A stretch of 64,000 bases of DNA. Source: Anaerolineae bacterium (GTDB lineage: Bacteria > Chloroflexota > Anaerolineae > Aggregatilineales > Phototrophicaceae). The translations under genes and the position numbers were made by a program. The DNA is taken from NCBI GenBank assembly GCA_022843745.1, contig JALHNB010000040.1:1-64000 (forward strand), in the 5' to 3' direction. The notes beneath the pieces were generated by a model, which was not told the DNA's origin, made no database searches, and saw only the letters and a program-made list of their open reading frames with translations. Below, piece by piece: positions 1 to 64,000 of this stretch; positions within the stretch are counted from its first letter, which is position 1, and each line of letters begins with the position of its first letter.

Positions 1-153
1 CTAACGGGTTATATTCCTACCGTTGTCATCACTCCAGATTTTGAACCCACGCCACCCAAATCCCGTACCTTAGCCATATCCGATCAGGCAGAGGCTATAC
101 AATCATCATCGCTCAGTTCAGAAAAGCGCGAATTTGAGAACATACCAAGCTGA
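1..153 (+). pseudogene. C-terminal remnant of an unknown plus-strand gene fused to the comM junction
   Basis: Frame 1 is open from the first base to a TGA at 151-153 and encodes 50 residues of Ser/Pro/Glu-rich tail (..VVITPDFEPTPPK..., ending FENIPS). The 5' part lies outside the window. Bases from about 150 onward are comM antisense sequence, because the comM codons for HHTIS read gctgatcgtatgatg on the plus strand. The stop codon therefore lies inside comM-derived DNA. This suggests that the plus-strand gene was truncated at the junction and borrowed its stop. I do not recognise the protein. It could be the tail of a mobile-element gene, or the frame may be open by chance. Confidence 0.35.
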
Positions 154-820
154 TCGTATGATGTGGAGAGCGAAATGCGCGGACACGCATCAAAGGTTGA
201 TGACTCTGAATCACATCCGCCACCGAGTAAACGCGCGTGACTTCCAGCGCCTCATCCATTGACAAACGGGGCAAAATACCCGGCAGCGCCCGCGCTAAAA
301 GTGTCTTGCCCGATCCAGGTGGGCCTTGCATCAAAACATGATGGTTTCCAGCGGCGGCTACTTCTAAAGCTCGCTTAATATGCTGCTGACCTTTGATGTC
401 GGCAAAATCCGTAATGCCATCGGGAAGCGCCGCATTATGATCCGTCTCGATAGGCTCAGGCACATAAGGCGGAATCGGCTTCAGGTTATACAGATGCTCA
501 ACAAGCTGACCGATAGTCTCGACAGGAATAATCTGAATGCCCTCAACCAATCCTGCCTCTGGCGCATCTACAGCCGGGACATAAGCGGTCTGATACCCCT
601 CCTGTTGCGCAGTGTAAATCATCGGCATGATGCCTTTAACATGCCGAATATCCCCGTCCAGCGATACCTCGCCTATATATATTGCTTTTGCCAGCGCTGC
701 GATGGGGATTTGATCGGTTGCCGCCAACACACCAACGGCAATCGCTAAATCATAGGCCGGGCCATGTTTGGGGAGATCAGCCGGAGAAAGATTGACGACA
801 TAGCCTTTGCTGACGAACTG
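150..820 (-). pseudogene. comM: comM/yifB Mg-chelatase-like ATPase, middle fragment
   Basis: This is the central part of a ComM/YifB protein, a hexameric AAA+ helicase-like factor that promotes branch migration during natural transformation in bacteria where it has been studied. Read on the minus strand from 820 it gives FVSKGYVVNLSPADLPKHGPAYDLAIAVGVLA, the Lon-like domain, then a Walker A motif GPPGSGKT and the FRSPHHTIS stretch. After FRSPHHTIS the sequence departs from the family (LVCSQIRAFLN, stop at 113), so the Walker B and C-terminal half are missing here. The 5' end of the gene lies 5.5 kb away at 6373-6554. An ATG inside the fragment at 730 gives an open frame of 205 aa, but no functional product is expected. 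Confidence 0.88.
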
Positions 821-970
821 GGATCAAAGTCGACGATTATCGTTACCACACGAGCATTTAACGTAGTCGCTTTGCTGAACGTGATATTTCGTCCTCAATT
901 GACATTCGCCAATTCAATGACCCAGGCTCATTCGGTGTATTGACCAACTAATTTGTAAGACAAGCAAGAA

Positions 971-2416
971 TTAACTCAGGACTTCATCGTAATAAGGTAA
1001 ACGACCTGGCTGACCATCTGCTCGTGGCCACATAGTCCATCCACTCCACGTACTATTAGCTTCAGGCTGATAACGAGTATGAACTCTGAAACTCATAAAA
1101 TCGCGTTGTATTTCTAAAAGATTGTACAGACGAGGAGTTGCTTCGGGCCGAGCTTGTGCGTTTGCCCCAAAACTACCAGCACCTATAATTCGCAATCTTC
1201 TCCTATTATCCCAATAGCTAACGAGGTCCCGTCGTAATTCATGTATATCGCCATGCAACGCGAGACTTACGTCATGATTCTGTAGATGCTCAAGAAAATA
1301 AGTATCCTTAATTTGCTCAGGGCCTGCTATAGCATGATGCCAAACACCTATGCGTAGAACGCGTTCATTGGGCTGCAATTTCGCTTGCTCGATTGCTTGA
1401 ATAACTTGCCTATTGCCACTGGTTACGGCAAAAGCGACGGCGTCTGGATGAATATCTGACCTTTTACGATTGAACTCATCGATCCGCCATGATGAATTTA
1501 AAGTGAGAAACTGAAGGCGATCTTCCGGGAAAAGATATGCAATTCCCTGCTCTTTGAAAGGCAGCGGATATGGTTGCTTAAGTAATTTTTGAAAGACTTC
1601 AGAAAATCGCCGAAATCGCAATGGATATTGTTGTTCGTCGCGTCCTAGCCAAATGTTACCTTGCTGAACAAACTCATCTGCTTCGTTACTCGATGGCTGT
1701 TGGCGTACACGATGATAAGCTTCATCAATATCTTGAATATCATGATTACCAGGTACCAAAATACAACAATCTGGAGATATTCTAAATTCGTCAATTAGTG
1801 AGGAAATAAAACTTGCTGCTTTTTCAAATCCTTCGTTACTACCTTTGTCTGTAAGATCGCCAGAAACCACAAGATAATTTAAGTGATCAACTCCTAGATC
1901 CTCACCTTTTGTAAGATCATCGGCAAGCCAGCGTAATTTTGTATCTGGAGAAGAATCAGCAGCGAAGTGTAAATCACTAAGGTGTAGAATTCGGATTGGA
2001 TTCTTCAAGACGGGATAATTAACGATAGTTTTAGCAATCTTCTTGATTCTTGCGACGATCTCTTTTGTATATTGGTCACCCTTTCTTACATAATCATCAG
2101 CAACTTCAACTCCTCGTGCAGCATCATCGTCACTTATAGCTTCGCCTGTTAAAAACACCACTTTGATATGAGAAGTTTTAGGGTCACTTTTCAATTTATC
2201 GTGAACTTTGAAACCGTCTCTAAATGTATCTGTAGCACTCAAAATTACATCTAAAATAATGATGTGCGGCTGATCATCTTTCGCTTTTAGAATACATTCG
2301 TCCCCTCTATATGACGTAATAACCTCAAAACCCTCAAATTCTAATATTTTTTCCAAGGTTGTAGCTGTAGTGATGTTATCTTCTAGGATTAACACTCTTA
2401 ATTTCGATCCAACCAT
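971..2416 (-). CDS. Response regulator with calcineurin-like metallophosphoesterase output domain
   Basis: This 481-aa protein has an N-terminal receiver domain (residues about 5-125; phospho-acceptor Asp in IIILDV, acidic pair in LEDN near the start, Lys in YVRKG). A calcineurin-like phosphoesterase domain follows, with all usual metal-ligand motifs: HLSDLHF, VSGDLTD, PGNHD, WHHA and HGDIHE. Such domains hydrolyse phosphodiesters or phosphomonoesters, including cyclic nucleotides; the substrate here is unknown. I chose the ATG at 2416 because gtggag lies seven bases upstream; an in-frame ATG at 2491 would add 25 unconserved residues. It sits 114 bases downstream of the histidine kinase stop and is probably its cognate output. 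It has no signal peptide or membrane span, so it acts in the cytoplasm. A phosphatase as the direct output of a receiver is uncommon. Confidence 0.88.
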   Translation of the reverse strand: MVGSKLRVLILEDNITTATTLEKILEFEGFEVITSYRGDECILKAKDDQPHIIILDVILSATDTFRDGFKVHDKLKSDPKTSHIKVVFLTGEAISDDDAARGVEVADDYVRKGDQYTKEIVARIKKIAKTIVNYPVLKNPIRILHLSDLHFAADSSPDTKLRWLADDLTKGEDLGVDHLNYLVVSGDLTDKGSNEGFEKAASFISSLIDEFRISPDCCILVPGNHDIQDIDEAYHRVRQQPSSNEADEFVQQGNIWLGRDEQQYPLRFRRFSEVFQKLLKQPYPLPFKEQGIAYLFPEDRLQFLTLNSSWRIDEFNRKRSDIHPDAVAFAVTSGNRQVIQAIEQAKLQPNERVLRIGVWHHAIAGPEQIKDTYFLEHLQNHDVSLALHGDIHELRRDLVSYWDNRRRLRIIGAGSFGANAQARPEATPRLYNLLEIQRDFMSFRVHTRYQPEANSTWSGWTMWPRADGQPGRLPYYDEVLS

Positions 2417-2530
2417 AGTTACTCCACATAATTCAGTTATGTTTTCTTCGGCAATAGATAGTTTTGGTAAAACAAGCGAATAAATTAGCAAATTAATTTA
2501 ATAAATTTTATTTTTACACTCATTTGTATA

Positions 2531-5500
2531 TCATAATAAGAAATAGAACTTAGACCCTATTCCAGGTTTACTATCTACAAAAATTCTGGATCCGTGCGAT
2601 TTCGCAAATGTCTGAGCCAAATATAAACCAACTCCCATACCTTTTCGATTGCTCGCTCCAGTCTTATGCAAGTCGAAGATCTTCTCACGAACAGTTTGAT
2701 CGATACCAATCCCTGTGTCCTCGATACTGACAAGAATTTTTGACTCAACTCTTTCTAAGTTTACCGTAATTTTTCCTTGATAAGTGAATTTAATTGCATT
2801 ATGAAAAATATTTTTAACAATCTGCGTAATCATATGTTGATCACAAATAACTTCCAAATCATCATTGGATATATTTACCTGAATCTTAACAGTAGTTTCT
2901 TTTAGAGGACTAAGGGCCTCAATACTCTCTACAACAATGTTTTTTAAGGATAAATTCTTCATGATTGGATCAATCACGCCATTACCAAATTCAATCTTGT
3001 AATAGTCTAAGAAATTAAAATCAACAAATCTCATAGATTCTAATTCTTTGCGAATTATTTTTAGCCACATATCCTTATATTCGAGTGATAAAGTCGGTCG
3101 GTTTAACATATCCAGGCTACTATCAATAGCGAATATGGTGTCACGTAATTGATGAGCTGCAAATAAAAGGAAGTCCTTTTGCCTTTGTTCAAGAGATTGT
3201 ACTTGGTTGTATTGATTGGTATTATTTATTGCTATAGTGGTATGGTTGGCCATTTGTATCAGAAAATCCTCGACCCTTGCAAAGTTATCTGGCCTCATGC
3301 TATAGATAAATAGGACTCCCAAAACTTTGCTGTCGAATGTCAAAGGTAAAGCTATGAGTGCACGTATACCCTCAGGGTAGAGCGCCGGATTAACTCGTCG
3401 ATCTTTTATTCCAATGTTTTTTATTATAACTTTATCTTTTTCTCTGATTACCGTTCTCGTGATCCCATTAGGGTTATCTAATCTTGGTTTGACAAAATCC
3501 ATCTTACTAGTTGGATATGTCTTTGTAATTGGCGCATAAAAAGTTTCAGGTGATGTTTCGATTATTTGGTGGATAACCCCAATGGCTTTGTCCGTAATTC
3601 CGGTTTTCTCAGTTATTTTCGCTGCGCTATCAACAATCATTTGAAAGGTTTCTTCGAGCATTCTTGTTTTGGTGATTTCACTGCTACTAGCATTTAACTC
3701 ATTCAACATGTCAGCTCGTTGAGCTTCTGCTTCTCGAGACCGAATAAATTGAATAGCTAATGCAGTCTGATGAGCAAGCAGCCGAAACTTCTCTAGGATG
3801 AGATCATCAAATCTATTGATATATCTGTAATGCGCAAAAATTAGTGCCACTCTTGTAGTGCCATCCACCAACGGAACAGCTACATATGATTTAATATCTT
3901 CATTCACAATAAACTTCTTACGATAAAATAAACCATCAATATTAACATCTCTCACAATATGTTTTGCACGGGTGAATATCTTATAAATTTTAGATTTCTT
4001 CCTTACATGCCCTGTAGCAATCATTTGATTCGGATATTTAAGGCCGATATGGATTGCAGGATTTGCTAGTAGTCCTACAGCGGGGTCGATAATGTAGAGC
4101 ACGACAGCATCACATCTCATCACATCTTTAGTCAGTTTGACTATTACTTTAAGTGCTGTTTCTAAACTGCCTGATAAGATTGCTGGTGCAACCTTCTCAA
4201 ATATATTCTGAACGTTTTTTCGACGTTCAAATAGTTTATAATTCTGTAGTGCGAGTGCGGCTTGTTCGGCGTAAGAAATTAGGACTTCCGCATGTGTGTG
4301 ATCAAACTTTCTTCCTAAATCATCGTTTACAAATAGTACACCAATGGGTTTACCAGCAAAACGCACAGGCACAGCAAGTACAGCCCCTTTCTGAATTCTT
4401 CTTAAATGAGGCTCTCGATCTATAATCCACTTTTCATAATCATCTATAATGTAATAAGGAGGGGCGTTGGCTTCCACTAATCTTCCCGCGAATCCTTCCC
4501 CAACTGGCATGTGTTTTACTATTGTATTTCTGTGCCATGAAGCCACGAGGAATAAAATACCTTGATCTTCATCATATTCGCGCAATCCTGCGCGTGGTGC
4601 TCCTAACAGTTCGGCAGCACGCTGTACAATTTCTTTAAACAGAACTTTATGACTAATCTTTCTCGCTAGGAAATCAAGATTTTTTTCAAGCAATAATCTA
4701 AGATTTTTGTTTGTATCAATTTCTTTTTCATAATGATTTATTGCTACATTCGCTAAGTTAACAAATAATCTTATTGCATCCAATTCACTATGTCCAAACT
4801 CATGTCTGTATAAATAATTCACAAACAAGATTGCTTTCCTATTATTGACTGAGTGAAGATCAAGGGCAAATGCAGCATAGGATTGAATATTATTCGACAG
4901 GATGAACTCACTCGTTTTTGCATGTGCGTCGCCCTCTATTTCGTTTCTGATATACTCCTTCCCACCTTCCAACTCTCGAAATATACGATTTCTTGGCAGA
5001 TCTAAGAGGCTTTCATTCATCATGTCTTCATCATGCAGACCGGCTACTGACCTTAGTACAAGTTCATCAGTACGATTATCATAGTAATAAAGCGTTGCGG
5101 AATCACAACCTGTTATGTGGCGAATATCTTGAACGATTTTATCTAAAGTAGAGTTAATGTCACCATTTAATACAACCCTGGCAAGATCAGTTGACTTTTC
5201 AGTAATTTTAACTAGGTTCTCTAAAATATCTGATCTAACAACTTCGCCAACAATACGATTTTCCCCAAACTCGAGTAACTGTTGAGCCTCTTCTTCAGTA
5301 AAGTTGTGACCAAGCTCGCGATCAAGTGACAAAACGCCGATAATCTCACCTAGCCACTTTAGTTTGACTTTGAGTATGGAAGGGAATACACGTTTTCCAC
5401 CGTAATATTTCAGTCCATGAAGAGATGCATTATAATTTGGATGAATAATATAATCATCTGTGATCCGAATTAAATGTCCGGCAAGGCCTTCCCCGACCTT

Positions 5501-6058
5501 TAGAGAGACACTCAAATTATGTTTGTATCCACCCATAAAAACTAAAATATTTCTATTTCGATCATACCTATGAATACAGGCGCGTTTTGCAGAAAATAGC
5601 TCTGCAGTCTGTTCCAATAGCACATTTAATATTCTATTACGACCTATTTCGTTATTCTTATTTAATGAAATGAGGAGTTTTTTGCCTATTAGCTCACAGA
5701 ATTCGATTTCGCTGTCCGAGGGAGAGTGTTTTTGGTTAGTAAAGAGCAGAATAGTATAATCAAAGTCATCGATGGGCATACGATAGAATACGTGTTCGAT
5801 TAAAAACGTGTCAAAAGTGCTGTTGTGATAGTTTGTTTGCGATAACTTTTCTCTAAAGTAATCGAGTGTTTGCAAATATTGCGGAGTGGGATCAGGATAC
5901 CAAGCAATTGGAAAATATGTATTTGATATCACAACCACTGCTTGATCCGCAGTAGTAAAACTAATCAAAACTTTGAGAGCGGATTCAAGCACATCGACAG
6001 TATCAAAGCTACTGTCCATTTCATCATTCAACTTCTGAAGAAGGTTAAGGCTCTCCAT
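2531..6058 (-). CDS. Soluble histidine kinase with a multi-GAF sensor array
   Basis: This 1175-aa protein contains about five GAF-like blocks between residues 20 and 935, recognisable by repeated phrases such as VGEGLAGHLI, VGEGFAGRLV, GVLFVNDDLG and SYVAVPLVDG. The C-terminal kinase core follows: the H-box is AAHQLRD with the predicted phosphorylated His at residue 969, the N-box is FHNAIKF, the G1 box is DTGIGID and the G2 box is GMGVGLYLAQ. There are no membrane spans or signal peptide, so it senses cytoplasmic ligands. GAF domains bind small molecules such as cyclic nucleotides, tetrapyrroles or redox cofactors; none can be assigned. A gagggc ribosome-binding site precedes the ATG. The phosphoesterase regulator follows in the same direction, and both lie inside the insertion in comM. 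Confidence 0.92.
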   Translation of the reverse strand: MESLNLLQKLNDEMDSSFDTVDVLESALKVLISFTTADQAVVVISNTYFPIAWYPDPTPQYLQTLDYFREKLSQTNYHNSTFDTFLIEHVFYRMPIDDFDYTILLFTNQKHSPSDSEIEFCELIGKKLLISLNKNNEIGRNRILNVLLEQTAELFSAKRACIHRYDRNRNILVFMGGYKHNLSVSLKVGEGLAGHLIRITDDYIIHPNYNASLHGLKYYGGKRVFPSILKVKLKWLGEIIGVLSLDRELGHNFTEEEAQQLLEFGENRIVGEVVRSDILENLVKITEKSTDLARVVLNGDINSTLDKIVQDIRHITGCDSATLYYYDNRTDELVLRSVAGLHDEDMMNESLLDLPRNRIFRELEGGKEYIRNEIEGDAHAKTSEFILSNNIQSYAAFALDLHSVNNRKAILFVNYLYRHEFGHSELDAIRLFVNLANVAINHYEKEIDTNKNLRLLLEKNLDFLARKISHKVLFKEIVQRAAELLGAPRAGLREYDEDQGILFLVASWHRNTIVKHMPVGEGFAGRLVEANAPPYYIIDDYEKWIIDREPHLRRIQKGAVLAVPVRFAGKPIGVLFVNDDLGRKFDHTHAEVLISYAEQAALALQNYKLFERRKNVQNIFEKVAPAILSGSLETALKVIVKLTKDVMRCDAVVLYIIDPAVGLLANPAIHIGLKYPNQMIATGHVRKKSKIYKIFTRAKHIVRDVNIDGLFYRKKFIVNEDIKSYVAVPLVDGTTRVALIFAHYRYINRFDDLILEKFRLLAHQTALAIQFIRSREAEAQRADMLNELNASSSEITKTRMLEETFQMIVDSAAKITEKTGITDKAIGVIHQIIETSPETFYAPITKTYPTSKMDFVKPRLDNPNGITRTVIREKDKVIIKNIGIKDRRVNPALYPEGIRALIALPLTFDSKVLGVLFIYSMRPDNFARVEDFLIQMANHTTIAINNTNQYNQVQSLEQRQKDFLLFAAHQLRDTIFAIDSSLDMLNRPTLSLEYKDMWLKIIRKELESMRFVDFNFLDYYKIEFGNGVIDPIMKNLSLKNIVVESIEALSPLKETTVKIQVNISNDDLEVICDQHMITQIVKNIFHNAIKFTYQGKITVNLERVESKILVSIEDTGIGIDQTVREKIFDLHKTGASNRKGMGVGLYLAQTFAKSHGSRIFVDSKPGIGSKFYFLL

Positions 6059-6164
6059 GAATTATTGCCCTCTCGTTCTTGTTATTTTGACTCTGTAGAG
6101 TTTGATTAAAATTTCTTCTTAAGAAATCCAAATGGCATGTATAGAAATAGATACTAATTTTGAT

Positions 6165-6194
6165 ATTATAAAATAACTAAACTTATTGGAGTAA
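6165..6194 (-). promoter_or_regulatory. Candidate promoter for the kinase/phosphoesterase operon
   Basis: On the minus strand a perfect TATAAT (6165-6170) lies 18 bases after TTACTC (6189-6194), about 107 bases before the kinase ATG. The 264-bp leader 6059-6323 is very A+T rich, so other -10-like sites are likely and the assignment is tentative. No other gene is seen in this leader. Confidence 0.4.
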
Positions 6195-6372
6195 CTGTAT
6201 TCAACAGATTTCTATAAGTAAGTATAACTCAACAAATTAGCGTAACACATTATATTTATTTTAGCTAATATTTGCTAAATTGCTCTAAATTAGAGAATTC
6301 ATTGCACATCTGGATCATAGTAGTTAAAACATACACTGACACCCGACGAAAAATACGCACATTCTGTAAACA

Positions 6373-6554
6373 AACTGTAAGCCGCTGTTTTTAATCGCTG
6401 CCCGCACCCGTTCGCGGCTTTCGCGCACCGCCGAATCCGGCAGGCCAACTATCGTAAAACTGGGAATGCCGACACGTGGGTTGAAATCAACTTCAACGTC
6501 AACAATCGAACCTTCAAGTCCAACAACAGCGCAGGCATGGGCGATAGCAAGCAT
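6373..6554 (-). pseudogene. comM: comM/yifB N-terminal fragment
   Basis: This is the first 61 codons of the Mg-chelatase-like gene: it starts MLAIAHACAVVGLEGSIVDVEV and continues through VGLPDSAVRESRERVRAAIKNSGLQ, the N-terminal Lon-protease-like fold typical of YifB/ComM. The frame then runs into the inserted segment and reads 15 unrelated residues (VYRMCVFFVGCQCMF) before a stop at 6324. The remainder of the gene is at 150-820, with the 3' half beyond or absent from the window. The split makes the gene non-functional. Confidence 0.88.
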
Positions 6555-6625
6555 AAAATGTCCACTTTTTTGATGAGATTAATTGACGACAAATTTATTA
6601 TAGTGAAGTTTGTGGGTCTTGCAGG

Positions 6626-7570
6626 CTATAGCTTACTGGTAAATGCCCTCACATCATCAACTGATCTCGCACCTGCCATCGGCCCTTGCTCCATGACCGC
6701 CATCGCGCCGCAGGCGTTCGCAAATCTTGCCGCTTCCGCCGGGGAGTCACCCGCCAACCAGCGCAGCAGGAATCCCGCGTCAAACGAGTCGCCTGCTCCG
6801 GTAGGATCAACCTCGTTGACTGCGAAACCGGGGATATGCTCTGAGCCTGATTGGGTGAAAACAGTGCAGCCATTTGCGCCGTCGGTCACAACAACGATGC
6901 GCTCTGGTTTTGCCTCTAACCATGACAAAACGGCAGTATTCAAATCCGAAATTCCGGTCAGATTTATGACTTCCTGCGCTGTCGGGAGAATGATATTTGC
7001 CGCCTCAATAAATGGCTGAAAAGCATCTCGCGCCCGTTCAGCAGACATCAACTGTGGGCGTATATTAGGGTCAAAGCTGATTTTCGCACCAACTTTTTGG
7101 GCGATTTCCAGCGCACGAAGACCAGTTTTCAGCGCATTATCATTGACCGAAAGGCTCGAACCGCTGATATGCAAACAGCGCAGTCCTTCAAAAAGTGATT
7201 CTTCCAGCATGTCTGGCGTTATCTGTCCTGCCGCTGCCTGCGCGACATGAAACACAAAATCGCGAGAGCCATCGGAGTCATAGGCGATAAACGCCACGCC
7301 TGTCGCATAAGTCGAGAGGACATGCAGACCGCGCGGATCAACACCATCATCGTGCAATTGGTTCAGCAGGCATCGCCCAAACGCATCATCACCCACACAG
7401 CCTACCGCCATCACGCTCGCGCCCAAACGGGCTGCCTGAGCCGCAAAAATCAACGGCGCACCGCTTGGATAAGGCCCTAAAAATGTCCCTGGACGATCTA
7501 AGGGTTGATCACTCCCGGTACGCATGATCTCAACCAACGCCTCGCCAAATGTCAAAATGTCGAGACTCAT
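6626..7570 (-). CDS. PfkB-family sugar kinase, probably 2-keto-3-deoxygluconate kinase
   Basis: This 314-aa ribokinase-fold kinase has the N-terminal FGEALVEI segment, a sugar-contacting YPSGAP region, and the C-terminal PfkB signature DPTGAGDSFDAGF that carries the catalytic Asp. It would phosphorylate a sugar acid at the terminal hydroxyl. The neighbours manD and kduD both make 2-keto-3-deoxygluconate, so a KdgK role giving KDG-6-phosphate is likely but inferred. The ATG at 7570 was chosen because it lies 11 bases after the kduD stop and follows an aggtg motif; an upstream start at 7597 would overlap kduD. It is the last gene of the minus-strand sugar operon and ends about 70 bases before the comM remnant. 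Confidence 0.85.
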   Translation of the reverse strand: MSLDILTFGEALVEIMRTGSDQPLDRPGTFLGPYPSGAPLIFAAQAARLGASVMAVGCVGDDAFGRCLLNQLHDDGVDPRGLHVLSTYATGVAFIAYDSDGSRDFVFHVAQAAAGQITPDMLEESLFEGLRCLHISGSSLSVNDNALKTGLRALEIAQKVGAKISFDPNIRPQLMSAERARDAFQPFIEAANIILPTAQEVINLTGISDLNTAVLSWLEAKPERIVVVTDGANGCTVFTQSGSEHIPGFAVNEVDPTGAGDSFDAGFLLRWLAGDSPAEAARFANACGAMAVMEQGPMAGARSVDDVRAFTSKL

Positions 7571-7581
7571 CGAAATTGCAC

Positions 7582-8349
7582 CTATCGTGCTAGCCACGCC
7601 CCATCAACAGGGATGATCGCGCCATGCACATAACGTGACGCATCCGATGCGAGAAACACAGCGACACCCTTCAAGTCATCTGGTACGCCCCATCGCCCCG
7701 CCGGGATGCGATCCATGAGCGATTTACTGCGTACCGGATCATTGCGGAGCGCCGTTGTGTTATCGGTTTCAAAATAGCCGGGGGCGATAGCGTTGACGTT
7801 GATATTGAGCGATGACCATTCATTCGCCATCGTTTTGGTAATTCCCGCAACGGCATGTTTGGCAGCAGAATAGGCGGGAATGAGAATACCACCCTGGAAG
7901 GAAATTAATGAGGCAACGTTGATAATTTTGCCACTACCCTGCTTGTTCATAATCCGACCAGCCGCCTGCGAGAGGAAAAAAATGGCTTTCAGATTCACTT
8001 GAATAACAGCGTCCCAATCTTCCTCGCTGAATTCCAATGAGGGCGCACGCCGGACAATGCCCGCATTATTAACGAGAATATCCAACCGCCCCATTTCGCC
8101 TACAACCTGTCCGACAATCTCATTCAATTTCGCGACGGGAGCTTCCAGCAAATCGCATTCGATGGGCAAAAATCGCCTGCCGAGCGCTTCGACCTGCTGC
8201 TGTGTTTCCTCGTAGCGGGTCGTATACATCCCGGCGATGTCCGCGCCCGCCTCTGCTAATCCTACCGCAATCGCCTGACCAATACCGCGTCCGCAGCCCG
8301 TGACCAGCGCGACTTTATTATCTAAACGAAACGATTCCAGAACGCTCAT
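7582..8349 (-). CDS. kduD: KduD-like short-chain dehydrogenase
   Basis: This is a 255-aa classical SDR. The NAD-binding motif is TGCGRGIG, followed by NNAG, a catalytic Ser in NVASLISF, and YSAAK. The C-terminal half closely follows KduD (VNAIAPGYFETDNT.., DRIPAGRWGVPDDL, VHGAIIPVDGAWLAR). KduD interconverts 2-keto-3-deoxygluconate and 5-keto forms with NAD(H). Related SDRs act as gluconate or fructuronate reductases, so the exact substrate is not certain. The ATG at 8349 overlaps the spacing of the permease stop (TAATATG) and follows aaaggg; the open frame continues upstream to 8523 in antisense of the permease but is not used. Translation is probably coupled to the permease. Confidence 0.85.
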   Translation of the reverse strand: MSVLESFRLDNKVALVTGCGRGIGQAIAVGLAEAGADIAGMYTTRYEETQQQVEALGRRFLPIECDLLEAPVAKLNEIVGQVVGEMGRLDILVNNAGIVRRAPSLEFSEEDWDAVIQVNLKAIFFLSQAAGRIMNKQGSGKIINVASLISFQGGILIPAYSAAKHAVAGITKTMANEWSSLNINVNAIAPGYFETDNTTALRNDPVRSKSLMDRIPAGRWGVPDDLKGVAVFLASDASRYVHGAIIPVDGAWLAR

Positions 8350-8350
8350 A

Positions 8351-9265
8351 TTACCCTTTAAGTCCGAAGCCCTGCACACCCTGCACAAAATAACGCTGTA
8401 AAACGATGAAAAGCGCCATGATCGGCAGCGTAACAATCGTCGCGACAGCAAACATACGCGGATAATCGGGCCGCCCAAGCTGGATCGCCGTACCCTTGAT
8501 GAAACGCTGCGCACCCAGAGCAATCGGTGCGATTTCTTTATTCCCGCCTGCGAAAACCAGCGGGTTCAGATAATCATTCCACACGGCGACGAACTGGAAG
8601 ATCACCAGCACGATTAACGCCGAGCGCAGCAGTGGGAAATAAATACGCACAAGAATTTGAATCGTATTTGCACCATCCACCCGTGCCGCTTCTTCATAAT
8701 CGCGCGGGATGGTTTGATAAACCTGCCGCATCAGAAAGATATAGAAGGCGTTCACCAACCCCGGCAGTAACAGCGCTGGCCAGGTATTGATAAAACCACT
8801 ACCACCCTGTCCGAAAATATCATTTCCACCCACGCCTGGAAACCGAGCGAATCCAATAAAGGTCGGCAGAAGATAAACAATTCCGGGAACCATCATGGAC
8901 GAAAGCAAAAACATGAAAACGAGGTCGCGTCCGCGAAATTTCAAGCGCGTAAAGACATAACCGCACAGAATGGCGACTGTCGCGGGGACAATGATATACC
9001 ACGCCACGCGGATCATCGTATTGATCACCCACTGCCACAAATCCCTGCCAGCAAAAAAGTTGATCCAGTTATCGAAGTACAACGCGCTTGGAGTCGGAAA
9101 CCATGTGCTGCGAAAATAATCTGCCTGGCTCGAAAGGCCGCCAACGAGCGCAAACAACAGCGGGTAGAACATGACCAGACTGGTGCTGATGAGAAAAAGA
9201 TAAAGCAGTATCCGTCCGATGCGGATTGGGGAGCGTGTCGGTTTGTCTTGTGTAATTGTCGCCAT
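8351..9265 (-). CDS. Sugar ABC transporter permease, MalG type
   Basis: This 304-aa inner-membrane permease of the CUT1 carbohydrate family has six hydrophobic spans. The cytoplasmic EAA loop is DYEEAARVDGANTIQILVRI, which contacts the ATPase. The long C-terminal tail ends VQGVQGFGLKG, a MalG-like ending. It should form a heterodimer with the permease encoded just upstream (2-base gap). No ATPase gene is present in the operon, so a shared MsmK-type ATPase encoded elsewhere is probably used; this is common for CUT1 systems. Confidence 0.92.
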   Translation of the reverse strand: MATITQDKPTRSPIRIGRILLYLFLISTSLVMFYPLLFALVGGLSSQADYFRSTWFPTPSALYFDNWINFFAGRDLWQWVINTMIRVAWYIIVPATVAILCGYVFTRLKFRGRDLVFMFLLSSMMVPGIVYLLPTFIGFARFPGVGGNDIFGQGGSGFINTWPALLLPGLVNAFYIFLMRQVYQTIPRDYEEAARVDGANTIQILVRIYFPLLRSALIVLVIFQFVAVWNDYLNPLVFAGGNKEIAPIALGAQRFIKGTAIQLGRPDYPRMFAVATIVTLPIMALFIVLQRYFVQGVQGFGLKG

Positions 9266-9267
9266 TT

Positions 9268-10206
9268 TTATGCCTCATCCGTCGATGACTGCCCCATCAG
9301 GCGCAGGTTGAGAAAACTTGCCCACAGGAGGATCAGGAGCATGATGGTCGCCTGGGTCGCTGCCATACCAAAATCCTGATTTTGGAAAGCATCCTTATAA
9401 ATCTGCGTCATCATGACGTTGGTCGTGTTTCCAGGTTGACCGTTGGTAATCAACAGGATCGGCTCAAAAATCTGAAAGCCGTTGATAAGCCCTGTCACCA
9501 GAACAAAAACCGTCATCGGACGCAGCAGCGGCAGAATAATATGGCGGATGAGTCTCCAACCAGAAGCGCCATCAACTTTGGCCGCGTCAATGACTTCTGT
9601 CGAGATACCTTGCAGCCCTGCCAGAAACAGCAGCATCGAAGAGCCGACACCGCGCCAGATCGCAAACACGATAATAAAAACACGCGCGAAATCCGTATTA
9701 ATTTGCCAGATAAGTTCAGGCTGTCCCAGGCTTTTCATGATGCCGCTGATAACACCCGTCCCTGGCGCGATAAACACGTTGGCAACCTGCGCTGTCACCG
9801 CCGCCGAAGTCAGGGTCGGCACGTACCACATCGTCCGGTAGATCCCCAGCCCCTTCACTTTTTCATTGAGCGCCATCGCCACCAGAAAGCCCAGTAACGC
9901 GCTCACCAGAAGGATAGTTATTGCAAAAAACAGCGTATTCACCAAGACCTGGATATAAAGCGGCGTTCTGATAAATGCCTCAAAATTGGCGAGGCCAACC
10001 CATTTAGCCTCTTGAAGACCATTCCAATCTATAAAGCTGACGAACAGATTGGCAATAACCGGCGCAACATAAAAAATCACGTAGTAAATAAGGATGGGAG
10101 TGAGGATAATCCAGGCTTCCATCGTATGGCGGTGGCGCGAATAAAACAGGTTGAAGCGTTCACGCGATGACGACGGTGCAGATTGAAGCGCAACTGTTCG
10201 TTCCAT
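9268..10206 (-). CDS. Sugar ABC transporter permease, MalF type
   Basis: This 312-aa permease starts with an N-terminal cytoplasmic tail, a first span WIILTPILIYYVIFY, and a periplasmic-side segment FVSFIDWNGLQEAKWVGLANF typical of MalF/UgpA proteins. The EAA loop reads VIDAAKVDGASGWRLIRHI. It pairs with the downstream MalG-type permease and the binding protein encoded upstream. A 137-base gap with two hairpins separates it from the binding-protein gene. Confidence 0.92.
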   Translation of the reverse strand: MERTVALQSAPSSSRERFNLFYSRHRHTMEAWIILTPILIYYVIFYVAPVIANLFVSFIDWNGLQEAKWVGLANFEAFIRTPLYIQVLVNTLFFAITILLVSALLGFLVAMALNEKVKGLGIYRTMWYVPTLTSAAVTAQVANVFIAPGTGVISGIMKSLGQPELIWQINTDFARVFIIVFAIWRGVGSSMLLFLAGLQGISTEVIDAAKVDGASGWRLIRHIILPLLRPMTVFVLVTGLINGFQIFEPILLITNGQPGNTTNVMMTQIYKDAFQNQDFGMAATQATIMLLILLWASFLNLRLMGQSSTDEA

Positions 10207-10254
10207 AAAACATTACCTATTCCATTTATTTTTGCAGTGGATATTTTTATCTCA

Positions 10255-10326
10255 GGGAGCGCCAATAGTTGTGCGCTCCCCGAAAATGAGCATCATCCAG
10301 AGACCATGTTATAGTCCTGGATGATG
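10255..10326 (-). promoter_or_regulatory. Two stem-loops between binding-protein and permease genes
   Basis: Stem one pairs catcatccag (10291-10300) with ctggatgatg (10317-10326), 17 bases after the binding-protein stop. Stem two pairs gggagcgc (10255-10262) with gcgctccc (10273-10280). Neither is followed by a clear U-tract on the minus strand. They fit the usual role of 3' stabilising or partially terminating hairpins that raise binding-protein mRNA over permease mRNA. Confidence 0.6.
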
Positions 10327-10343
10327 ATTTTCGATAAAACAGC

Positions 10344-11693
10344 TTACGAAGCCGCTATCGCCTCAGCCTGTGCCTGATAGTCATCGAGAATTTCCTTGAC
10401 CGAACGATCAGAGGTCAAAATCTCGCCGAACATCGTATTCCACAGGGCATTCAGTTCTGGATAGTTATTGGCCCAGGCTGGCAGCTTGCGAACGTCACCG
10501 TTCAGCAATTCGTCCATGTAACCCAGGAAACGTCCAGTGAAGGCGGTTGGCTCTTCACCGTCCCAGTATTCTGGAACCGATGAGGTATCGCCATCAGCGA
10601 CAGCAGCAATCGTTTGCAAGGCGCTCTGGGTCGAGGGCAGACGACCATATGCCCAGAAAGCGTCATTCTGCACTTCGTCACTGACCAGCCATTCCAGGAA
10701 CATCATGGCTTCAGCTTTTTGTGTGCTGCTTTCGAGGACGGCGTAATTCGCATTACCGACGACCACGTTCGCACGCGCTCCACCTTCATCCGGTACTGGC
10801 AGGGGGAAGTAACGGCAGTCGGCGCAACCACTGCTGGCTGCCCAGGCGGGGTGCCATGCGCCAGCAGTTTGCATAGCATCGAGGCCTGCGAACAATTGGC
10901 TGAAGACGAAGCCTTCATCACCATTGAAAGCCAACCCAGGAGGGGTCAACTGATACAATTCACGGAACCATTCGTAGACCTTGATTGAAGCTTCGTCGTT
11001 CCATGTTGGGTTCACGCAGCCTTCATCGCAGAAGTCCGCACCCGTCTGGTAAACATAGGGAGCGACACGGAACTGCGCTGCCACAGGCCACTGAGTCGGG
11101 CCAAGCAGCGAGAAACCGTAATATTCACCACTGCCTGCGGCGCTGATCTGGCGCGCGACTTCCGTCACCTTATTCCAGGTCGAGAGGTCGAGTGTATCAG
11201 GATCGAGTCCGGCTTTACGAACGACATCGGCGTTCACTTCAAGAGCGAACACCGCTGTGAAAGCAGCAATACCATACACGGTACCTTCAGCATCCGTAAC
11301 CGGAAGCAGCGGGCCAGCGACCTGGTTTGCCATGACTTCTTCTGAAATCGCCAACGGAGCCAGTGATCCATTCGCAACCAGCGACGGCATGAACGATTCG
11401 CCCGTGATGATGTCTGGTGCTGTACCGCCAAGCTGCGCGGTCACGATGTTCTGGCGCAGTTCTTCGTCCCAACCATGATCTTCAATTTGAAGCTTGATAT
11501 TGGGATGCGCGGCTTCCCAGCCTTCGATAACGGTGCGGCCATAGGGAGTGCAGGCATCAGCGGTCATATCCGCAGCGCACTGTGTAATCCCACCCTCACC
11601 CCAGATAACCAGTGTAATTTCTTCCTGGGCGGCAACTGTGCCAACCAGCACGACCAACATAATAGTGCTTATGAGAAGCGCTAAACGACGCAT
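10344..11693 (-). CDS. Sugar ABC transporter substrate-binding protein
   Basis: This 449-aa extracellular solute-binding protein (family 1) has an N-terminal signal peptide MRRLALLISTIMLVVLVGTVAAQ, then a mature start EEITLVIWGEGG. The sequence has the usual WEAAHPNIKLQ, QLGGTAPDII and GYMDELLNGD landmarks. It captures the sugar at the outer face for the two downstream permeases. The ATG at 11693 is preferred because gaagggg lies eight bases before it; in-frame ATGs upstream at 11720 and 11708 would put charged residues before the signal peptide. No lipobox Cys is visible, so anchoring is by other means or the protein is released. Confidence 0.9.
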   Translation of the reverse strand: MRRLALLISTIMLVVLVGTVAAQEEITLVIWGEGGITQCAADMTADACTPYGRTVIEGWEAAHPNIKLQIEDHGWDEELRQNIVTAQLGGTAPDIITGESFMPSLVANGSLAPLAISEEVMANQVAGPLLPVTDAEGTVYGIAAFTAVFALEVNADVVRKAGLDPDTLDLSTWNKVTEVARQISAAGSGEYYGFSLLGPTQWPVAAQFRVAPYVYQTGADFCDEGCVNPTWNDEASIKVYEWFRELYQLTPPGLAFNGDEGFVFSQLFAGLDAMQTAGAWHPAWAASSGCADCRYFPLPVPDEGGARANVVVGNANYAVLESSTQKAEAMMFLEWLVSDEVQNDAFWAYGRLPSTQSALQTIAAVADGDTSSVPEYWDGEEPTAFTGRFLGYMDELLNGDVRKLPAWANNYPELNALWNTMFGEILTSDRSVKEILDDYQAQAEAIAAS

Positions 11694-11859
11694 TTTTGAC
11701 CCCTTCATATACAAATTCACGATGTAAGTTTCAAAAAATCAAATACCTTGTTCAGTTGATAGAATACCCCTTTCACTTGAGAATATTACGACGCATTGTA
11801 GCGCTAGAATTCCGGCTCGGCAAGCAATATGCACCAAATTGACGATCTTATGCGCTATC

Positions 11860-14418
11860 TTACTTTTTGCGCCGACTCTGCCCTTTTCGTTCCTCAAGAA
11901 TATTGCAGGACTGCCACGTCACTTCGTCATTTTGTTTTTTGATTTTAAATGTTTTGATCTCATAGGGCTGGAACTCGAAGGTCTGCACAGCGCTGCCTTC
12001 CATGCTGACCTGTGTCGTTACAGTCTGCCCAATCGTCTCCGCCAGCCGGATGATGAGCGTGTTATCGCGTTCGGCTTTTTTCAGCGCACTTAGGATAACC
12101 GTCGCTGGCGCGATCTGTAAAAATGGCGCGGGTTGAGCAGGCGCATTTTCCGGCGACGAAGGCGGGAAAAAGGTGAAAATTCGCTCTAGTGGCTGATTCA
12201 ATTCCAGCGCTGCGGGGATAAGCTGTTTGGCAACGCCTTCACCATTTGCGCCAGCCAGCAGCCGGAAGCGCGTATCAATCTGCGTCTGATCCATAAACGT
12301 ATAAGATTTCGCTGTGTCCAGTCCGGGTGGCTCCTCGTCCCAATGGCAGTGAACCCCGCCTCGGCTGATGCTTAAACCCAATGTGCCATCCGCCGCAATA
12401 TCCAGCCCATTCTGACCGTTATTGGCGATCCCGACAGTCAATGAGGGTGATTCAAGTCGAACCCAACGCGCATAGGGGTATTCGGTGGCATCGGTTGGTC
12501 GCTCGGCTGTGCCATAAGGAACTTCGACAATGGCCCGCGCTTCAGGAAGATTAAATGGGAACACCAGCTTAATCATTTTTCGTCGTGCTTGCATGTAAAG
12601 CCGCACATCAAGGTCGATATAGGGGAGATCGTCATAAAACGTAAATCGGATCGACGCACGGGAGTGCTGCCAGCCGACCAGACATTCCACCGTCACAGAA
12701 ACAGGCCCCTGCGCGATAATGCGTGTGGATGGGCCAAAATAGCCTTCCATGCCGACAAAATCGCCGACTTCCTGCGCGGTCAGGCCTTTGAAAGCGCTGA
12801 CAGGCACATTAAAAATCGCATTATTCTCGCCGCCCCAGGCATGTGCAATATCCTGCATCGCGAACAACTGCACGGGTGCGGTGAGCAAGTTGTGTCCGCT
12901 ACCCTTGTCAATCAGGCTAATCAGCGCATCCTGATCGTGCGAAAAACTCGCTTTCCACCACTCGTTCTCGACAACAATTCCATCTTCCTGATTTTCAACG
13001 GTAAGCACACCCGAAGTATCCGGTTTGGGTTCTTCATAACGGAGTTCATAACGCCGAGCCGTCAGCGGTGGAATATCGGCGATAAAACCAACGTAAGGCT
13101 GCCATAAACTGTTGTCCAGCACAATCGAATGACCGCCGTTATCCTGTTTTGTCACCTGGGTGTTGCTATCGTCGTAAAGCGTATAAGGCAATTTGGGCGC
13201 AACCTGGCTGTAGGAGCGCATGAAATTTAAGCCGACATACGAGCGCATCGGCGTGCTGTGCGGATTCAAAACATAAATTGGGATTGTGCCTTCTTTCGGT
13301 GGCACGTTTGGCAAAATCGCGTGTTGTGACCGCGTGATAACCCGACGGGCAACATCATGCGCATAGCCGTACATATCCATTACGCCGGGGAGCGCATCCT
13401 CCAGAAGCGAGCCGCATAAAACATCGTGGAAGGTGTTGAACATCAGGCGTTTCCAGGCCAGACGAAAATCATCAGCAGGATAAGCCTGTCCGTAACGCCA
13501 CCACGCGATAGCAGCCCAGCGCTCCGCTGAGGCCAGCAGCGCTTCACCCTCGCGCAGTTCCCGCTTGATCGGCGCGACAGAGGTATAGCATCCGGCCAGC
13601 GTGCGCTGAAGTTCACCGCGATGTACCGGATATTTGGCGAAATTTTGCTTGATTCGCGCGAGATAGGCTTCCGGCGTACTGTGGCGTACTTCGATGTCGC
13701 TGCCCGCAAATTCGGCAATAATCTCGCGAAATTTATCGAGGTCGCCGCGTGTCGCACCACCGCCATGATCGCCTAATCCCCATGTGACGAGCACATCCTC
13801 ACCTGTTTCACGGGCAATATTGACACCCGCCCGCGCCTGCATTTGCGCCTGACCGTCGCCGGGGGTGCAGTACCAGCCCGCGTTGGGGCGAACGGTGATA
13901 ATTTCCGTGCCGTCAACCCCCTGCCAGCGGTAAACCGGGCCGGGTAGTTCCATTTGGCTAATCGTCGGACGGCAGTGAATATACATTTCAAATCCCGACT
14001 CTTTCAGAAGTTGCGGGATTGTGCCGGGATGCCCAAACGTATCAAAATTGTAGGACACGGTAGGACGCACACCGAATTTCTGCTGAAAATAGCGCCGGCC
14101 TTCCATAATCAGCCTCACCACTGTTTCGCCGCCGGACAGATTCAAATCCGGCTGCAAATACCAGCCACCTGTGATATTCCAGCGTCCGGCCTTGACGTGC
14201 TTGCGAATGCGCTCAAACAGCGTCGGGTCATACTCCTCGACCCATTCGTAAATCAGACTTTCATTGTGGTTAAAAATAAATTCGGGGTATTCATCGAGCA
14301 GATTAGCCGCCGTGCGAAAAGTCGAAATGGCCTCACGCGCCCCTTCTTCCCAGCCCCACATCCACACCGGGTCGATATGCGCCTGACAAAACAGGTGAAC
14401 AATCGGACGATCAGGCAT
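11860..14418 (-). CDS. Glycoside hydrolase family 38 alpha-mannosidase
   Basis: This 852-aa GH38 enzyme opens with CQAHIDPVWMWGWEEG (zinc-binding His-x-Asp) and carries the nucleophile region YNFDTFGHPG around residue 125. It also has the helical mid-domain with HDVLCGSLLEDALPG and a C-terminal beta-sandwich domain. It lacks a signal peptide, so it should act in the cytoplasm on imported manno-oligosaccharides. An aggag motif lies seven bases before the ATG. It sits between manD and the binding-protein gene in the same orientation, tying the operon to mannose-containing glycans. The C-terminal tail is very basic (RKGQSRRKK). Confidence 0.92.
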   Translation of the reverse strand: MPDRPIVHLFCQAHIDPVWMWGWEEGAREAISTFRTAANLLDEYPEFIFNHNESLIYEWVEEYDPTLFERIRKHVKAGRWNITGGWYLQPDLNLSGGETVVRLIMEGRRYFQQKFGVRPTVSYNFDTFGHPGTIPQLLKESGFEMYIHCRPTISQMELPGPVYRWQGVDGTEIITVRPNAGWYCTPGDGQAQMQARAGVNIARETGEDVLVTWGLGDHGGGATRGDLDKFREIIAEFAGSDIEVRHSTPEAYLARIKQNFAKYPVHRGELQRTLAGCYTSVAPIKRELREGEALLASAERWAAIAWWRYGQAYPADDFRLAWKRLMFNTFHDVLCGSLLEDALPGVMDMYGYAHDVARRVITRSQHAILPNVPPKEGTIPIYVLNPHSTPMRSYVGLNFMRSYSQVAPKLPYTLYDDSNTQVTKQDNGGHSIVLDNSLWQPYVGFIADIPPLTARRYELRYEEPKPDTSGVLTVENQEDGIVVENEWWKASFSHDQDALISLIDKGSGHNLLTAPVQLFAMQDIAHAWGGENNAIFNVPVSAFKGLTAQEVGDFVGMEGYFGPSTRIIAQGPVSVTVECLVGWQHSRASIRFTFYDDLPYIDLDVRLYMQARRKMIKLVFPFNLPEARAIVEVPYGTAERPTDATEYPYARWVRLESPSLTVGIANNGQNGLDIAADGTLGLSISRGGVHCHWDEEPPGLDTAKSYTFMDQTQIDTRFRLLAGANGEGVAKQLIPAALELNQPLERIFTFFPPSSPENAPAQPAPFLQIAPATVILSALKKAERDNTLIIRLAETIGQTVTTQVSMEGSAVQTFEFQPYEIKTFKIKKQNDEVTWQSCNILEERKGQSRRKK

Positions 14419-14485
14419 AATTATCTCCTAAATTGAAAACTAATTGAGAAATATTCAAAATCCACAGCCACTTGTTTGACCAACC

Positions 14486-14520
14486 ATCCTGGCGCTGTCA
14501 ACGAATAGCAGCGCCAGGAT
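14486..14520 (-). promoter_or_regulatory. Perfect 12-bp stem-loop between manD and the mannosidase gene
   Basis: Bases 14486-14497 (atcctggcgctg) pair perfectly with 14509-14520 (cagcgccaggat) around an 11-base loop, nine bases after the manD stop. No U-run follows on the minus strand. It is more likely an mRNA-processing or stabilising hairpin than a full terminator. Confidence 0.6.
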
Positions 14521-14529
14521 ACATATCAA

Positions 14530-15717
14530 CTAATAGACGTGGACAGTACCATCGGCGCGGCGCACCAACGGCATCCAGGCCGGATTATAGGGGTACTTCG
14601 CCGCCAAATCTTCGCGTATATCCAGGCCGATGCCCGGTGTTTCGTTTGGATAAGCATAGCCATCGCGCATTTCATACGCGCCGGGAATAACTTCATAGGT
14701 CTGGTCAGGGAAGCGTGTCCATTCCTGTACGCCGAAATTCGGGATGACGACATCCACACTGACCGCCGCCGCCTGCCCAATCGGCCCAATATCCGCCGCG
14801 CCATGAAACGCGCTCTTGATCTGGTAAGGTTCAGCCAGAGTCATCATTTTGTAGGCTTCGGTAATGCCACCAATGTGAATGGGCGCACAACGAATGTAAT
14901 CAATTAACTGTTCGCGGAACAGCATCAGATACTGCTCACGCGCGGTAATAATCTCGCCAATCGCCAGTGCCGTCGTCGATTGCGCACGAATCAGCCGGAA
15001 GCCTTCGAGATATTCCGGGCGCAGCGCATCTTCGAGATAAAACAGGCGATACGGTTCAAGGTCTTTGGCGACCCGCGCGGCCTGAATCGGGGTCAACTGC
15101 TCGTGAACGTCGTGGAGCAGTTCAATTTCCAGGCCAACGGTGTTGCGGAGGTGATCGAACAGCGGCGCGACTTGCAGCATATATGGGGTAGGCTCAAAAG
15201 TGTCCGTTGGTGGGAGATCGGGGCGGCGGGGCGAACTTCGCGCGAGCATACCCGCGCCACCATATGGCCCTGGCTGTGCGCGGATGGCCTTATACCCACG
15301 TTCCATAAAGCTGCGAACGCTGTCCTCAACTTCTACATGATCTTTACCATGTGCGTGACCGTAAACCATCGCGCCTTCACGCGCCTTGCCACCGAGCAGT
15401 TGATAAACGGGCATCCCGGCTTTTTTGCCTTTGATGTCCCACAGAGCAATATCAATTGCCGACAACGCCGACTTAAAAATCGGGCCGTTACGCCAGTAGC
15501 CCCAGTGGTATAAAAGCTGCCAAATGTCGCCAACGCGGTCTTCGTCATGACCGATAATAAGTTCGCCCATATGCTGGAGCATCGAAGCAACCGTCGCTTC
15601 GTTACCATTAAGCGTCCCATCGCCAACCCCATAAACGCCCTGGTCGGTTTCGATCTTCACCAGCGTGTAATTGCGTCCTGGGCAAGTCAAAATTACTTTT
15701 ACTGCGGTAATTGCCAT
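14530..15717 (-). CDS. manD: D-mannonate dehydratase, enolase superfamily (ManD/RspA type)
   Basis: This 395-aa protein closely follows the ManD family: VILTCPGRNYTLVKIETDQGVYGVGDGTLNG at the capping domain, WRNGPIFKSALSAIDIALWDIKGK, MVYGHAHG, and the metal-ligand strand LLHDVHE. The downstream landmarks are FYLEDAL, IGEI and FHGAADIGP. ManD dehydrates D-mannonate to 2-keto-3-deoxygluconate with Mg2+; some homologues prefer D-gluconate or are inactive, so activity level is uncertain. The ATG at 15717 follows aagga by seven bases; the open frame extends to 15858 without family similarity. It is first in the operon and shares a 207-bp divergent region with the GH172 gene. Confidence 0.88.
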   Translation of the reverse strand: MAITAVKVILTCPGRNYTLVKIETDQGVYGVGDGTLNGNEATVASMLQHMGELIIGHDEDRVGDIWQLLYHWGYWRNGPIFKSALSAIDIALWDIKGKKAGMPVYQLLGGKAREGAMVYGHAHGKDHVEVEDSVRSFMERGYKAIRAQPGPYGGAGMLARSSPRRPDLPPTDTFEPTPYMLQVAPLFDHLRNTVGLEIELLHDVHEQLTPIQAARVAKDLEPYRLFYLEDALRPEYLEGFRLIRAQSTTALAIGEIITAREQYLMLFREQLIDYIRCAPIHIGGITEAYKMMTLAEPYQIKSAFHGAADIGPIGQAAAVSVDVVIPNFGVQEWTRFPDQTYEVIPGAYEMRDGYAYPNETPGIGLDIREDLAAKYPYNPAWMPLVRRADGTVHVY

Positions 15718-15741
15718 TAGATTATCCTTTTCGGAGAAAAT

Positions 15742-15754
15742 ATTTGAGTCAAAT
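15742..15754. promoter_or_regulatory. 13-bp palindrome in the manD/GH172 divergent region
   Basis: atttga and tcaaat flank a single central g, 25 bases upstream of the manD start. The position would suit an operator controlling the sugar operon. It does not match the ACACGTGT sites of the LacI locus at 59721. It could also be chance in A+T-rich sequence. Confidence 0.3.
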
Positions 15755-15859
15755 TGATATAAACAACAGAATATCACCTCTATCTCTATGGTGACTACTT
15801 GATGCTCAGAATTTACCCTTATTATGACATCAAGGAAAGTCCAATGAGACCAAATCATC

Positions 15860-15888
15860 CATTTTTATTCGCCGATTCACGTTATACT
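15860..15888 (+). promoter_or_regulatory. Candidate promoter of the GH172 gene
   Basis: A TATACT at 15883-15888 lies 36 bases before the start codon at 15925. The -35 region (catttt at 15860-15865) is a poor match, so an activator or another sigma factor may be needed if this is real. Confidence 0.3.
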
Positions 15889-15924
15889 GGCACGAAATTA
15901 ATAATCACTTTGAGGGAAAATCTT

Positions 15925-17010
15925 ATGACAAGTTTCAACGGCTTGAATATGGGGTTAGGTAATCTCTCGACGCTATCCAACGCCCAGACACGTTCGATCA
16001 GCGCAGAAAATTTTAATGGCGAAAAAGGCAAAGGCGGCATGGCAACCGAGGGCGCAGGCGCAGGTGCCGCCCGCGAACTTGGCCGTCCCTGGAAAATATC
16101 GCCGTGCATCACGCTCCAGTCCAAAGAGACGCGCACCATCGCGGAAATTACTGGCCCCGGCGCGATCCAGCAAATCTGGATAACCGTTTTCCCGACATGG
16201 TGGCGCAGATTAGTCATTCGCTTTTATTGGGATGACGAGCCGACACCCTCGATTGAAGTGCCGCTTGGCGACTTTTTCTGCAATGGCTGGGGTGTTCGCT
16301 GCAATATCACCTCGCTGCCGCTGGCGGTCAATCCAGCGGGCGGATTCAATTCCTATTGGGAGATGCCTTTCCGCAAAAGCGCCCGTATCACTGTTGAAAA
16401 CCTCGTGGATGAACCCTGTAATGGCTTTTTCTATCAAATTAACTATACCCTGACCGATGTACCGGATAACGCGGCCTATTTCCATGCCCAATGGCGGCGC
16501 AATAACCCCCTCCCCTACATGACCGACCATACCCTGCTCGATGGAGTCAAAGGCCAGGGACATTTCGTCGGCACATACATGGCATGGGGATCGCATAATA
16601 GCGGCTGGTGGGGCGAAGGCGAAATCAAGTTCTTCATGGACGGCGATACCGATTATCCGACCATTTGCGGCACTGGCACGGAAGATTATTTCGGCGGTGC
16701 ATGGGGCTTTGAAATGCCGCAGGGCGAATACGGTGTTTTCAGTTCGCCATTTTGCGGGATGCCACAGGTGATTAAGCCCAATGGCCTCTACCAGAGTCAG
16801 CAGCGTTTCGGTCTTTACCGCTGGCATATCATGGATCCGGTTCGATTCCAGCAAGACCTGCGCGTGACGATGCAGGCAATTGGATGGCGCTCCGAGGGGC
16901 GCTACCTGCCGCTGCAAGACGACATCGCCTCAACGTCATTCTGGTATCAGGCCGAGCCACATGCACCGTTCCCGACTTTGCCAGACCGCAACGGGCTGGA
17001 AGTGATTTAA
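15925..17010 (+). CDS. Glycoside hydrolase family 172 (DUF2961) protein
   Basis: This 361-aa protein is of the DUF2961 type, now GH172, whose characterised members act on fructofuranose or arabinofuranose linkages. Visible landmarks are an N-terminal RSISAENFNGEKGKGG, GPGAIQQIWITV, FYWDDEPTPSIEVPLGDFF, and GTGTEDYFGGAWGF near residue 255. The last block contains acidic residues conserved in the family. No signal peptide is seen. The ATG at 15925 follows tgaggg by nine bases; the 42 upstream codons in frame lack family similarity. It is divergent from manD and probably degrades part of the same imported glycan. Confidence 0.87.
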   Translation: MTSFNGLNMGLGNLSTLSNAQTRSISAENFNGEKGKGGMATEGAGAGAARELGRPWKISPCITLQSKETRTIAEITGPGAIQQIWITVFPTWWRRLVIRFYWDDEPTPSIEVPLGDFFCNGWGVRCNITSLPLAVNPAGGFNSYWEMPFRKSARITVENLVDEPCNGFFYQINYTLTDVPDNAAYFHAQWRRNNPLPYMTDHTLLDGVKGQGHFVGTYMAWGSHNSGWWGEGEIKFFMDGDTDYPTICGTGTEDYFGGAWGFEMPQGEYGVFSSPFCGMPQVIKPNGLYQSQQRFGLYRWHIMDPVRFQQDLRVTMQAIGWRSEGRYLPLQDDIASTSFWYQAEPHAPFPTLPDRNGLEVI

Positions 17011-17021
17011 TTTGAAATACG

Positions 17022-17108
17022 AACCACAGAGCCACAGAGGTCACTGAGAAGTCAAGATTTTTCTTTTCGTTTCTTAGCGCCCTTTGCATCTTCGTGTCTT
17101 TGCGTTAA
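17022..17108. repeat. 'accacagag' hairpin repeat, copy 1
   Basis: Left arm aaccacagagccacagagg at 17022-17040; right arm ends cttcgtgtctttgcgttaa at 17090-17108, which is an imperfect inverted complement. The same family is present at 26626-26695. It occupies most of the 138-bp gap before the aminotransferase gene. Confidence 0.6.
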
Positions 17109-17148
17109 GTGTTGATTTTCGCGACAGCTTATTTCTTGGAGGCTATAG

Positions 17149-18408
17149 ATGTCTGACTTAGCAATTCTAGGCGGGAAGCCGACCCGCACCGAGCCGTATC
17201 CCGCATGGCCTGTCCACGACGAGCGCGATGTCGAGGCCGTATCCAATGTCGTTCGATCCGGCAATTGGGGCGGACATCCCTACCCTGGCCCACAAACCGC
17301 CGAATTTTGCCGCCGATTCGCTGAACTTCAGGGTGGGAAATATGCTGTCGCGATGGCAAATGGCACGATTACGATGGAAGTCGCGCTGCGGGCTGCGGGC
17401 ATCGGCTGGGGAGATGAAGTTATCGTCCCTGCCGCTACGTTTCAGGCCACCGCCGCCGCGCCGATGGCAGCCGGAGCGATTCCGGTGATTGTCGATATTG
17501 ACCGCGAAACTTTTTGTATTGACCCAAAAGGGGTTGAAGCGGCTATCACGCCGCGCACTCGCGCCATCATTCCCGTGCATCTGGCCTCGCAAATGGCCGA
17601 TATGGACGCGATTATGGATATTGCCGAACGCCATAACCTTATTGTGGTCGAGGACTGCGCCCACGCGCACGGCGCAAAGTGGCGCGGTATGGGTGCGGGG
17701 ACAATCGGGCATTTTGGATCGTTCAGCCTGCAATCGTCCAAAAGCCTCACGACTGGCGAGGGTGGCGTTTTGCTGTGTCGCACCGAAGAACTGGCGCTCA
17801 AAGCGACCAGCATTATCGACTGTGGACGGCCTCATGACGCAAACGGCGAACTCGTGACAATGGGTGCGAACTTCCGCATGAGCGAACTTCACTGTGCGCT
17901 GGGTGTCGTCGCTGTCGAACGCTTCCCGGCGCAGTTTGCGGAACGCGAAGAAACAGCCGCCTATATGGATGAGGCGTTGAGCGAAGTCACTGGTATTCGG
18001 ATTCTGCGGCGTGACCCGCGCCATACCGCCCGCGCCGTCTATTGCTACACATTCGCCATCGACCCGGAAAAATTTGGTGCAACTAACCACGTGGTCTGTG
18101 CTGCGCTCCATGCCGAGGGGATTTCAGCCTCACCGGGCTACTCACCCATGAACAAATATGATCTGTTCCAACCGCAAAACTCGCGCCTGCCCGTGCCAAG
18201 CGCCTTCCCCGAACGCTTCGAATTCGAGAAAATGAATTTTGCTGAAGCCGAGTGCCTTTATAATGGTGAGTCGATGTGGTTGAATGAAGGTGTTTTCCGT
18301 TCCGGCAAGCAGGGTGTGGATGATGTGGTGAACGCGCTCAAGAAAATTCAAGCCGCCGTGCAAGAAGAAGGCGTTGTCGAACGCATCAAGCAAGCAGCGG
18401 GAAAATAA
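17149..18408 (+). CDS. DegT/DnrJ/EryC1/StrS-family PLP aminotransferase
   Basis: This 419-aa fold-type I aminotransferase starts AILGGKPTRTEPYPAWP. It has the PLP phosphate-binding MANGTITMEVALRAAGIGWGDEVIVP stretch, the cofactor Asp in VVEDCAHAHGA, and the Schiff-base Lys in SSKSLTTGEGG near residue 203. The family makes amino sugars from keto sugars, or acts as keto-inositol aminotransferases. A ggaggc ribosome-binding site precedes the ATG by seven bases. It follows the GH172 gene after 138 bases filled by a hairpin repeat. A role in modifying sugars from the adjacent catabolic locus is possible but not shown. Confidence 0.9.
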   Translation: MSDLAILGGKPTRTEPYPAWPVHDERDVEAVSNVVRSGNWGGHPYPGPQTAEFCRRFAELQGGKYAVAMANGTITMEVALRAAGIGWGDEVIVPAATFQATAAAPMAAGAIPVIVDIDRETFCIDPKGVEAAITPRTRAIIPVHLASQMADMDAIMDIAERHNLIVVEDCAHAHGAKWRGMGAGTIGHFGSFSLQSSKSLTTGEGGVLLCRTEELALKATSIIDCGRPHDANGELVTMGANFRMSELHCALGVVAVERFPAQFAEREETAAYMDEALSEVTGIRILRRDPRHTARAVYCYTFAIDPEKFGATNHVVCAALHAEGISASPGYSPMNKYDLFQPQNSRLPVPSAFPERFEFEKMNFAEAECLYNGESMWLNEGVFRSGKQGVDDVVNALKKIQAAVQEEGVVERIKQAAGK

Positions 18409-18420
18409 GCGTTTCAGCTT

Positions 18421-18466
18421 GTCAGCACTTCAGCCAGTCAGCCAAAATAAATGCTGAAGCGCTGAC
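18421..18466. terminator. Bidirectional hairpin between convergent genes
   Basis: gtcagcacttcagc (18421-18434) pairs with gctgaagcgctgac (18453-18466) with one mismatch. It sits in the 64-base gap between the plus-strand aminotransferase and the minus-strand M1 peptidase. There is no long T-run on either side. Confidence 0.55.
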
Positions 18467-18472
18467 AGGCTT

Positions 18473-20032
18473 CTATCCTGGTACTCGCAGATACTTTTGC
18501 CGAGTCGCCAGCGTTGCCTCTAGCTGTTCCGGTGTCAGCAGCGACCAGAACAAATCCGGCGTGACGATTTTCCCTGCACCTGTTTCGGCGTATCGACGTA
18601 ATATATCGAAAAACGCATCTGTACCCAGATCGTCGCGCAGGTCATTCATCATCCGTGCGCCGAGGAGATAGATCGCGTTGATATAATCGCGAATCGACGC
18701 AAACTCGTAAACGTTGCTGTCCACGAAGCCTTGCGGTGTATAGTTGTTGACGCGGAAATCCCACCACCAATCACGTAGTTCAGGATAATACTCTTCAATG
18801 AAGACATACTCGCTGTAGGTTGCCAGTGCTTCATCCAACCAAGGGTATTGCGCCTGATCGTTTCCAACGTGTGCGTACCACCATTGGTGCGCGACTTCAT
18901 GCACCGTAATCAGCATCAAATACGAGGCCGGGCTGCCGACAAAGCGCCGGAACCAGTCACCGCTGACAAATACAAGCCCTGTAAATTCCATGCCATCGGG
19001 AAAATCGCCCTGAACGACGACCATCCGCGAGTAGGGGTATGCGCCATACAAATCACTGAACATCGCAACGGCTGTGGAAGCCGTTTTCAATGCATAATCG
19101 GCGCTGTCAATGATGCTACCGGAATCAGTTGTCACTTGCGCATCGGCAAAAGCGTAGACATCGACCTGGACACCGTTAGTCGCCTGTTGGCTGATAACCT
19201 GAAATTCTTCGCTCAGACTCAGTGTAAAATCACGCGAACTCGGCAGGACAAACTGCCAGGTTCGGGGGCTGACATGGGTCACTTCGCCGGGGCCAGCGAT
19301 CTGTAACGCATCGGATGCACCCGACACGTTAACTGTCACATCCCAATCAGCCGCGTCCATTACTGTCTGCTCGCCGATGAGAGAGGCTTCCTCTGTAATC
19401 CAGCGACCATTCATATGCGGCGCGACGACTGGAAGCCAATTTCCGAGGTTTAACTGGCGCTCACTGTGGCCAAAAAATCCCTTGAAGGCATTCATGCCCT
19501 GCCCAACGACTGGCACATTGAGTTGAAATGCCAAATCCAGAGTCAGCGCACATTCCGGCTCAAGCGGCTGTGGCAGCTCCACTGTCAAGCGCCGTCCGGT
19601 AAGTTCATAGGCTACTTCGAGCGAATCGCGACCAAATCTGACTGATTCTATAGTGAACGCGCCCGGCCATTGATTCGCTTCTACATTTAAAATAATTTCC
19701 GGTAATGATTCGTTTGCAAGATTCGCATAGCGGATATTCTGGCGAGCGACTAACGCGCGTTCCGAATAATTCACATTGGCGACAACTGTATGCTGCTGTG
19801 ACGCGCTTTGTGCATCAACGGGCAGGCAATCCGACAAGACCGGAGTCGCCGTCGCCTCTGGCTCAACACTGGGGATTTCCTGAATATGCCTGTCAATCGT
19901 TGGCACTAGGGTGGACGGGACAACGCGAATACTTGTCGCTGTCGGCGGCAATGCGTCAGCAGCATTGGAATCACAAGCAGTCAAAATGAGCCAAAGCAGG
20001 AGGAGAGCGTAGCGAATCATCATATCGCGCAT
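18473..20032 (-). CDS. M1-family (aminopeptidase N-like) metallopeptidase lipoprotein
   Basis: This 519-aa secreted zinc peptidase has a lipoprotein signal peptide ending LILTAC (Cys about residue 20), then a Thr/Pro-rich linker, an N-terminal beta domain, and the gluzincin motif HEVAHQWW with the third zinc ligand in WLDEALATYSEY. The catalytic GxMEN-type exopeptidase motif appears as PDGMEFTGLVF, with F replacing the final N, so substrate specificity may differ from classical aminopeptidase N. The start could be any of three in-frame ATGs at 20032, 20023 or 20020. It is monocistronic and convergent with the aminotransferase gene. Confidence 0.88.
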   Translation of the reverse strand: MRDMMIRYALLLLWLILTACDSNAADALPPTATSIRVVPSTLVPTIDRHIQEIPSVEPEATATPVLSDCLPVDAQSASQQHTVVANVNYSERALVARQNIRYANLANESLPEIILNVEANQWPGAFTIESVRFGRDSLEVAYELTGRRLTVELPQPLEPECALTLDLAFQLNVPVVGQGMNAFKGFFGHSERQLNLGNWLPVVAPHMNGRWITEEASLIGEQTVMDAADWDVTVNVSGASDALQIAGPGEVTHVSPRTWQFVLPSSRDFTLSLSEEFQVISQQATNGVQVDVYAFADAQVTTDSGSIIDSADYALKTASTAVAMFSDLYGAYPYSRMVVVQGDFPDGMEFTGLVFVSGDWFRRFVGSPASYLMLITVHEVAHQWWYAHVGNDQAQYPWLDEALATYSEYVFIEEYYPELRDWWWDFRVNNYTPQGFVDSNVYEFASIRDYINAIYLLGARMMNDLRDDLGTDAFFDILRRYAETGAGKIVTPDLFWSLLTPEQLEATLATRQKYLRVPG

Positions 20033-20181
20033 GATACACCGCGCATCAAGAAATTGCCAAGCGGCATCTATCAGTCTTCATAGAAAGTGCTTTTCGCCTT
20101 CACCAAATCATGATATGATCTTTGACGGTTTTATCAGTTCAGCAATGATGCACATAAATGCCCAATATTTGAGGGGGAAAC

Positions 20182-21096
20182 TTGAGTCAAAACACTTTGA
20201 GCGGTCAACTACAGGGTTTAGTTCGGTTAACACGCTGGAAAGAATATGTACCCTTTGTCGTTCCATTGACCGTATTAGGCGCACTGCTGGCTGCCCGCCC
20301 CCACAATATTAACCTCGATTGGCGGCTGGTCGTTGTGACACTGGCAAATATCCTGGCGGTTGCTTACGCTTTCATGATTAATGACATCGAGGATGCGCCC
20401 GATGATGCCCGCGACCCGGATCGCGCTGCCCGTAACCCCATTACAATGGGTGAGATTGGCATTCGTTTCGGCTACAACGCCTGCCGCGTCGTCGCGGTTG
20501 CCACTCTGATTTGTTACGCTTTTGGTGGACTTTCCGTTTTTCTCATCGGCGTTGGCACCCTTCTACTCTCGCATCTCTATTCCTGGCGACCTGTCCGGCT
20601 TAAAGCCTGGCCCGTGACCGATATTGTCTCGCATTCTCTCATGTTAAGCGGGCTGCTCCTCGTCGCAGGCTACTACATTTACGATAATCAGCCAGGAATT
20701 GTCTGGTTTGTGGCTGCGGCTGTGACATTGGTTTCGGTCTACGGTCAGCTTTATAACCAGCTTCGCGACTATGACATGGATAAAGCGGCTGGATTGCGCA
20801 ACACGGCGATCATTCTGGGCGAAAATAACACCCGCTGGGCGATGTATCTGGCAATTGCGCTGGCCGTGGCGTGCTTATTAGCTGCAATTGTGCAGGGAAT
20901 CTTTCCGCTGTGGTTGGGACTAGTCCTGCTTTTGAGTATTGTCGTCAGCATGTTCTTCCGTCCGCGAACCGATATGCGCGGCACAATCGCGACGGATAGC
21001 AGCGGCGCGGCGCAAGTCCAGGGCATCATCGTCATCAACCTGACAATGGCTGTCTGGCTGGCACAGGTACTTTACGCGCAGGTTTTTCTGGTCTGA
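20182..21096 (+). CDS. UbiA-family prenyltransferase
   Basis: This 304-aa integral membrane protein has eight to nine spans and the two Asp-rich motifs of UbiA enzymes: NDIEDAPDD near residue 71, which binds the prenyl diphosphate through Mg2+, and DYDMDKAAGLRNTA in the second half. The family transfers prenyl chains to aromatic or other acceptors in quinone, haem or lipid synthesis. The acceptor cannot be inferred from the neighbours. Translation begins at a TTG preceded by a strong gaggggg. A clear intrinsic terminator follows. Confidence 0.87.
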   Translation: MSQNTLSGQLQGLVRLTRWKEYVPFVVPLTVLGALLAARPHNINLDWRLVVVTLANILAVAYAFMINDIEDAPDDARDPDRAARNPITMGEIGIRFGYNACRVVAVATLICYAFGGLSVFLIGVGTLLLSHLYSWRPVRLKAWPVTDIVSHSLMLSGLLLVAGYYIYDNQPGIVWFVAAAVTLVSVYGQLYNQLRDYDMDKAAGLRNTAIILGENNTRWAMYLAIALAVACLLAAIVQGIFPLWLGLVLLLSIVVSMFFRPRTDMRGTIATDSSGAAQVQGIIVINLTMAVWLAQVLYAQVFLV

Positions 21097-21124
21097 ACCT
21101 GATTCGTATCTAAGTTTGCATCAA

Positions 21125-21154
21125 AACCAGACTCCGCTAGAAGTCTGGTTTTTT
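21125..21154 (+). terminator. Intrinsic terminator after the UbiA gene
   Basis: aaccagact (21125-21133) pairs perfectly with agtctggtt (21142-21150), followed by a T-run. It lies 28 bases after the UbiA stop. Confidence 0.88.
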
Positions 21155-21249
21155 ATTGCGAAGTTGGCAACCAACTATTGGCGCAGGCGGCGGGTTCTCA
21201 TTACAATTATGCGTGAGCATATTCGATCAAATGAAAAGTGTAGTCGGCA

Positions 21250-24200
21250 ATGACCAATGGTGACAATAAATCTGCCCTGATACTGGTTGTAGATGATATA
21301 CCTGATACCCTGGACTTATTAGCAAACTGGCTCGAACTTCATAATTTCAGCACCATCAAGGCGACCAGCGGCAAACAAGCGCTCGATATGGCTGCGGAAC
21401 ACCGGCCCGATCTCATTTTGCTGGACGTGATGATGCCCAAAATGGATGGCATTGAAACCTGCCGCCAGCTAAAGGCCAATCATCAGACAGCCAGCATTCC
21501 TATTATTCTGGTGACAGCTAAAGATCCCAGCGATGCTCGCGCCGAGGGTATGATCGCAGGTGCGATTGATTACATTACCAAGCCCGTCAATTTGCAAGAC
21601 CTCACGACGAGAGTTGAGACGGTACTGGCAGCAGACCGCGAATCGCCTGTTGATGTGCAGCGCTTGCTGGAAGAAATCTCGCATACTGCCCTCGCCATTC
21701 TGGGGAGCGCGATGGTCTGGGTCTTATCACTGGATACCGTCAATAATACGCTGGTCAGCCGCACACTCGTGACCAACAGCGGTTCGCGCGAAGAAACTCA
21801 ATTTCTCCTCAAGGCAGGCAACAATCAATCAGTACCGGAGTTTTCATTAGAAGACATCCATAATCCACTCTGTGGAACCGTCATCAGACGCCAGATGAGC
21901 ATCAACATTCCCATCAAGCGATTACAGGACGAGCCTTCCACAAGAGGACTAGCTGAGGCCGTTGAGCAGCTTCAACTCAATTTCATTTCCATTGTGCCAT
22001 TGATCGCGGCGGGTAAAACTGCCGGAGTCATGGCGCTCGGCAATTATCAGCTACAGAACATGGAATCACCCCGTGCGCGGCAGATTTTGGCCTCATTTGG
22101 CAGTCAGGCGGCAACGGCTCTGGAATATTCGCGGCTGATGAGCGACCTCAACCGCCGCGAAGACGAACGCCAGACCGATCAGGCTTTCCGCAAAATGATC
22201 CTGGACACGATGAGTGATGCTCTGGTCGTCATCAATTCGAGGGGTGTCATTAAATATGTCAATCGCCGGATGCTGCGCATGTCCGGTTATCCGCCCAGCT
22301 ATCTTGAAGGCAAGATTGTGGGCGACCTGTTTCATCCCGAAGATCGACAGGAGATCATGACGGGCTTGCTGGCGGAAAAAGCCACAACCATGAAATTCGA
22401 TCAGCGCCTCATCACTTTTGAAGAAAAAATTATCCCGGTTTTGCTGGCACGTTCCCGGTCACAATCGCTCGATAATCAGGTGATCGTCCTCACTGACCAG
22501 ACGGAACAAAAAGAACGTGAGCGCGACCTTGAGCAACAGGCGATCATGCTGGAACGACAGACCAGCCGCTTGAAAGCGCTGAACAAAGCCGCGCAAACCA
22601 TTGCTGCAAATTTATCGCTGCACGACACGCTCAAGGATATTCTGCACTCAGCGACGCAGGTTGTCGAAGCACAGGGCGCATCCTTATTCCTGGTCAATCG
22701 TGACAATCATGAGGAGTTAATTGTCGTCGCGGCGGTTGGTTATCGTGCCGATGACCTCATCAATTTGCGTGTACCGATGGGCAAAGGGCTGGCAGGTTGG
22801 GTCGCCCGCAATGCCCAGTCGCAGCTTGTAGTCGATCTCAAAAAGGACGAGCGTTTTTACACCGTTGTGGACGAGCAAACGGGCATGGATACTGAATCGT
22901 TGATCGCCGTCCCGCTGATCCACGCGGAAGAAGTCATCGGCATTATCGAAGTCGTCAACAAACTCAATGACGATGTTTTCGATGAAGCCGACATGCAATT
23001 GTTGGAAAGTATGGCTGGGACAGCCGCCGTTTCAATTGTCAATGCGCGGCTGTTTGATGAATCGCAGCGCCGCGTGGTGGAATTGGGCACGCTGCTGGAT
23101 GCCAGTGAAGCGGCTTCGTCAACGCTCGATTTCACCAGCGTCCTTAACCAGATCGCGCAAAGCCTCGCTGCCAGCCTGAAGGTCGAGCAATGTATCATTA
23201 TGTCGTGGAACAACACGAAAAATGAACTTGAATCGCTGGCCGAAGTTTCTGAGGCAACCTGGGCAGAAGATTATGGCCCCGTTCGCCTGCTGGAACGCGA
23301 TTCGGTCATTCAAGCCGCACTCGCATCCGGGCGACCTACCACGACATCGCTTCAGGACGTTAATATCAGCCAATCAGACAAGGGTGTCCTGGAAACAACA
23401 GGCATGTTCAGCCTTCTCGCAGCACCCGTCCGGTTGCATGGCGTGGTGGTTGGGCTTGTCGTATTGTCCAGCAACCTCATCAGCTACACTAACGCCGATG
23501 TGGTGCGCGTCGCGGGACTGCTGGAAACATGGCAATATGATGTACAAGAGGGCAGCAGCTTATCCCAAATTGACGAAGACACGCTCAACCGTCTGATCGA
23601 GCAGCTCATGACCGTCGGCAAAACCTGTTGGATCACGCTCCAAACTGGGAATGCTCGTTCTCAATCCACGCGCGTTGTGCGTGAAATTGGCTTCGCGGAA
23701 TGGACACGGCGCACGGGCGCACGGCTCCCACTCGAAAATTATCCCATTATGCACACCGTCATCCAGGAAAAACATTTCCAGGTGATGGCGCTCGATTTGT
23801 TAGAGGAATATCCTGACGAACGTGATTGGCTGCTCTATCGCGGCGGAAAAACATGCCTGATGGTTCCGCTGGTGTCACATGGTCAGGCCATTGGCATCGT
23901 CATGCTTATTGACATTGACGAACGCGCTTTCGACAGCGAAAACATTAATCTGGCGCAGGGCATCGCCAATGTGGTCAGTAACGCCATGGAAAATGCGCGC
24001 CTCTACCAATCATTGGAAAGCCGCGCCAAAGCACTCGAAAGCGCCTATGAAGAACTAAAAGCCGCCGATGAAGCGAAAGACGCTTTCATTCGCAACATCT
24101 CGCACGAACTGCGCACCCCCCTGATGCACGCTCTGGGCTATGCCGAGCTGATGATTGACGAAACGTTTGGGCCAACCACGCCGGAGCAGCGTGATGCCCT

Positions 24201-24762
24201 GCAAACGATCAGCGAAAAAGGGCATCGCGTGGCGGATATTGTCGCCGATATGGTTTCATCTCATGCCCAGGAAGCCCAATCCTTTAATCGCCAGCCCGTC
24301 GATTTATTGGCGCTGCTGAGTCAGGCATTGAACACCAACGAGCAAAAAATCCGCGAATCCGGCCTGAAACTCATTCGCCATTTCCCACCGAAAGCCCCGG
24401 CTGTGTTGGCTGATTCACAAAAGGTTATCGAAGCTTTTGAGAAAATCCTCGATAACGCGCTCAAATTTGGTCGAAGCGGTGGGCGGATCGAAGTGATGGT
24501 GCGCGACACCGATGGCCCCATGATCCAGGTCGCCGTTCGAGATTATGGCATCGGTATCGATTCTTCCGAGCATGAGAAAATATTTCAGCGCTTCTATCAG
24601 GTTGATGGCAGTGCAACCCGAACTTTTGGTGGCACAGGGCTGGGATTAGCCGTAGCGAAACTCATTATCGAAGGCCACAGCGGGAAAATCGGGGTCAAGA
24701 GCCGTCTCAACGAAGGCAGCATTTTCTTCTTCACATTGCCCAAAAACGAGGCCATGCAGTAG
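21250..24762 (+). CDS. Hybrid sensor kinase: REC-GAF-PAS-multiple GAF-HisKA-HATPase
   Basis: This 1170-aa cytoplasmic protein begins with a receiver domain (phospho-acceptor Asp59 in LILLDVMMP, Lys in DYITKPV). A GAF-like block follows at about 140-300, and a PAS block at about 310-415 (VNRRMLRMSGYPPSYLEGK). Three more GAF-like blocks lie between 440 and 930, and then the kinase core: His952 in NISHELRTP, N-box LDNALKF, G1 DYGIGID and G2 GGTGLGLAVA. An N-terminal receiver on a kinase implies it is itself phosphorylated by another kinase. A small membrane-protein gene starts two bases after its stop and is likely co-transcribed. Confidence 0.92.
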   Translation: MTNGDNKSALILVVDDIPDTLDLLANWLELHNFSTIKATSGKQALDMAAEHRPDLILLDVMMPKMDGIETCRQLKANHQTASIPIILVTAKDPSDARAEGMIAGAIDYITKPVNLQDLTTRVETVLAADRESPVDVQRLLEEISHTALAILGSAMVWVLSLDTVNNTLVSRTLVTNSGSREETQFLLKAGNNQSVPEFSLEDIHNPLCGTVIRRQMSINIPIKRLQDEPSTRGLAEAVEQLQLNFISIVPLIAAGKTAGVMALGNYQLQNMESPRARQILASFGSQAATALEYSRLMSDLNRREDERQTDQAFRKMILDTMSDALVVINSRGVIKYVNRRMLRMSGYPPSYLEGKIVGDLFHPEDRQEIMTGLLAEKATTMKFDQRLITFEEKIIPVLLARSRSQSLDNQVIVLTDQTEQKERERDLEQQAIMLERQTSRLKALNKAAQTIAANLSLHDTLKDILHSATQVVEAQGASLFLVNRDNHEELIVVAAVGYRADDLINLRVPMGKGLAGWVARNAQSQLVVDLKKDERFYTVVDEQTGMDTESLIAVPLIHAEEVIGIIEVVNKLNDDVFDEADMQLLESMAGTAAVSIVNARLFDESQRRVVELGTLLDASEAASSTLDFTSVLNQIAQSLAASLKVEQCIIMSWNNTKNELESLAEVSEATWAEDYGPVRLLERDSVIQAALASGRPTTTSLQDVNISQSDKGVLETTGMFSLLAAPVRLHGVVVGLVVLSSNLISYTNADVVRVAGLLETWQYDVQEGSSLSQIDEDTLNRLIEQLMTVGKTCWITLQTGNARSQSTRVVREIGFAEWTRRTGARLPLENYPIMHTVIQEKHFQVMALDLLEEYPDERDWLLYRGGKTCLMVPLVSHGQAIGIVMLIDIDERAFDSENINLAQGIANVVSNAMENARLYQSLESRAKALESAYEELKAADEAKDAFIRNISHELRTPLMHALGYAELMIDETFGPTTPEQRDALQTISEKGHRVADIVADMVSSHAQEAQSFNRQPVDLLALLSQALNTNEQKIRESGLKLIRHFPPKAPAVLADSQKVIEAFEKILDNALKFGRSGGRIEVMVRDTDGPMIQVAVRDYGIGIDSSEHEKIFQRFYQVDGSATRTFGGTGLGLAVAKLIIEGHSGKIGVKSRLNEGSIFFFTLPKNEAMQ

Positions 24763-24764
24763 GC

Positions 24765-25163
24765 ATGAATTTAAACGACATCCATAATATCCTGTTCAAC
24801 GCCCATATTCTGTATTGTTTCGCCCTCGGCGTATGGGCAGCGGTCACATCAGCCCGTAACGAATCGATTTCCGGCAATTTTTGGGGCGCGGTTGCTACCA
24901 GCGCTATTCTGGCAGGCATCGTTATGCTGGTTGGCATCGCCATGACCTTACAGGGATTACGCCCCCAACGTATCTTGATTTATTATCTCTATATGCTGTG
25001 GCTGGTCATCATCATGCCCGGCCTGTTCACCCTTCTGCGCGGGCGCGATGATCGCAGCGCCGCAGCCGCCTTTTCAATATTGGCGTTTTTTAACGCGGCG
25101 ACCTCATTCAGCATGATTCAGCGCCAGGTCATCGGCCCCTGGATGATACCCGACGCGCTCTAA
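24765..25163 (+). CDS. Small four-span membrane protein, unknown function
   Basis: This 132-aa protein shows four hydrophobic segments (about residues 12-30, 40-62, 70-90 and 100-120) with short loops and no recognised domain. It starts two bases after the hybrid kinase stop, so it probably belongs to the same transcript and may be a membrane partner of the kinase. No enzymatic motif is visible. Confidence 0.7.
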   Translation: MNLNDIHNILFNAHILYCFALGVWAAVTSARNESISGNFWGAVATSAILAGIVMLVGIAMTLQGLRPQRILIYYLYMLWLVIIMPGLFTLLRGRDDRSAAAAFSILAFFNAATSFSMIQRQVIGPWMIPDAL

Positions 25164-25164
25164 T

Positions 25165-25218
25165 GGCCTGATACTCTTTGATGACCTGATATACTTCCAT
25201 GACTTGATACACTTTAAG
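25165..25218. repeat. Three tandem 18-bp repeats upstream of the M24-like gene
   Basis: Copies at 25165-25182, 25183-25200 and 25201-25218 share the pattern gRccTGATAnnCTTnnat. They fill the whole gap between the membrane-protein gene and the ribosome-binding site of the next gene. Confidence 0.75.
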
Positions 25219-25228
25219 GAAAATTTTT

Positions 25229-26617
25229 ATGACTCAAGTTCACCTCACGCAACTCGACCTGCCGGAATTTGGCCTGCCTACCGTTGAGCCAAATATCCCG
25301 GTGCAAACCTACGAAAAACGTATGCTTGCGGCGCGTTCCCGTTTCGGAACACATGCCGCGATCGTCATCTACGGAGATCGCGAACATTTCGCTAATATCA
25401 CCTATCTGACGGGCTTTGATCCACGCTTTGAAGAAGCCATGCTCATCATTCCAGCCGAATACCCAGCTACAAAAGCTACTCTGGTGGTCGGCAACGAGGG
25501 CTGGGGCTATGTGCCGATCAGCCCGTTGCAGTTGAATCGCGTTTTATATCAGGATTTCAGCTTACTGGCTCAACCACGTGGCAGCAGCGCATCGTTAGAA
25601 GACATTTTCCGGGAAACTGGCATTAAGGAAGGCAGTTCTGTCGGTGTCGTTGGCTGGAAATATTACGGCGGTGAAGAATCAAGAACTCTGCTAGAAATTC
25701 CCTCTTACATCGCCGATACGCTGCGGGCACTGACAGGTCAAACGGCGCTCGTCCAGAATATGACATATGAGTTTATGAATGAAGACGATGGCCTTCGTGC
25801 GAATAACGAAGTCGATCAACTGGCAGTTTTCGAGTTCGCGGCTTCGCACAGTTCGCAAGCGCTGCGCAACGTGTTCTTTGGCCTGCGCCCTGGCATGACA
25901 GAGTACGACGCAGTGCGGCTGATGCAATACAACGGCATCCCGCTTTCAGCACATTTGATGCTCTCCGCTGGGGATCGCGCGAAAATGGGTCTACCCAGTC
26001 CGTCCATGCGCGTGATTAATCAGGGCGACCCAGTAACGATGGCGTTGGGGCTGTGGGGCGCATTGACTGCGCGTGCGGGATTCGCCGTGCATAATGCGGA
26101 CGAGCTTCCGGCAAATATTCGCGATTACGTCGATAAATTGGTCGCGCCTTATTTCCGCGCCGTCGTCGAATGGTACGAGCATATCGGCATCGGCGTACCC
26201 GGCGGCGAACTTTTTGACATCATTCATCGCAACATCGGCGATCCGTTTTTCGGTGTCGGCCTGAATCCCGGTCACTTGATTCATTTAGATGAGTGGGTAC
26301 ATTCCCCCATCTACAAAAATTCGCAAATTCGCCTGCGTTCGGGCATGGCGATTCAGGTAGATGTGATTCCGGCAACAGGCACACCCTACTATACGAGCAA
26401 TATCGAAGACGGAATCGCGCTGGCGGACGAAGGTTTACGCGCAGAATTTGCCGCGAAATATCCTGAAGCCTGGGGACGCATCCAGGCGCGACGGAAATTC
26501 CTGACTGAGAAAATTGGCATCAAGCTGAAACCGGAGGTGCTGCCGTTCAGCAACATTCCGGCCTATTTGCCACCGTACTTCCTCAGTCCCAAAATGGCAA
26601 TGGCTGTCGCGAAGTGA
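25229..26617 (+). CDS. M24-family (Xaa-Pro peptidase/creatinase fold) protein lacking obvious metal ligands
   Basis: This 462-aa protein has an N-terminal creatinase-like domain (ANITYLTGFDPRFEEAMLII) and a C-terminal pita-bread domain (RNVFFGLRPGMTEYDAVRLM, NPGHLIHLDEW, RSGMAIQVDVIP, NIEDGIALAD). In active M24 peptidases the first Asp ligands follow the GD-V segment. Here the matching stretch is GDPVTMALGLWGALTARAGF and carries no Asp pair, so a metal-independent activity like creatinase, or loss of catalysis, is likely. An aagga motif precedes the ATG by nine bases. The next gene overlaps its stop by four bases. Confidence 0.78.
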   Translation: MTQVHLTQLDLPEFGLPTVEPNIPVQTYEKRMLAARSRFGTHAAIVIYGDREHFANITYLTGFDPRFEEAMLIIPAEYPATKATLVVGNEGWGYVPISPLQLNRVLYQDFSLLAQPRGSSASLEDIFRETGIKEGSSVGVVGWKYYGGEESRTLLEIPSYIADTLRALTGQTALVQNMTYEFMNEDDGLRANNEVDQLAVFEFAASHSSQALRNVFFGLRPGMTEYDAVRLMQYNGIPLSAHLMLSAGDRAKMGLPSPSMRVINQGDPVTMALGLWGALTARAGFAVHNADELPANIRDYVDKLVAPYFRAVVEWYEHIGIGVPGGELFDIIHRNIGDPFFGVGLNPGHLIHLDEWVHSPIYKNSQIRLRSGMAIQVDVIPATGTPYYTSNIEDGIALADEGLRAEFAAKYPEAWGRIQARRKFLTEKIGIKLKPEVLPFSNIPAYLPPYFLSPKMAMAVAK

Positions 26618-27492
26618 TCCGTTTAAACCACAGAAACACAAAGAACACAGAGACTTTAGGGCAATATCTCCGTGACCTCTGTGTCTCTGTGGTTAATTTT
26701 TTATTTCCGTGTTTATTGGTCGCAATTTTGTTATTGTTGTCGGCCTGTGAACCAACAGCAACACCGTTTCCAGTCGATATTCCTCCAACGCCAACCACGA
26801 CACCTGTCCCCGGCGCACTGCCCACACAGATTCGCTATGCTTTGGCGGCGAATACGGCTGGATTCGTGCCTGATCTGGATTTGATCGCTGCATCGGGCAG
26901 CATCGAGCAGCTTACCGAAGACCCAAATCCAGCCGACATTGGAGAGCGTTTCGACTTGATCGCCGCTTATGGGAAATGGCCGGGCGCTGCCGAATCGCCT
27001 GTTTTGTCGAGAGTAGCACTGGTCATCAACTCAACGTTGCCACCTTTCGATGATCCAGCAGTAATTAATGCTGTGCGACGAGCAGTTGATCCAGCGGGAA
27101 TACTGGCGACCTTAGAAATTCCTGGTGCGGAAGCATCCCCTCTTGATACCGCCGCTGCGATTACCCTGCGAACGGAATTGGCGAACGCAGGCTGGCCGGA
27201 TGGCTTTGACGCAATTTTGGCCTACACACCTATTCCCGGCATCGCGGAAATCACCAGCCAACTCGCGGCAGTTGGAATTATCGGACAGCCGACATCGCTC
27301 TCAAATTCGACATGGGAACACACTCACATCGCGATCATAACCTGGACATCTCCAGAACAACGCGCAGAATGGGTTGAACGTGCTGGCGACGAAAATGTGA
27401 TTGACCTGTTCACGCTGCCGATCAGCTATTGGGCGGCACCCGATTTGTCGATCACGTTTACATCCGGTGGCTGGCCGATAGCGACACGCTAA
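26614..27492 (+). CDS. Lipoprotein of unknown function
   Basis: This 292-aa open frame begins with a GTG overlapping the previous stop (gtga). Its first 25 codons lie inside an 'accacagag' hairpin repeat. A signal peptide VVNFLFPCLLVAILLLLSAC with a lipobox Cys follows, then a Thr/Pro linker typical of Chloroflexota surface lipoproteins. The GTG at 26689 would give a more normal 20-residue signal and may be the true start; neither has a good ribosome-binding site. The mature part (FDDPAVINAVRRAVDPAGILATLEI) resembles a shortened solute-binding family 5 segment, but this is a weak resemblance. It converges with the CoA-transferase gene after nine bases. Confidence 0.7.
   Translation: MIRLNHRNTKNTETLGQYLRDLCVSVVNFLFPCLLVAILLLLSACEPTATPFPVDIPPTPTTTPVPGALPTQIRYALAANTAGFVPDLDLIAASGSIEQLTEDPNPADIGERFDLIAAYGKWPGAAESPVLSRVALVINSTLPPFDDPAVINAVRRAVDPAGILATLEIPGAEASPLDTAAAITLRTELANAGWPDGFDAILAYTPIPGIAEITSQLAAVGIIGQPTSLSNSTWEHTHIAIITWTSPEQRAEWVERAGDENVIDLFTLPISYWAAPDLSITFTSGGWPIATR
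26626..26695. repeat. 'accacagag' hairpin repeat, copy 2
   Basis: Left arm aaccacagaaacacaaag (26626 on) and right arm ctctgtgtctctgtggtt (to 26694) are imperfect inverted complements that can fold into a long stem. It is related to copy 1 at 17022-17108. It overlaps the 5' end of the lipoprotein frame. Confidence 0.7.
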
Positions 27493-27501
27493 AAAGTAAC
27501 A

Positions 27502-28680
27502 CTAGCAGGCGATAATCTTACCTGCCGCCAATTGGTCAATTTCATGCAGCCCCATTCCTGTTTCAAGCAGCACGCATCGGGTATGCTCGCCGAGATGAGG
27601 CCCGCGTCTGATAGGAGGCAGTTCCACATCTGCAATATGAATCGGTGAGCCTGGAACGAGAAGATTTTCACCATTCGGCAGTTCCAGCCGCGCCAGCATT
27701 CCACGTGCTTCCAATTGAGGATCACACGCCAATTCGTCCATCGAGCGAATCGTCCCCGACGGAATCCCAGCCGCGTGCAGACATGCCAATAAAATTTCCG
27801 TCGGTTGCGCACGACACCACACATCGAGGATCGGACGCAGGATGTGGTAATTTGCCACCCGATTCTCATTGGTCAAAAAACGTGGATCAGACGCTAAATT
27901 CGAATTGATTTGCCGGGCAAGTGCCTGCCATAAGCGATCATTGCCGATACCGATGACAATCCAGCCGTCACAGGTCTGAAAGCTGTCGAAGGGTGCAATT
28001 GCCGAGTCAATATTTCCCTGGCGGGGCTGCGTCCGTCCATTCACGCTGTAATCTGCTAAAGCATTTTCGAGGCAGGCGAAAACGGAATCGACCATCGCTA
28101 CGTCAATATAAGCGCCGCAACCACTTCGCTCTCGCCCCCATAACACGCCTAAGAGTCCGACAGCAGCCGTTAAGCCCGTAATCGCGTCGGCAATCGCGGG
28201 GCCAGTTTTGATGGGCAATTCCGGCAAGCCCGTCAGACTCATCAAGCCAGACATAGCCTGTGCCACCACGTCATAACAGCCTGCGCTTGATTCAGATTGC
28301 CCAAAACCGCTGATGCTGACGTAGATCAGCCGAGTATATTCAGCCTTCAATGACTCGTAATCCAAACCAAAACGCGCCATCTGACCGGGGCGAAAATTCT
28401 CGATCAGCACATCAAAATTAGCGGTCAATCGCCGCAAAAGCGCTTGTCCTTCGGGAAGCCGATAATCCACAGCAATCGACTTTTTCCCGCGATTCACCGT
28501 TTCAAAATAGCCGCTTTTTCCGCCAACAAACGGGCCAAAAGCGCGGCTGTCATCGCCATAGCGCGGATGCTCAACTTTAATGACCTCCGCGCCCATATCC
28601 GAGAGCAGCAGCGTGGCATATGGGCCGCTGTAAACGCGCGTAAAATCGAGAATCCGAAGGCCTTCCAGCGGGCGTTTCAC
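27502..28680 (-). CDS. Class III CoA-transferase (CaiB/BaiF family)
   Basis: This 392-aa enzyme has the family start LEGLRILDFTRVYSGPYATLLLSDMGAEVIKVE, then RGKKSIAVD, and the nucleophilic Asp in CYDVVAQAMSG near residue 145. The C-terminal region LGEHTRCVLLETGM is also typical. Family III enzymes move CoA between carboxylic acids by an aspartyl-CoA thioester. The acids cannot be predicted here. Its ATG overlaps the stop of the upstream GNAT gene by four bases, so the two are translationally coupled. Confidence 0.9.
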   Translation of the reverse strand: MKRPLEGLRILDFTRVYSGPYATLLLSDMGAEVIKVEHPRYGDDSRAFGPFVGGKSGYFETVNRGKKSIAVDYRLPEGQALLRRLTANFDVLIENFRPGQMARFGLDYESLKAEYTRLIYVSISGFGQSESSAGCYDVVAQAMSGLMSLTGLPELPIKTGPAIADAITGLTAAVGLLGVLWGRERSGCGAYIDVAMVDSVFACLENALADYSVNGRTQPRQGNIDSAIAPFDSFQTCDGWIVIGIGNDRLWQALARQINSNLASDPRFLTNENRVANYHILRPILDVWCRAQPTEILLACLHAAGIPSGTIRSMDELACDPQLEARGMLARLELPNGENLLVPGSPIHIADVELPPIRRGPHLGEHTRCVLLETGMGLHEIDQLAAGKIIAC

Positions 28681-29612
28681 AGTATATCGCCTCCCATAAA
28701 ATCCCAGGCGGAAAACTGGAAAAATAAATCCGGCAGGTGATTATCCAGGGCTTTCACCGTCAGAAAATAGGGTGAGCGCGAGTAGGGCAAATTCACGCAC
28801 TTCCCTACATGCGATAACGCATCGCGAAGCTGCGAGGAAGGTGTTGTCAGAGTATGGATGAAATGTATACCGGAGTCGCGCATCGTCCGCGCCCAGCGCA
28901 AAAGCAGTTCCGGCAGATCAGCGCTGTAGGCTCCCAGAAGCGCGGCGGCAGGAAAACCACCAATACGAATAGGCCGATAAATCACAATCCCATGAATCTC
29001 CGAATTTTCGCGCCAAACGCCATAGTGATAGCGCCGAAAAGGGTGCTGGGCATAGCGATGCTGCAAATTCTCACGAGAAATGGGAAGATGTATAGTCGCA
29101 CGGTGTGATGGAATTTCGTTCCACAAACCTTCCGGCCAGGCATCGGTAAGTTCAAGTGGTTGTGAATGACTATGCGATAAACACACCAACGACGGCTGCA
29201 TTCGCCCGATGACGCGATAGCCATATCCTTTACTGCGACGATCCACTTTGACGCCAGCAGAATTGGAGAAACCAATCCCTGCAACACCTTGCCGTTCAGC
29301 AATGGTCTCGTAAACGGGTCTGGATACCTCCTTGATAATACCCTGTCCACGATAATCGGGATGCACAGCCATATTTAAGCTCATGCCAACCGAAACCGGA
29401 GACGGTGTATGTGGCAAACACAATTTCAAGAGCAGACACGCATATTGGGCGACGAGGCGCGTACCATCCCAAGCGCCCCAGGCGATAACGGTATGCCCCT
29501 TGTGAAACCATTCCAGCAGGTGAGCCATATCACCGACAGATCGATCAAATGAGATACCAAGCAGTTCCGACCACTCAGATTTATTATCAAGAGTCAGCGG
29601 TGACAGTTCCAT
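28677..29612 (-). CDS. GNAT-family N-acetyltransferase
   Basis: This 311-aa protein has an N-terminal GNAT domain with the acetyl-CoA-binding segment MAVHPDYRGQGIIKEV near residue 85, followed by a second region (PISRENLQHRYAQHPFRRY) seen in double-domain acyltransferases of this length. The substrate is unknown. It is the first gene of a two-gene unit with the CoA-transferase and is divergent from the tRNA nucleotidyltransferase gene. Confidence 0.83.
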   Translation of the reverse strand: MELSPLTLDNKSEWSELLGISFDRSVGDMAHLLEWFHKGHTVIAWGAWDGTRLVAQYACLLLKLCLPHTPSPVSVGMSLNMAVHPDYRGQGIIKEVSRPVYETIAERQGVAGIGFSNSAGVKVDRRSKGYGYRVIGRMQPSLVCLSHSHSQPLELTDAWPEGLWNEIPSHRATIHLPISRENLQHRYAQHPFRRYHYGVWRENSEIHGIVIYRPIRIGGFPAAALLGAYSADLPELLLRWARTMRDSGIHFIHTLTTPSSQLRDALSHVGKCVNLPYSRSPYFLTVKALDNHLPDLFFQFSAWDFMGGDIL

Positions 29613-29719
29613 ATAACATTTACTTTTCGTCTTATCGTATGACTTCAGATTATAGCAAACTTACCATGGACACTCGACGTTTAGCCAACGGGCAACATAC
29701 CGCTTTTAGATTATCGCAG

Positions 29720-29725
29720 TATAAT
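29720..29725 (+). promoter_or_regulatory. Candidate -10 element of the DHH-tRNA nucleotidyltransferase gene
   Basis: A perfect TATAAT lies 34 bases before the GTG start, in the 147-bp gap between divergent genes. The -35 region is a poor match. Confidence 0.4.
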
Positions 29726-29759
29726 TCGTTTTCATTGTTAACCAGCGCCCTTAAAACTC

Positions 29760-32381
29760 GTGAAACTGATTCTCACCCATCCCAATGCCGATTTCGATGC
29801 CGTCGCTTCCACACTGGCCGCGCATAAGCTTTATCCCGACGCGATTCCCGTGCTATCAGAGCGCCTAAATCGTAATGTGGATAATTTCATGCTGCTCTAT
29901 CACAACGGCTTCACGTTTATCCATCAACAGGATTTACGTGCAAAAAGCGTTGAGCGAGTGATCCTGGTAGATACGCAGCGCCTCCCCAGCGTGCGCGGTG
30001 TCAAAAATAATACACCATTTGACATCATTGACCATCACCAGCCTTTCACACGCAACGATATACCCGCCGATCACATGTTTGTGAGTGAACCCGTTGGAGC
30101 AACGACAACCATGCTGATCGAACGCCTTCAGCAGCAAGAAACGCGCTTAACGTCGCTGGAAGCCACACTGTTGATGCTTGGCATTTACGAAGACACGGGT
30201 TCGCTCTCCTACGGCACGACCACCCCTCGCGACATCCGCGCGGCGGCCTGGCTGTTGGAGCAAAACGCGGCATTGGATACGGTTCGGCGTTTTCTCGCGC
30301 CTCCCTTAAACGAAGAACAGCAGGCACTTTATGATAAACTCATCATTGAGTCCGTAAGCCGGGATATAGACGGCCATATCATTACCGTTGGCGCGACAAA
30401 AATTGATTCGCATGTGTCGGAAATCAGCAGCGTCGTCCATCGACTGCGCGACACGCTCGATTCTTCGGCGCTGTTTATCGCCGTAAAAATGCCGGACAAT
30501 CTGCTGCTCGTCTGCCGTTCGACTGCTGATTCGATTGATGTAGGCGAAATCGCGCGATTATTTGGCGGCGGCGGTCATGCGCGGGCAGCGGCAGCTACCG
30601 TTTATGATAAATCCTTGAACGAGGTCGTGACCGTGCTTTGGCAGCAAATTCCCCAGCATGTGCGTCCGATGACTCGTGTAGCTGATCTGATGTCCTATAG
30701 CATACAAACCGTTGAAGCTGGAAAACAAGTGAGCGAAATTATCCAGCATATCCGGCGCATCGGTCACGAGGGCTTCCCGGTGCTGGAAAATGGGCGTGTC
30801 ATTGGTCTGTTGACGCGGCGCGAGGCAGATCGGGCGATGGAGCATGGCCTAGGCAATCTAACCCTGCGCGAAATCATGTCCAGCGGTGAGATTACGCTGC
30901 GCCCCGATGATTCTGTCGCGATGCTCGAACAACGCATGGTCGAAAGCGGCTGGGGCCAGATTCCAGTGCTCAACGATCATGACCGCTTAATCGGCATTGT
31001 GACACGCACCGATCTGATTAAACATTGGGCGCATACCCATCCCACCGCGCAGCCCGTCAAAAATAACATCTCAAACCAGCAGATCGCGGAAGTTCTGGGC
31101 AAACCTGTTTCCACGCTGATCGAAGCCGTTGCATGGCAAGCTCAGGCGATGGACTTAAATCTGTATATGGTCGGCGGCGTGGTGCGCGATCTGCTGCTGA
31201 AGCGGCCCAATCTCGATCTCGATTTTGTGGTCGAAACCAACGCGATTGATCTCGCCAGTGCTTTACAGGCGCGTTATGGGGGCGAAGTTCACAGTTTTCA
31301 ACCCTTCGGCACAGCCAAATGGGTGCTGGACGCGCAAATCGCCGAAAAACTGAACGTCGATTTTGCCGCGCTGCCCACACATATTGATTTTGCAACTGCC
31401 CGTAACGAATTTTATGAGCACCCCACCGCCCTGCCCACCGTCTACACTAGTTCGATCAAGCTCGATTTGCAGCGGCGCGATTTTACGATCAATACGCTGG
31501 CAGTTCAACTCAGCCCGCAATCTGGGGAAATTCTCGATTATTACGGCGGTATGAACGATTTGCGCGATGGTCTGATTCGGGTGCTGCACAGCCTCAGCTT
31601 TGTCGAAGACCCGACCCGTATTCTACGGGCCATTCGTTTCGAAAGACGCTTAAAATTCACGATTGAGCCGCGCACAGCCGAACTCATCGACAGCGCACTG
31701 CCCATGCTGCGGCGCATCACGGGCGAACGAATCCGCAACGAATTGGATTTGCTGCTGCGTGAAAATGAACCGGAACAGGGTCTATTGAATCTGCAAAAAC
31801 GTGGGGCGCTCGAGGCTATTCACCCGGCGTTCCGGCTTGATAAGAAATTGGTTGAGCATTTTTATGCGGCGCGAACGCAACAGTCTCCCTGGCCGATTGA
31901 AAATTTCGAACTTCCAATCCTCTATTGGCATATCCTCGCCAGCACAATTCCGGTCAGCGACTTGCCGGACTGGTGCGAACGGCTGCTGTTTGGGCGTAAA
32001 ATATCTGATTCATTGATCGAAGCTGCTCAACTCGTACAGCAGATCGATTCGCTCATCCAGCCAAATATGCCCCCCAGTCAGATTGTCGAGCGACTGGAAA
32101 ATCGGACTGAAATAGCCCTACTTACCGGGTGGTTAATGACCAACCAGCCTCTGGCGCAATCTTACATTCAGCGTTATATGTTGGAATGGCGACATATCCA
32201 AATCATTGCCAACGGTCACACACTTCGCACATTGGGCTTGCCACCGGGGCCATGTTACAGTCTCATTCTTAAACGACTTCGGACAGCCCGTTTGGATGGT
32301 GAGATTAGCGACGATACCGGGGAGCAGAGATTGCTCCAATCGCTCATTCTGGACAAGGATTTTTGTCATGACAATTCTTGA
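29760..32381 (+). CDS. tRNA nucleotidyltransferase with N-terminal DHH phosphoesterase and CBS pair
   Basis: This 873-aa protein starts at a GTG. An N-terminal DHH domain (HPNADFDAVAST, VDTQ, IIDHHQPF) and DHHA1 domain (LFGGGGHARAAAAT) occupy residues 1-300. Two CBS motifs follow at about 310-425 (IRRIGHEGFPVLENGRVIGLL, GWGQIPVLNDHDRLIGIVTRTDL). From 450 on there is a class II polymerase head: YMVGGVVRDLLL, the DxD in NLDLDFVVE, RRDFTINTLA and the EDPTRILRAIRFERR block. This architecture is known for A-adding or CCA-adding enzymes of several deep-branching bacteria; the head repairs tRNA 3' ends. Whether it adds A only or CCA cannot be read here. It overlaps the next gene by 14 bases. Confidence 0.92.
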   Translation: MKLILTHPNADFDAVASTLAAHKLYPDAIPVLSERLNRNVDNFMLLYHNGFTFIHQQDLRAKSVERVILVDTQRLPSVRGVKNNTPFDIIDHHQPFTRNDIPADHMFVSEPVGATTTMLIERLQQQETRLTSLEATLLMLGIYEDTGSLSYGTTTPRDIRAAAWLLEQNAALDTVRRFLAPPLNEEQQALYDKLIIESVSRDIDGHIITVGATKIDSHVSEISSVVHRLRDTLDSSALFIAVKMPDNLLLVCRSTADSIDVGEIARLFGGGGHARAAAATVYDKSLNEVVTVLWQQIPQHVRPMTRVADLMSYSIQTVEAGKQVSEIIQHIRRIGHEGFPVLENGRVIGLLTRREADRAMEHGLGNLTLREIMSSGEITLRPDDSVAMLEQRMVESGWGQIPVLNDHDRLIGIVTRTDLIKHWAHTHPTAQPVKNNISNQQIAEVLGKPVSTLIEAVAWQAQAMDLNLYMVGGVVRDLLLKRPNLDLDFVVETNAIDLASALQARYGGEVHSFQPFGTAKWVLDAQIAEKLNVDFAALPTHIDFATARNEFYEHPTALPTVYTSSIKLDLQRRDFTINTLAVQLSPQSGEILDYYGGMNDLRDGLIRVLHSLSFVEDPTRILRAIRFERRLKFTIEPRTAELIDSALPMLRRITGERIRNELDLLLRENEPEQGLLNLQKRGALEAIHPAFRLDKKLVEHFYAARTQQSPWPIENFELPILYWHILASTIPVSDLPDWCERLLFGRKISDSLIEAAQLVQQIDSLIQPNMPPSQIVERLENRTEIALLTGWLMTNQPLAQSYIQRYMLEWRHIQIIANGHTLRTLGLPPGPCYSLILKRLRTARLDGEISDDTGEQRLLQSLILDKDFCHDNS

Positions 32382-32901
32382 GCAGCGATCACTTCAGCTC
32401 GAAATGCCGATCATTTTACGGGCGGCAACGCTGGAAGACCTGCCAAAACTGGAATGGTATGGGCAATATAAGCATTTTCGCAACCTGTTTCGCCGCACCT
32501 ATCGCGAACAGGAAGCCGGACGCCGCCTCATGCTCGTGGCAGATAGCAACAGTTTCCCCATCGGTCATGTGTTCATCCAGTTCAAAGACCCGGATGATGA
32601 CTTAAAAAATACTGGACGCGCCTATCTGTATTCATTTCGCGTCATGGAGATGTTTCGCGGGCATGGAGTCGGCACATGGCTGCTGCAAGAGGCCGAAAAC
32701 ATCACATTAGATCGCGGTCTGGAATGGGCAACTATCGCCGTCGCAAAAGATAATCATGGCGCACGGCGGTTGTATGAACGCATTGGCTATCGAATTTACA
32801 GCGAAGATTCTGGCCGTTGGAGCTATCTTGACCATAAAGGCATCGCACGTCACGTTAATGAACCATGTTGGATGTTGCAAAAACAGTTAAGATTGCGATA
32901 G
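32368..32901 (+). CDS. GNAT-family N-acetyltransferase
   Basis: This 177-aa acetyltransferase has the acetyl-CoA motif FRVMEMFRGHGVGTWLLQEAE near residue 95 and the family ending VAKDNHGARRLYERIGYRIY. The ATG at 32368 overlaps the 3' end of the tRNA nucleotidyltransferase gene and follows aagga by nine bases; an ATG at 32206 in the same frame would add 54 residues antisense to nothing conserved. The substrate is unknown. Confidence 0.87.
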   Translation: MTILEQRSLQLEMPIILRAATLEDLPKLEWYGQYKHFRNLFRRTYREQEAGRRLMLVADSNSFPIGHVFIQFKDPDDDLKNTGRAYLYSFRVMEMFRGHGVGTWLLQEAENITLDRGLEWATIAVAKDNHGARRLYERIGYRIYSEDSGRWSYLDHKGIARHVNEPCWMLQKQLRLR

Positions 32902-32939
32902 AATTTTGTTACAAATATACGTTCTTAGGGAATTTCTTG

Positions 32940-32967
32940 TTGTATTTGTTTAAATCCAAGTTATGAT
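32940..32967 (+). promoter_or_regulatory. Candidate promoter for the cupin gene
   Basis: TTGTAT (32940-32945) and TATGAT (32962-32967) are spaced 16 bases apart, 50 bases before the cupin ATG. Confidence 0.45.
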
Positions 32968-33017
32968 AGACGAGTCGTTTGTATAAAAAATCACAGAGGA
33001 GCTGAGGCTAAACGCTT

Positions 33018-33350
33018 ATGGCTATCAAAAATGAAACTGTTCAACTCACCCGCTGGAGCGGCGGCCAACACCCCACATTATCCGCTATCACCCGAATGAT
33101 GAAACAACAAGGCTTACGCCCTTATATGTGGATGAACACACCGAACCATCGCTATGCGGTGCGCAGTCACGGCTATGACAAGGTGATGTATGTTATCGAA
33201 GGCATGGTCGAAATCACGCTGCCCGATAGCAACCAGGCGATGCGTTTGCGCGCTGGGGATCGGGTTGATATTCCGGCTGGCATCCGACATGGAACCATTG
33301 TCGGCACTGGCGGGGCAAAATGCGTCGAGGCTTCTGTCGCCCGCCGCTAA
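33018..33350 (+). CDS. Single-domain cupin protein
   Basis: This 110-aa protein has the two cupin motifs: HGYDKVMYVIEGMVEITL and LRAGDRVDIPAGIRHGTIVG, with His residues in both as potential metal ligands. It is a small cytoplasmic beta-barrel whose ligand is unknown. A gaggagctgag stretch precedes the ATG. An intrinsic terminator follows, so it is a one-gene unit. Confidence 0.83.
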   Translation: MAIKNETVQLTRWSGGQHPTLSAITRMMKQQGLRPYMWMNTPNHRYAVRSHGYDKVMYVIEGMVEITLPDSNQAMRLRAGDRVDIPAGIRHGTIVGTGGAKCVEASVARR

Positions 33351-33379
33351 ACACCAACCTTTCCAACTTGCAAAACTCG

Positions 33380-33408
33380 CCGGGTGTCTACAAGATACCC
33401 GGTTTTTT
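33380..33408 (+). terminator. Intrinsic terminator after the cupin gene
   Basis: ccgggtgtc (33380-33388) pairs with gatacccgg (33394-33402) around a short loop, followed by six T residues. It lies 30 bases after the cupin stop. Confidence 0.88.
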
Positions 33409-33467
33409 CATCCCCAAAGCTAAAGATTTCCTGAGCGATGCTCATCATCCAATCAACCTGATATATA

Positions 33468-34319
33468 ATGAAGGCTATGTTGTCTAATCACCTTTTCCGC
33501 CAACAAATCCACCAACTGATGCCGATCAACGCCGCTTACTGGTCATTCACGCTGCGTGGTCTGGTTGATCTACCGTTATTCCTGTCCTATAACGACATAC
33601 TGGCCTTCCCTTCCGTCGAAATGCCCTGCACGATTGGCTGCATCGGCAGTCCGGCGGATGCCTCGTTAATGAGCAGCGCAATCTGGCATGGGGTGTCCTT
33701 CCAGACCCTTCTTGATGAAGTGACCGTTCACACAACCGCCCGTTACGCCAATTTTTACGCCGCCGATGGCTATGCAACCAGTTTTTCAATCGATAAACTG
33801 CCGGGAGCGGTTCTGGCATACAGCATAAATGGCGAGAGGCTTTCACAGGAACATGGCTTCCCAGCCCGCCTGATCGTGCCTGGACTTTATGGCTATAAAA
33901 TGCCGAAGTGGATTCAACGTGTCGAGTTAGCCGCTGATCCGATTATCGGACTGTGGGAACAACGCGGCTGGTCGGCTGTCGGTGAGGTGCAAACCACATC
34001 CGCGATTTTCAGCCCGCGCCATCTCGAAACGGTCAGCGGCACAATCATATTTTCCGGGATCGCTTATGCGGGCAATCGCGCGATCACTAATGTTGAAATC
34101 AGCATTGATGAGGGTAACTGGATGCCCGTACCCTTTCAGCAAGAGAACGCAGGGCATTGGGCGCAGTGGTCAATCGATTGGACACCCTATACACCCGGCG
34201 ATTACGAAGTAAGTGTGCGCGCCACAGACGATACAGGCTTTACGCAGTCCGGTAATTCGCCTGTTTTTCCCAACGGCTCAACCGCCATTCACAACATTAT
34301 CGTGCGGGCAATCGGATGA
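33468..34319 (+). CDS. Sulfite-oxidase-family molybdopterin-dependent oxidoreductase
   Basis: This 283-aa protein contains the Mo-cofactor domain of the sulfite oxidase family: DILAFPSVEMPCTIGCIGSP, where the second Cys is in the place of the Mo ligand. The domain continues with HGVSFQTLLDE, FYAADGYATSFS, HGFPARLIVPGLYGYKMPKWI and a C-terminal Ig-like dimerisation domain (ITNVEISIDEGNWMPV). Substrate oxidation or reduction is not predictable. It has no signal peptide of its own, although the gene that overlaps its stop by four bases encodes a protein with a twin-arginine signal. The pair is probably translationally coupled. Confidence 0.85.
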   Translation: MKAMLSNHLFRQQIHQLMPINAAYWSFTLRGLVDLPLFLSYNDILAFPSVEMPCTIGCIGSPADASLMSSAIWHGVSFQTLLDEVTVHTTARYANFYAADGYATSFSIDKLPGAVLAYSINGERLSQEHGFPARLIVPGLYGYKMPKWIQRVELAADPIIGLWEQRGWSAVGEVQTTSAIFSPRHLETVSGTIIFSGIAYAGNRAITNVEISIDEGNWMPVPFQQENAGHWAQWSIDWTPYTPGDYEVSVRATDDTGFTQSGNSPVFPNGSTAIHNIIVRAIG

Positions 34320-35185
34320 AGATTTTTTCACGCCGCCAATTTTTAAAACTCGCCGGGATCGCGCTGGTGGGTACACAAATCGACCCTGCACGACTTTTCC
34401 ATGCCGCGCCTCAAAACGTACCCTTAACGCACATGGGACGCGCATTGTTTGCCGCACCAATTCACAGCGCACCCAACGCCCCGGTGATCGCGCACCTATG
34501 GCCGGACAGCGTGACTCCGATTCACGCCTCAAAAGGTCTGTGGTATAAGGTACCGCAAGGCTATGTTTTGAAAACTGCCTTGCAACCGATGGCACTTGAT
34601 GAAACTCCGGCACAGATCGAAAAGCCGATTTTTTGGGCAGAAGTTGCAGGGCCAGTGGCAGCAATACGCCAGTGGTGTGCGGCAGATGCGCCATTTGTGA
34701 CGCGCATTGGTCACGGCGGTGTCGCGCAGATTATCGACTTTCTTCCCGACAAAACGACTTCATGGTATGGGATCGCCGCCGAAAATGGCGATTTATTAGG
34801 CTGGTCACAGACGATTCATTGGCGACGAGTCTCGTCCGAAAAGACACCTGTATCGCCACTGCGTCTGGAAATCGACCAGCAGCAGCAAACATTAACGGTG
34901 TACCAGGATCGAATTGCCGCGCTCACTACTCCAATTTCGATTGGGCAAGCGCTTGTGCCCGGCACTTATCCGCTTCAACGCGGTCAAATGGGCAGTGTAG
35001 TGAATCATGAGTTTCACGGCGTCCCCTGGCAGATTCGCATCGGCGCGGATTACAACCTCAACGGTGTCTACTGGCACAACCAATTTGGCACGGCGCGTCC
35101 TGGCCCGGCTGTGCAGGTCACGCCGATTCTGGCACGCTGGCTGTATCAAAATATGGACGATAATGGATTCGTAACGATTGTGTGA
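34316..35185 (+). CDS. YkuD (L,D-transpeptidase)-like protein lacking the catalytic cysteine
   Basis: This 289-aa protein begins with a twin-arginine-type signal (SRRQFLKLAGIALVG). SH3-like repeats follow in the middle, then a YkuD-like fold (LEIDQQQQTLTVYQDRIAALTTPISIGQ, PGTYPL, GVYWHNQFG). In active L,D-transpeptidases the catalytic segment after the His is S-H-G-C. Here the corresponding region reads ARPGPAVQVTP and holds no Cys, so transpeptidation is not expected. It may bind peptidoglycan or act as a scaffold for the molybdoenzyme encoded just upstream. Confidence 0.8.
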   Translation: MKIFSRRQFLKLAGIALVGTQIDPARLFHAAPQNVPLTHMGRALFAAPIHSAPNAPVIAHLWPDSVTPIHASKGLWYKVPQGYVLKTALQPMALDETPAQIEKPIFWAEVAGPVAAIRQWCAADAPFVTRIGHGGVAQIIDFLPDKTTSWYGIAAENGDLLGWSQTIHWRRVSSEKTPVSPLRLEIDQQQQTLTVYQDRIAALTTPISIGQALVPGTYPLQRGQMGSVVNHEFHGVPWQIRIGADYNLNGVYWHNQFGTARPGPAVQVTPILARWLYQNMDDNGFVTIV

Positions 35186-35274
35186 GATGCTAGAATCAGT
35201 TGTGATGTAATTTTGAGATATTAGAATCCGTTACAGCATATTGTGAGATGTTAGAATCGCTTGTGGTGTAGGCT
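35184..35274. repeat. Three tandem ~30-bp repeats upstream of the CcdA-thioredoxin gene
   Basis: The core gagatnntagaatc recurs at 35184, 35215 and 35245, with periods of 31 and 30 bases, and each copy continues with a related ttgtg/ttaca tail. They start at the stop codon of the YkuD-like gene and end just before the next ribosome-binding site. Confidence 0.75.
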
Positions 35275-35289
35275 TGGGGGTTTTGAGTC

Positions 35290-36912
35290 ATGCAGTTAAC
35301 CGTATGGCTGGCGTTTATCGCCGGAATCGTATCGTTTATTTCGCCGTGTGTTCTGCCTCTTGTGCCAGCCTATATTGGCTACATGGGCGGACGCATGACT
35401 TACGTGACCGCCGTAAGCAGCGGCGTCAATATCAAATCCGCGCCAGCTCCGAGCCGTCGCTTCATGACGGTGACACACGGGCTGGCGTTTGTCGCAGGCT
35501 TTACCTTCGTTTTTGTCACACTTGGGCTTTTTTCAACCGCCTTTATCAGCCTTATCGGTGGCGAGAATATCACGACTGTCACCGGCATCATCGGACGAAT
35601 CGGTGGTGTGGTAATTATCTTCTTCGGCCTCCATTTTATGGGCGTTTTGCCGAAAATTTTCAACCAACTACGCACCTGGAGCAGCCCCATCCTCAGCGTT
35701 GGTTTCGCGCTCGTAGGCTCCATTATCATTATCTGGGGATTCATCGGTACGCTTGCGTTGTGGGACAACACTCGTATGCAATTCGTGCCGTTTTGGGCAT
35801 CTATTATCGCGCTCGTGCTGGTCACAGTTTTTCTGCTATGGTTGTTCCTGAGCGGCGCATTCACCAACGCGAAAGCTTTCTGGACACGATTCTTGAATAC
35901 CATTCAACAGGCGCTCTATGCCGATACTCGCCGTCAGATGAATGCTCCGGGCGAAGGTGGTTACGCCAGTTCAGCCATTATGGGCGTCATTTTTTCGGCA
36001 GGCTGGACACCCTGCATCGGCCCGGTTTACGGTGCTGTGTTGACGTTAGCTGCCAACGGCGGCGATGTCGGGCAGGCAGGCATTTTGCTGACAGCCTATT
36101 CGCTCGGCCTGGGCATCCCCTTCTTAATCACCGCGCTCATGCTCGACAGCGCTCAAGGGATGCTGCGCCGTTTGCAAAAACAAATGCACACCATTGAACT
36201 CGTCAGTGGCGCATTTCTCGTTCTGGTCGGCGTTTTTATCGCCAGCGGTCAACTCCAAAGCCTGAGCCAGCAGTTCGCAGGACAATTTGCTGAATTTTCA
36301 TATAATGTTGAGGAATCGGTGGTCAACTTTCTGGGCGCTGGTGAACCTGCCGAGGCAACCCCGGAAGCATCTTCGCTCATTATCACAAATCCAGACACCT
36401 CACAAACAGCACCATTGGATGCAACAGCCGAAGCTCCCAGCGCGATCAGCAGCATCGCCGACCTTGCCTCGAATGCTCCCATAATCGGGACAACGGTGGG
36501 CAGTTACGCACCTGTGTTTGAAACCGTGAACGAAAATGGGCTGCCTGTGCGCCTGGCTGATCTGCGCGGGCAAATTGTGCTGCTCAATTTTTGGGCGACA
36601 TGGTGCGGGCCGTGCCGTATCGAAATGCCGGAATTTGAGAAAGCTTATGCGGCTTACAAGGACGAGGGTTTCACCATTCTCGCCATCAACAACTTGGAAA
36701 CTGTCGCCGATGTGCAGGAATTTCGAAATGAAATGGACGTGACTTTTCCGCTTTTGATGGACGAAACCGGATCACTTCAGCGCCTGTATAACATCATCAG
36801 CTATCCAAGCACCTATGTGCTGAATCGCGAGGGTTACATCACCGCGCGTCATTTCGGCCCACTGACAGCCGAGCAGATTCAGCAGTTGGTTAGCGAGGCG
36901 CTGGCACAATAG
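35290..36912 (+). CDS. CcdA/DsbD-type membrane thiol transporter fused to a TlpA-type thioredoxin
   Basis: This 540-aa fusion has an N-terminal CcdA domain with six spans and paired Cys in ISPCVLPL and GWTPCIGPV (residues 1-320). A Thr/Ala-rich linker follows, then a thioredoxin-like domain with WCGPC and EMPEFEKAY at about 400-540. CcdA passes electrons from cytoplasmic thioredoxin to extracytoplasmic thioredoxin-like proteins. The fusion puts donor and acceptor in one chain. It heads a plus-strand operon with a second TlpA-like gene and a DUF2085 gene. It probably serves cytochrome c maturation or disulfide reduction at the cell surface. Confidence 0.9.
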   Translation: MQLTVWLAFIAGIVSFISPCVLPLVPAYIGYMGGRMTYVTAVSSGVNIKSAPAPSRRFMTVTHGLAFVAGFTFVFVTLGLFSTAFISLIGGENITTVTGIIGRIGGVVIIFFGLHFMGVLPKIFNQLRTWSSPILSVGFALVGSIIIIWGFIGTLALWDNTRMQFVPFWASIIALVLVTVFLLWLFLSGAFTNAKAFWTRFLNTIQQALYADTRRQMNAPGEGGYASSAIMGVIFSAGWTPCIGPVYGAVLTLAANGGDVGQAGILLTAYSLGLGIPFLITALMLDSAQGMLRRLQKQMHTIELVSGAFLVLVGVFIASGQLQSLSQQFAGQFAEFSYNVEESVVNFLGAGEPAEATPEASSLIITNPDTSQTAPLDATAEAPSAISSIADLASNAPIIGTTVGSYAPVFETVNENGLPVRLADLRGQIVLLNFWATWCGPCRIEMPEFEKAYAAYKDEGFTILAINNLETVADVQEFRNEMDVTFPLLMDETGSLQRLYNIISYPSTYVLNREGYITARHFGPLTAEQIQQLVSEALAQ

Positions 36913-36951
36913 CCATCACAAAAACACGCTCACACAAGAGATTTTATTGGT

Positions 36952-37521
36952 TTGACCGCAAATAATTCTTCTCGTTTTCTACTGTTATCTGGCGCGGTCA
37001 TCGCCTTAGTTGCCGCGCTTGCCGTTGTCATTGCCGCAGGGTTGCCAGATCGGGCGGAATTTACCGGGCAGATGATCCCCGGCCAACTGCCAATTGCCCC
37101 TGAAATCAATGCGGTTGCCCCGGCATTTGAACGTTCTGACATCAACGGGCAAATCATTCGCCTGTCGGATTTACGTGGCTCACCCGTGATTATCAACTTT
37201 TGGGCGACATGGTGCGAACCCTGCCGCATCGAAATGCCCATTTTGCAGACTCTCTACGAAACGCGAAAAGACGAAGGCCTGCGCATTCTGGCTATTAACC
37301 TGGGTGAACCACCGGAACTCATTCGAGACTGGCAGACCAGCATGGGGTTAACGTATGATATGCTGGTGGACGAACGGCAGTCGGTAGCAGCGCTCTATCA
37401 TCTTCGAGGCCAGCCTTCAACCTATGTCGTTTCGCCAAATGGCATTATCGCGAATATTTTTTATGGCCCGACCAGCGAGAGTATGCTCACAGCGGCGTTG
37501 GGCGCACAGAGGATGGAATGA
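36952..37521 (+). CDS. TlpA/ResA-like membrane-anchored thioredoxin
   Basis: This 189-aa protein has one N-terminal membrane anchor (LLLSGAVIALVAALAVVIAAG) and a thioredoxin domain with active site WCEPCRIEMP, followed by LRGQPSTYVV containing the cis-Pro. It starts at a TTG, 39 bases after the CcdA fusion stop, with a weak aagag upstream. It would be reduced by the CcdA domain encoded upstream. The stop overlaps the next start by four bases. Confidence 0.88.
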   Translation: MTANNSSRFLLLSGAVIALVAALAVVIAAGLPDRAEFTGQMIPGQLPIAPEINAVAPAFERSDINGQIIRLSDLRGSPVIINFWATWCEPCRIEMPILQTLYETRKDEGLRILAINLGEPPELIRDWQTSMGLTYDMLVDERQSVAALYHLRGQPSTYVVSPNGIIANIFYGPTSESMLTAALGAQRME

Positions 37522-38318
37522 CCGAAAAAAAAGCCCGTAATAAGCGTTTTGCCCTACGCGCCAACCTGTTTTTGCTGCGCATTACCCGCAACTGGCTGCG
37601 AATCGCCATCACAATTCTAGCCATCTATGTCAGCCTGCCGATTGCTGCGCCGACGTTTATGCGCCTGGGATTGACTGGCCCCGGCCAATTTCTTTACACG
37701 CTCTACAGCCCGTTTTGCCATCAGTTTGCGTTTCGCTCGTTTTTTCTCTATGGCGAACAGCCCTACTATCCGCGCGAAATCACCAATATGCAGGTCAAAC
37801 CCTTTGAGGATTACGCGATTGAATCGCCGCAATATCTCGATTCGTATCGTTACTATTATGCACGTTCGCACAGCGGAACAGCGCCTGAAACGATAACTCG
37901 CGCCGATTTAACGATTTTTTCGCCCTGGGTGCAGTTCGCCGCGAGAGATTTTCACGGAAACGATCAGATGGGTTATAAAACGACCCTCTGTGAACGCGAT
38001 ATGGCGATTTATATTGCGCTGCTCATCGGCGGCCTCATTTTCACGCGCATTCGCCATCGGCTGCGGCCTGTGCCGATCATCCTCTACGCTATTCTAGGAC
38101 TTGGCCCGATTGCGCTCGATGGTGTCAGCCAATTACTCGGCTATCCACCTTTTAACTTGTGGCCGCCACGTGAAACAACACCGATATTTCGTGTCGTGAC
38201 CGGTGCGCTTTTCGGGATTATGAATGCCTGGCTGGGACTGCCCTATCTGGAAATGTCGATGCGCGAGACACGCGAGGATATTGAAGACAAGCTCCAATGC
38301 GCCGGAATTCAGAAATAA
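37518..38318 (+). CDS. DUF2085 membrane protein
   Basis: This 266-aa polytopic protein has the DUF2085 landmarks: SPFCHQFAFRSFFLYGEQ, TTLCERDMAIYIALLIGG, and LDGVSQLLGYPPFNLWPPRE. The conserved His, Cys and Arg-Asp pattern suggests cofactor or metal binding in the membrane, but no function is established. It is the last gene of the thioredoxin operon (four-base overlap), so a role in redox or haem metabolism is a reasonable guess only. Confidence 0.85.
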   Translation: MTEKKARNKRFALRANLFLLRITRNWLRIAITILAIYVSLPIAAPTFMRLGLTGPGQFLYTLYSPFCHQFAFRSFFLYGEQPYYPREITNMQVKPFEDYAIESPQYLDSYRYYYARSHSGTAPETITRADLTIFSPWVQFAARDFHGNDQMGYKTTLCERDMAIYIALLIGGLIFTRIRHRLRPVPIILYAILGLGPIALDGVSQLLGYPPFNLWPPRETTPIFRVVTGALFGIMNAWLGLPYLEMSMRETREDIEDKLQCAGIQK

Positions 38319-38346
38319 AGCAAGCTCGATTTTCTACAGTCACGAA

Positions 38347-38378
38347 AAACGCCCCCGGCTTTCTAACCAGGGGCGTTT
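38347..38378. terminator. Bidirectional terminator between convergent operons
   Basis: aaacgcccc (38347-38355) pairs with ggggcgttt (38370-38378). A-rich sequence lies on its left and T-rich on its right, so it can serve both the DUF2085 operon and the TadE/PKD gene. Confidence 0.8.
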
Positions 38379-38406
38379 ATCATTTATTCAGATCGCGGCC
38401 TTGATG

Positions 38407-41091
38407 TTAATCTGATGGCCCTTGAACACGCGGCGTCGATGTCGGCGGGAGCGTATTCGTCGGCGAAGGCAGCGGCGTATTGGACGCAGACGGTGTATTC
38501 GTCGGCGGACGCGGTGTCGGTGTCCGCGTCGGCGGGCCAGGCGTGAACGTCCGTGAAGGCGTAAACGTTGGCGGCGGGGGCTGCGTCGGCCCTCTCGTAT
38601 TGGTTGGCACAGGTGTCGCCTCATTGAACAGGTTGATGCGACCATCGTTGTTGCCACCACCACCACCACCACTACCACCGCCGCCAGTGTTACAGCCGAT
38701 CTGGAACCAGGTTCCGTTGAAATCGGATGGCACCGCGCCAAAGCCTGATGGCAGCGTGGTCGTCGTTCCGCCAAAGTCGATATACAGTGGCGTAACGCTG
38801 TTCGGCGGGAAGGTATAGTTCGTCAGCCAGTTGCCCTCGCGTCCAGTGGCGCTGGCAGCCGTGGTACCACCGATTGTGGGTGGGCTTGCGTCCTGGGACG
38901 CGCTGCCGGAGTTCCAGACCTGAACAGTTGGCGTGACCGAATCCGCTGGCCCAGCGCCACCGACAGTCACCCTTTCTAAAGTCATTACTCCTGGAGCACG
39001 CTGTACCCATGATATGCCGAAATCGGTCATGATTGCTGTCGTATTGCGGCGATTTGCTACTTGCAGTACGACCACACCAAAGGTATCCCAGCGCACAAAG
39101 CTCACACTCACCTGGCTGCTGGCGCAATCGGGTGTCCACGTTACCGTGTTGGTCGGTTGATTGGCGCTAAAGGTCGGGCTGGGTGTCGGCGTCGGCATGA
39201 ACAACGGCACCGGGCAAGGATTCGGCTGCTGACCTGTCGGATTGCTGAAGTAGAAGACACTTCCAGCAAAATCATAGATCGTCATACCCGCATTCAGTGG
39301 GTTCGGGCCGTTTGCGAACACGGCTTCCCAGGTGATCGTGCTGTCGGCGTACAGCGTTCGCTCTGCATTCAGGAATATATCCGACGGTGACGGGACATCC
39401 GCATTCGTGTCCGTTGAAGGATTACGATCCTGTCCCTGCCAATGGATAATTCCATCCATCGCAAACGCCGACACATACATATCCGGGTAACTGCCGTTCA
39501 AGCGCCAGTGCATATCGGCGCGTGTCAGTACCACATCCTGAACATTCGCGTTGTGGAACTGGACGAATACACGGTTGGCAAAGAAGGTTATGTCACTCGC
39601 TGTAATGAGTGAACACGAGAACGGTGGCAGCGGTGTAGTGCTGGGAAGCGGTGTATTCGTTGGCGGCACTGGCGTGAACGTCGCAGGCGTGTTGATGGTG
39701 ACGATAATTTCGTCTTCATCCGTCGCCCCATCATTATCATATACTGTCAGAACAACGGTATATGTTCCCGGCCCCAGTTGGAGTGACGGTCTGCCAGCGG
39801 TAGCCGCATCGCCATCCGCATAAGTCACACCGCCTATCGTCCAGAGGTAACGGACGATTTGGCCATCCGGGTCATTGGTATTGGTAACGCCTTGCCGACC
39901 ATCCAGCGTGATGAAAAGCATCGTCCCTGCGGCATCAGTCAGCCGTGTAACCGGCGCATTTTCGGCCATCAATGCGTTACTGGGGTCAACCCCACGCACA
40001 TCGGCACGTGGCGGACGGTTACGGCGCGGCCCCGTTGGTGAAGCACCGAGGAGCGCATCCGTCGCATTTGCAACGCGGAAAGACTCGTTTACAGCCGAGC
40101 GACGTGCTTGCAGCGGAATGTAGGGCGCTAAACCCAGCGGCGTAATCAGCGGATGATTGAACGTGACAATCACTGTCACGGTATCACCTGCATTACCGGG
40201 GTCATACCAGGGTTTGCCTGTGTTGACCGTGCTGTCAGAGGTCGGCGGTGGGACTTCGTTAAGGACGCAGATCGGCGCACGTTCCGGAGCGGGGACAAGC
40301 GGGCTGGTATTAAGATCACGCGCCTCATTGACATCGCGCAGGCTGATATAACGCCGCCCACCACCTCCATTAAAGAATTCGGTAGATTCTTCGTTCTGCA
40401 TCGCGCGCGAACTACAAATCATGACATCAAAGAAGGATGGCTCATTAAATCCGCGACGATTGTAGTAAACACCATTTCCTGGAAGCGGTCTTCTCCAGAC
40501 ATCGTATAACACGTTTTTCGCCCACTCAGTGTTATAAGTGGCGTTACTGATCGGGCTTGCTGGTAATGACAACCCCGATGCGCCAATGAATGCCTGATCG
40601 ATGATTGAGAAGATACGCGCGATATCTTTCCGCAAGTCCTGATGCTGCGGGTTCGTTGGATCGCAGTTCGTCCCATTCCACCATGTCGCAAACAGACTCT
40701 CATCACCCGACAAATTATCCCCATCATAGATTTGCATACGGTCACTGGGGCTACCGCTGTCGTTGGGATAATAGTTGTCGTTGCGCCTGGCGTGAACGCC
40801 AATTTCTGCACCACTCGCGTCTGTATTATACATACATGGCACGATTGAATCCGGGTCTTCGCGTCCGTCTGTAATCAGTGGGAAACGTGCTGTATCAAAC
40901 GAACCCGTGCTGGCATAACGGGCGGCGGTGCGTGCTGCGTTTTGCAGCGTGACCCACGCCTGGAATACACGTCCGAACTCGATGATACCAAATACAAGTA
41001 TCAGCAAAATCGGCAGTGTGATGGCGAATTCGGCCAAAGTCTGGCCTTTTCGTCTCTGGTGTTCCTTGACTCTGATCTCTGGTGTTTCCAT
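38407..41091 (-). CDS. TadE-like surface protein with PKD domain and Pro/Thr-rich tail
   Basis: This 894-aa protein has an N-terminal TadE-type segment (RRKGQTLAEFAITLPILLILVFGIIEFGR) that includes the pseudopilin-like Glu and a single membrane anchor. A long extracellular region follows. A PKD domain is visible at about residues 390-475 (DPDGQIVRYLWTIGG, TVVLTVYDNDGATDEDEI). Two repeated extracellular modules containing ITWEAVFANGPNP and WNSGS segments come next, then a Gly-run and a tail of TP-repeats. Start ATG 41091 follows gagggggg by six bases. It is the third of three tandem TadE-family genes. Calcium-dependent or polysaccharide-binding adhesion is a likely role, inferred from the PKD domain. 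Confidence 0.82.
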   Translation of the reverse strand: METPEIRVKEHQRRKGQTLAEFAITLPILLILVFGIIEFGRVFQAWVTLQNAARTAARYASTGSFDTARFPLITDGREDPDSIVPCMYNTDASGAEIGVHARRNDNYYPNDSGSPSDRMQIYDGDNLSGDESLFATWWNGTNCDPTNPQHQDLRKDIARIFSIIDQAFIGASGLSLPASPISNATYNTEWAKNVLYDVWRRPLPGNGVYYNRRGFNEPSFFDVMICSSRAMQNEESTEFFNGGGGRRYISLRDVNEARDLNTSPLVPAPERAPICVLNEVPPPTSDSTVNTGKPWYDPGNAGDTVTVIVTFNHPLITPLGLAPYIPLQARRSAVNESFRVANATDALLGASPTGPRRNRPPRADVRGVDPSNALMAENAPVTRLTDAAGTMLFITLDGRQGVTNTNDPDGQIVRYLWTIGGVTYADGDAATAGRPSLQLGPGTYTVVLTVYDNDGATDEDEIIVTINTPATFTPVPPTNTPLPSTTPLPPFSCSLITASDITFFANRVFVQFHNANVQDVVLTRADMHWRLNGSYPDMYVSAFAMDGIIHWQGQDRNPSTDTNADVPSPSDIFLNAERTLYADSTITWEAVFANGPNPLNAGMTIYDFAGSVFYFSNPTGQQPNPCPVPLFMPTPTPSPTFSANQPTNTVTWTPDCASSQVSVSFVRWDTFGVVVLQVANRRNTTAIMTDFGISWVQRAPGVMTLERVTVGGAGPADSVTPTVQVWNSGSASQDASPPTIGGTTAASATGREGNWLTNYTFPPNSVTPLYIDFGGTTTTLPSGFGAVPSDFNGTWFQIGCNTGGGGSGGGGGGNNDGRINLFNEATPVPTNTRGPTQPPPPTFTPSRTFTPGPPTRTPTPRPPTNTPSASNTPLPSPTNTLPPTSTPRVQGPSD

Positions 41092-41149
41092 CAACACCCC
41101 CCTCATAATCAACTAACCTGGCACATACCAGGCTGGTGAGAACTAAATA

Positions 41150-43783
41150 TTAACGAGTTAGACGAGTGAACATGCGCGACGTAATTTCATCAAACACCTT
41201 ATTCAGCTCATCGCCGCTTGGTGCATTGAAATAATTACCGCAGTTTTCACCGGCTGGTTTGGGCATAATCAGTTGATAAATATCGGTGGCACTCTCACGT
41301 GCAATCGGCAGCAGGTCTTCCGGTTCTTCGCATGGGCCACGCACACCGAAAAATTCTTCGCGCTCCACCACCGGCGGCAGGTCAACATTCTGGTTATCGC
41401 GGATCGCCTGCTGATAATCGGTGTCGATCTGGAAGTTATCGCCGACATCCGCGATATAGCGCAGCAGTTCTTCACCCAGGCAGTCCGGCACATCGCTGCG
41501 GCTGGTATTCGACGGGTTGTTAAAACCGCTGGGGACAGGATCAACCTGGATTGAACCCGCCATACAGCGTGTCGTACCATATGGGAAGCGAAGGCCAAAG
41601 CCAATGGAGAAGATCGTCGGCAGTTGCGAAAGGCCGGACTGCGAAGACCCACCCGTCACACTGCGAATACCCGTGACAAATTCAGCCCAATCACGCGCGT
41701 AATCATCGACATCATATTCATCTTCACAATTGCCATAGCCCGCGTTACGCACGTCGATGTCCGTCGGATCATCCGTGAGTGGGTTAAAGCAGAAATGGCG
41801 GGTCTCCGGCAGTTCATCCGAACAGAAGGGAAAACCATACGTGAGTTCACTCGTATCAACCAGTTCACTTCTGCCTGGTACGCCGCGCGGACAAGCTCCA
41901 AACGCGCCGTAGGTCACACGATAGGGTGGCACAAGGCCGATGCGGGTATAAGGATAATCAATCGGGTCAGGCAAAACGGTGTTGCCGCCGTTGCCGATGG
42001 GGTCACTTGCGCCTGCCGCGCCATCGCTCAGAAGAACCATGACCCAAACCGAACCTTCAGTACGTCGTGTTTGGGGTTGAAGCAGCGCGTTACTACCTTC
42101 ACGCAGCGCAGCGCCCATGTTTGTACCATTGCACGATGCCCACAGGTCGTAGCTGATGCTGGCATCATAACCCGCCAGAGTATCCCATGCCCCACCATAG
42201 GGGTATTTCATATGATTCAACGGGAACGGCGCACGGGCATCATCAACCAGTGGATCATAGGTATATTCGTAATATCCAGACATCGCAAGCGTCGGCGAGC
42301 TTTCAGCGCCATATGGGTATTCCAGCACGGCATCATAGAATGGGCAACTGCCACGTACCGGATAATCGTGAATAGTCAGTGAGCTGGATGGGCCAGCCCA
42401 GGGGACAACACCCGCGTTGGTGTCATCCGCGCCGTCACCATTCATATCAACGCCTTCACTTGGCTCATAGAAACTGGATTCGGCGCGCACCCCTACACTT
42501 TGGCGCAGCGTTTGAATCGCCAGCGCCTCGCTTTCGATCATCTGCGTTGGATCTGTACCACCCGCGTCCACATACATGATGAAGGCGCGGCGGTCAAAGG
42601 TCACGAAAGCTACACGATCTCCGCGCAGGAAGTCGATACGGCGGATAAAATCCTCCGTTGCATCACGCGCCTGCTTAAATGGCTCGCATAGTAGGTCAGC
42701 AAAACTGCCATCCTGGTTCGGGTCATTGCAGCAGCCATAATAATTATAGGTCGGAACAAAACCCTTAAACCCACCTGTCCAGCCCGTAGCGGTACGCCAA
42801 GCGGCAGGCGGATTGCCCGTATTCTGTGCATTTGGGTAGAATGCTACCCGACACTGCGGTTGAACCTCTGGTAATGTTTGGACTGGATAGCCTGGAGCGT
42901 CAACTTTTCGCACATAGTAAGGGCTGTTGGTGTCGGTTGTCCCCAGGCGAGCATTCACCTCTGTCTGTGGATTCGTACCCGGCACTGAAGGATGCACCAA
43001 CTCCTGCCAGAAAGCAGCAAAACCCGCTGGTGAATTAACGTAGGTAGTCGGTATATTGACACGCGAGGCCATTGTTTCATCAGCATAGGGTGGAACGTAA
43101 ATTTTGGTGTAGCCTCGATCCGCCCACGTTTCGAACGTTGTTTCGTTCAACATCGATTCCGAAACGTCCATAATCAATACCACATCCAGGACAGCCGTCT
43201 CAGAAATGGAGGATGCCGTCAGCGGAATATCCGAGAAACCCAACAACCGCAGAAATACCGTCGGCGAATTCACCTGCGCCGTCACCTTAATCAGTTTACG
43301 CTGGTCATCGGTACACAGTTCGTCAAAATCTTCCTGAAAATCAGCATTAATCGGTGCCAAAACATCAGGATCTGGCGCGGTATCGAGCATACTCACCGTC
43401 GCGCACATATCCACTTTTACCGACTGCGGATTGAGACCATAAAACTCGACAAATTGTCGGGCGGCAATACCAATCGTGGCAAAGCTGCGTGCAAACGCCT
43501 TATTTTTCGCGCTGTCGCAGGCGGTTTCGGCTGTCTGTTGTCCAGCTGGGCAGGCAGCGAGTTCTTCGGTATTCGGAAGCTGACGCCTAACCTGACCGGC
43601 AGCAGCAATCGAGGCGCTGTCCACAGCGCGGGTCAACTGGCTAAAGCGCACGAACATCAGCGAAACATCCGTGACGATGCCGACAAATGCCAGCAGCGCG
43701 ATAAAACCCAGCGCCAGAATAACAATAGATTGCCCGGTCTGGCCGCGCCGGGTGAAGCGTCTTACAAGGGGTAATGCCGTCAT
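41150..43783 (-). CDS. TadG-like protein with von Willebrand factor A domain
   Basis: This 877-aa protein starts with a positively charged stretch and one membrane anchor GQSIVILALGFIALLAFVGIVTDVSLMFV, the TadG N-terminus (putative Flp pilus-assembly TadE/G-like). A vWA domain follows with the MIDAS motif DVSES in VVLIMDVSESM near residue 215. It is interrupted by long inserts rich in Tyr, Pro and Cys, and continues with MVLLSDGAAG. vWA domains bind proteins or matrix through a metal ion. The ATG at 43783 was chosen over an upstream in-frame start at 43921, which would overlap the preceding TadE gene. Confidence 0.85.
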   Translation of the reverse strand: MTALPLVRRFTRRGQTGQSIVILALGFIALLAFVGIVTDVSLMFVRFSQLTRAVDSASIAAAGQVRRQLPNTEELAACPAGQQTAETACDSAKNKAFARSFATIGIAARQFVEFYGLNPQSVKVDMCATVSMLDTAPDPDVLAPINADFQEDFDELCTDDQRKLIKVTAQVNSPTVFLRLLGFSDIPLTASSISETAVLDVVLIMDVSESMLNETTFETWADRGYTKIYVPPYADETMASRVNIPTTYVNSPAGFAAFWQELVHPSVPGTNPQTEVNARLGTTDTNSPYYVRKVDAPGYPVQTLPEVQPQCRVAFYPNAQNTGNPPAAWRTATGWTGGFKGFVPTYNYYGCCNDPNQDGSFADLLCEPFKQARDATEDFIRRIDFLRGDRVAFVTFDRRAFIMYVDAGGTDPTQMIESEALAIQTLRQSVGVRAESSFYEPSEGVDMNGDGADDTNAGVVPWAGPSSSLTIHDYPVRGSCPFYDAVLEYPYGAESSPTLAMSGYYEYTYDPLVDDARAPFPLNHMKYPYGGAWDTLAGYDASISYDLWASCNGTNMGAALREGSNALLQPQTRRTEGSVWVMVLLSDGAAGASDPIGNGGNTVLPDPIDYPYTRIGLVPPYRVTYGAFGACPRGVPGRSELVDTSELTYGFPFCSDELPETRHFCFNPLTDDPTDIDVRNAGYGNCEDEYDVDDYARDWAEFVTGIRSVTGGSSQSGLSQLPTIFSIGFGLRFPYGTTRCMAGSIQVDPVPSGFNNPSNTSRSDVPDCLGEELLRYIADVGDNFQIDTDYQQAIRDNQNVDLPPVVEREEFFGVRGPCEEPEDLLPIARESATDIYQLIMPKPAGENCGNYFNAPSGDELNKVFDEITSRMFTRLTR

Positions 43784-43802
43784 TTTTCTATACCCTCGCT
43801 CA

Positions 43803-44960
43803 TTAAGGGAAATCAATACGTGGTTCAACTGTCGGCAGTGGGAATACTGCCCAGACTGTGATGGTTGTGCTGGTACCCAATATCGCGAACACAGGCGATA
43901 CCACCGGTGCCAGTCCCACAAATTGGCTGATCGTTTCGTGCTTCCAGTGCAGTTCTACCAGAACCAAGCCCTGGCTGGGGACAAATCTGCGCTGATCTTG
44001 ATAATTCGAGGCGACACTCGGGTCAAGTGCCTTCAAGCCGAATCCTTGCAGGTTAATCAGCCGTTCGACATCTTTCACAGACCAATCCGAGCCAGTGCAG
44101 CCCGTTTGAAGATTGACATGCTGACCGTTCCAGGCAAATCCCACTTGCGTTTCCGCTGCAACATCATAACCAAACAAATCGATATTGCCCGATGCCTGAT
44201 CGGTGACAGTCAATTCCAGATCATAGCGCTTCCCACCTGACACGATTGATGACAGATCGTCACTGACAATATAATCGAAGGGATCACGCTCAAGCGTAGC
44301 GCTGCATTCGTTCGCGTTGCTCGGATAACGACCAACAACGACACCCTGCGGCGCATCCCCGTCTGGTGCGTTTCCATAGGTCACGAGGCTGGGATCCAAT
44401 AAAGGCCACTGTACTCTATTGCGTTCTGCGGTAGGCAGATCTGCCGGAGTAATCGCTTGAACCGCGAATGCCGAGACAATGATGTCATCCGGGAATACTG
44501 CGCCCGTGTCTGGATCAATCGTTCCCGCCTCAAAACTCTCTGACCGCAGTGGGTTCATCGAGTTGAGCATCACGCAAGCCAGGAAGTTGTAAAAGCCGAT
44601 GCGGGCATTGGGATCCGCCGCATTACAGTTGCGGTATTGCGCCAGAAAGCTGGCATAAGTTGGATCGGTTGAGGGACGCATGACCGCGCCCGCCAGAAAA
44701 CCATTTGCAGGGTCTTCCCAGTACAGGGGGGATGTTTCGTTTTGCTGCACCGTGCCTGTACGCGCCCCCACACGGGTCACTTCCAGCAGCGTCAGGTAAT
44801 TCTGCGCGAACCAGCCAATCTCCGCTAACCCGGCGATCAGGATCACCAGCAGCGGCGAGATCAGCGCGAGTTCGACCACGCTTTGCCCCCGCTGACGGAT
44901 ACCATACTCGGCGGGTGTTCCGTCCAGGATGTCCAGTAGCTTTTTGAATACACGTCGCAT
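43803..44960 (-). CDS. TadE-like pilus-assembly protein
   Basis: This 385-aa protein has the TadE signature RQRGQSVVELALISPLLVILIAGLAEIGWFAQNYL near residue 25, a single anchor, and a large extracellular domain of unknown fold. The ATG at 44960 is preferred to a TTG at 44975. It is first of the three tandem TadE/TadG-type genes. No Tad secretion ATPase, prepilin peptidase or Flp pilin is encoded nearby, so a complete Tad machine must lie elsewhere if these are exported by one. Confidence 0.83.
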   Translation of the reverse strand: MRRVFKKLLDILDGTPAEYGIRQRGQSVVELALISPLLVILIAGLAEIGWFAQNYLTLLEVTRVGARTGTVQQNETSPLYWEDPANGFLAGAVMRPSTDPTYASFLAQYRNCNAADPNARIGFYNFLACVMLNSMNPLRSESFEAGTIDPDTGAVFPDDIIVSAFAVQAITPADLPTAERNRVQWPLLDPSLVTYGNAPDGDAPQGVVVGRYPSNANECSATLERDPFDYIVSDDLSSIVSGGKRYDLELTVTDQASGNIDLFGYDVAAETQVGFAWNGQHVNLQTGCTGSDWSVKDVERLINLQGFGLKALDPSVASNYQDQRRFVPSQGLVLVELHWKHETISQFVGLAPVVSPVFAILGTSTTITVWAVFPLPTVEPRIDFP

Positions 44961-45156
44961 CGCACAACCCCACAATTAAGAAATAATTGCTGCCAATATA
45001 ATCTGGCAATTCGATCATACCATATAAGCCAGTTTTTATTTCGTGCAGCAAGTGTGAGAAATTGTACGGGTTTTGTAAAGCGATTTACAGAAAACCGTGC
45101 TTTTTCCCTTCCCTGCTGACTTGCTCCTTAATTATATGAAGTGAGGCATGTACAAC

Positions 45157-45194
45157 AAATAAAAATGAGCGAAGAACAAAATTCTCCACTCATT
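45157..45194 (-). terminator. Intrinsic terminator after the OmpR-type regulator
   Basis: On the minus strand aatgag (45194-45189) pairs with ctcatt (45169-45164) with further pairing inside, and is followed by ttttattt. It lies 36 bases after the regulator stop. The rest of the 269-base gap to the TadE start holds an imperfect hairpin at about 45064-45095 but no gene. Confidence 0.7.
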
Positions 45195-45229
45195 ATTTAT
45201 CACGCAGCGTTTTCAACTTTTCAGGGCGA

Positions 45230-45949
45230 TCAGGCAGATTGGTAGTACGCCTCTTTGACCAACTGAATATGAGCCTTAATGGTGTAGCCGCGCCCATGAC
45301 GTGATTGAATAATGGCCGGACGTTCCGGGCTGTCTTCCAGCTTGCGACGCAGATTGCGAATGTGGTTGCGTACCAGGGCGGTGTCGCCCGTATTCGGAGG
45401 ATATTGCCACACGTGGATGAGCAAGTCCTGGGTAGAGTGCATCCGCGAGGGCGCTGCACACAGGTAGGTCAACAGCTCGAATTCAACCTGTGTGAGATCA
45501 ACCGTGCGCTTATCGACCAGAACCGTGCGTGTATCCGCGAAAATCTCAATGGTTGGAAATTCGTCTTCAATCTCAGCTTTTGCTGTACGTCGCAGGTGGG
45601 CACGCAGCCGGGCTGTTAGTTCCCGTACCGCAAATGGTTTGCGGATGTAATCATCGCCGCCTGCTTCCAAAGCGTCCGCCACGGTATACCGTGAGTCATG
45701 ACCTGTAATAAATACAATGGGCAGCGCAGAAACTTTGGGATTCTTGCGCAACTGGCGACACAGCGCGAGGCCATCCACAACAGGCAGCGAAGCATCAATC
45801 AAAAACAGATCAGGTACTTCATTTTCGATCAACCGAAGCAGTTGATGTGTTGACGAGGCTGTTATGACCTCATAACCTTCCCGTTCCAACAATTGTGAGA
45901 TCAGGCCTAGCATTTGAATATCGTCATCGACTACAAGAATTTTGTGCAT
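45230..45949 (-). CDS. OmpR/PhoB-family response regulator
   Basis: This 239-aa protein has a receiver domain (acidic VVDDD, phospho-acceptor Asp in LFLIDASLP, Lys in DYIRKPF) and a C-terminal winged-helix DNA-binding domain (QVEFELLTYLCAAPSRMHSTQDLLIHVWQYPPNTGDTALVRNHIRNLRRKL). It lies 136 bases downstream of a paralogous regulator and could share its kinase. Its own terminator and a separate leader suggest separate transcription. Target genes are not evident, but the TadE cluster directly downstream is a candidate. Confidence 0.93.
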   Translation of the reverse strand: MHKILVVDDDIQMLGLISQLLEREGYEVITASSTHQLLRLIENEVPDLFLIDASLPVVDGLALCRQLRKNPKVSALPIVFITGHDSRYTVADALEAGGDDYIRKPFAVRELTARLRAHLRRTAKAEIEDEFPTIEIFADTRTVLVDKRTVDLTQVEFELLTYLCAAPSRMHSTQDLLIHVWQYPPNTGDTALVRNHIRNLRRKLEDSPERPAIIQSRHGRGYTIKAHIQLVKEAYYQSA

Positions 45950-45996
45950 GTTCAGGCATCCATTTGCATATTTCAGTTCATAAGAACAATTATATC

Positions 45997-46029
45997 CATA
46001 GAAAGCCCATGAAGATGTAGGTTTCTATG
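45997..46029 (-). promoter_or_regulatory. Stem-loop downstream of the second regulator
   Basis: catagaaagcc (45997-46007) pairs with ggtttctatg (46020-46029) with one bulge. It lies in the 136-base gap after the regulator stop at 46086 and may act as a weak terminator. Confidence 0.4.
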
Positions 46030-46085
46030 AATGTTTTATGAAATCGCAAATGAGATACCCTGACATAGGCCTACTAAGCACTAGA

Positions 46086-46778
46086 TTAAGTTGCGATCAT
46101 ATACCCCACGCCATGAATGGTGCGGATGTACTTACGATCCGGCTCATTTTCGATTTTGGCGCGTAAATTACGAACATGCGCCCGCACCAGATCAGGATCG
46201 CCCGTATTCGGTGGATATTCCCATACCGCTTGCAGGAGATGTCCTGGGGAGAGGGCCTGATTAACATGTTCCATTAGATAGCGCAGCAGACGATGCTCTG
46301 TCGATGTCAATTGAATCGTTTCATCGTCAAGATAGACCTGATAGGTATCAGAATCGAGCTTGAGGTCATTGATTTGCAGAACGGCGTTGCTCGGCGGCAT
46401 CTTTTCCCGTGCGCCTCGGCGCAGCAAAGCATGAACACGTGCCCGCAGTTCTGGAAGCTCAAACGGCTTGATCACATAATCATCCGCCCCGGCATCCAGC
46501 CCATCGACAATATCATCCGTGCTACCTTTAGCGGTCAGGAACAAAACGGGCAGGGTGATATAGCGCGCATTGGCACGCAGCCTGCGGCAGACAGTAATGC
46601 CGTCCATTTCTGGCATGATAATATCCAGAATCACTAAATCGGGGACGCGACGATCAATCAAAGAAAGCGCCTGAGAACCAGATCGCGCAAGCGTGACCTC
46701 AAAATTCTCACGTTCAAGGACTCGCCCAAGCGTCTCCAGAACTTCCAGATCGTCGTCAACAGCCATCACATGAGACAT
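46086..46778 (-). CDS. OmpR/PhoB-family response regulator, kinase partner
   Basis: This 230-aa protein has a receiver (AVDDD, Asp in LVILDIIMPEMDG, Lys in DYVIKPF) and a winged-helix DNA-binding domain (LTSTEHRLLRYLMEHVNQALSPGHLLQAVW). Its ATG overlaps the kinase stop by one base (TAATG), so the two are translated together and very likely form a cognate pair. It is close in sequence to the next regulator (45230-45949), pointing to a local duplication. Confidence 0.93.
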   Translation of the reverse strand: MSHVMAVDDDLEVLETLGRVLERENFEVTLARSGSQALSLIDRRVPDLVILDIIMPEMDGITVCRRLRANARYITLPVLFLTAKGSTDDIVDGLDAGADDYVIKPFELPELRARVHALLRRGAREKMPPSNAVLQINDLKLDSDTYQVYLDDETIQLTSTEHRLLRYLMEHVNQALSPGHLLQAVWEYPPNTGDPDLVRAHVRNLRAKIENEPDRKYIRTIHGVGYMIAT

Positions 46779-49351
46779 TATTTTTCACCTTTCTTGACAG
46801 GCAAACGGACTATGAAGCGCGTACCTTTATTCGCCGCGCTCTGTAAAGTAATGCTGCCGCCCACACGTTCAACAACCTGGCGGCTGATATGCAAGCCCAG
46901 TCCGGTTCCCTGCCCCACCGGCTTGGTTGTAAAAAACGGTTTAAAAATTTCGGACTGGATATGTTCCGGAATACCCGGCCCATTATCCCAAATTACCACA
47001 TCAATATAAAGATCGTCAGGCTGGTAAAGAACTTCAATACCCACCTCAGCGTCCGGACGACCAATTAACGCATCATGCGCATTTAACAGCATATTAAGCC
47101 AGATGTCATCAAGCTGCCCCTGTACCGTATAGACAGGCGGGAGTTTTATTTCCGGCCAGTGCCCGATAACCTTAATATGATCGCGCTCGATATGCTGCCG
47201 CACCAACGAAAGTATCCCCTCAATTGTATCTACAACGTCAATTGCTTCAATTGGTGCATTTTCTTCCGTCGGCCTCGCTGTCGCCAAAAGACGGCGCACG
47301 ACACCCGCCGCGCGTTTGCCAGCGCGTGAAATCGCCAATAGAGAGCGAAAATTGCGCGAATTTTCTGGCTCATCCTGAATCATCATTTCTGTATCGACCA
47401 GAATCGTCGTCAATGGGTTATTAATCTGATGCGCGACTGCGGCTGCCAGCTCGCCCATTGCCGAAAGTCGCGCGGTCTGGATCAACCGATCATGCGTATC
47501 TTTCAACTCCTCAAGGCTCAATTCCAGATCATGAACCAGGTGCGCATTTTCCAGTGCGGTGGCGGCTTGCCCCACAATCGCCCGTCCCAGATCAATTTCA
47601 CGATCCGTAAAGAGGCGGCTGCTGCGGGCATCGCCAAACAGCACCAGCCCTTGTGCCTGACCACGCTGAACCAATGGCAAGCCCAATAAAATCTGACTGC
47701 TGGCGACATCAAGGACAGCACGTGCGCCCTTACCCAATTTCTCACCATCCGAGCGTTGGTTGATCGGAATCTGGTTAACAACCGCTTCCTGTAAATCCGG
47801 GAAACTGTTCAGGTCAATTGCCGGACGGGGTGATTCGAGCCAAACACCTCTGCCCACCGATGCCTGCACATTGAGTGACTGGCTGTTCGGTGATAGAAGC
47901 GCCATCTCGCACCAATCCGCCTCGACCACACGATTGATCTCCTCAGCCAGGCGGAACACATGCTGAGAGGCATATTGGCTGGTCGCGCCTGCTACCATCA
48001 TCAGGCTTTCCAACCCCAGCGTATGGAGGCGCTGCATGGTTTCGGTATCGAATGATTTAGCAGGCGGGTGGATAAAAAACGCACGAACGACACCAAGCAC
48101 TTGTTTATCTGTCTGGATTGGCAGCGTGAGCAGGGTGTGAATACCGCCACGTTCCAGCGAATCAGTTTCTTCGCTACGCTGACCATCACGGCTCACTTGT
48201 AAATAACGATTTTCTTCTAAGGCTGCCCGCAGCGCCGGATAGCGTTCCAGCTTGATGGTCGGGCCACGTCCAGGCCGCCACAACGTATGCTGATAACGCG
48301 CCAGTAAACGAAGCTGGTTGCTCTCGTGATGCCAATCGTAAATTTCCGACCAGTTGACGCGCAAAAGCTGAACAAGCTGCTCACAGATATTCGGAAGCGT
48401 TCGATCCAGCGATACTGATGAGTTCACCACCTGGCTGGCTTCCACCAGACTTTGCAATTCGCGTGTTTTGCGCAGGCTTTCTTCGTGGATCCGTGCATTC
48501 TCAATCGCGATAGCCGCGTAGGATGCCAGATTCATCAGCAGTTCTTGCTGGTGTTCGTCAAATACATCTTCCGTATTCTTGTTGTTGACACCCAAAACAC
48601 CGATGGTTTTGTTTTTAAGCAAAATCGGCACGTACAGCAGCGAATTAACGAAATACTCGGTTTTGACCTTTTGCGGCCCTTGCGCACCGATCAACGCTGG
48701 TTTTCCGCTGCTAAACACGTGTCCTGCCAGCGTATCATCGGTTTTGATGCGGAAGTTGCGGGCGGCGGCTTCGTCAATGCCAACTTTCGCCCGCAGATAC
48801 AATTGACCGATTTCGTCGTCCGGCAGCAAAATCATGCCTTCTTCAGCGTGGGCGAGATTACGCGCGGCCTCGACGATACGATTCAAAACCTCGCTCAATT
48901 CAAGAACTTCGGTCAGTGTCCTGCCCAACGCGAACAGGGTTTGCACCTCGTCCACACGTGCCGCTACCTTCGTTTGGGCGGCCTGCTGCTCGATGCCCAA
49001 AACTCCCCTGACGCTGTTGGCCAGGGTTCGCTTATCCAACCCGCCAATCACCATCTGCACGGGAGATGAGTCAATCGGCGGTTTTCCATTACCTGAGAAC
49101 AGAATCATTGGCACATGCTGGAAACGCTTCAGGGCGCTGATCGTCGGCTCACCGGAAATACGATCAAACATCGCCCCATCCACCAGCGCCGCGTTATAGA
49201 CCTCATTTTCAAGCGCAAAGATCGCGTCGCGGTGGCTGTAGGCGGTCTGAACAACAAAACCATTACCCGACAGCGCCTGTTTTACCTGCTGCGTGAGGTC
49301 AAAATCGCCACCAACAACTAAAATCTGATGTCGTTTTCTTTCCTGCGTCAT
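46778..49351 (-). CDS. GAF-domain histidine kinase with N-terminal pseudo-receiver
   Basis: This 857-aa cytoplasmic protein begins with a receiver-like domain (ILVVGGDFDLTQQVKQAL, Asp in AALVDGAMFD) in which the usual acidic pair is replaced by Gly-Gly. Phosphorylation is therefore doubtful. Three GAF-like blocks follow at about 135-290, 305-455 and 460-600, then a kinase core with His641 in AVAHQINNPLTT, N-box LLNAHDAL, G1 DNGPGIP and G2 GQGTGLGLHIS. It overlaps the PspA-like gene upstream by four bases and the regulator downstream by one, forming a tight three-gene operon. Confidence 0.92.
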   Translation of the reverse strand: MTQERKRHQILVVGGDFDLTQQVKQALSGNGFVVQTAYSHRDAIFALENEVYNAALVDGAMFDRISGEPTISALKRFQHVPMILFSGNGKPPIDSSPVQMVIGGLDKRTLANSVRGVLGIEQQAAQTKVAARVDEVQTLFALGRTLTEVLELSEVLNRIVEAARNLAHAEEGMILLPDDEIGQLYLRAKVGIDEAAARNFRIKTDDTLAGHVFSSGKPALIGAQGPQKVKTEYFVNSLLYVPILLKNKTIGVLGVNNKNTEDVFDEHQQELLMNLASYAAIAIENARIHEESLRKTRELQSLVEASQVVNSSVSLDRTLPNICEQLVQLLRVNWSEIYDWHHESNQLRLLARYQHTLWRPGRGPTIKLERYPALRAALEENRYLQVSRDGQRSEETDSLERGGIHTLLTLPIQTDKQVLGVVRAFFIHPPAKSFDTETMQRLHTLGLESLMMVAGATSQYASQHVFRLAEEINRVVEADWCEMALLSPNSQSLNVQASVGRGVWLESPRPAIDLNSFPDLQEAVVNQIPINQRSDGEKLGKGARAVLDVASSQILLGLPLVQRGQAQGLVLFGDARSSRLFTDREIDLGRAIVGQAATALENAHLVHDLELSLEELKDTHDRLIQTARLSAMGELAAAVAHQINNPLTTILVDTEMMIQDEPENSRNFRSLLAISRAGKRAAGVVRRLLATARPTEENAPIEAIDVVDTIEGILSLVRQHIERDHIKVIGHWPEIKLPPVYTVQGQLDDIWLNMLLNAHDALIGRPDAEVGIEVLYQPDDLYIDVVIWDNGPGIPEHIQSEIFKPFFTTKPVGQGTGLGLHISRQVVERVGGSITLQSAANKGTRFIVRLPVKKGEK

Positions 49352-50004
49352 TTTTTGCTCAATCGGTCACGTCGTTGAGTGAGATCGTCATCAACCGTTT
49401 GTTCGTCTATATCATCTGCTGCATGGGACGAAGGTTGCTGTACTTCATCTTTTGCCGCAATGAGATCGCCCATTTCGTTAATTTTTTCGCGCATCTCACG
49501 CAGCACATCAGCAAGAACTGCCCCGGTGGAGCGCTCGGCTGGTGCTTCATTCTCCTGAGTTTCCTCCGGTGACGACTTGGCGCGGCGTGCATCCGCAACA
49601 GCCGCATCCAGTTCATTTACCCGCAGAATCAACTCCTGTGTGACCCGCTGATGGTCATGCAAGTCAGCCTCAGCCATCGCCAGATGCTGCTGCGCCCTCT
49701 GCATTTGCTCAATGTCATACCGCGCCATTTCGCTGTCATTCCGGGCAACCGCACTGTCGGCCTGTTCATCCCATTTCCCGACTTCGGCTTGCAGCGTTTG
49801 CACACGCGCCTGCAATTGATCTTCATAATCAAGTGCTTCATTAATCCGCTGGCGCAGCGACTCGATCTCGCGATCCACATCTTTGCCCAGCTTGTCCGGG
49901 GTCAGAGGTTTGTGACGTGCGCCACCGATTGCTCGCTCATCTCCGAGCAGATCATTTACACTTGCCTTCACCAATACGTTGAGTTTCTTAAAAAAGTCTG
50001 CCAT
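49348..50004 (-). CDS. PspA/IM30-like coiled-coil protein
   Basis: This 218-aa protein starts FFKKLNVLVKASVNDLLGD, the N-terminal amphipathic helix pattern of PspA/IM30. A long coiled coil follows (residues 45-135, REIESLRQRINEALDYEDQLQARVQTL), then an acidic, disordered tail. PspA proteins bind stressed membranes. The sequence is more divergent than canonical PspA, so the assignment is by pattern. Being first in an operon with a histidine kinase and regulator suggests envelope-stress signalling. Confidence 0.72.
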   Translation of the reverse strand: MADFFKKLNVLVKASVNDLLGDERAIGGARHKPLTPDKLGKDVDREIESLRQRINEALDYEDQLQARVQTLQAEVGKWDEQADSAVARNDSEMARYDIEQMQRAQQHLAMAEADLHDHQRVTQELILRVNELDAAVADARRAKSSPEETQENEAPAERSTGAVLADVLREMREKINEMGDLIAAKDEVQQPSSHAADDIDEQTVDDDLTQRRDRLSKK

Positions 50005-50053
50005 GACTCTAATTTTACACTTTTCACAAATTATTGCACAGAAAATTTCTTAA

Positions 50054-51586
50054 TTATTGCTGCGTACAAATCCCATCCCACGCAAGAGCATAAACCGTCA
50101 TATTATAACCGCCCTGCCGGGGTGAGGTCTCGCCATGTGTCGTAAAAACCGGGCAAAGGCGTGGATCACTCAAATCAACGCCAGGAACCTGGTCGGGAAA
50201 AGCCATCAGATAACGCGCATTCCGTTCTTTCATCAGCGCATAGAGTCCGTCTTTATCAAGGATAATCGGGACAACTTCCGGGCTGACCAACCCGGCAATA
50301 TCCAGAATCGGACGTGGTGCAAAATAGCCGACTGCGCCAATGTCGTGAATCGCCAGCAGTTGGCTTGGTGGGACGTTTGCGGCGATCCAATGTGCAGAGG
50401 CGACCATCTCCTCATTAATAATGCTCACGTCTACCCTATTCACTGACGGGCCAACGAGCAGCGCAAAATAAGCGAATAATAACGCTGCCGAGGCCGCCAC
50501 TGTGCGCGTGACGACACGCCCAATCATAGATTTTTGTGACAACCGAAACAGCGTGATTGATCCGGCAACTCCGATGACGATCAGCGAAGGCAGCGCCGGA
50601 ATTACATAACGTCCATGTTGATAAGGGGCTGGCAGCCGCGCGGCATAGAGCAAAACCAGACCAGCTGCCCACAACAGCGGGAGTAAATTGAACAATTGGC
50701 GACGGCGCGAGGCCGAAATCGCAAAATAGATGATTCCCGGAATCAAGAGCAGTTGGCCGCCTGCAATCAGCGGAAAAGCCATATCTATCACACGTGCTGG
50801 ATAGCTGGCAGCGAGATGTGGCACGATTTTCGCCATTTTCGCGGCGGCGGTATCTGGCAGGAGGCCGCCTGTCAGTTGCAAATTCAGCAGCAAATAGGGC
50901 GCAAGCACGATCAAAAAGCTCACACCCGCGCCGACTCCCCAGATAAAAGATTTTTGAATTGATCCCTGTGGGCGCACAATGAGCATGGTTAATCCCGCGA
51001 GGCCGATAAGCATCAGGCCTTCAGGACGAGTCAGAGTGGTCAGTGCCGCGACCACGCCAAAAGCGGCACCGCGTAAAACCACATTTCGAATCGCAGGGTT
51101 GAGAGAGTCTTGTTCACGCCATGCAAGCGCGATCAAGGCCAGCGTCCACATGCAAAAAATCATCGTTTCCATGCCCGCTGATGATGCCCAAACCAGATGC
51201 CATGAGCCAACCAGCGCCAGCCCGGTCAATAATCCGGCATATTTGGAGTCCGAAAGTCGTTCTCCCATCCGCGCACCGACCATTGCGCCTGCTGTCAGCG
51301 CTAACACACCCAGAGCATGAGTCCAGAGCGCATAGGGTACGCCGAATTTATAGCCAATCGACAAAAGCACCGTGTATAACGGCGAGGTCGAAGCCGCGCT
51401 CGGTACACCCGGCACAAATGCCCACTGTCCCGTTTCCGCCAGATTGCGCCCATACACCTGATGAATCCAGCTATCATCCAGTGGAAAACCGCTGCCCGCA
51501 GTCGCCACATTGAGCAGCACAAGTCCAGCAGCGATGATTAAAAAGAGGGCATCGTAGCGTTTAAAGCGCGTCGTCACGAATTTCAT
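50054..51586 (-). CDS. GT39-like polytopic membrane glycosyltransferase
   Basis: This 510-aa protein has about ten to eleven hydrophobic spans and, after the first span, an extracytoplasmic GSGFPLDDSWIHQVYGRNLAETG loop. The Asp pair there is where GT-C enzymes (PMT/ArnT-like) hold catalytic acid residues. The C-terminus is a soluble domain (ANVPPSQLLAIHDIGAVGYFAPRPILDIAGLVSPEV). Members transfer sugars from polyprenyl-phosphate donors to lipids, proteins or polysaccharides. Its start overlaps the preceding gene by 26 bases. Confidence 0.8.
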   Translation of the reverse strand: MKFVTTRFKRYDALFLIIAAGLVLLNVATAGSGFPLDDSWIHQVYGRNLAETGQWAFVPGVPSAASTSPLYTVLLSIGYKFGVPYALWTHALGVLALTAGAMVGARMGERLSDSKYAGLLTGLALVGSWHLVWASSAGMETMIFCMWTLALIALAWREQDSLNPAIRNVVLRGAAFGVVAALTTLTRPEGLMLIGLAGLTMLIVRPQGSIQKSFIWGVGAGVSFLIVLAPYLLLNLQLTGGLLPDTAAAKMAKIVPHLAASYPARVIDMAFPLIAGGQLLLIPGIIYFAISASRRRQLFNLLPLLWAAGLVLLYAARLPAPYQHGRYVIPALPSLIVIGVAGSITLFRLSQKSMIGRVVTRTVAASAALLFAYFALLVGPSVNRVDVSIINEEMVASAHWIAANVPPSQLLAIHDIGAVGYFAPRPILDIAGLVSPEVVPIILDKDGLYALMKERNARYLMAFPDQVPGVDLSDPRLCPVFTTHGETSPRQGGYNMTVYALAWDGICTQQ

Positions 51587-53138
51587 AGAGCTTTACACCG
51601 GGATAGTCGAGGGGAACAGGAGTCAAAAATTCAGGGTTTGTTAAAAGAATCGACCACAATTTGCGCGACGCTGCGGCCTTTCCGTCATCAGTCACGCCTT
51701 CCAGCAGCAGGTAGCGAACATCATATTTTTGCGCAATTTCGAGCAGCACATCCGGCGATTCATTCGGCAGCACCACGCCACCCAATCCCGTAAAATAATA
51801 AAGCTGCGCCGGATCGTTAATCAATACGCGCGAACCAGCGGGTAGCTGTTCAGATAGCAGCGTATAAAGTCGGGGCGTTCCAGTAGTAGCCACGCGGCGG
51901 GGAAGCGCAATCGACAGGCTCAAAAACGCGACAAAGACCACCAGCGCACTCGAAAAAATCCATTTGGCGGTAGTGGCGTTCCATTTGCGCCGCCGTTTCG
52001 CGATCCACTCAACCACGTCGTCCAGCCCCGCAGCACCAAGCGCCGCCCACCAGGGTAGTAACGCCGCCGCCGAGTGAAATAACCCACCGCGCACGCCGGG
52101 AAATGTGAACACGAACGTCATCGCCAGATGCAGGCCAAGCGCGTACAGCCAGAATCCGCGCAAAAAAGCATCTCGCCGCCGCGCCCACAGGCCAATCAGC
52201 ATCAGCGGCGCGAGGACAACCATGCCTTCGACGGCGACAAACGTCCCCAGATTTTCGCGCAGCGCATCCCACCGCGACGAAATCAACACGCCGATTCCAT
52301 CCGCGAAAAATGTCTGCGGACTCGAATCCGGCGGGTAATTGAAAATATCGTCGTAAGCGGTGTACCACATACCCTGTGTGCCGCCGACTGGCAGCGGTGA
52401 GCCAATCGTATTCAGGTTGCGAATGATCCAGGGCGACATGATTATCAAATAGGCTGCCGTCATGATGAGAATCGAAAATATACGCCGTTGTAGGGGCGCA
52501 CGGCGCTGCGCCCCTACGATCACCCACGCTACCATTAGCAGCAAAACTCCATCGGCGCGTGTCAGATGTCCGAGCGCAGCCATCGCCCCACACAGCGCAA
52601 ACCACACGTAGGGGCGACTCGGCGAGTCGCCCTCTTTGCCGCCAACCCCCAGCCCCATAAACACCAGACTCAGCGACCCAAACAACGCATAAGGAGCGAA
52701 TGTATCTGTCGCGCCCCAGAAGCGCATAAAAAATCCGCTAAAAAGGGTTACGAGTCCGGCAACCCAGGCGTGGCGACGTTTTCCGCCGAATTTTAAACCC
52801 AACCAGTAACCGACACAGGCCGTCCCCGCCAGCATAACCGCCAGCGGAATTTGTGCGGCGGCATAATCACCCGGCGCGTTGAAAAGCCACATGCCAAATG
52901 CAGCCGTGAGCGAGGTCATCGGCATCCAGTATAGATGAGAAGGCGCGGGCAGCGATTGCGGCGCACCGATATACATCCATAGATAGTCTTCGGTTAATCC
53001 TTGACCCGTGACCAGCCTCTCGGCAGCGTTAAAGTGATAAAACGCATCCGTGAACCCCGGCTGTGCGACCAGCCCGCGCGTTATGAGAAAAGCGCCGACC
53101 AACGCCACTAAAACGAAAATAATATCGGTACGCTTCAT
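51561..53138 (-). CDS. GT39-like membrane glycosyltransferase carrying two in-frame palindromes
   Basis: This 525-aa multi-span protein has a first loop QPGFTDAFYHFNAAERLVTGQGLTEDYLW resembling GT-C family members with a catalytic acid pair, and a C-terminal soluble domain (LLSEQLPAGSRVLINDPAQLYY). Two palindromic elements lie in the coding sequence and are translated in frame, as QRRAPLQRR at 52490-52517 and as KEGDSPSRP at 52608-52632. Both fall in loops between membrane spans, where insertions are tolerated. The reading frame is intact. It overlaps the upstream gene by four bases. Confidence 0.8.
   Translation of the reverse strand: MKRTDIIFVLVALVGAFLITRGLVAQPGFTDAFYHFNAAERLVTGQGLTEDYLWMYIGAPQSLPAPSHLYWMPMTSLTAAFGMWLFNAPGDYAAAQIPLAVMLAGTACVGYWLGLKFGGKRRHAWVAGLVTLFSGFFMRFWGATDTFAPYALFGSLSLVFMGLGVGGKEGDSPSRPYVWFALCGAMAALGHLTRADGVLLLMVAWVIVGAQRRAPLQRRIFSILIMTAAYLIIMSPWIIRNLNTIGSPLPVGGTQGMWYTAYDDIFNYPPDSSPQTFFADGIGVLISSRWDALRENLGTFVAVEGMVVLAPLMLIGLWARRRDAFLRGFWLYALGLHLAMTFVFTFPGVRGGLFHSAAALLPWWAALGAAGLDDVVEWIAKRRRKWNATTAKWIFSSALVVFVAFLSLSIALPRRVATTGTPRLYTLLSEQLPAGSRVLINDPAQLYYFTGLGGVVLPNESPDVLLEIAQKYDVRYLLLEGVTDDGKAAASRKLWSILLTNPEFLTPVPLDYPGVKLYEIRDDAL
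52490..52517. repeat. GTAGGGG palindromic element inside a glycosyltransferase gene
   Basis: gtaggggcgca (52490-52500) and tgcgcccctac (52507-52517) form a perfect 11-bp stem around cggcgc. The same type occurs at 52612-52632 and 61583-61608. Confidence 0.85.
52612..52632. repeat. Second GTAGGGG-type palindrome in the same gene
   Basis: gggcgactc (52612-52620) and gagtcgccc (52624-52632) form a 9-bp stem around ggc, preceded by gtag. The outer right arm has decayed (ctctt instead of ctac). Confidence 0.75.
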
Positions 53139-54397
53139 ACAGTCTGAACACTCACAGCTTGAACAGGCTCAGATCGAATGACGGGGGCAGCCTGCCACCA
53201 CAAGCGGCGTGTCAGCCACAGCAGCAGATAGAGGCCAAATGTCGGCGGCAAAAACATCGCCGGATGCTCCAGCGAATTGCGCCCCTGCACGGTGATTAAA
53301 AATTGCAACCAGGGGAGAATCAGCAGTGCCAGCAAAATCAGCGCAACCCACAAACTCCCCCAACGACTGCGCTGCGTGATGAGCTTAAAGTAAAAAACCA
53401 GCGGGATGATAAAGACGACAAAATGAGTCGTGGCGGTGCGCAGTGCGACCAGATGCGTCACCGTAAGCGTCAGCATCAGCACCCACATAAAACGCTCATC
53501 GCGCCGCTGAACCAACACCGTAAACCAGCCCCACAGCATCGGCACAAGTAAAACGATATTCAAGACCCACTCGCCAACCGTGCCAAGTCCGAGATAATGC
53601 TGCATGACAATCCACACCGGCGATCCTGTATCCGGGTAGGCGGCGGAGGTATATTCGGGGTATAACCGCATCTGCGCGATCCAATCGCCCAACCACGATG
53701 GCTGAAGCGCGAACGATAGCGCCGCGAAAATGCCAAGTGTCACCGTAAACGACATCACAAATGACCAGCGGCGGGTACGCAATCCCCATAATAAGAGGAA
53801 CGGCAGAAGCAAAAAGCCCATCTGCGGCTTAAAGGTCGAAAGTGCCAGCGCGACTCCAGCTAATGTATCGCGATCTTTCGCCAGCGCCCACAGCGTCAAC
53901 ACTTCACACAGATAAACCGTGATACCAACCTGCCCCAGAAGCAAACCGCGACCCGCATAATATTCGAGGATATTCCACAGCACCAGCAGCGCCAGCAGCC
54001 AGGGGCGAGGCCGCCATTGATACACGCTCAACAACAGGAAGATCGAAGCGATGAGGCAGACTTCGAGCAGCACCATCCAAATCGCCGATGCCCAGGCATA
54101 GGACATATAAACGACAGGCAGCAAAAAGAAGTTGATATAAAACGGGTAAACGAAAAATCCGGGGTCTTCGCCTTCGACGCTGGCGCGGCCAAAAATCTCC
54201 ATCTGGATATTCAAACTGGCCTGCTCACCATAAGGATTCAGACCATCTACCCAGAATGAACGTGCGCCCTCCCAGCGAGACATAAAATCGTTATGTCCTG
54301 GGTATGGCGCAGTCAGCAGGTTGTGGGTCAGAATCACATTCCCGACAACCAATGCCACCAGCAAGGCTGCTATCACAATAAACTGAGGACGTATCAT
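53135..54397 (-). CDS. GT87-like (DUF2029) membrane mannosyltransferase-type protein
   Basis: This 420-aa polytopic protein of about ten spans has a large first extracytoplasmic loop beginning TAPYPGHNDFMSRWEGARSFWVDGLNPYGEQA. The Asp in NDF and the NPYG motif are typical of GT87 enzymes, which use polyprenyl-phosphate-mannose. A later loop reads QMRLYPEYTSAAYPDTGSPVWIV. It is the first gene of a three-gene glycosyltransferase unit, overlapping the next by four bases. The acceptor is unknown; a surface glycan or lipoglycan is likely. Confidence 0.82.
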   Translation of the reverse strand: MIRPQFIVIAALLVALVVGNVILTHNLLTAPYPGHNDFMSRWEGARSFWVDGLNPYGEQASLNIQMEIFGRASVEGEDPGFFVYPFYINFFLLPVVYMSYAWASAIWMVLLEVCLIASIFLLLSVYQWRPRPWLLALLVLWNILEYYAGRGLLLGQVGITVYLCEVLTLWALAKDRDTLAGVALALSTFKPQMGFLLLPFLLLWGLRTRRWSFVMSFTVTLGIFAALSFALQPSWLGDWIAQMRLYPEYTSAAYPDTGSPVWIVMQHYLGLGTVGEWVLNIVLLVPMLWGWFTVLVQRRDERFMWVLMLTLTVTHLVALRTATTHFVVFIIPLVFYFKLITQRSRWGSLWVALILLALLILPWLQFLITVQGRNSLEHPAMFLPPTFGLYLLLWLTRRLWWQAAPVIRSEPVQAVSVQTV

Positions 54398-54477
54398 TGA
54401 ATTTCCTGATAGGACGATAATCAGTTTTTAGCTTACAGCGATTAGCAACCGAATTGCGTAAAGAGTCAGGCTGATTT

Positions 54478-54849
54478 TTAATATTTTGGCTTCATACGCT
54501 TGAATAACAACCGGATCAGATCGCCGCCATGTGCATCCTCGGCAAAAAGTTCCCAGCCCTGAGCGCCGTAGTCATTGAGCAGGCGCGAATAAAAATGCTC
54601 AACCGTCGTGAAGTTGTTATCTTCCAGAATCGCTTGCAGGTCACTGGGGATTTTCTCAATCGCCTTGACATACACCTCAAGATATTCCCATTGGTTCATT
54701 GTACACTCCTGGGGCGCGATTTCCTGTAGTTTCGTGAGCCATTTTTTCGCAGTCGGGCTGGACTTCATCGTGGTCAAAATCACTCGCGCGACCTGATAAT
54801 CCTCAGATACGATAAATTCCCGCGCTGCTTCTAATTTTGGATTTGACAT
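54478..54849 (-). CDS. DUF4177-like small protein with N-terminal helical extension
   Basis: This 123-aa protein ends in a domain with the pattern NQWEYLEVYV and LLNDYGAQGWELFAEDAHGGDLIRLLFKRM (residues 50-123), as in DUF4177 proteins. Their function is unknown. The N-terminal 45 residues (KLEAAREFIVSEDYQVARVILTTMKSSPTAKKWL) form a helical repeat-like segment. The ATG at 54849 fits an aggaggg motif better than the TTG at 54852. A second DUF4177-like gene lies 0.9 kb upstream. Confidence 0.72.
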   Translation of the reverse strand: MSNPKLEAAREFIVSEDYQVARVILTTMKSSPTAKKWLTKLQEIAPQECTMNQWEYLEVYVKAIEKIPSDLQAILEDNNFTTVEHFYSRLLNDYGAQGWELFAEDAHGGDLIRLLFKRMKPKY

Positions 54850-54864
54850 CAATCCCTCCTGTTA

Positions 54865-54912
54865 AAAATGAGGATCGTTAACCTAATCAAAATGAGGGTC
54901 GTTAACCTAATT
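54865..54912. repeat. Two tandem 24-bp repeats upstream of the DUF4177-like gene
   Basis: Copies at 54865-54888 and 54889-54912 (aaaatgaggRtcgttaacctaat) differ at two positions. Each holds the palindrome gttaac. They begin 16 bases from the start codon. Confidence 0.8.
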
Positions 54913-54971
54913 TACCCTATTTTCGCAGAAGGGCGAACGAAAGCAAATCAATTTTCGGAAACCTGAGCAAT

Positions 54972-55328
54972 TTACTGATCCCAGGACGGCGGCATCTGCA
55001 ATTTTTGCTTCTTCAGCACGGCGATTTCTTCCTGCTGCTGCTTGATCCGTTCCGCCAGACGGCGGCGCTCAACTTCCGAATCGGCTAACGTCTCACGCAG
55101 TTCATGATTCTCACGGGCAAGGAATTCGAACTCAAGCACACGGTCAGCCTGGGCGCGAAGCAAATTATCATGCTGTACCGCTAACACTTCATAGCCATCC
55201 AGCAGGCGGAGCGTGATCTCCGCAAACAGGTTATAGCCGCTTTTCAGGATTTTTCTGGCATGTTTGCGAAACAGCGCTCGATCCGCGTCTGTTAGGTGGT
55301 GATCTGTCACTCGTGTGTTATTCACCAT
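54972..55328 (-). CDS. Small coiled-coil protein
   Basis: This 118-aa protein is mostly alpha-helical, with a long coiled coil from about residue 45 to 110 (LRAQADRVLEFEFLARENHELRETLADSEVERRRLAERI). A short N-terminal region (HHLTDADRALFRKHARKILKSGYNLFAEI) precedes it. No family is recognised. A gggggaacgt motif precedes the ATG. It lies between the two DUF4177-like genes in the same direction, suggesting a joint function. Confidence 0.65.
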   Translation of the reverse strand: MVNNTRVTDHHLTDADRALFRKHARKILKSGYNLFAEITLRLLDGYEVLAVQHDNLLRAQADRVLEFEFLARENHELRETLADSEVERRRLAERIKQQQEEIAVLKKQKLQMPPSWDQ

Positions 55329-55408
55329 ACGTTCCCCCTGTTTGCCCCAGCTCGCTCATCATCTACCCTGAGTGATCGTTTTGCAGGGATGTCCCCACCC
55401 TATTTTGG

Positions 55409-55693
55409 CTAAGTGCTGCCGTTGCCCGTAGCCTCCGGCGGTCTCACTAATTGACGTTTGAAGACATACAGCTTCGCGTCCGCCCCGGCAATCGTCATCA
55501 AATCCCAGCCTTGCAGACCAAATTGATTCAACGTCTCGTGGAGCGGCTTATTCTTCAGTCCCGTCTCTTTTTCGCCGTTGATCTCATAGGTCGTTGAACC
55601 GTAAGAGTAATTGTAGCTCATGGTCATATACTCCCAGCGCGGAATACGGGCTTGTGCTGGAACAAGCGGTTTTGTCCCTGGTTGATTCGTCAT
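55409..55693 (-). CDS. DUF4177-like small protein
   Basis: This 94-aa protein carries the same RWEYMTMSYNY ... LHETLNQFGLQGWDLMTIAG ... YVFKRQ pattern as the protein at 54478-54849, without the N-terminal extension. The middle (SYGSTTYEINGEKETGLKNKPL) forms a loop between strands. Its stop lies 81 bases upstream of the coiled-coil gene start. Function is unknown. Confidence 0.72.
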   Translation of the reverse strand: MTNQPGTKPLVPAQARIPRWEYMTMSYNYSYGSTTYEINGEKETGLKNKPLHETLNQFGLQGWDLMTIAGADAKLYVFKRQLVRPPEATGNGST

Positions 55694-55763
55694 ATGGCTT
55701 AGTTCCCTCTAATTTCGTTTTAAACGCTTAAACACCAGACGGCGCATGATCGCCTCTTTGTAA

Positions 55764-57020
55764 CTATAGTACGTTTATTGGCTCTTGCCGCAAGCGCTGA
55801 TAAAACGCCACACAAAGTGCAATCAAAATACCCGTTCGCGTCAGCACCAGCACCGTAAACGGCATCACCAGCGTACCCGTGATTTGCCCACCCGTATCGC
55901 CTGTTCGGATAAACAGCAGCGGATACTCGACAAATGTCACGAGGCTTAACATCACGATTGTCAGAACACCATTGCGGGTCGGAAACGCCAACAGCACCAG
56001 TGGGATAATCTGCACCAGCCACTGCGGACTCCATCCTTGCGCCTGCAAGAAGAAAATCAACAGCGTGATGCCGACAAACGCCACCAACCCTTTATCATCG
56101 AAACGGCGCGAGCGCACAAATACGAACAGGCCGATTCCCGCTGCCGCCGCCAATCGCAGCCACCCCGGAATAACCGCCGGGTTTCCGGTCAATGCCGACG
56201 CTTGCGCAGGGTCAAAATGGCTCTGCACTGTGCCAAAATTTCCGGTGGTCATGTTGCCATCAATCAGCGCCCACACCGTTTGATAGGACGATTTTCCAAA
56301 CTGCGCGGTCAGCGACGGAAGGGTCATCTCGGCATTTTGTGCAAAGAATGGCAAATAAACCAGCACAAACAATCCAATTATTATAACAGAATATCGCGAG
56401 GCAGCGTTACGATCACGAAAACGCCAGACCGCACCGAGGATCAACGCTGGCGTAAACTTGGTCAGTGCGCCAATTGCTGCTGCCACCGCTGACCGCGAAT
56501 CGCGCTTTTCGAGCAGCCACCACAAACCAAGCAGCAGAAAAAACGCGACAATCGTCTCAAAGTTCCACCAGATGAAAATCATCGGCGCGAGCGTTACGGC
56601 ATAAATCCAGCAGAGTGACATACCCGTATTCGTGCCATGCAGTCGCGTCCCGATTTTGCGAATCAGGATAAGATTGCCAACATCAAATGCCAGCACGATC
56701 AGCCCTATCAGCATCGACCAATTGCTGTAATTGGCATTCGCGCCCTGGAGCTGATAGACAAATGATGTAAGGAAGTACCAGACAGGCGGGAATTCACTCC
56801 ACCAGTCGCGAAACGGCCATTGATCCTGTCCGGTTAATTCCGACAGCGCATAGTGATACAGGCGATCCCCGCCAGCACCAACGCCGCGCTCAACATCATT
56901 AATCACCAGCGGTTGGTAAACCAGCAGCAGCATCAGCCGGAAGCTGGCGAATAAAATCAGCAGCAGACGAAAGTCCGCCAGAAGTGTTGTGAGTTTGAGT
57001 TCGGAACGTGAGTCAGTCAT
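55764..57020 (-). CDS. GT87-like polytopic membrane protein
   Basis: This 418-aa membrane protein of about ten spans has a first-loop motif LVINDVERGVGAGGDRLYHYALSELTGQDQWPFRDWWSEFPPVWYFL. The Asp residue and the later AALTKFTPALILGAVWRFRDR stretch match GT87/DUF2029 relatives, where a conserved KP/KF-T stretch follows the third span pair. It probably transfers a sugar from a polyprenyl-phosphate donor. It is transcribed after the 57056-58504 gene, 35 bases away. Confidence 0.78.
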   Translation of the reverse strand: MTDSRSELKLTTLLADFRLLLILFASFRLMLLLVYQPLVINDVERGVGAGGDRLYHYALSELTGQDQWPFRDWWSEFPPVWYFLTSFVYQLQGANANYSNWSMLIGLIVLAFDVGNLILIRKIGTRLHGTNTGMSLCWIYAVTLAPMIFIWWNFETIVAFFLLLGLWWLLEKRDSRSAVAAAIGALTKFTPALILGAVWRFRDRNAASRYSVIIIGLFVLVYLPFFAQNAEMTLPSLTAQFGKSSYQTVWALIDGNMTTGNFGTVQSHFDPAQASALTGNPAVIPGWLRLAAAAGIGLFVFVRSRRFDDKGLVAFVGITLLIFFLQAQGWSPQWLVQIIPLVLLAFPTRNGVLTIVMLSLVTFVEYPLLFIRTGDTGGQITGTLVMPFTVLVLTRTGILIALCVAFYQRLRQEPINVL

Positions 57021-57055
57021 GTTTCTCTGGATTTTCTGTGACTCTATGCTTCAAA

Positions 57056-58504
57056 TTATGTTTCCTTTGTAAACACAACCGCCAGATCATCTTCATAATC
57101 GGCTTTCCAATCGGGTTCTTCGCGCAAATGCTGCGCCAACCCACTTTGGGTTTCGACAACGACCATTTTAATATTGTACTGTTCGAGCGTTTCGCGCCAA
57201 CCCTCGCCACCACGCGCTGTGTTCAGATAGGTGGTCAGGAGTTCGTCGCCATACAGGTCGGTGCGTCCATCGACAAACACTGGATATTCCGGCGCGGCGA
57301 ACATCAGATAGCCACCCCAGTTATAGCTATTGAACATTGGCCCATCAGGATGTTTTTCGTTGAGATATTCGGCGGCATCCAGCGGCAAAAACATGGCCTG
57401 CCCCTCGTGAACAGTTTCCTGATCAAGTACCAGCAGCACTTTCGCCAGCGAACCGAGCATCACCACGCCGACCAGAATCGCATTGATCCGCGCCATACTC
57501 CGGGTCGGACGTTTGATTGTTTGCAGCACCCAACCGCGTTCGGCTAAAACCGCGTCCAGGTGAATCGTCAAAACAGGTGTCGCGACAACCGCAAACACGG
57601 CGATATTGCGCCCCGCCAGCAGCGCCATAAACGCAGTCCCGGAAAGCAGCACAAAATCTGTCCAATCCAACCGCTTCGGACTCGCCCCTATCGCACCCAA
57701 AACGCCCAAAATCAGCGCGATAAACGGCCATGTTTGACGCTCATGAAAATTGGGTGAGTTCCATTCCTGGATAAACTCCTGCAACGCGCCAATACTCACC
57801 GTCTGGAACGGGACTTGCAGCATTTGCAACCCATAGGGGTTCACAACCAGCGCCGCGATGGAAACCAGCGAAACGATCACCAATTTACGTAATCGCGCCC
57901 ACGAAATGACCGTTTCGGATTTTGGGTTAAAAATATTACCGAGGATTTCGCCCGCGATTGTGCCGCCAAGCAAAATAAAGCCAATCGAAAACCCGGCGTG
58001 GAGATTCCCCCACATCAGCATAATAACCGGAATTAGCCAGAGTCGGTCAATTTGTTTGCGCTTGTACAAAAACAGCAGATATAAAATGAGGGTACTGAGG
58101 AAAAATGACAGCATTTGCGGGCGTGGCGACCAGAATACCGCCGCCGTCGCCGCGCCAACCACCAGGGCAAACGCGCGGAGATAAACATTACCTGCGCACA
58201 TGCGATAAATGAGGTACATGCCTGCCGTCGCTAACGCTGCCGTGTAGATTGCCAGCCCAAAATTTCCCGCGAGCTGCCACGCAGCATACAGAATAATCTG
58301 TGCGCCCCAGCTATGGTTAATCCAGGGTTCGCCCGCTTTTGTAAACGAAAATGGATCAGCATAAATCATGCCCTGAGTCAGCGTATATTCACCGCTGCGG
58401 ATATGCCACCAGGTATCGGTATCGGTTGGGATGCGGGTCGCCAGCGCGAACAGCAGAGAAAACAAAATAATGACCGCTGCACGCTCAATCGTCAATTGAC
58501 GCAT
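57056..58504 (-). CDS. Polytopic membrane protein, GT39/GT-C-like
   Basis: This 482-aa protein has about eleven spans and a first loop TRIPTDTDTWWHIRSGEYTLTQGMIYADPFSFTKAGEPWINHSWGAQIILY, in which TDTWWH supplies the acidic residue expected of GT-C enzymes. A soluble C-terminal part follows (NEKHPDGPMFNSYNWGGYLMFAAPEYPVFVDGRTDLYG). This architecture is common in Chloroflexota and related phyla; the precise reaction is unknown. Confidence 0.78.
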   Translation of the reverse strand: MRQLTIERAAVIILFSLLFALATRIPTDTDTWWHIRSGEYTLTQGMIYADPFSFTKAGEPWINHSWGAQIILYAAWQLAGNFGLAIYTAALATAGMYLIYRMCAGNVYLRAFALVVGAATAAVFWSPRPQMLSFFLSTLILYLLFLYKRKQIDRLWLIPVIMLMWGNLHAGFSIGFILLGGTIAGEILGNIFNPKSETVISWARLRKLVIVSLVSIAALVVNPYGLQMLQVPFQTVSIGALQEFIQEWNSPNFHERQTWPFIALILGVLGAIGASPKRLDWTDFVLLSGTAFMALLAGRNIAVFAVVATPVLTIHLDAVLAERGWVLQTIKRPTRSMARINAILVGVVMLGSLAKVLLVLDQETVHEGQAMFLPLDAAEYLNEKHPDGPMFNSYNWGGYLMFAAPEYPVFVDGRTDLYGDELLTTYLNTARGGEGWRETLEQYNIKMVVVETQSGLAQHLREEPDWKADYEDDLAVVFTKET

Positions 58505-58523
58505 AAAATAAACGCCTCAAATA

Positions 58524-58558
58524 AATGCTCTATCTATCTCCGTTAATGCTCTATCTAT
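58524..58558. repeat. Direct repeat of 14 bp upstream of the GT39-like gene
   Basis: aatgctctatctat occurs at 58524-58537 and 58545-58558, 20 bases upstream of the membrane-protein start. The 131-base gap holds nothing else recognisable. Confidence 0.6.
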
Positions 58559-58635
58559 GATGATCGAAAATTATTCGAAAAATCGTAAAGATGTTTAGTT
58601 TTATGTTACAGCTTTTGAACTTCTCATCTGGCGGC

Positions 58636-59670
58636 TCAATGATTTGGCGCGGGGCCAGTGGATGAACGAATGACAAGCTGACCGGTGATATGTACATTTT
58701 GTGGCGCGAGTTTGGGATTCACAAGGCGGGAGAAAACAAGCCGCGCTGATGTCCGCCCCAATTCTTCAGCATCCATCCGCACGGTCGTCAGCGGTGGGTT
58801 GACATAACTTGCTAAAGCAATGTCGTCGAAACTGGCGATAGAAATATCTTCTGGTACACGTAACCCACGTTCGGCAATCGCCCGCAGCGCTCCAATCGCC
58901 AATAAGTCATTGATAACGACCAGTGCTGTCACACGCGGGGAGCGATCCAGCAGCCGTCCAGCCGCCTGATAGCCCTCTTCAAGCGTTGTGCCGCAGTATT
59001 CGATTAAATTATCTTCAGTGGGCAAGCTCGCCTTTTGCAATGCGGCCTGATACGCCGTCAAACGATCCCAGCCCATCTGATCGTGGGCTACCCCATAAAT
59101 CAGGCCGATGCAGCGATGTCCTAATGAGAGCAGATACTCCATCAACTGCGTCGCGCCCTTTTGGAAGCTCGTGGCGACGACATCTATGCCATCCACATTT
59201 CCGATACCTGCATTCATCATCACCAACGGTTTACGGCGCTGTACCAACTGCTCGATTTCATCATTGACCTGATTTTCATAGGTAAGCACCAAAATCAAGC
59301 CATCAATACGCCGCCGCGATAAGGAACGGACGCTGTGAAGTTCGCGATCCGGGTCAAGTGATGTGCTGATGAGCAGCAAATCGTAGCCTTCGCTCTGCGC
59401 TTCCTGCTCAACCCCCGAAGCGATTTGCCAGTAATGCGGATTGTGCATATCGGGTATCAGCAGTCCAATCGTGTTTGTCGTACCGGAACGCAGCGATTGT
59501 GCCATCGCGTCCGGCTGATAGCCCAATTCATTAATCGCGTGAAGAACACGCTGCCGCGTTTCTTCGGTAATCGAGATCGGCCCTTCAGTCAGACCATTAA
59601 CCACATAGGATACAGTCGCACGGGAAACACCCGCCAACCGTGCAACGTCGATTTGAGTAGGCCGCTTCAT
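58636..59670 (-). CDS. LacI-family transcriptional repressor
   Basis: This 344-aa protein has the N-terminal helix-turn-helix and hinge (TQIDVARLAGVSRATVSYVVNG, GYQPDAMAQSLRSGTTNTIGLLIPD) and a periplasmic-binding-like sensor domain. It should repress the divergent sugar ABC operon and release on binding a sugar. The intergenic region holds two ACACGTGT palindromes. The sites lie where they would block both divergent promoters, so autoregulation is likely. The sugar is not known. Confidence 0.93.
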   Translation of the reverse strand: MKRPTQIDVARLAGVSRATVSYVVNGLTEGPISITEETRQRVLHAINELGYQPDAMAQSLRSGTTNTIGLLIPDMHNPHYWQIASGVEQEAQSEGYDLLLISTSLDPDRELHSVRSLSRRRIDGLILVLTYENQVNDEIEQLVQRRKPLVMMNAGIGNVDGIDVVATSFQKGATQLMEYLLSLGHRCIGLIYGVAHDQMGWDRLTAYQAALQKASLPTEDNLIEYCGTTLEEGYQAAGRLLDRSPRVTALVVINDLLAIGALRAIAERGLRVPEDISIASFDDIALASYVNPPLTTVRMDAEELGRTSARLVFSRLVNPKLAPQNVHITGQLVIRSSTGPAPNH

Positions 59671-59692
59671 AAAAATCCACTTTCTAAAAAAT

Positions 59693-59721
59693 TTGACATG
59701 CCTTATACTAAGTGTTAATGT
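59693..59721 (+). promoter_or_regulatory. Promoter of the propeller-permease ABC operon
   Basis: A perfect TTGACA (59693-59698) lies 17 bases from TAATGT (59716-59721). This is a strong sigma-70-type promoter whose start falls on the operators. The leader is about 130 bases long. Confidence 0.65.
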
Positions 59722-59742
59722 ACACGTGTAAGTGACACGTGT
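59721..59742. promoter_or_regulatory. Tandem LacI-type operators (two ACACGTGT palindromes)
   Basis: A 10-bp perfect palindrome tacacgtgta (59721-59730) is followed by acacgtgt (59735-59742). The centres are 13 bp apart. The central CG and symmetric layout are typical of LacI-family sites, and they start at the last base of the -10 element. Confidence 0.75.
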
Positions 59743-59861
59743 AAATCTATTGTACTGATTCCTGGAAAAACAGATAGAGAGTAAGGAGGTACGCAGCTTT
59801 ACACAACTCTCGCTTCACATTTAAATGATTAGATCAAAAACACTTTTAGGGAGAAAAAAAC

Positions 59862-61568
59862 ATGCTTCATCGAGTGCGATTTTTATTAGCTCTTATGTTG
59901 ATCGGCATCATGCTGGTCGCTTCGTTTGGCAGCCTGACACTTGCTCAGGACGCTACCGAAGAAGCCGATGTTGTTGAAATCGAAGGCAGTGACAGCGGCG
60001 CAGCAGCCGAACTCTCTGGCACGATTACGATCAGCTTCCAGGGCAATGACACTCAAACCTGGGAATCGATGTGCGCAGCCTACCAGGAACTTCATCCTGC
60101 GGTGAGCTGCGTCGTAGAACTGCGTCCCGGCGAAGGTTATCAGGAATTTATCCGCGCCCAGTTTGCGGGCGGCGATCCTACCTTCTCACTGGTTAACGCC
60201 AACGTCGTCGCCGATCTGATTAATGACAAAGCATTCCTCGATATGAGCGCTTATCTCGACAAGGTTAGCCCCTATACCGGCAACCCCTGGCGTGATGATA
60301 TGGACGAGGCCGCTCTCGGCAATATGCGCAACCCTCTCACAGGCGAACTTCCGGTACTGAACCTGGAAACTGTACAGGTGTTGTGGTTCTACAATAAAGA
60401 TGCATTCGCCAAAGCTGGTATCCTGGAAGACGCTGAAGCAGTTGCAGCAACCGAAGCTAATCAACCTACCTGGGAACAATTCCTGAACTGGTGTGATGCG
60501 CTGAAAACGGCTGGTTATACCCCAGTTGCTATCGCAGGTGATTATGACTCGTTCTGGGCAGGCGCTTTCGGCTGGATTGCCCGTATGTACGCCGACCAAT
60601 ACACCCGTGATGAGGCCGAAATCGTCCGGTGCCAACCCGGCGATTACTGCTTCCGTGAAGGTGTCGATGACCAATGGGTATACGACCCCACCGATCCATT
60701 CAACGATGATAATACCGATATCACCTTCAATCCTGTTCGCAAGATGATCGCCCTGCGCGATGGCGTGCAATCGGTTAGCGGGCCAGCATGGCGGGCTATG
60801 TACGAAAACTTCAAAGCCTTTAGTGATCGCTGCGCACCCGATGGCTGGATCGGCACCAAAGATGCCTACCCACTATTCCTGACTCAGAAAGCGGCTATCC
60901 GTCTTGATGGCGCATGGCTGTTGAGCCAATTCGAAAAGAATATTCAAAGTCTCGCCGAAGGTACCTATTACACAGCCGCCGAAGAAGGCGCTCCGACCCC
61001 CACCCCGTCGGCAGATGACCAGGCAGCAACCGTGTTTGAAATCGGCTCGTTCAACAACCCCAGCATGGAAGGCCCAGAAGTGGATTCACCGGCGCGTACC
61101 ATTGAAGTCAATATCGGCTTCTGGGGCGTTCCGAAGAAGGATCAGGCGCAAAACGATCTGGAAATGGACTTCCTGATGTTCGTAACCAGCCCAGAGGGTT
61201 ATGGCCTTTACCTGCAAAACAGGCTGGATGCTAATAACCCGAACGGTGGCGTGAACGGCCCACCAGCAGTTCGCAATGCACAACTTCCCGAAGATTTAGC
61301 GGCTCGCTTCGCTGGTTTACGTCTGATTGGCAATACCGAGAAAGATACAGCAGGTTCGTATCGTTCACGCGGTGTCAATGACTTCCAGCCATCCGTTCGC
61401 GAATGGGTAGACCTGGCACAGCAATATTTCACGAATGAAATCACGCTGGATCAATTTCTGGAAGGCTACCAGCAATCCCTGACCAATAACTTCGACGGAA
61501 TCCTTGAACATAGTAACATCACCCCTGAGGATCTCGAAGACCCGACCAAGAAACCTGTCAATCAATAA
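59862..61568 (+). CDS. ABC transporter sugar-binding protein, family 1, long form
   Basis: This 568-aa solute-binding protein has a signal peptide (RVRFLLALMLIGIMLVASFGSLTLAQ), then a Glu/Asp/Ser-rich spacer to residue 50, and a binding core starting ISFQGNDTQTWESMCAAYQELHP. An inserted segment TPTPSADDQAATV sits at about 385, making it longer than most family members. A Trp- and Tyr-rich cleft is suggested by WYFNK-like and FWAGAFGWIARMY stretches. An agggag ribosome-binding site lies eight bases upstream. Substrate unknown. Confidence 0.9.
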   Translation: MLHRVRFLLALMLIGIMLVASFGSLTLAQDATEEADVVEIEGSDSGAAAELSGTITISFQGNDTQTWESMCAAYQELHPAVSCVVELRPGEGYQEFIRAQFAGGDPTFSLVNANVVADLINDKAFLDMSAYLDKVSPYTGNPWRDDMDEAALGNMRNPLTGELPVLNLETVQVLWFYNKDAFAKAGILEDAEAVAATEANQPTWEQFLNWCDALKTAGYTPVAIAGDYDSFWAGAFGWIARMYADQYTRDEAEIVRCQPGDYCFREGVDDQWVYDPTDPFNDDNTDITFNPVRKMIALRDGVQSVSGPAWRAMYENFKAFSDRCAPDGWIGTKDAYPLFLTQKAAIRLDGAWLLSQFEKNIQSLAEGTYYTAAEEGAPTPTPSADDQAATVFEIGSFNNPSMEGPEVDSPARTIEVNIGFWGVPKKDQAQNDLEMDFLMFVTSPEGYGLYLQNRLDANNPNGGVNGPPAVRNAQLPEDLAARFAGLRLIGNTEKDTAGSYRSRGVNDFQPSVREWVDLAQQYFTNEITLDQFLEGYQQSLTNNFDGILEHSNITPEDLEDPTKKPVNQ

Positions 61569-61582
61569 CATCAATCCAATGA

Positions 61583-61608
61583 TAGGGACACGGCGCACCG
61601 TGTCCCTA
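61583..61608. repeat. GTAGGG-type palindrome between binding-protein and fusion-permease genes
   Basis: tagggacacgg (61583-61593) pairs perfectly with ccgtgtcccta (61598-61608) around cgca. It belongs to the same family as the two palindromes in the 51561-53138 gene. It sits 14 bases after the binding-protein stop and may also stabilise that mRNA. Confidence 0.85.
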
Positions 61609-61650
61609 CCACCATACAACCCCTGTCTCAAAAATTAAAGGAGTCGAGAT

Positions 61651-63666
61651 ATGCCCGGCCTTCCTCGTTTAAGGCATATTACGCTATCGCTGATTTTCAT
61701 CGCGTGTGCGGCGATATTCTCCCTTCCAGCGTTGGCGCAAAGCGGACAATGGGAACAACAAATTGGCGATGTCGTCTACAGCACGGCGCTTTCTGCCGAT
61801 GGAAGCGTTCAAATCGTTGGCAGTCGTAACAATCGTGCCGCCGCTTATGACGCACAGGGCAATCTGCTCTGGGAATTCAAACCAGGCAGCACTGTCTGGG
61901 GCGTTTCCACATCCGAAGATGGGCAATGGACAGCAGTTGCCAGTGAAGATCGCAATGTTTATCTTCTAAATGCCCAGGGGGAGCAGGTCTGGGCCTTTCG
62001 TTCGACGCGCATCATGCTGGATGTCGCCGTTTCGCGCGATGGTTCTCGCATTTTCGCTAGCGATGAAGGCCGGATAGTCTATTTTCTGGATCGTGAAACA
62101 GGCGAACCTCTCTGGCAAGCCACCCTGAGCAATATTGCTGATCGAGTAACAATCTACGGTGGCAGTACCATCCGTGCCATTGCAGGCAACCGCGATTCGC
62201 AAGTGATCCTGTTCGGGCCGGATGGCAAGCAGCTTTGGCAAAAACAGCTTTCTGACAGCGTTTTGAGCGTTGGTGTGAACGGCAACGGCACAAGCGTTGT
62301 GGCAGGCACGCTCGACGGCAAAGTCACACTCATCAACGGTGCAAATTCCGATACAGTCTGGCAGATTGAACTGCCGAACGAGGTGGTCTGCAATACGCGC
62401 GAATCGTCAAACTGCGTCAAGGTCGCGATCTCCGCAGATGCCAGCCGAATTCTGGTTGGCACGATCAATGGGGATGTCTACCTGCTCAATGGCACAGATG
62501 GTTCGATTGTTCAGACACAGACCGCAGGCGCTCCGGTGACTTCTGTCTCGATTTCACGCGATGGGCAAACGCTGATGTTTGCTACCCGTGAAGGGATCGT
62601 CAACTCAACCAACACCGCCGTCGCTGCTGCTGAATTCGCTGCTGCCCAGGAGCGCCAGCGCAACCTGACTATTGGTATCCCTGTCGCACTTTTGCTCGTA
62701 CTGGCCGTATTTACCGGATGGGTGCGCGGCACTGAAACCGGACGAAATTTTTGGACTGTACAAATTCGTGAGCCGCGAGAATTTTTAGTCCGTGTCTGGC
62801 GCAGCCGAACTTCCTATATCCTCATCGCGCCAACAATTATTCTCTTACTGATATTCAATTATTACCCAGCCGCTTCTGGCCTTTACCATTCATTTACTGA
62901 ATGGGATGGTGTCAAAACCGAATGGGCGGGTTTGTCCCAATTCCAAGCGCTTCTCAACAGCCAGTATTTCTGGATTGGTGTTCAGAATGCGCTGATTCTG
63001 GCGATAGCGGCCTTCGTTAAACTGTGTGTGCCGCTGTTTGTCGCGGAGTTGATCTTTCACATTCGCAGCACCAGCCTGCAATACGCCATCCGTACAATGT
63101 TTATTATCCCGCTGGTCGTTCCCGGCGTGGTCGGCATTCTCTTGTGGGTCAATATCTATGACCCCAATATCGGCCTGCTCAATCAAACCCTGACACTTTT
63201 AGGTCTCGATGACCTTACGCGCTCCTGGCTAGGCGATAAAACAACTGCCCTGCCTGCAATCATCGCGATTGGCTTACCCTGGGTCGGCCCGTTTGCCTTG
63301 CTGATCTTTTATGGCGGCCTGATTTCTATCCCACAGGAATTATTTGATGCTGCCAAAGTCGATGGCGCAACCTGGTGGACTCGCTTCTGGCGTATCGACT
63401 TACCGCTGTTGATGAGTCAGGTTAAACTTTTGGTTATTCTGGCGTTTATTGGCAGTGTTCAGGAGTTCCAGAGTATATTCTTAACCACAGGCGGCGGGCC
63501 AGGTAGTTCGACCTATACGCCTGCGCTTGAATTGTATTATCAGGCGACTCGTTTCAATAACTATGGCCTGGCTTCAGCGATGGGAACGGTGCTGTTTATC
63601 GTAATTTTGGGCGGCACAATTATCAATTTGCGCTATGTGCGCTCGCAAACTGAGTATGAGGCGTAA
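61651..63666 (+). CDS. Secreted beta-propeller fused to a MalF-type ABC permease
   Basis: This 671-aa protein has an N-terminal signal peptide (LIFIACAAIFSLPALAQ). About seven WD40/PQQ-like blades follow (residues 30-325, with repeats such as STALSADGSVQIVGS, GVSTSEDGQWTAVAS, DVAVSRDGSRIFAS and SVSISRDGQTLMFAT). One connecting span (IGIPVALLLVLAVFTGWV) leads to a complete CUT1 permease from about 375 to the end with the EAA loop FDAAKVDGATWWTRFWRIDLPLL. A cleavable signal or anchor places the propeller outside the cell, next to the binding protein. Both parts are in one uninterrupted frame. An aggag site precedes the ATG by seven bases. Confidence 0.88.
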   Translation: MPGLPRLRHITLSLIFIACAAIFSLPALAQSGQWEQQIGDVVYSTALSADGSVQIVGSRNNRAAAYDAQGNLLWEFKPGSTVWGVSTSEDGQWTAVASEDRNVYLLNAQGEQVWAFRSTRIMLDVAVSRDGSRIFASDEGRIVYFLDRETGEPLWQATLSNIADRVTIYGGSTIRAIAGNRDSQVILFGPDGKQLWQKQLSDSVLSVGVNGNGTSVVAGTLDGKVTLINGANSDTVWQIELPNEVVCNTRESSNCVKVAISADASRILVGTINGDVYLLNGTDGSIVQTQTAGAPVTSVSISRDGQTLMFATREGIVNSTNTAVAAAEFAAAQERQRNLTIGIPVALLLVLAVFTGWVRGTETGRNFWTVQIREPREFLVRVWRSRTSYILIAPTIILLLIFNYYPAASGLYHSFTEWDGVKTEWAGLSQFQALLNSQYFWIGVQNALILAIAAFVKLCVPLFVAELIFHIRSTSLQYAIRTMFIIPLVVPGVVGILLWVNIYDPNIGLLNQTLTLLGLDDLTRSWLGDKTTALPAIIAIGLPWVGPFALLIFYGGLISIPQELFDAAKVDGATWWTRFWRIDLPLLMSQVKLLVILAFIGSVQEFQSIFLTTGGGPGSSTYTPALELYYQATRFNNYGLASAMGTVLFIVILGGTIINLRYVRSQTEYEA

Positions 63667-63681
63667 CCGGAGACGTTCTAG

Positions 63682-64000
63682 ATGGCAACGACCACTTCCC
63701 CTAGCAAACCTTTAAACAGCGAAATGCCGATTGTCGCCAGCGGCGATGCCCGACGACGTGAAGCTTTCGGTCAATTTCTGATCCTTCTCAGCCTGATCGT
63801 GCTGTTGGCGCTGACACTGGTTCCAATTGTTCTGATGATCTTCTTCTCATTGAAAGACAATGGGCAAATTTACGGACGCTTTTGGGGAATGCCCAATCCC
63901 GTCCGCTGGGAAAACTATTCGTCTGGCTACGCTGCCATGTCGCGCTATATCACCAACACTCTGACCTATTCGAGCATTTCCGTTTTGGGTGTCGTGTTTC
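63682..64000 (+). CDS. MalG-type sugar ABC permease, 5' part
   Basis: The ATG at 63682, 16 bases after the fusion stop, opens a frame that runs off the window end. The first 106 residues include a short N-terminal tail, a first span ILLSLIVLLALTLVPIVLMIFF, and the loop GQIYGRFWGMPNPVRWENYSSGY typical of MalG-like permeases. It should pair with the propeller-permease. Confidence 0.88.
   Translation, partial: MATTTSPSKPLNSEMPIVASGDARRREAFGQFLILLSLIVLLALTLVPIVLMIFFSLKDNGQIYGRFWGMPNPVRWENYSSGYAAMSRYITNTLTYSSISVLGVVF

Follow-up and report, generated by a model that had tools for sequence, protein, structure and literature searches.

Few bacterial transporters are as common as the ABC sugar importers. 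Most work on how their solute-binding protein (SBP) engages the permease concerns MalFGK2, whose MalF subunit has its P2 loop between TM3 and TM4. In enterobacterial MalF this loop is large and contacts maltose-binding protein (PMC8134467; PMC3328499), so the small outer loops that an earlier note on this DNA took to be normal for CUT1 permeases are not a property of all of them. Here we describe a MalF-type permease whose chain also contains a seven-bladed propeller. This fusion is a real importer variant, present in many Chloroflexota and some Bacillota. The open-licence papers searched yielded nothing relevant on a propeller–permease fusion, and a systematic survey of WD40 proteins in prokaryotes says nothing of ABC or signal peptides in its main text (PMC5587647). 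The variant is apparently undescribed, although individual members may already carry database annotations: its parts are known, and what is new is the propeller, at the P1 position.

The propeller–permease gene and its operon

Within the window (the whole 64,000-nucleotide stretch analysed), the fusion occupies 61651..63666 on the forward strand as a single uninterrupted open frame of 671 codons, with an ATG start behind a plausible ribosome-binding site (ggag). Upstream lies the gene for a 568-residue extracytoplasmic SBP (59862..61568, +; Pfam SBP_bac_1, 61.2 bits; AlphaFold2 mean pLDDT 88.8) that has a signal sequence and, by a lipobox check, no lipobox; downstream, a MalG-type second permease (63682..64000, +) runs beyond the window to contig position 64575. 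The three genes are adjacent, in the order SBP, fusion, MalG, in the intact loci that we read. A LacI/RbsR-type regulator (58636..59670, −; Pfam LacI and Peripla_BP_3, NCBIfam RbsR-like) diverges from the operon, as it also does in loci L052 and L056.

The fusion protein opens with a signal sequence or first hydrophobic segment (residues 1–29, 61651..61737; hydrophobic segment 10–28) bearing an AxA site, A27-L28-A29, and continues into the propeller (residues 34–321, 61750..62613). A continuous helix (residues 322–360, 62614..62730) then supplies an outer stalk of about 18 residues and TM2 (340–358), and a linker that is positively charged by charge count and assigned to the cytoplasm (residues 361–388, 62731..62814) leads to a six-helix CUT1 core of the MalF/UgpA type (62815..63663), recognized by six hydrophobic segments and by its BPD_transp_1 and UgpA/MalF matches. 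The EAA motif ELFDAAKVDGATWWTRFWRIDLP (63337..63405), the ATPase-coupling loop of CUT1 permeases, is intact (ELFDAAKVDGA...IDLP) and kept in the aligned fusions.

Both halves are recognized by profile models. The propeller region (residues 33–322) scores above the Pfam cut-offs for both PQQ_2 (62.7 bits) and WD40 (31.7 bits; cut-off 27), its sequence being intermediate between the two families. BPD_transp_1 matches residues 472–653 (60.1 bits, cut-off 26.4), and UgpA/GlcT/MalF models match residues 384–669; the score with the MalF equivalog model is 74.6 against a cut-off of 392. Only about 38 residues separate the segments at 390–408 and 447–465, leaving a short P2 loop in place of the large one of MalF. 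We found BPD_transp_1, the EAA motif, an adjacent SBP and MalG, and a MalK-type ATPase in the genome. Judged from these signatures, the fusion has every testable feature of a CUT1 permease and differs from MalF proper in having no large P2 loop, and we predict a CUT1 ABC oligosaccharide importer in which the fusion serves as the MalF-type subunit and carries a propeller in its first extracytoplasmic loop.

In an AlphaFold2 model built from 27 sequences (mean pLDDT 79; pTM 0.52, too low for a reliable arrangement of propeller and permease), the propeller itself reaches a pLDDT of about 95 and consists of 28 strands forming seven four-stranded blades, the ring being closed by strand 34–37; from its last strand the single helix leads straight into TM2. 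The frame, the Pfam matches and this model bear out the earlier note's description of a signal peptide, about seven blades and a MalF-type permease in one frame. A fold search, whose list was filled by propellers and which covers the propeller fold and not that of the permease, placed WD40 propellers closest (2ymu, Z 39.3; PkwA, 5yzv, Z 38.2).

All 19 fusions examined have the same segment order, in which a first hydrophobic segment is followed by the propeller, a second segment and the permease segments; most total eight hydrophobic segments, as in MalF. Positively charged residues in these proteins are concentrated in the stretch that joins segments two and three, and the positive-inside rule accordingly puts this linker in the cytoplasm and the propeller outside. 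Together with the signal sequence, this topology supports the outer-face placement that the earlier note had suggested, and we strongly infer that the propeller sits outside the cell, in the first extracytoplasmic loop, raised off the membrane by the helical stalk. Since, judged by connectivity, both links to the propeller leave from the same face, the opposite, top face, made of the d-a and b-c loops, should in the modelled fold be directed away from the membrane. Overall conservation of the propeller is low, and the positions that vary least are largely glycines, aspartates and tryptophans of structural character. Two arginines in b-c loops, R59 of blade 1 and R101 of blade 2, are kept from Chloroflexota to Bacillota; R59 occupies D-1, a WD40 top-face interaction position directly before the aspartate position that marks such residues (PMC3419727). 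In the window group, the sequence of the loop between blades 5 and 6 contains a cysteine pair (C247 and C255) that is compatible with a disulfide in an exported domain.

Binding proteins and neighbouring genes

When SBPs from a scan of named genomes were compared with that of the window, those of fused systems (L052–L088, L111, L115) scored 262–843 bits; SBPs of propeller-less relatives gave 50–72 bits or no match, the exception being L089 at 197 bits. Members of the distant fusion subgroup scored lower than other fused systems, at 107–211 bits (partial sequences). By these scores, a distinct SBP type is tied to the fusions and almost never accompanies propeller-less permeases. Fused systems also share an SBP insert at about residues 246–290. 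We rejected this insert as a propeller-specific feature because L089 carries it without a propeller, and its presence there implies that the SBP type predates the fusion; probably, then, the SBP type came first and the propeller later. A missing lipobox likewise fails as a general reason for the propeller: it is absent from the SBPs of the window group and of Thermomicrobiales, yet Caldilineaceae and Bacillota have SBPs that carry it (the regular expression used misreads two rows, as L111 carries LQGC and the L053 match sits upstream of the real start). Beside the propeller-less permeases L089–L129, blastp at E 1e-5 found no separate propeller gene.

No ATPase gene was seen in the fusion operons read, and five MalK-type ATPases (OB_MalK matches) encoded elsewhere in the window's genome are candidates for pairing with the importer. 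Nearby genes resemble alpha-L-rhamnosidases (GH78-like and GH106), GH127, GH99, an alpha-L-fucosidase-like enzyme and a sulfatase, and a fucosidase/GHL6-like gene follows the fusion both on contig C11 of the window's genome and in G744, a genome from outside the class. Given these glycosidases and the sulfatase, the importer probably takes up an oligosaccharide derived from complex glycans of plants or algae.

Further genes of interest lie near some of the operons. Directly downstream of MalG, members of the window group encode a conserved 750-residue protein with a marginal GH127 match (L052:10872-13124, L056:10972-13230), which may represent a glycosidase not yet described and so hint at the substrate; the contig of the window stops before this site. 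Related-looking proteins of about 690 residues, starting MPRY and with no Pfam match, are encoded near the fusion operon in a chloroflexotal locus (L058:1537-3606) and a clostridial one (L115:2429-4486).

Other CUT1 permeases of the window's genome are enlarged as well. In a 672-residue MalG-type permease (L152:906-2924, contig C74), the first membrane segment is set apart from the core by several hundred additional residues, in which Pfam found no match, and two more MalG-type permeases have long insertions before the core (L155:948-2846, contig C8; L153:1-1094, contig C12), one of them with extra hydrophobic and alanine/glutamate-rich stretches. These predicted proteins suggest that the CUT1 permeases of this genome often carry large additions. 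Separately, a 652-codon frame (L150:300-2258, contig C41) encodes tandem MalF-like and MalG-like CUT1 halves in a single chain.

Possible roles of the propeller

The conserved anatomy of the system supports a scheme in which the SBP would deliver the oligosaccharide to a channel formed by the fusion and MalG. Import would be driven by a shared MalK-type ATPase encoded elsewhere, with the permease working normally, a step that we consider strongly inferred. The propeller would stand beside the docking site and keep a partner protein near the pore, much as P2 is placed to do in enterobacterial MalF.

With moderate confidence, we take the propeller to be a docking platform for a partner protein, the dedicated SBP being the likeliest one. 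This is favoured by the constant pairing with one SBP type, by the P1 position next to the pore, by the habit of most WD40 propellers of binding proteins, and by the retention of R59 and R101 in b-c loops between phyla. In a partial mirror-tree test, no correlation between propeller and SBP was left once permease and MalG were accounted for (r = 0.007, a value reached in 479 of 500 permutations); co-evolution thus gave no signal in excess of shared ancestry, and this null result counts against docking, as does the SBP insert of the propeller-less L089. We counted against it, too, that the propeller evolves faster than the other parts, its mean tree distance being 1.81 compared with 0.84 for the permease.

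That rapid divergence could instead reflect a propeller tracking differing substrates, as would suit the main rival, a carbohydrate-binding module that captures polymer or oligosaccharide and enriches the substrate around the importer. The glycoside hydrolases and sulfatase nearby hint at complex plant or algal glycans, and residues 62–119 match the lambda-carrageenase propeller model PF25292 at 27.8 bits, against a cut-off of 26.8; several other propeller models, however, outscore PF25292. The best fold matches are WD40 propellers, which are mostly protein binders, although sugar binding is still compatible with that fold, and the top conserved positions of the propeller are chiefly the structural residues noted above. 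On balance, we think glycan capture possible but unlikely.

Alternatively, the propeller might anchor the importer to a component of the envelope, such as a surface hydrolase, the S-layer or the wall, as a scaffold unrelated to substrate delivery. WD40 propellers are common scaffolds, and both the long helical stalk and the low overall conservation of the domain would be in keeping with such a role, but the operons read encode no conserved surface protein besides the SBP and MalG, and we regard anchoring as improbable.

Distribution, origin and relation to known importers

Full-length fusions occur in many genomes. Homologues at 60–68% identity occur in independent related genomes, and the window's own genome holds a full-length paralogue at 47% identity on a second contig and a more distant one, at 29% identity overall, on a third. 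A survey of the class recovered full-length fusions in 29 of 396 genomes, the 29 belonging to six families; in score, fusions (E 1e-148 or better) stand well apart from propeller-less permeases (E 1e-110 or worse). A sample of the phylum added one fusion genome from outside the class (G744). The named-genome scan extended the range to Caldilineaceae, Thermomicrobiales, Clostridiales and the isolate Paenibacillus cymbidii R196; seed genomes included, the family around P. cymbidii has fusions in 7 of 104 sampled genomes and the class around the clostridial copy in 5 of 341. With an uninterrupted frame, paralogues in its own genome and full-length copies in many independent genomes, one of them the Paenibacillus isolate, the fusion is extremely unlikely to be two genes run together by a frameshift, a sequencing error or a misassembly, and this disposes of the earlier note's two doubts, that the fusion was such an error and that it was unique to this assembly.

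A maximum-likelihood tree of the permease part alone groups all 26 fusions together (ultrafast bootstrap 92; SH-aLRT 70), as do 93% of its bootstrap trees; the group adjoins the propeller-less L089 and is consistent with one origin. Two apparent exceptions were rejected, L016 as a gene cut by a contig end and L122 as a read-through of an upstream frame. One subgroup consists of the window group and its near relatives, and another of the 47% paralogue with the Caldilineaceae; Bacillota fusions fall inside the clade that these two form. The third subgroup is distant (L003, L017, L018, L045, L047, L049), with a longer N-terminus and no AxA site. The simplest reading of this sequence tree, at moderate support, is one gain without a sampled loss. 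WD40 propellers are mostly described as scaffolds inside cells; here one was probably built into a membrane transporter a single time and then kept.

More tentatively, we propose that these chloroflexotal and Bacillota systems form a lineage of their own among type I ABC sugar importers. In it, a WD40 propeller that occupies the first outer loop of the MalF subunit would serve as a permanent receptor for the SBP or a glycan, a second solution to the task of MalF P2. Because its outer domain is large, conserved and able to fold separately, such a lineage lends itself to asking whether active recruitment of SBPs or substrates by permeases takes place.

Among described systems, MalF of MalFGK2-E resembles the fusion in its eight hydrophobic segments, CUT1 core with EAA motif, MalG partner, dependence on an SBP and extra outer domain (PMC8134467; PMC3328499). 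Unlike the fusion, MalF has as its extra domain an unrelated fold in P2; in the fusion the propeller precedes TM2, in P1, and P2 is short. Six-helix CUT1 permeases of the UgpA/GlcT/SugA type provide the best sequence match to the permease core and have neither an N-terminal propeller nor the two extra hydrophobic segments of the fusion. Bacterial WD40 propellers such as PkwA (5yzv) and the repetitive Nostoc propeller (2ymu) have the same seven-bladed fold (Z 38–39) and are not part of transporters. In importers such as GlnPQ, SBP domains are fused to the permease, so that, as in the fusion, an extracytoplasmic domain is tethered to the permease chain; in contrast to these, what the fusion tethers is a propeller, and its SBP stays a separate protein.
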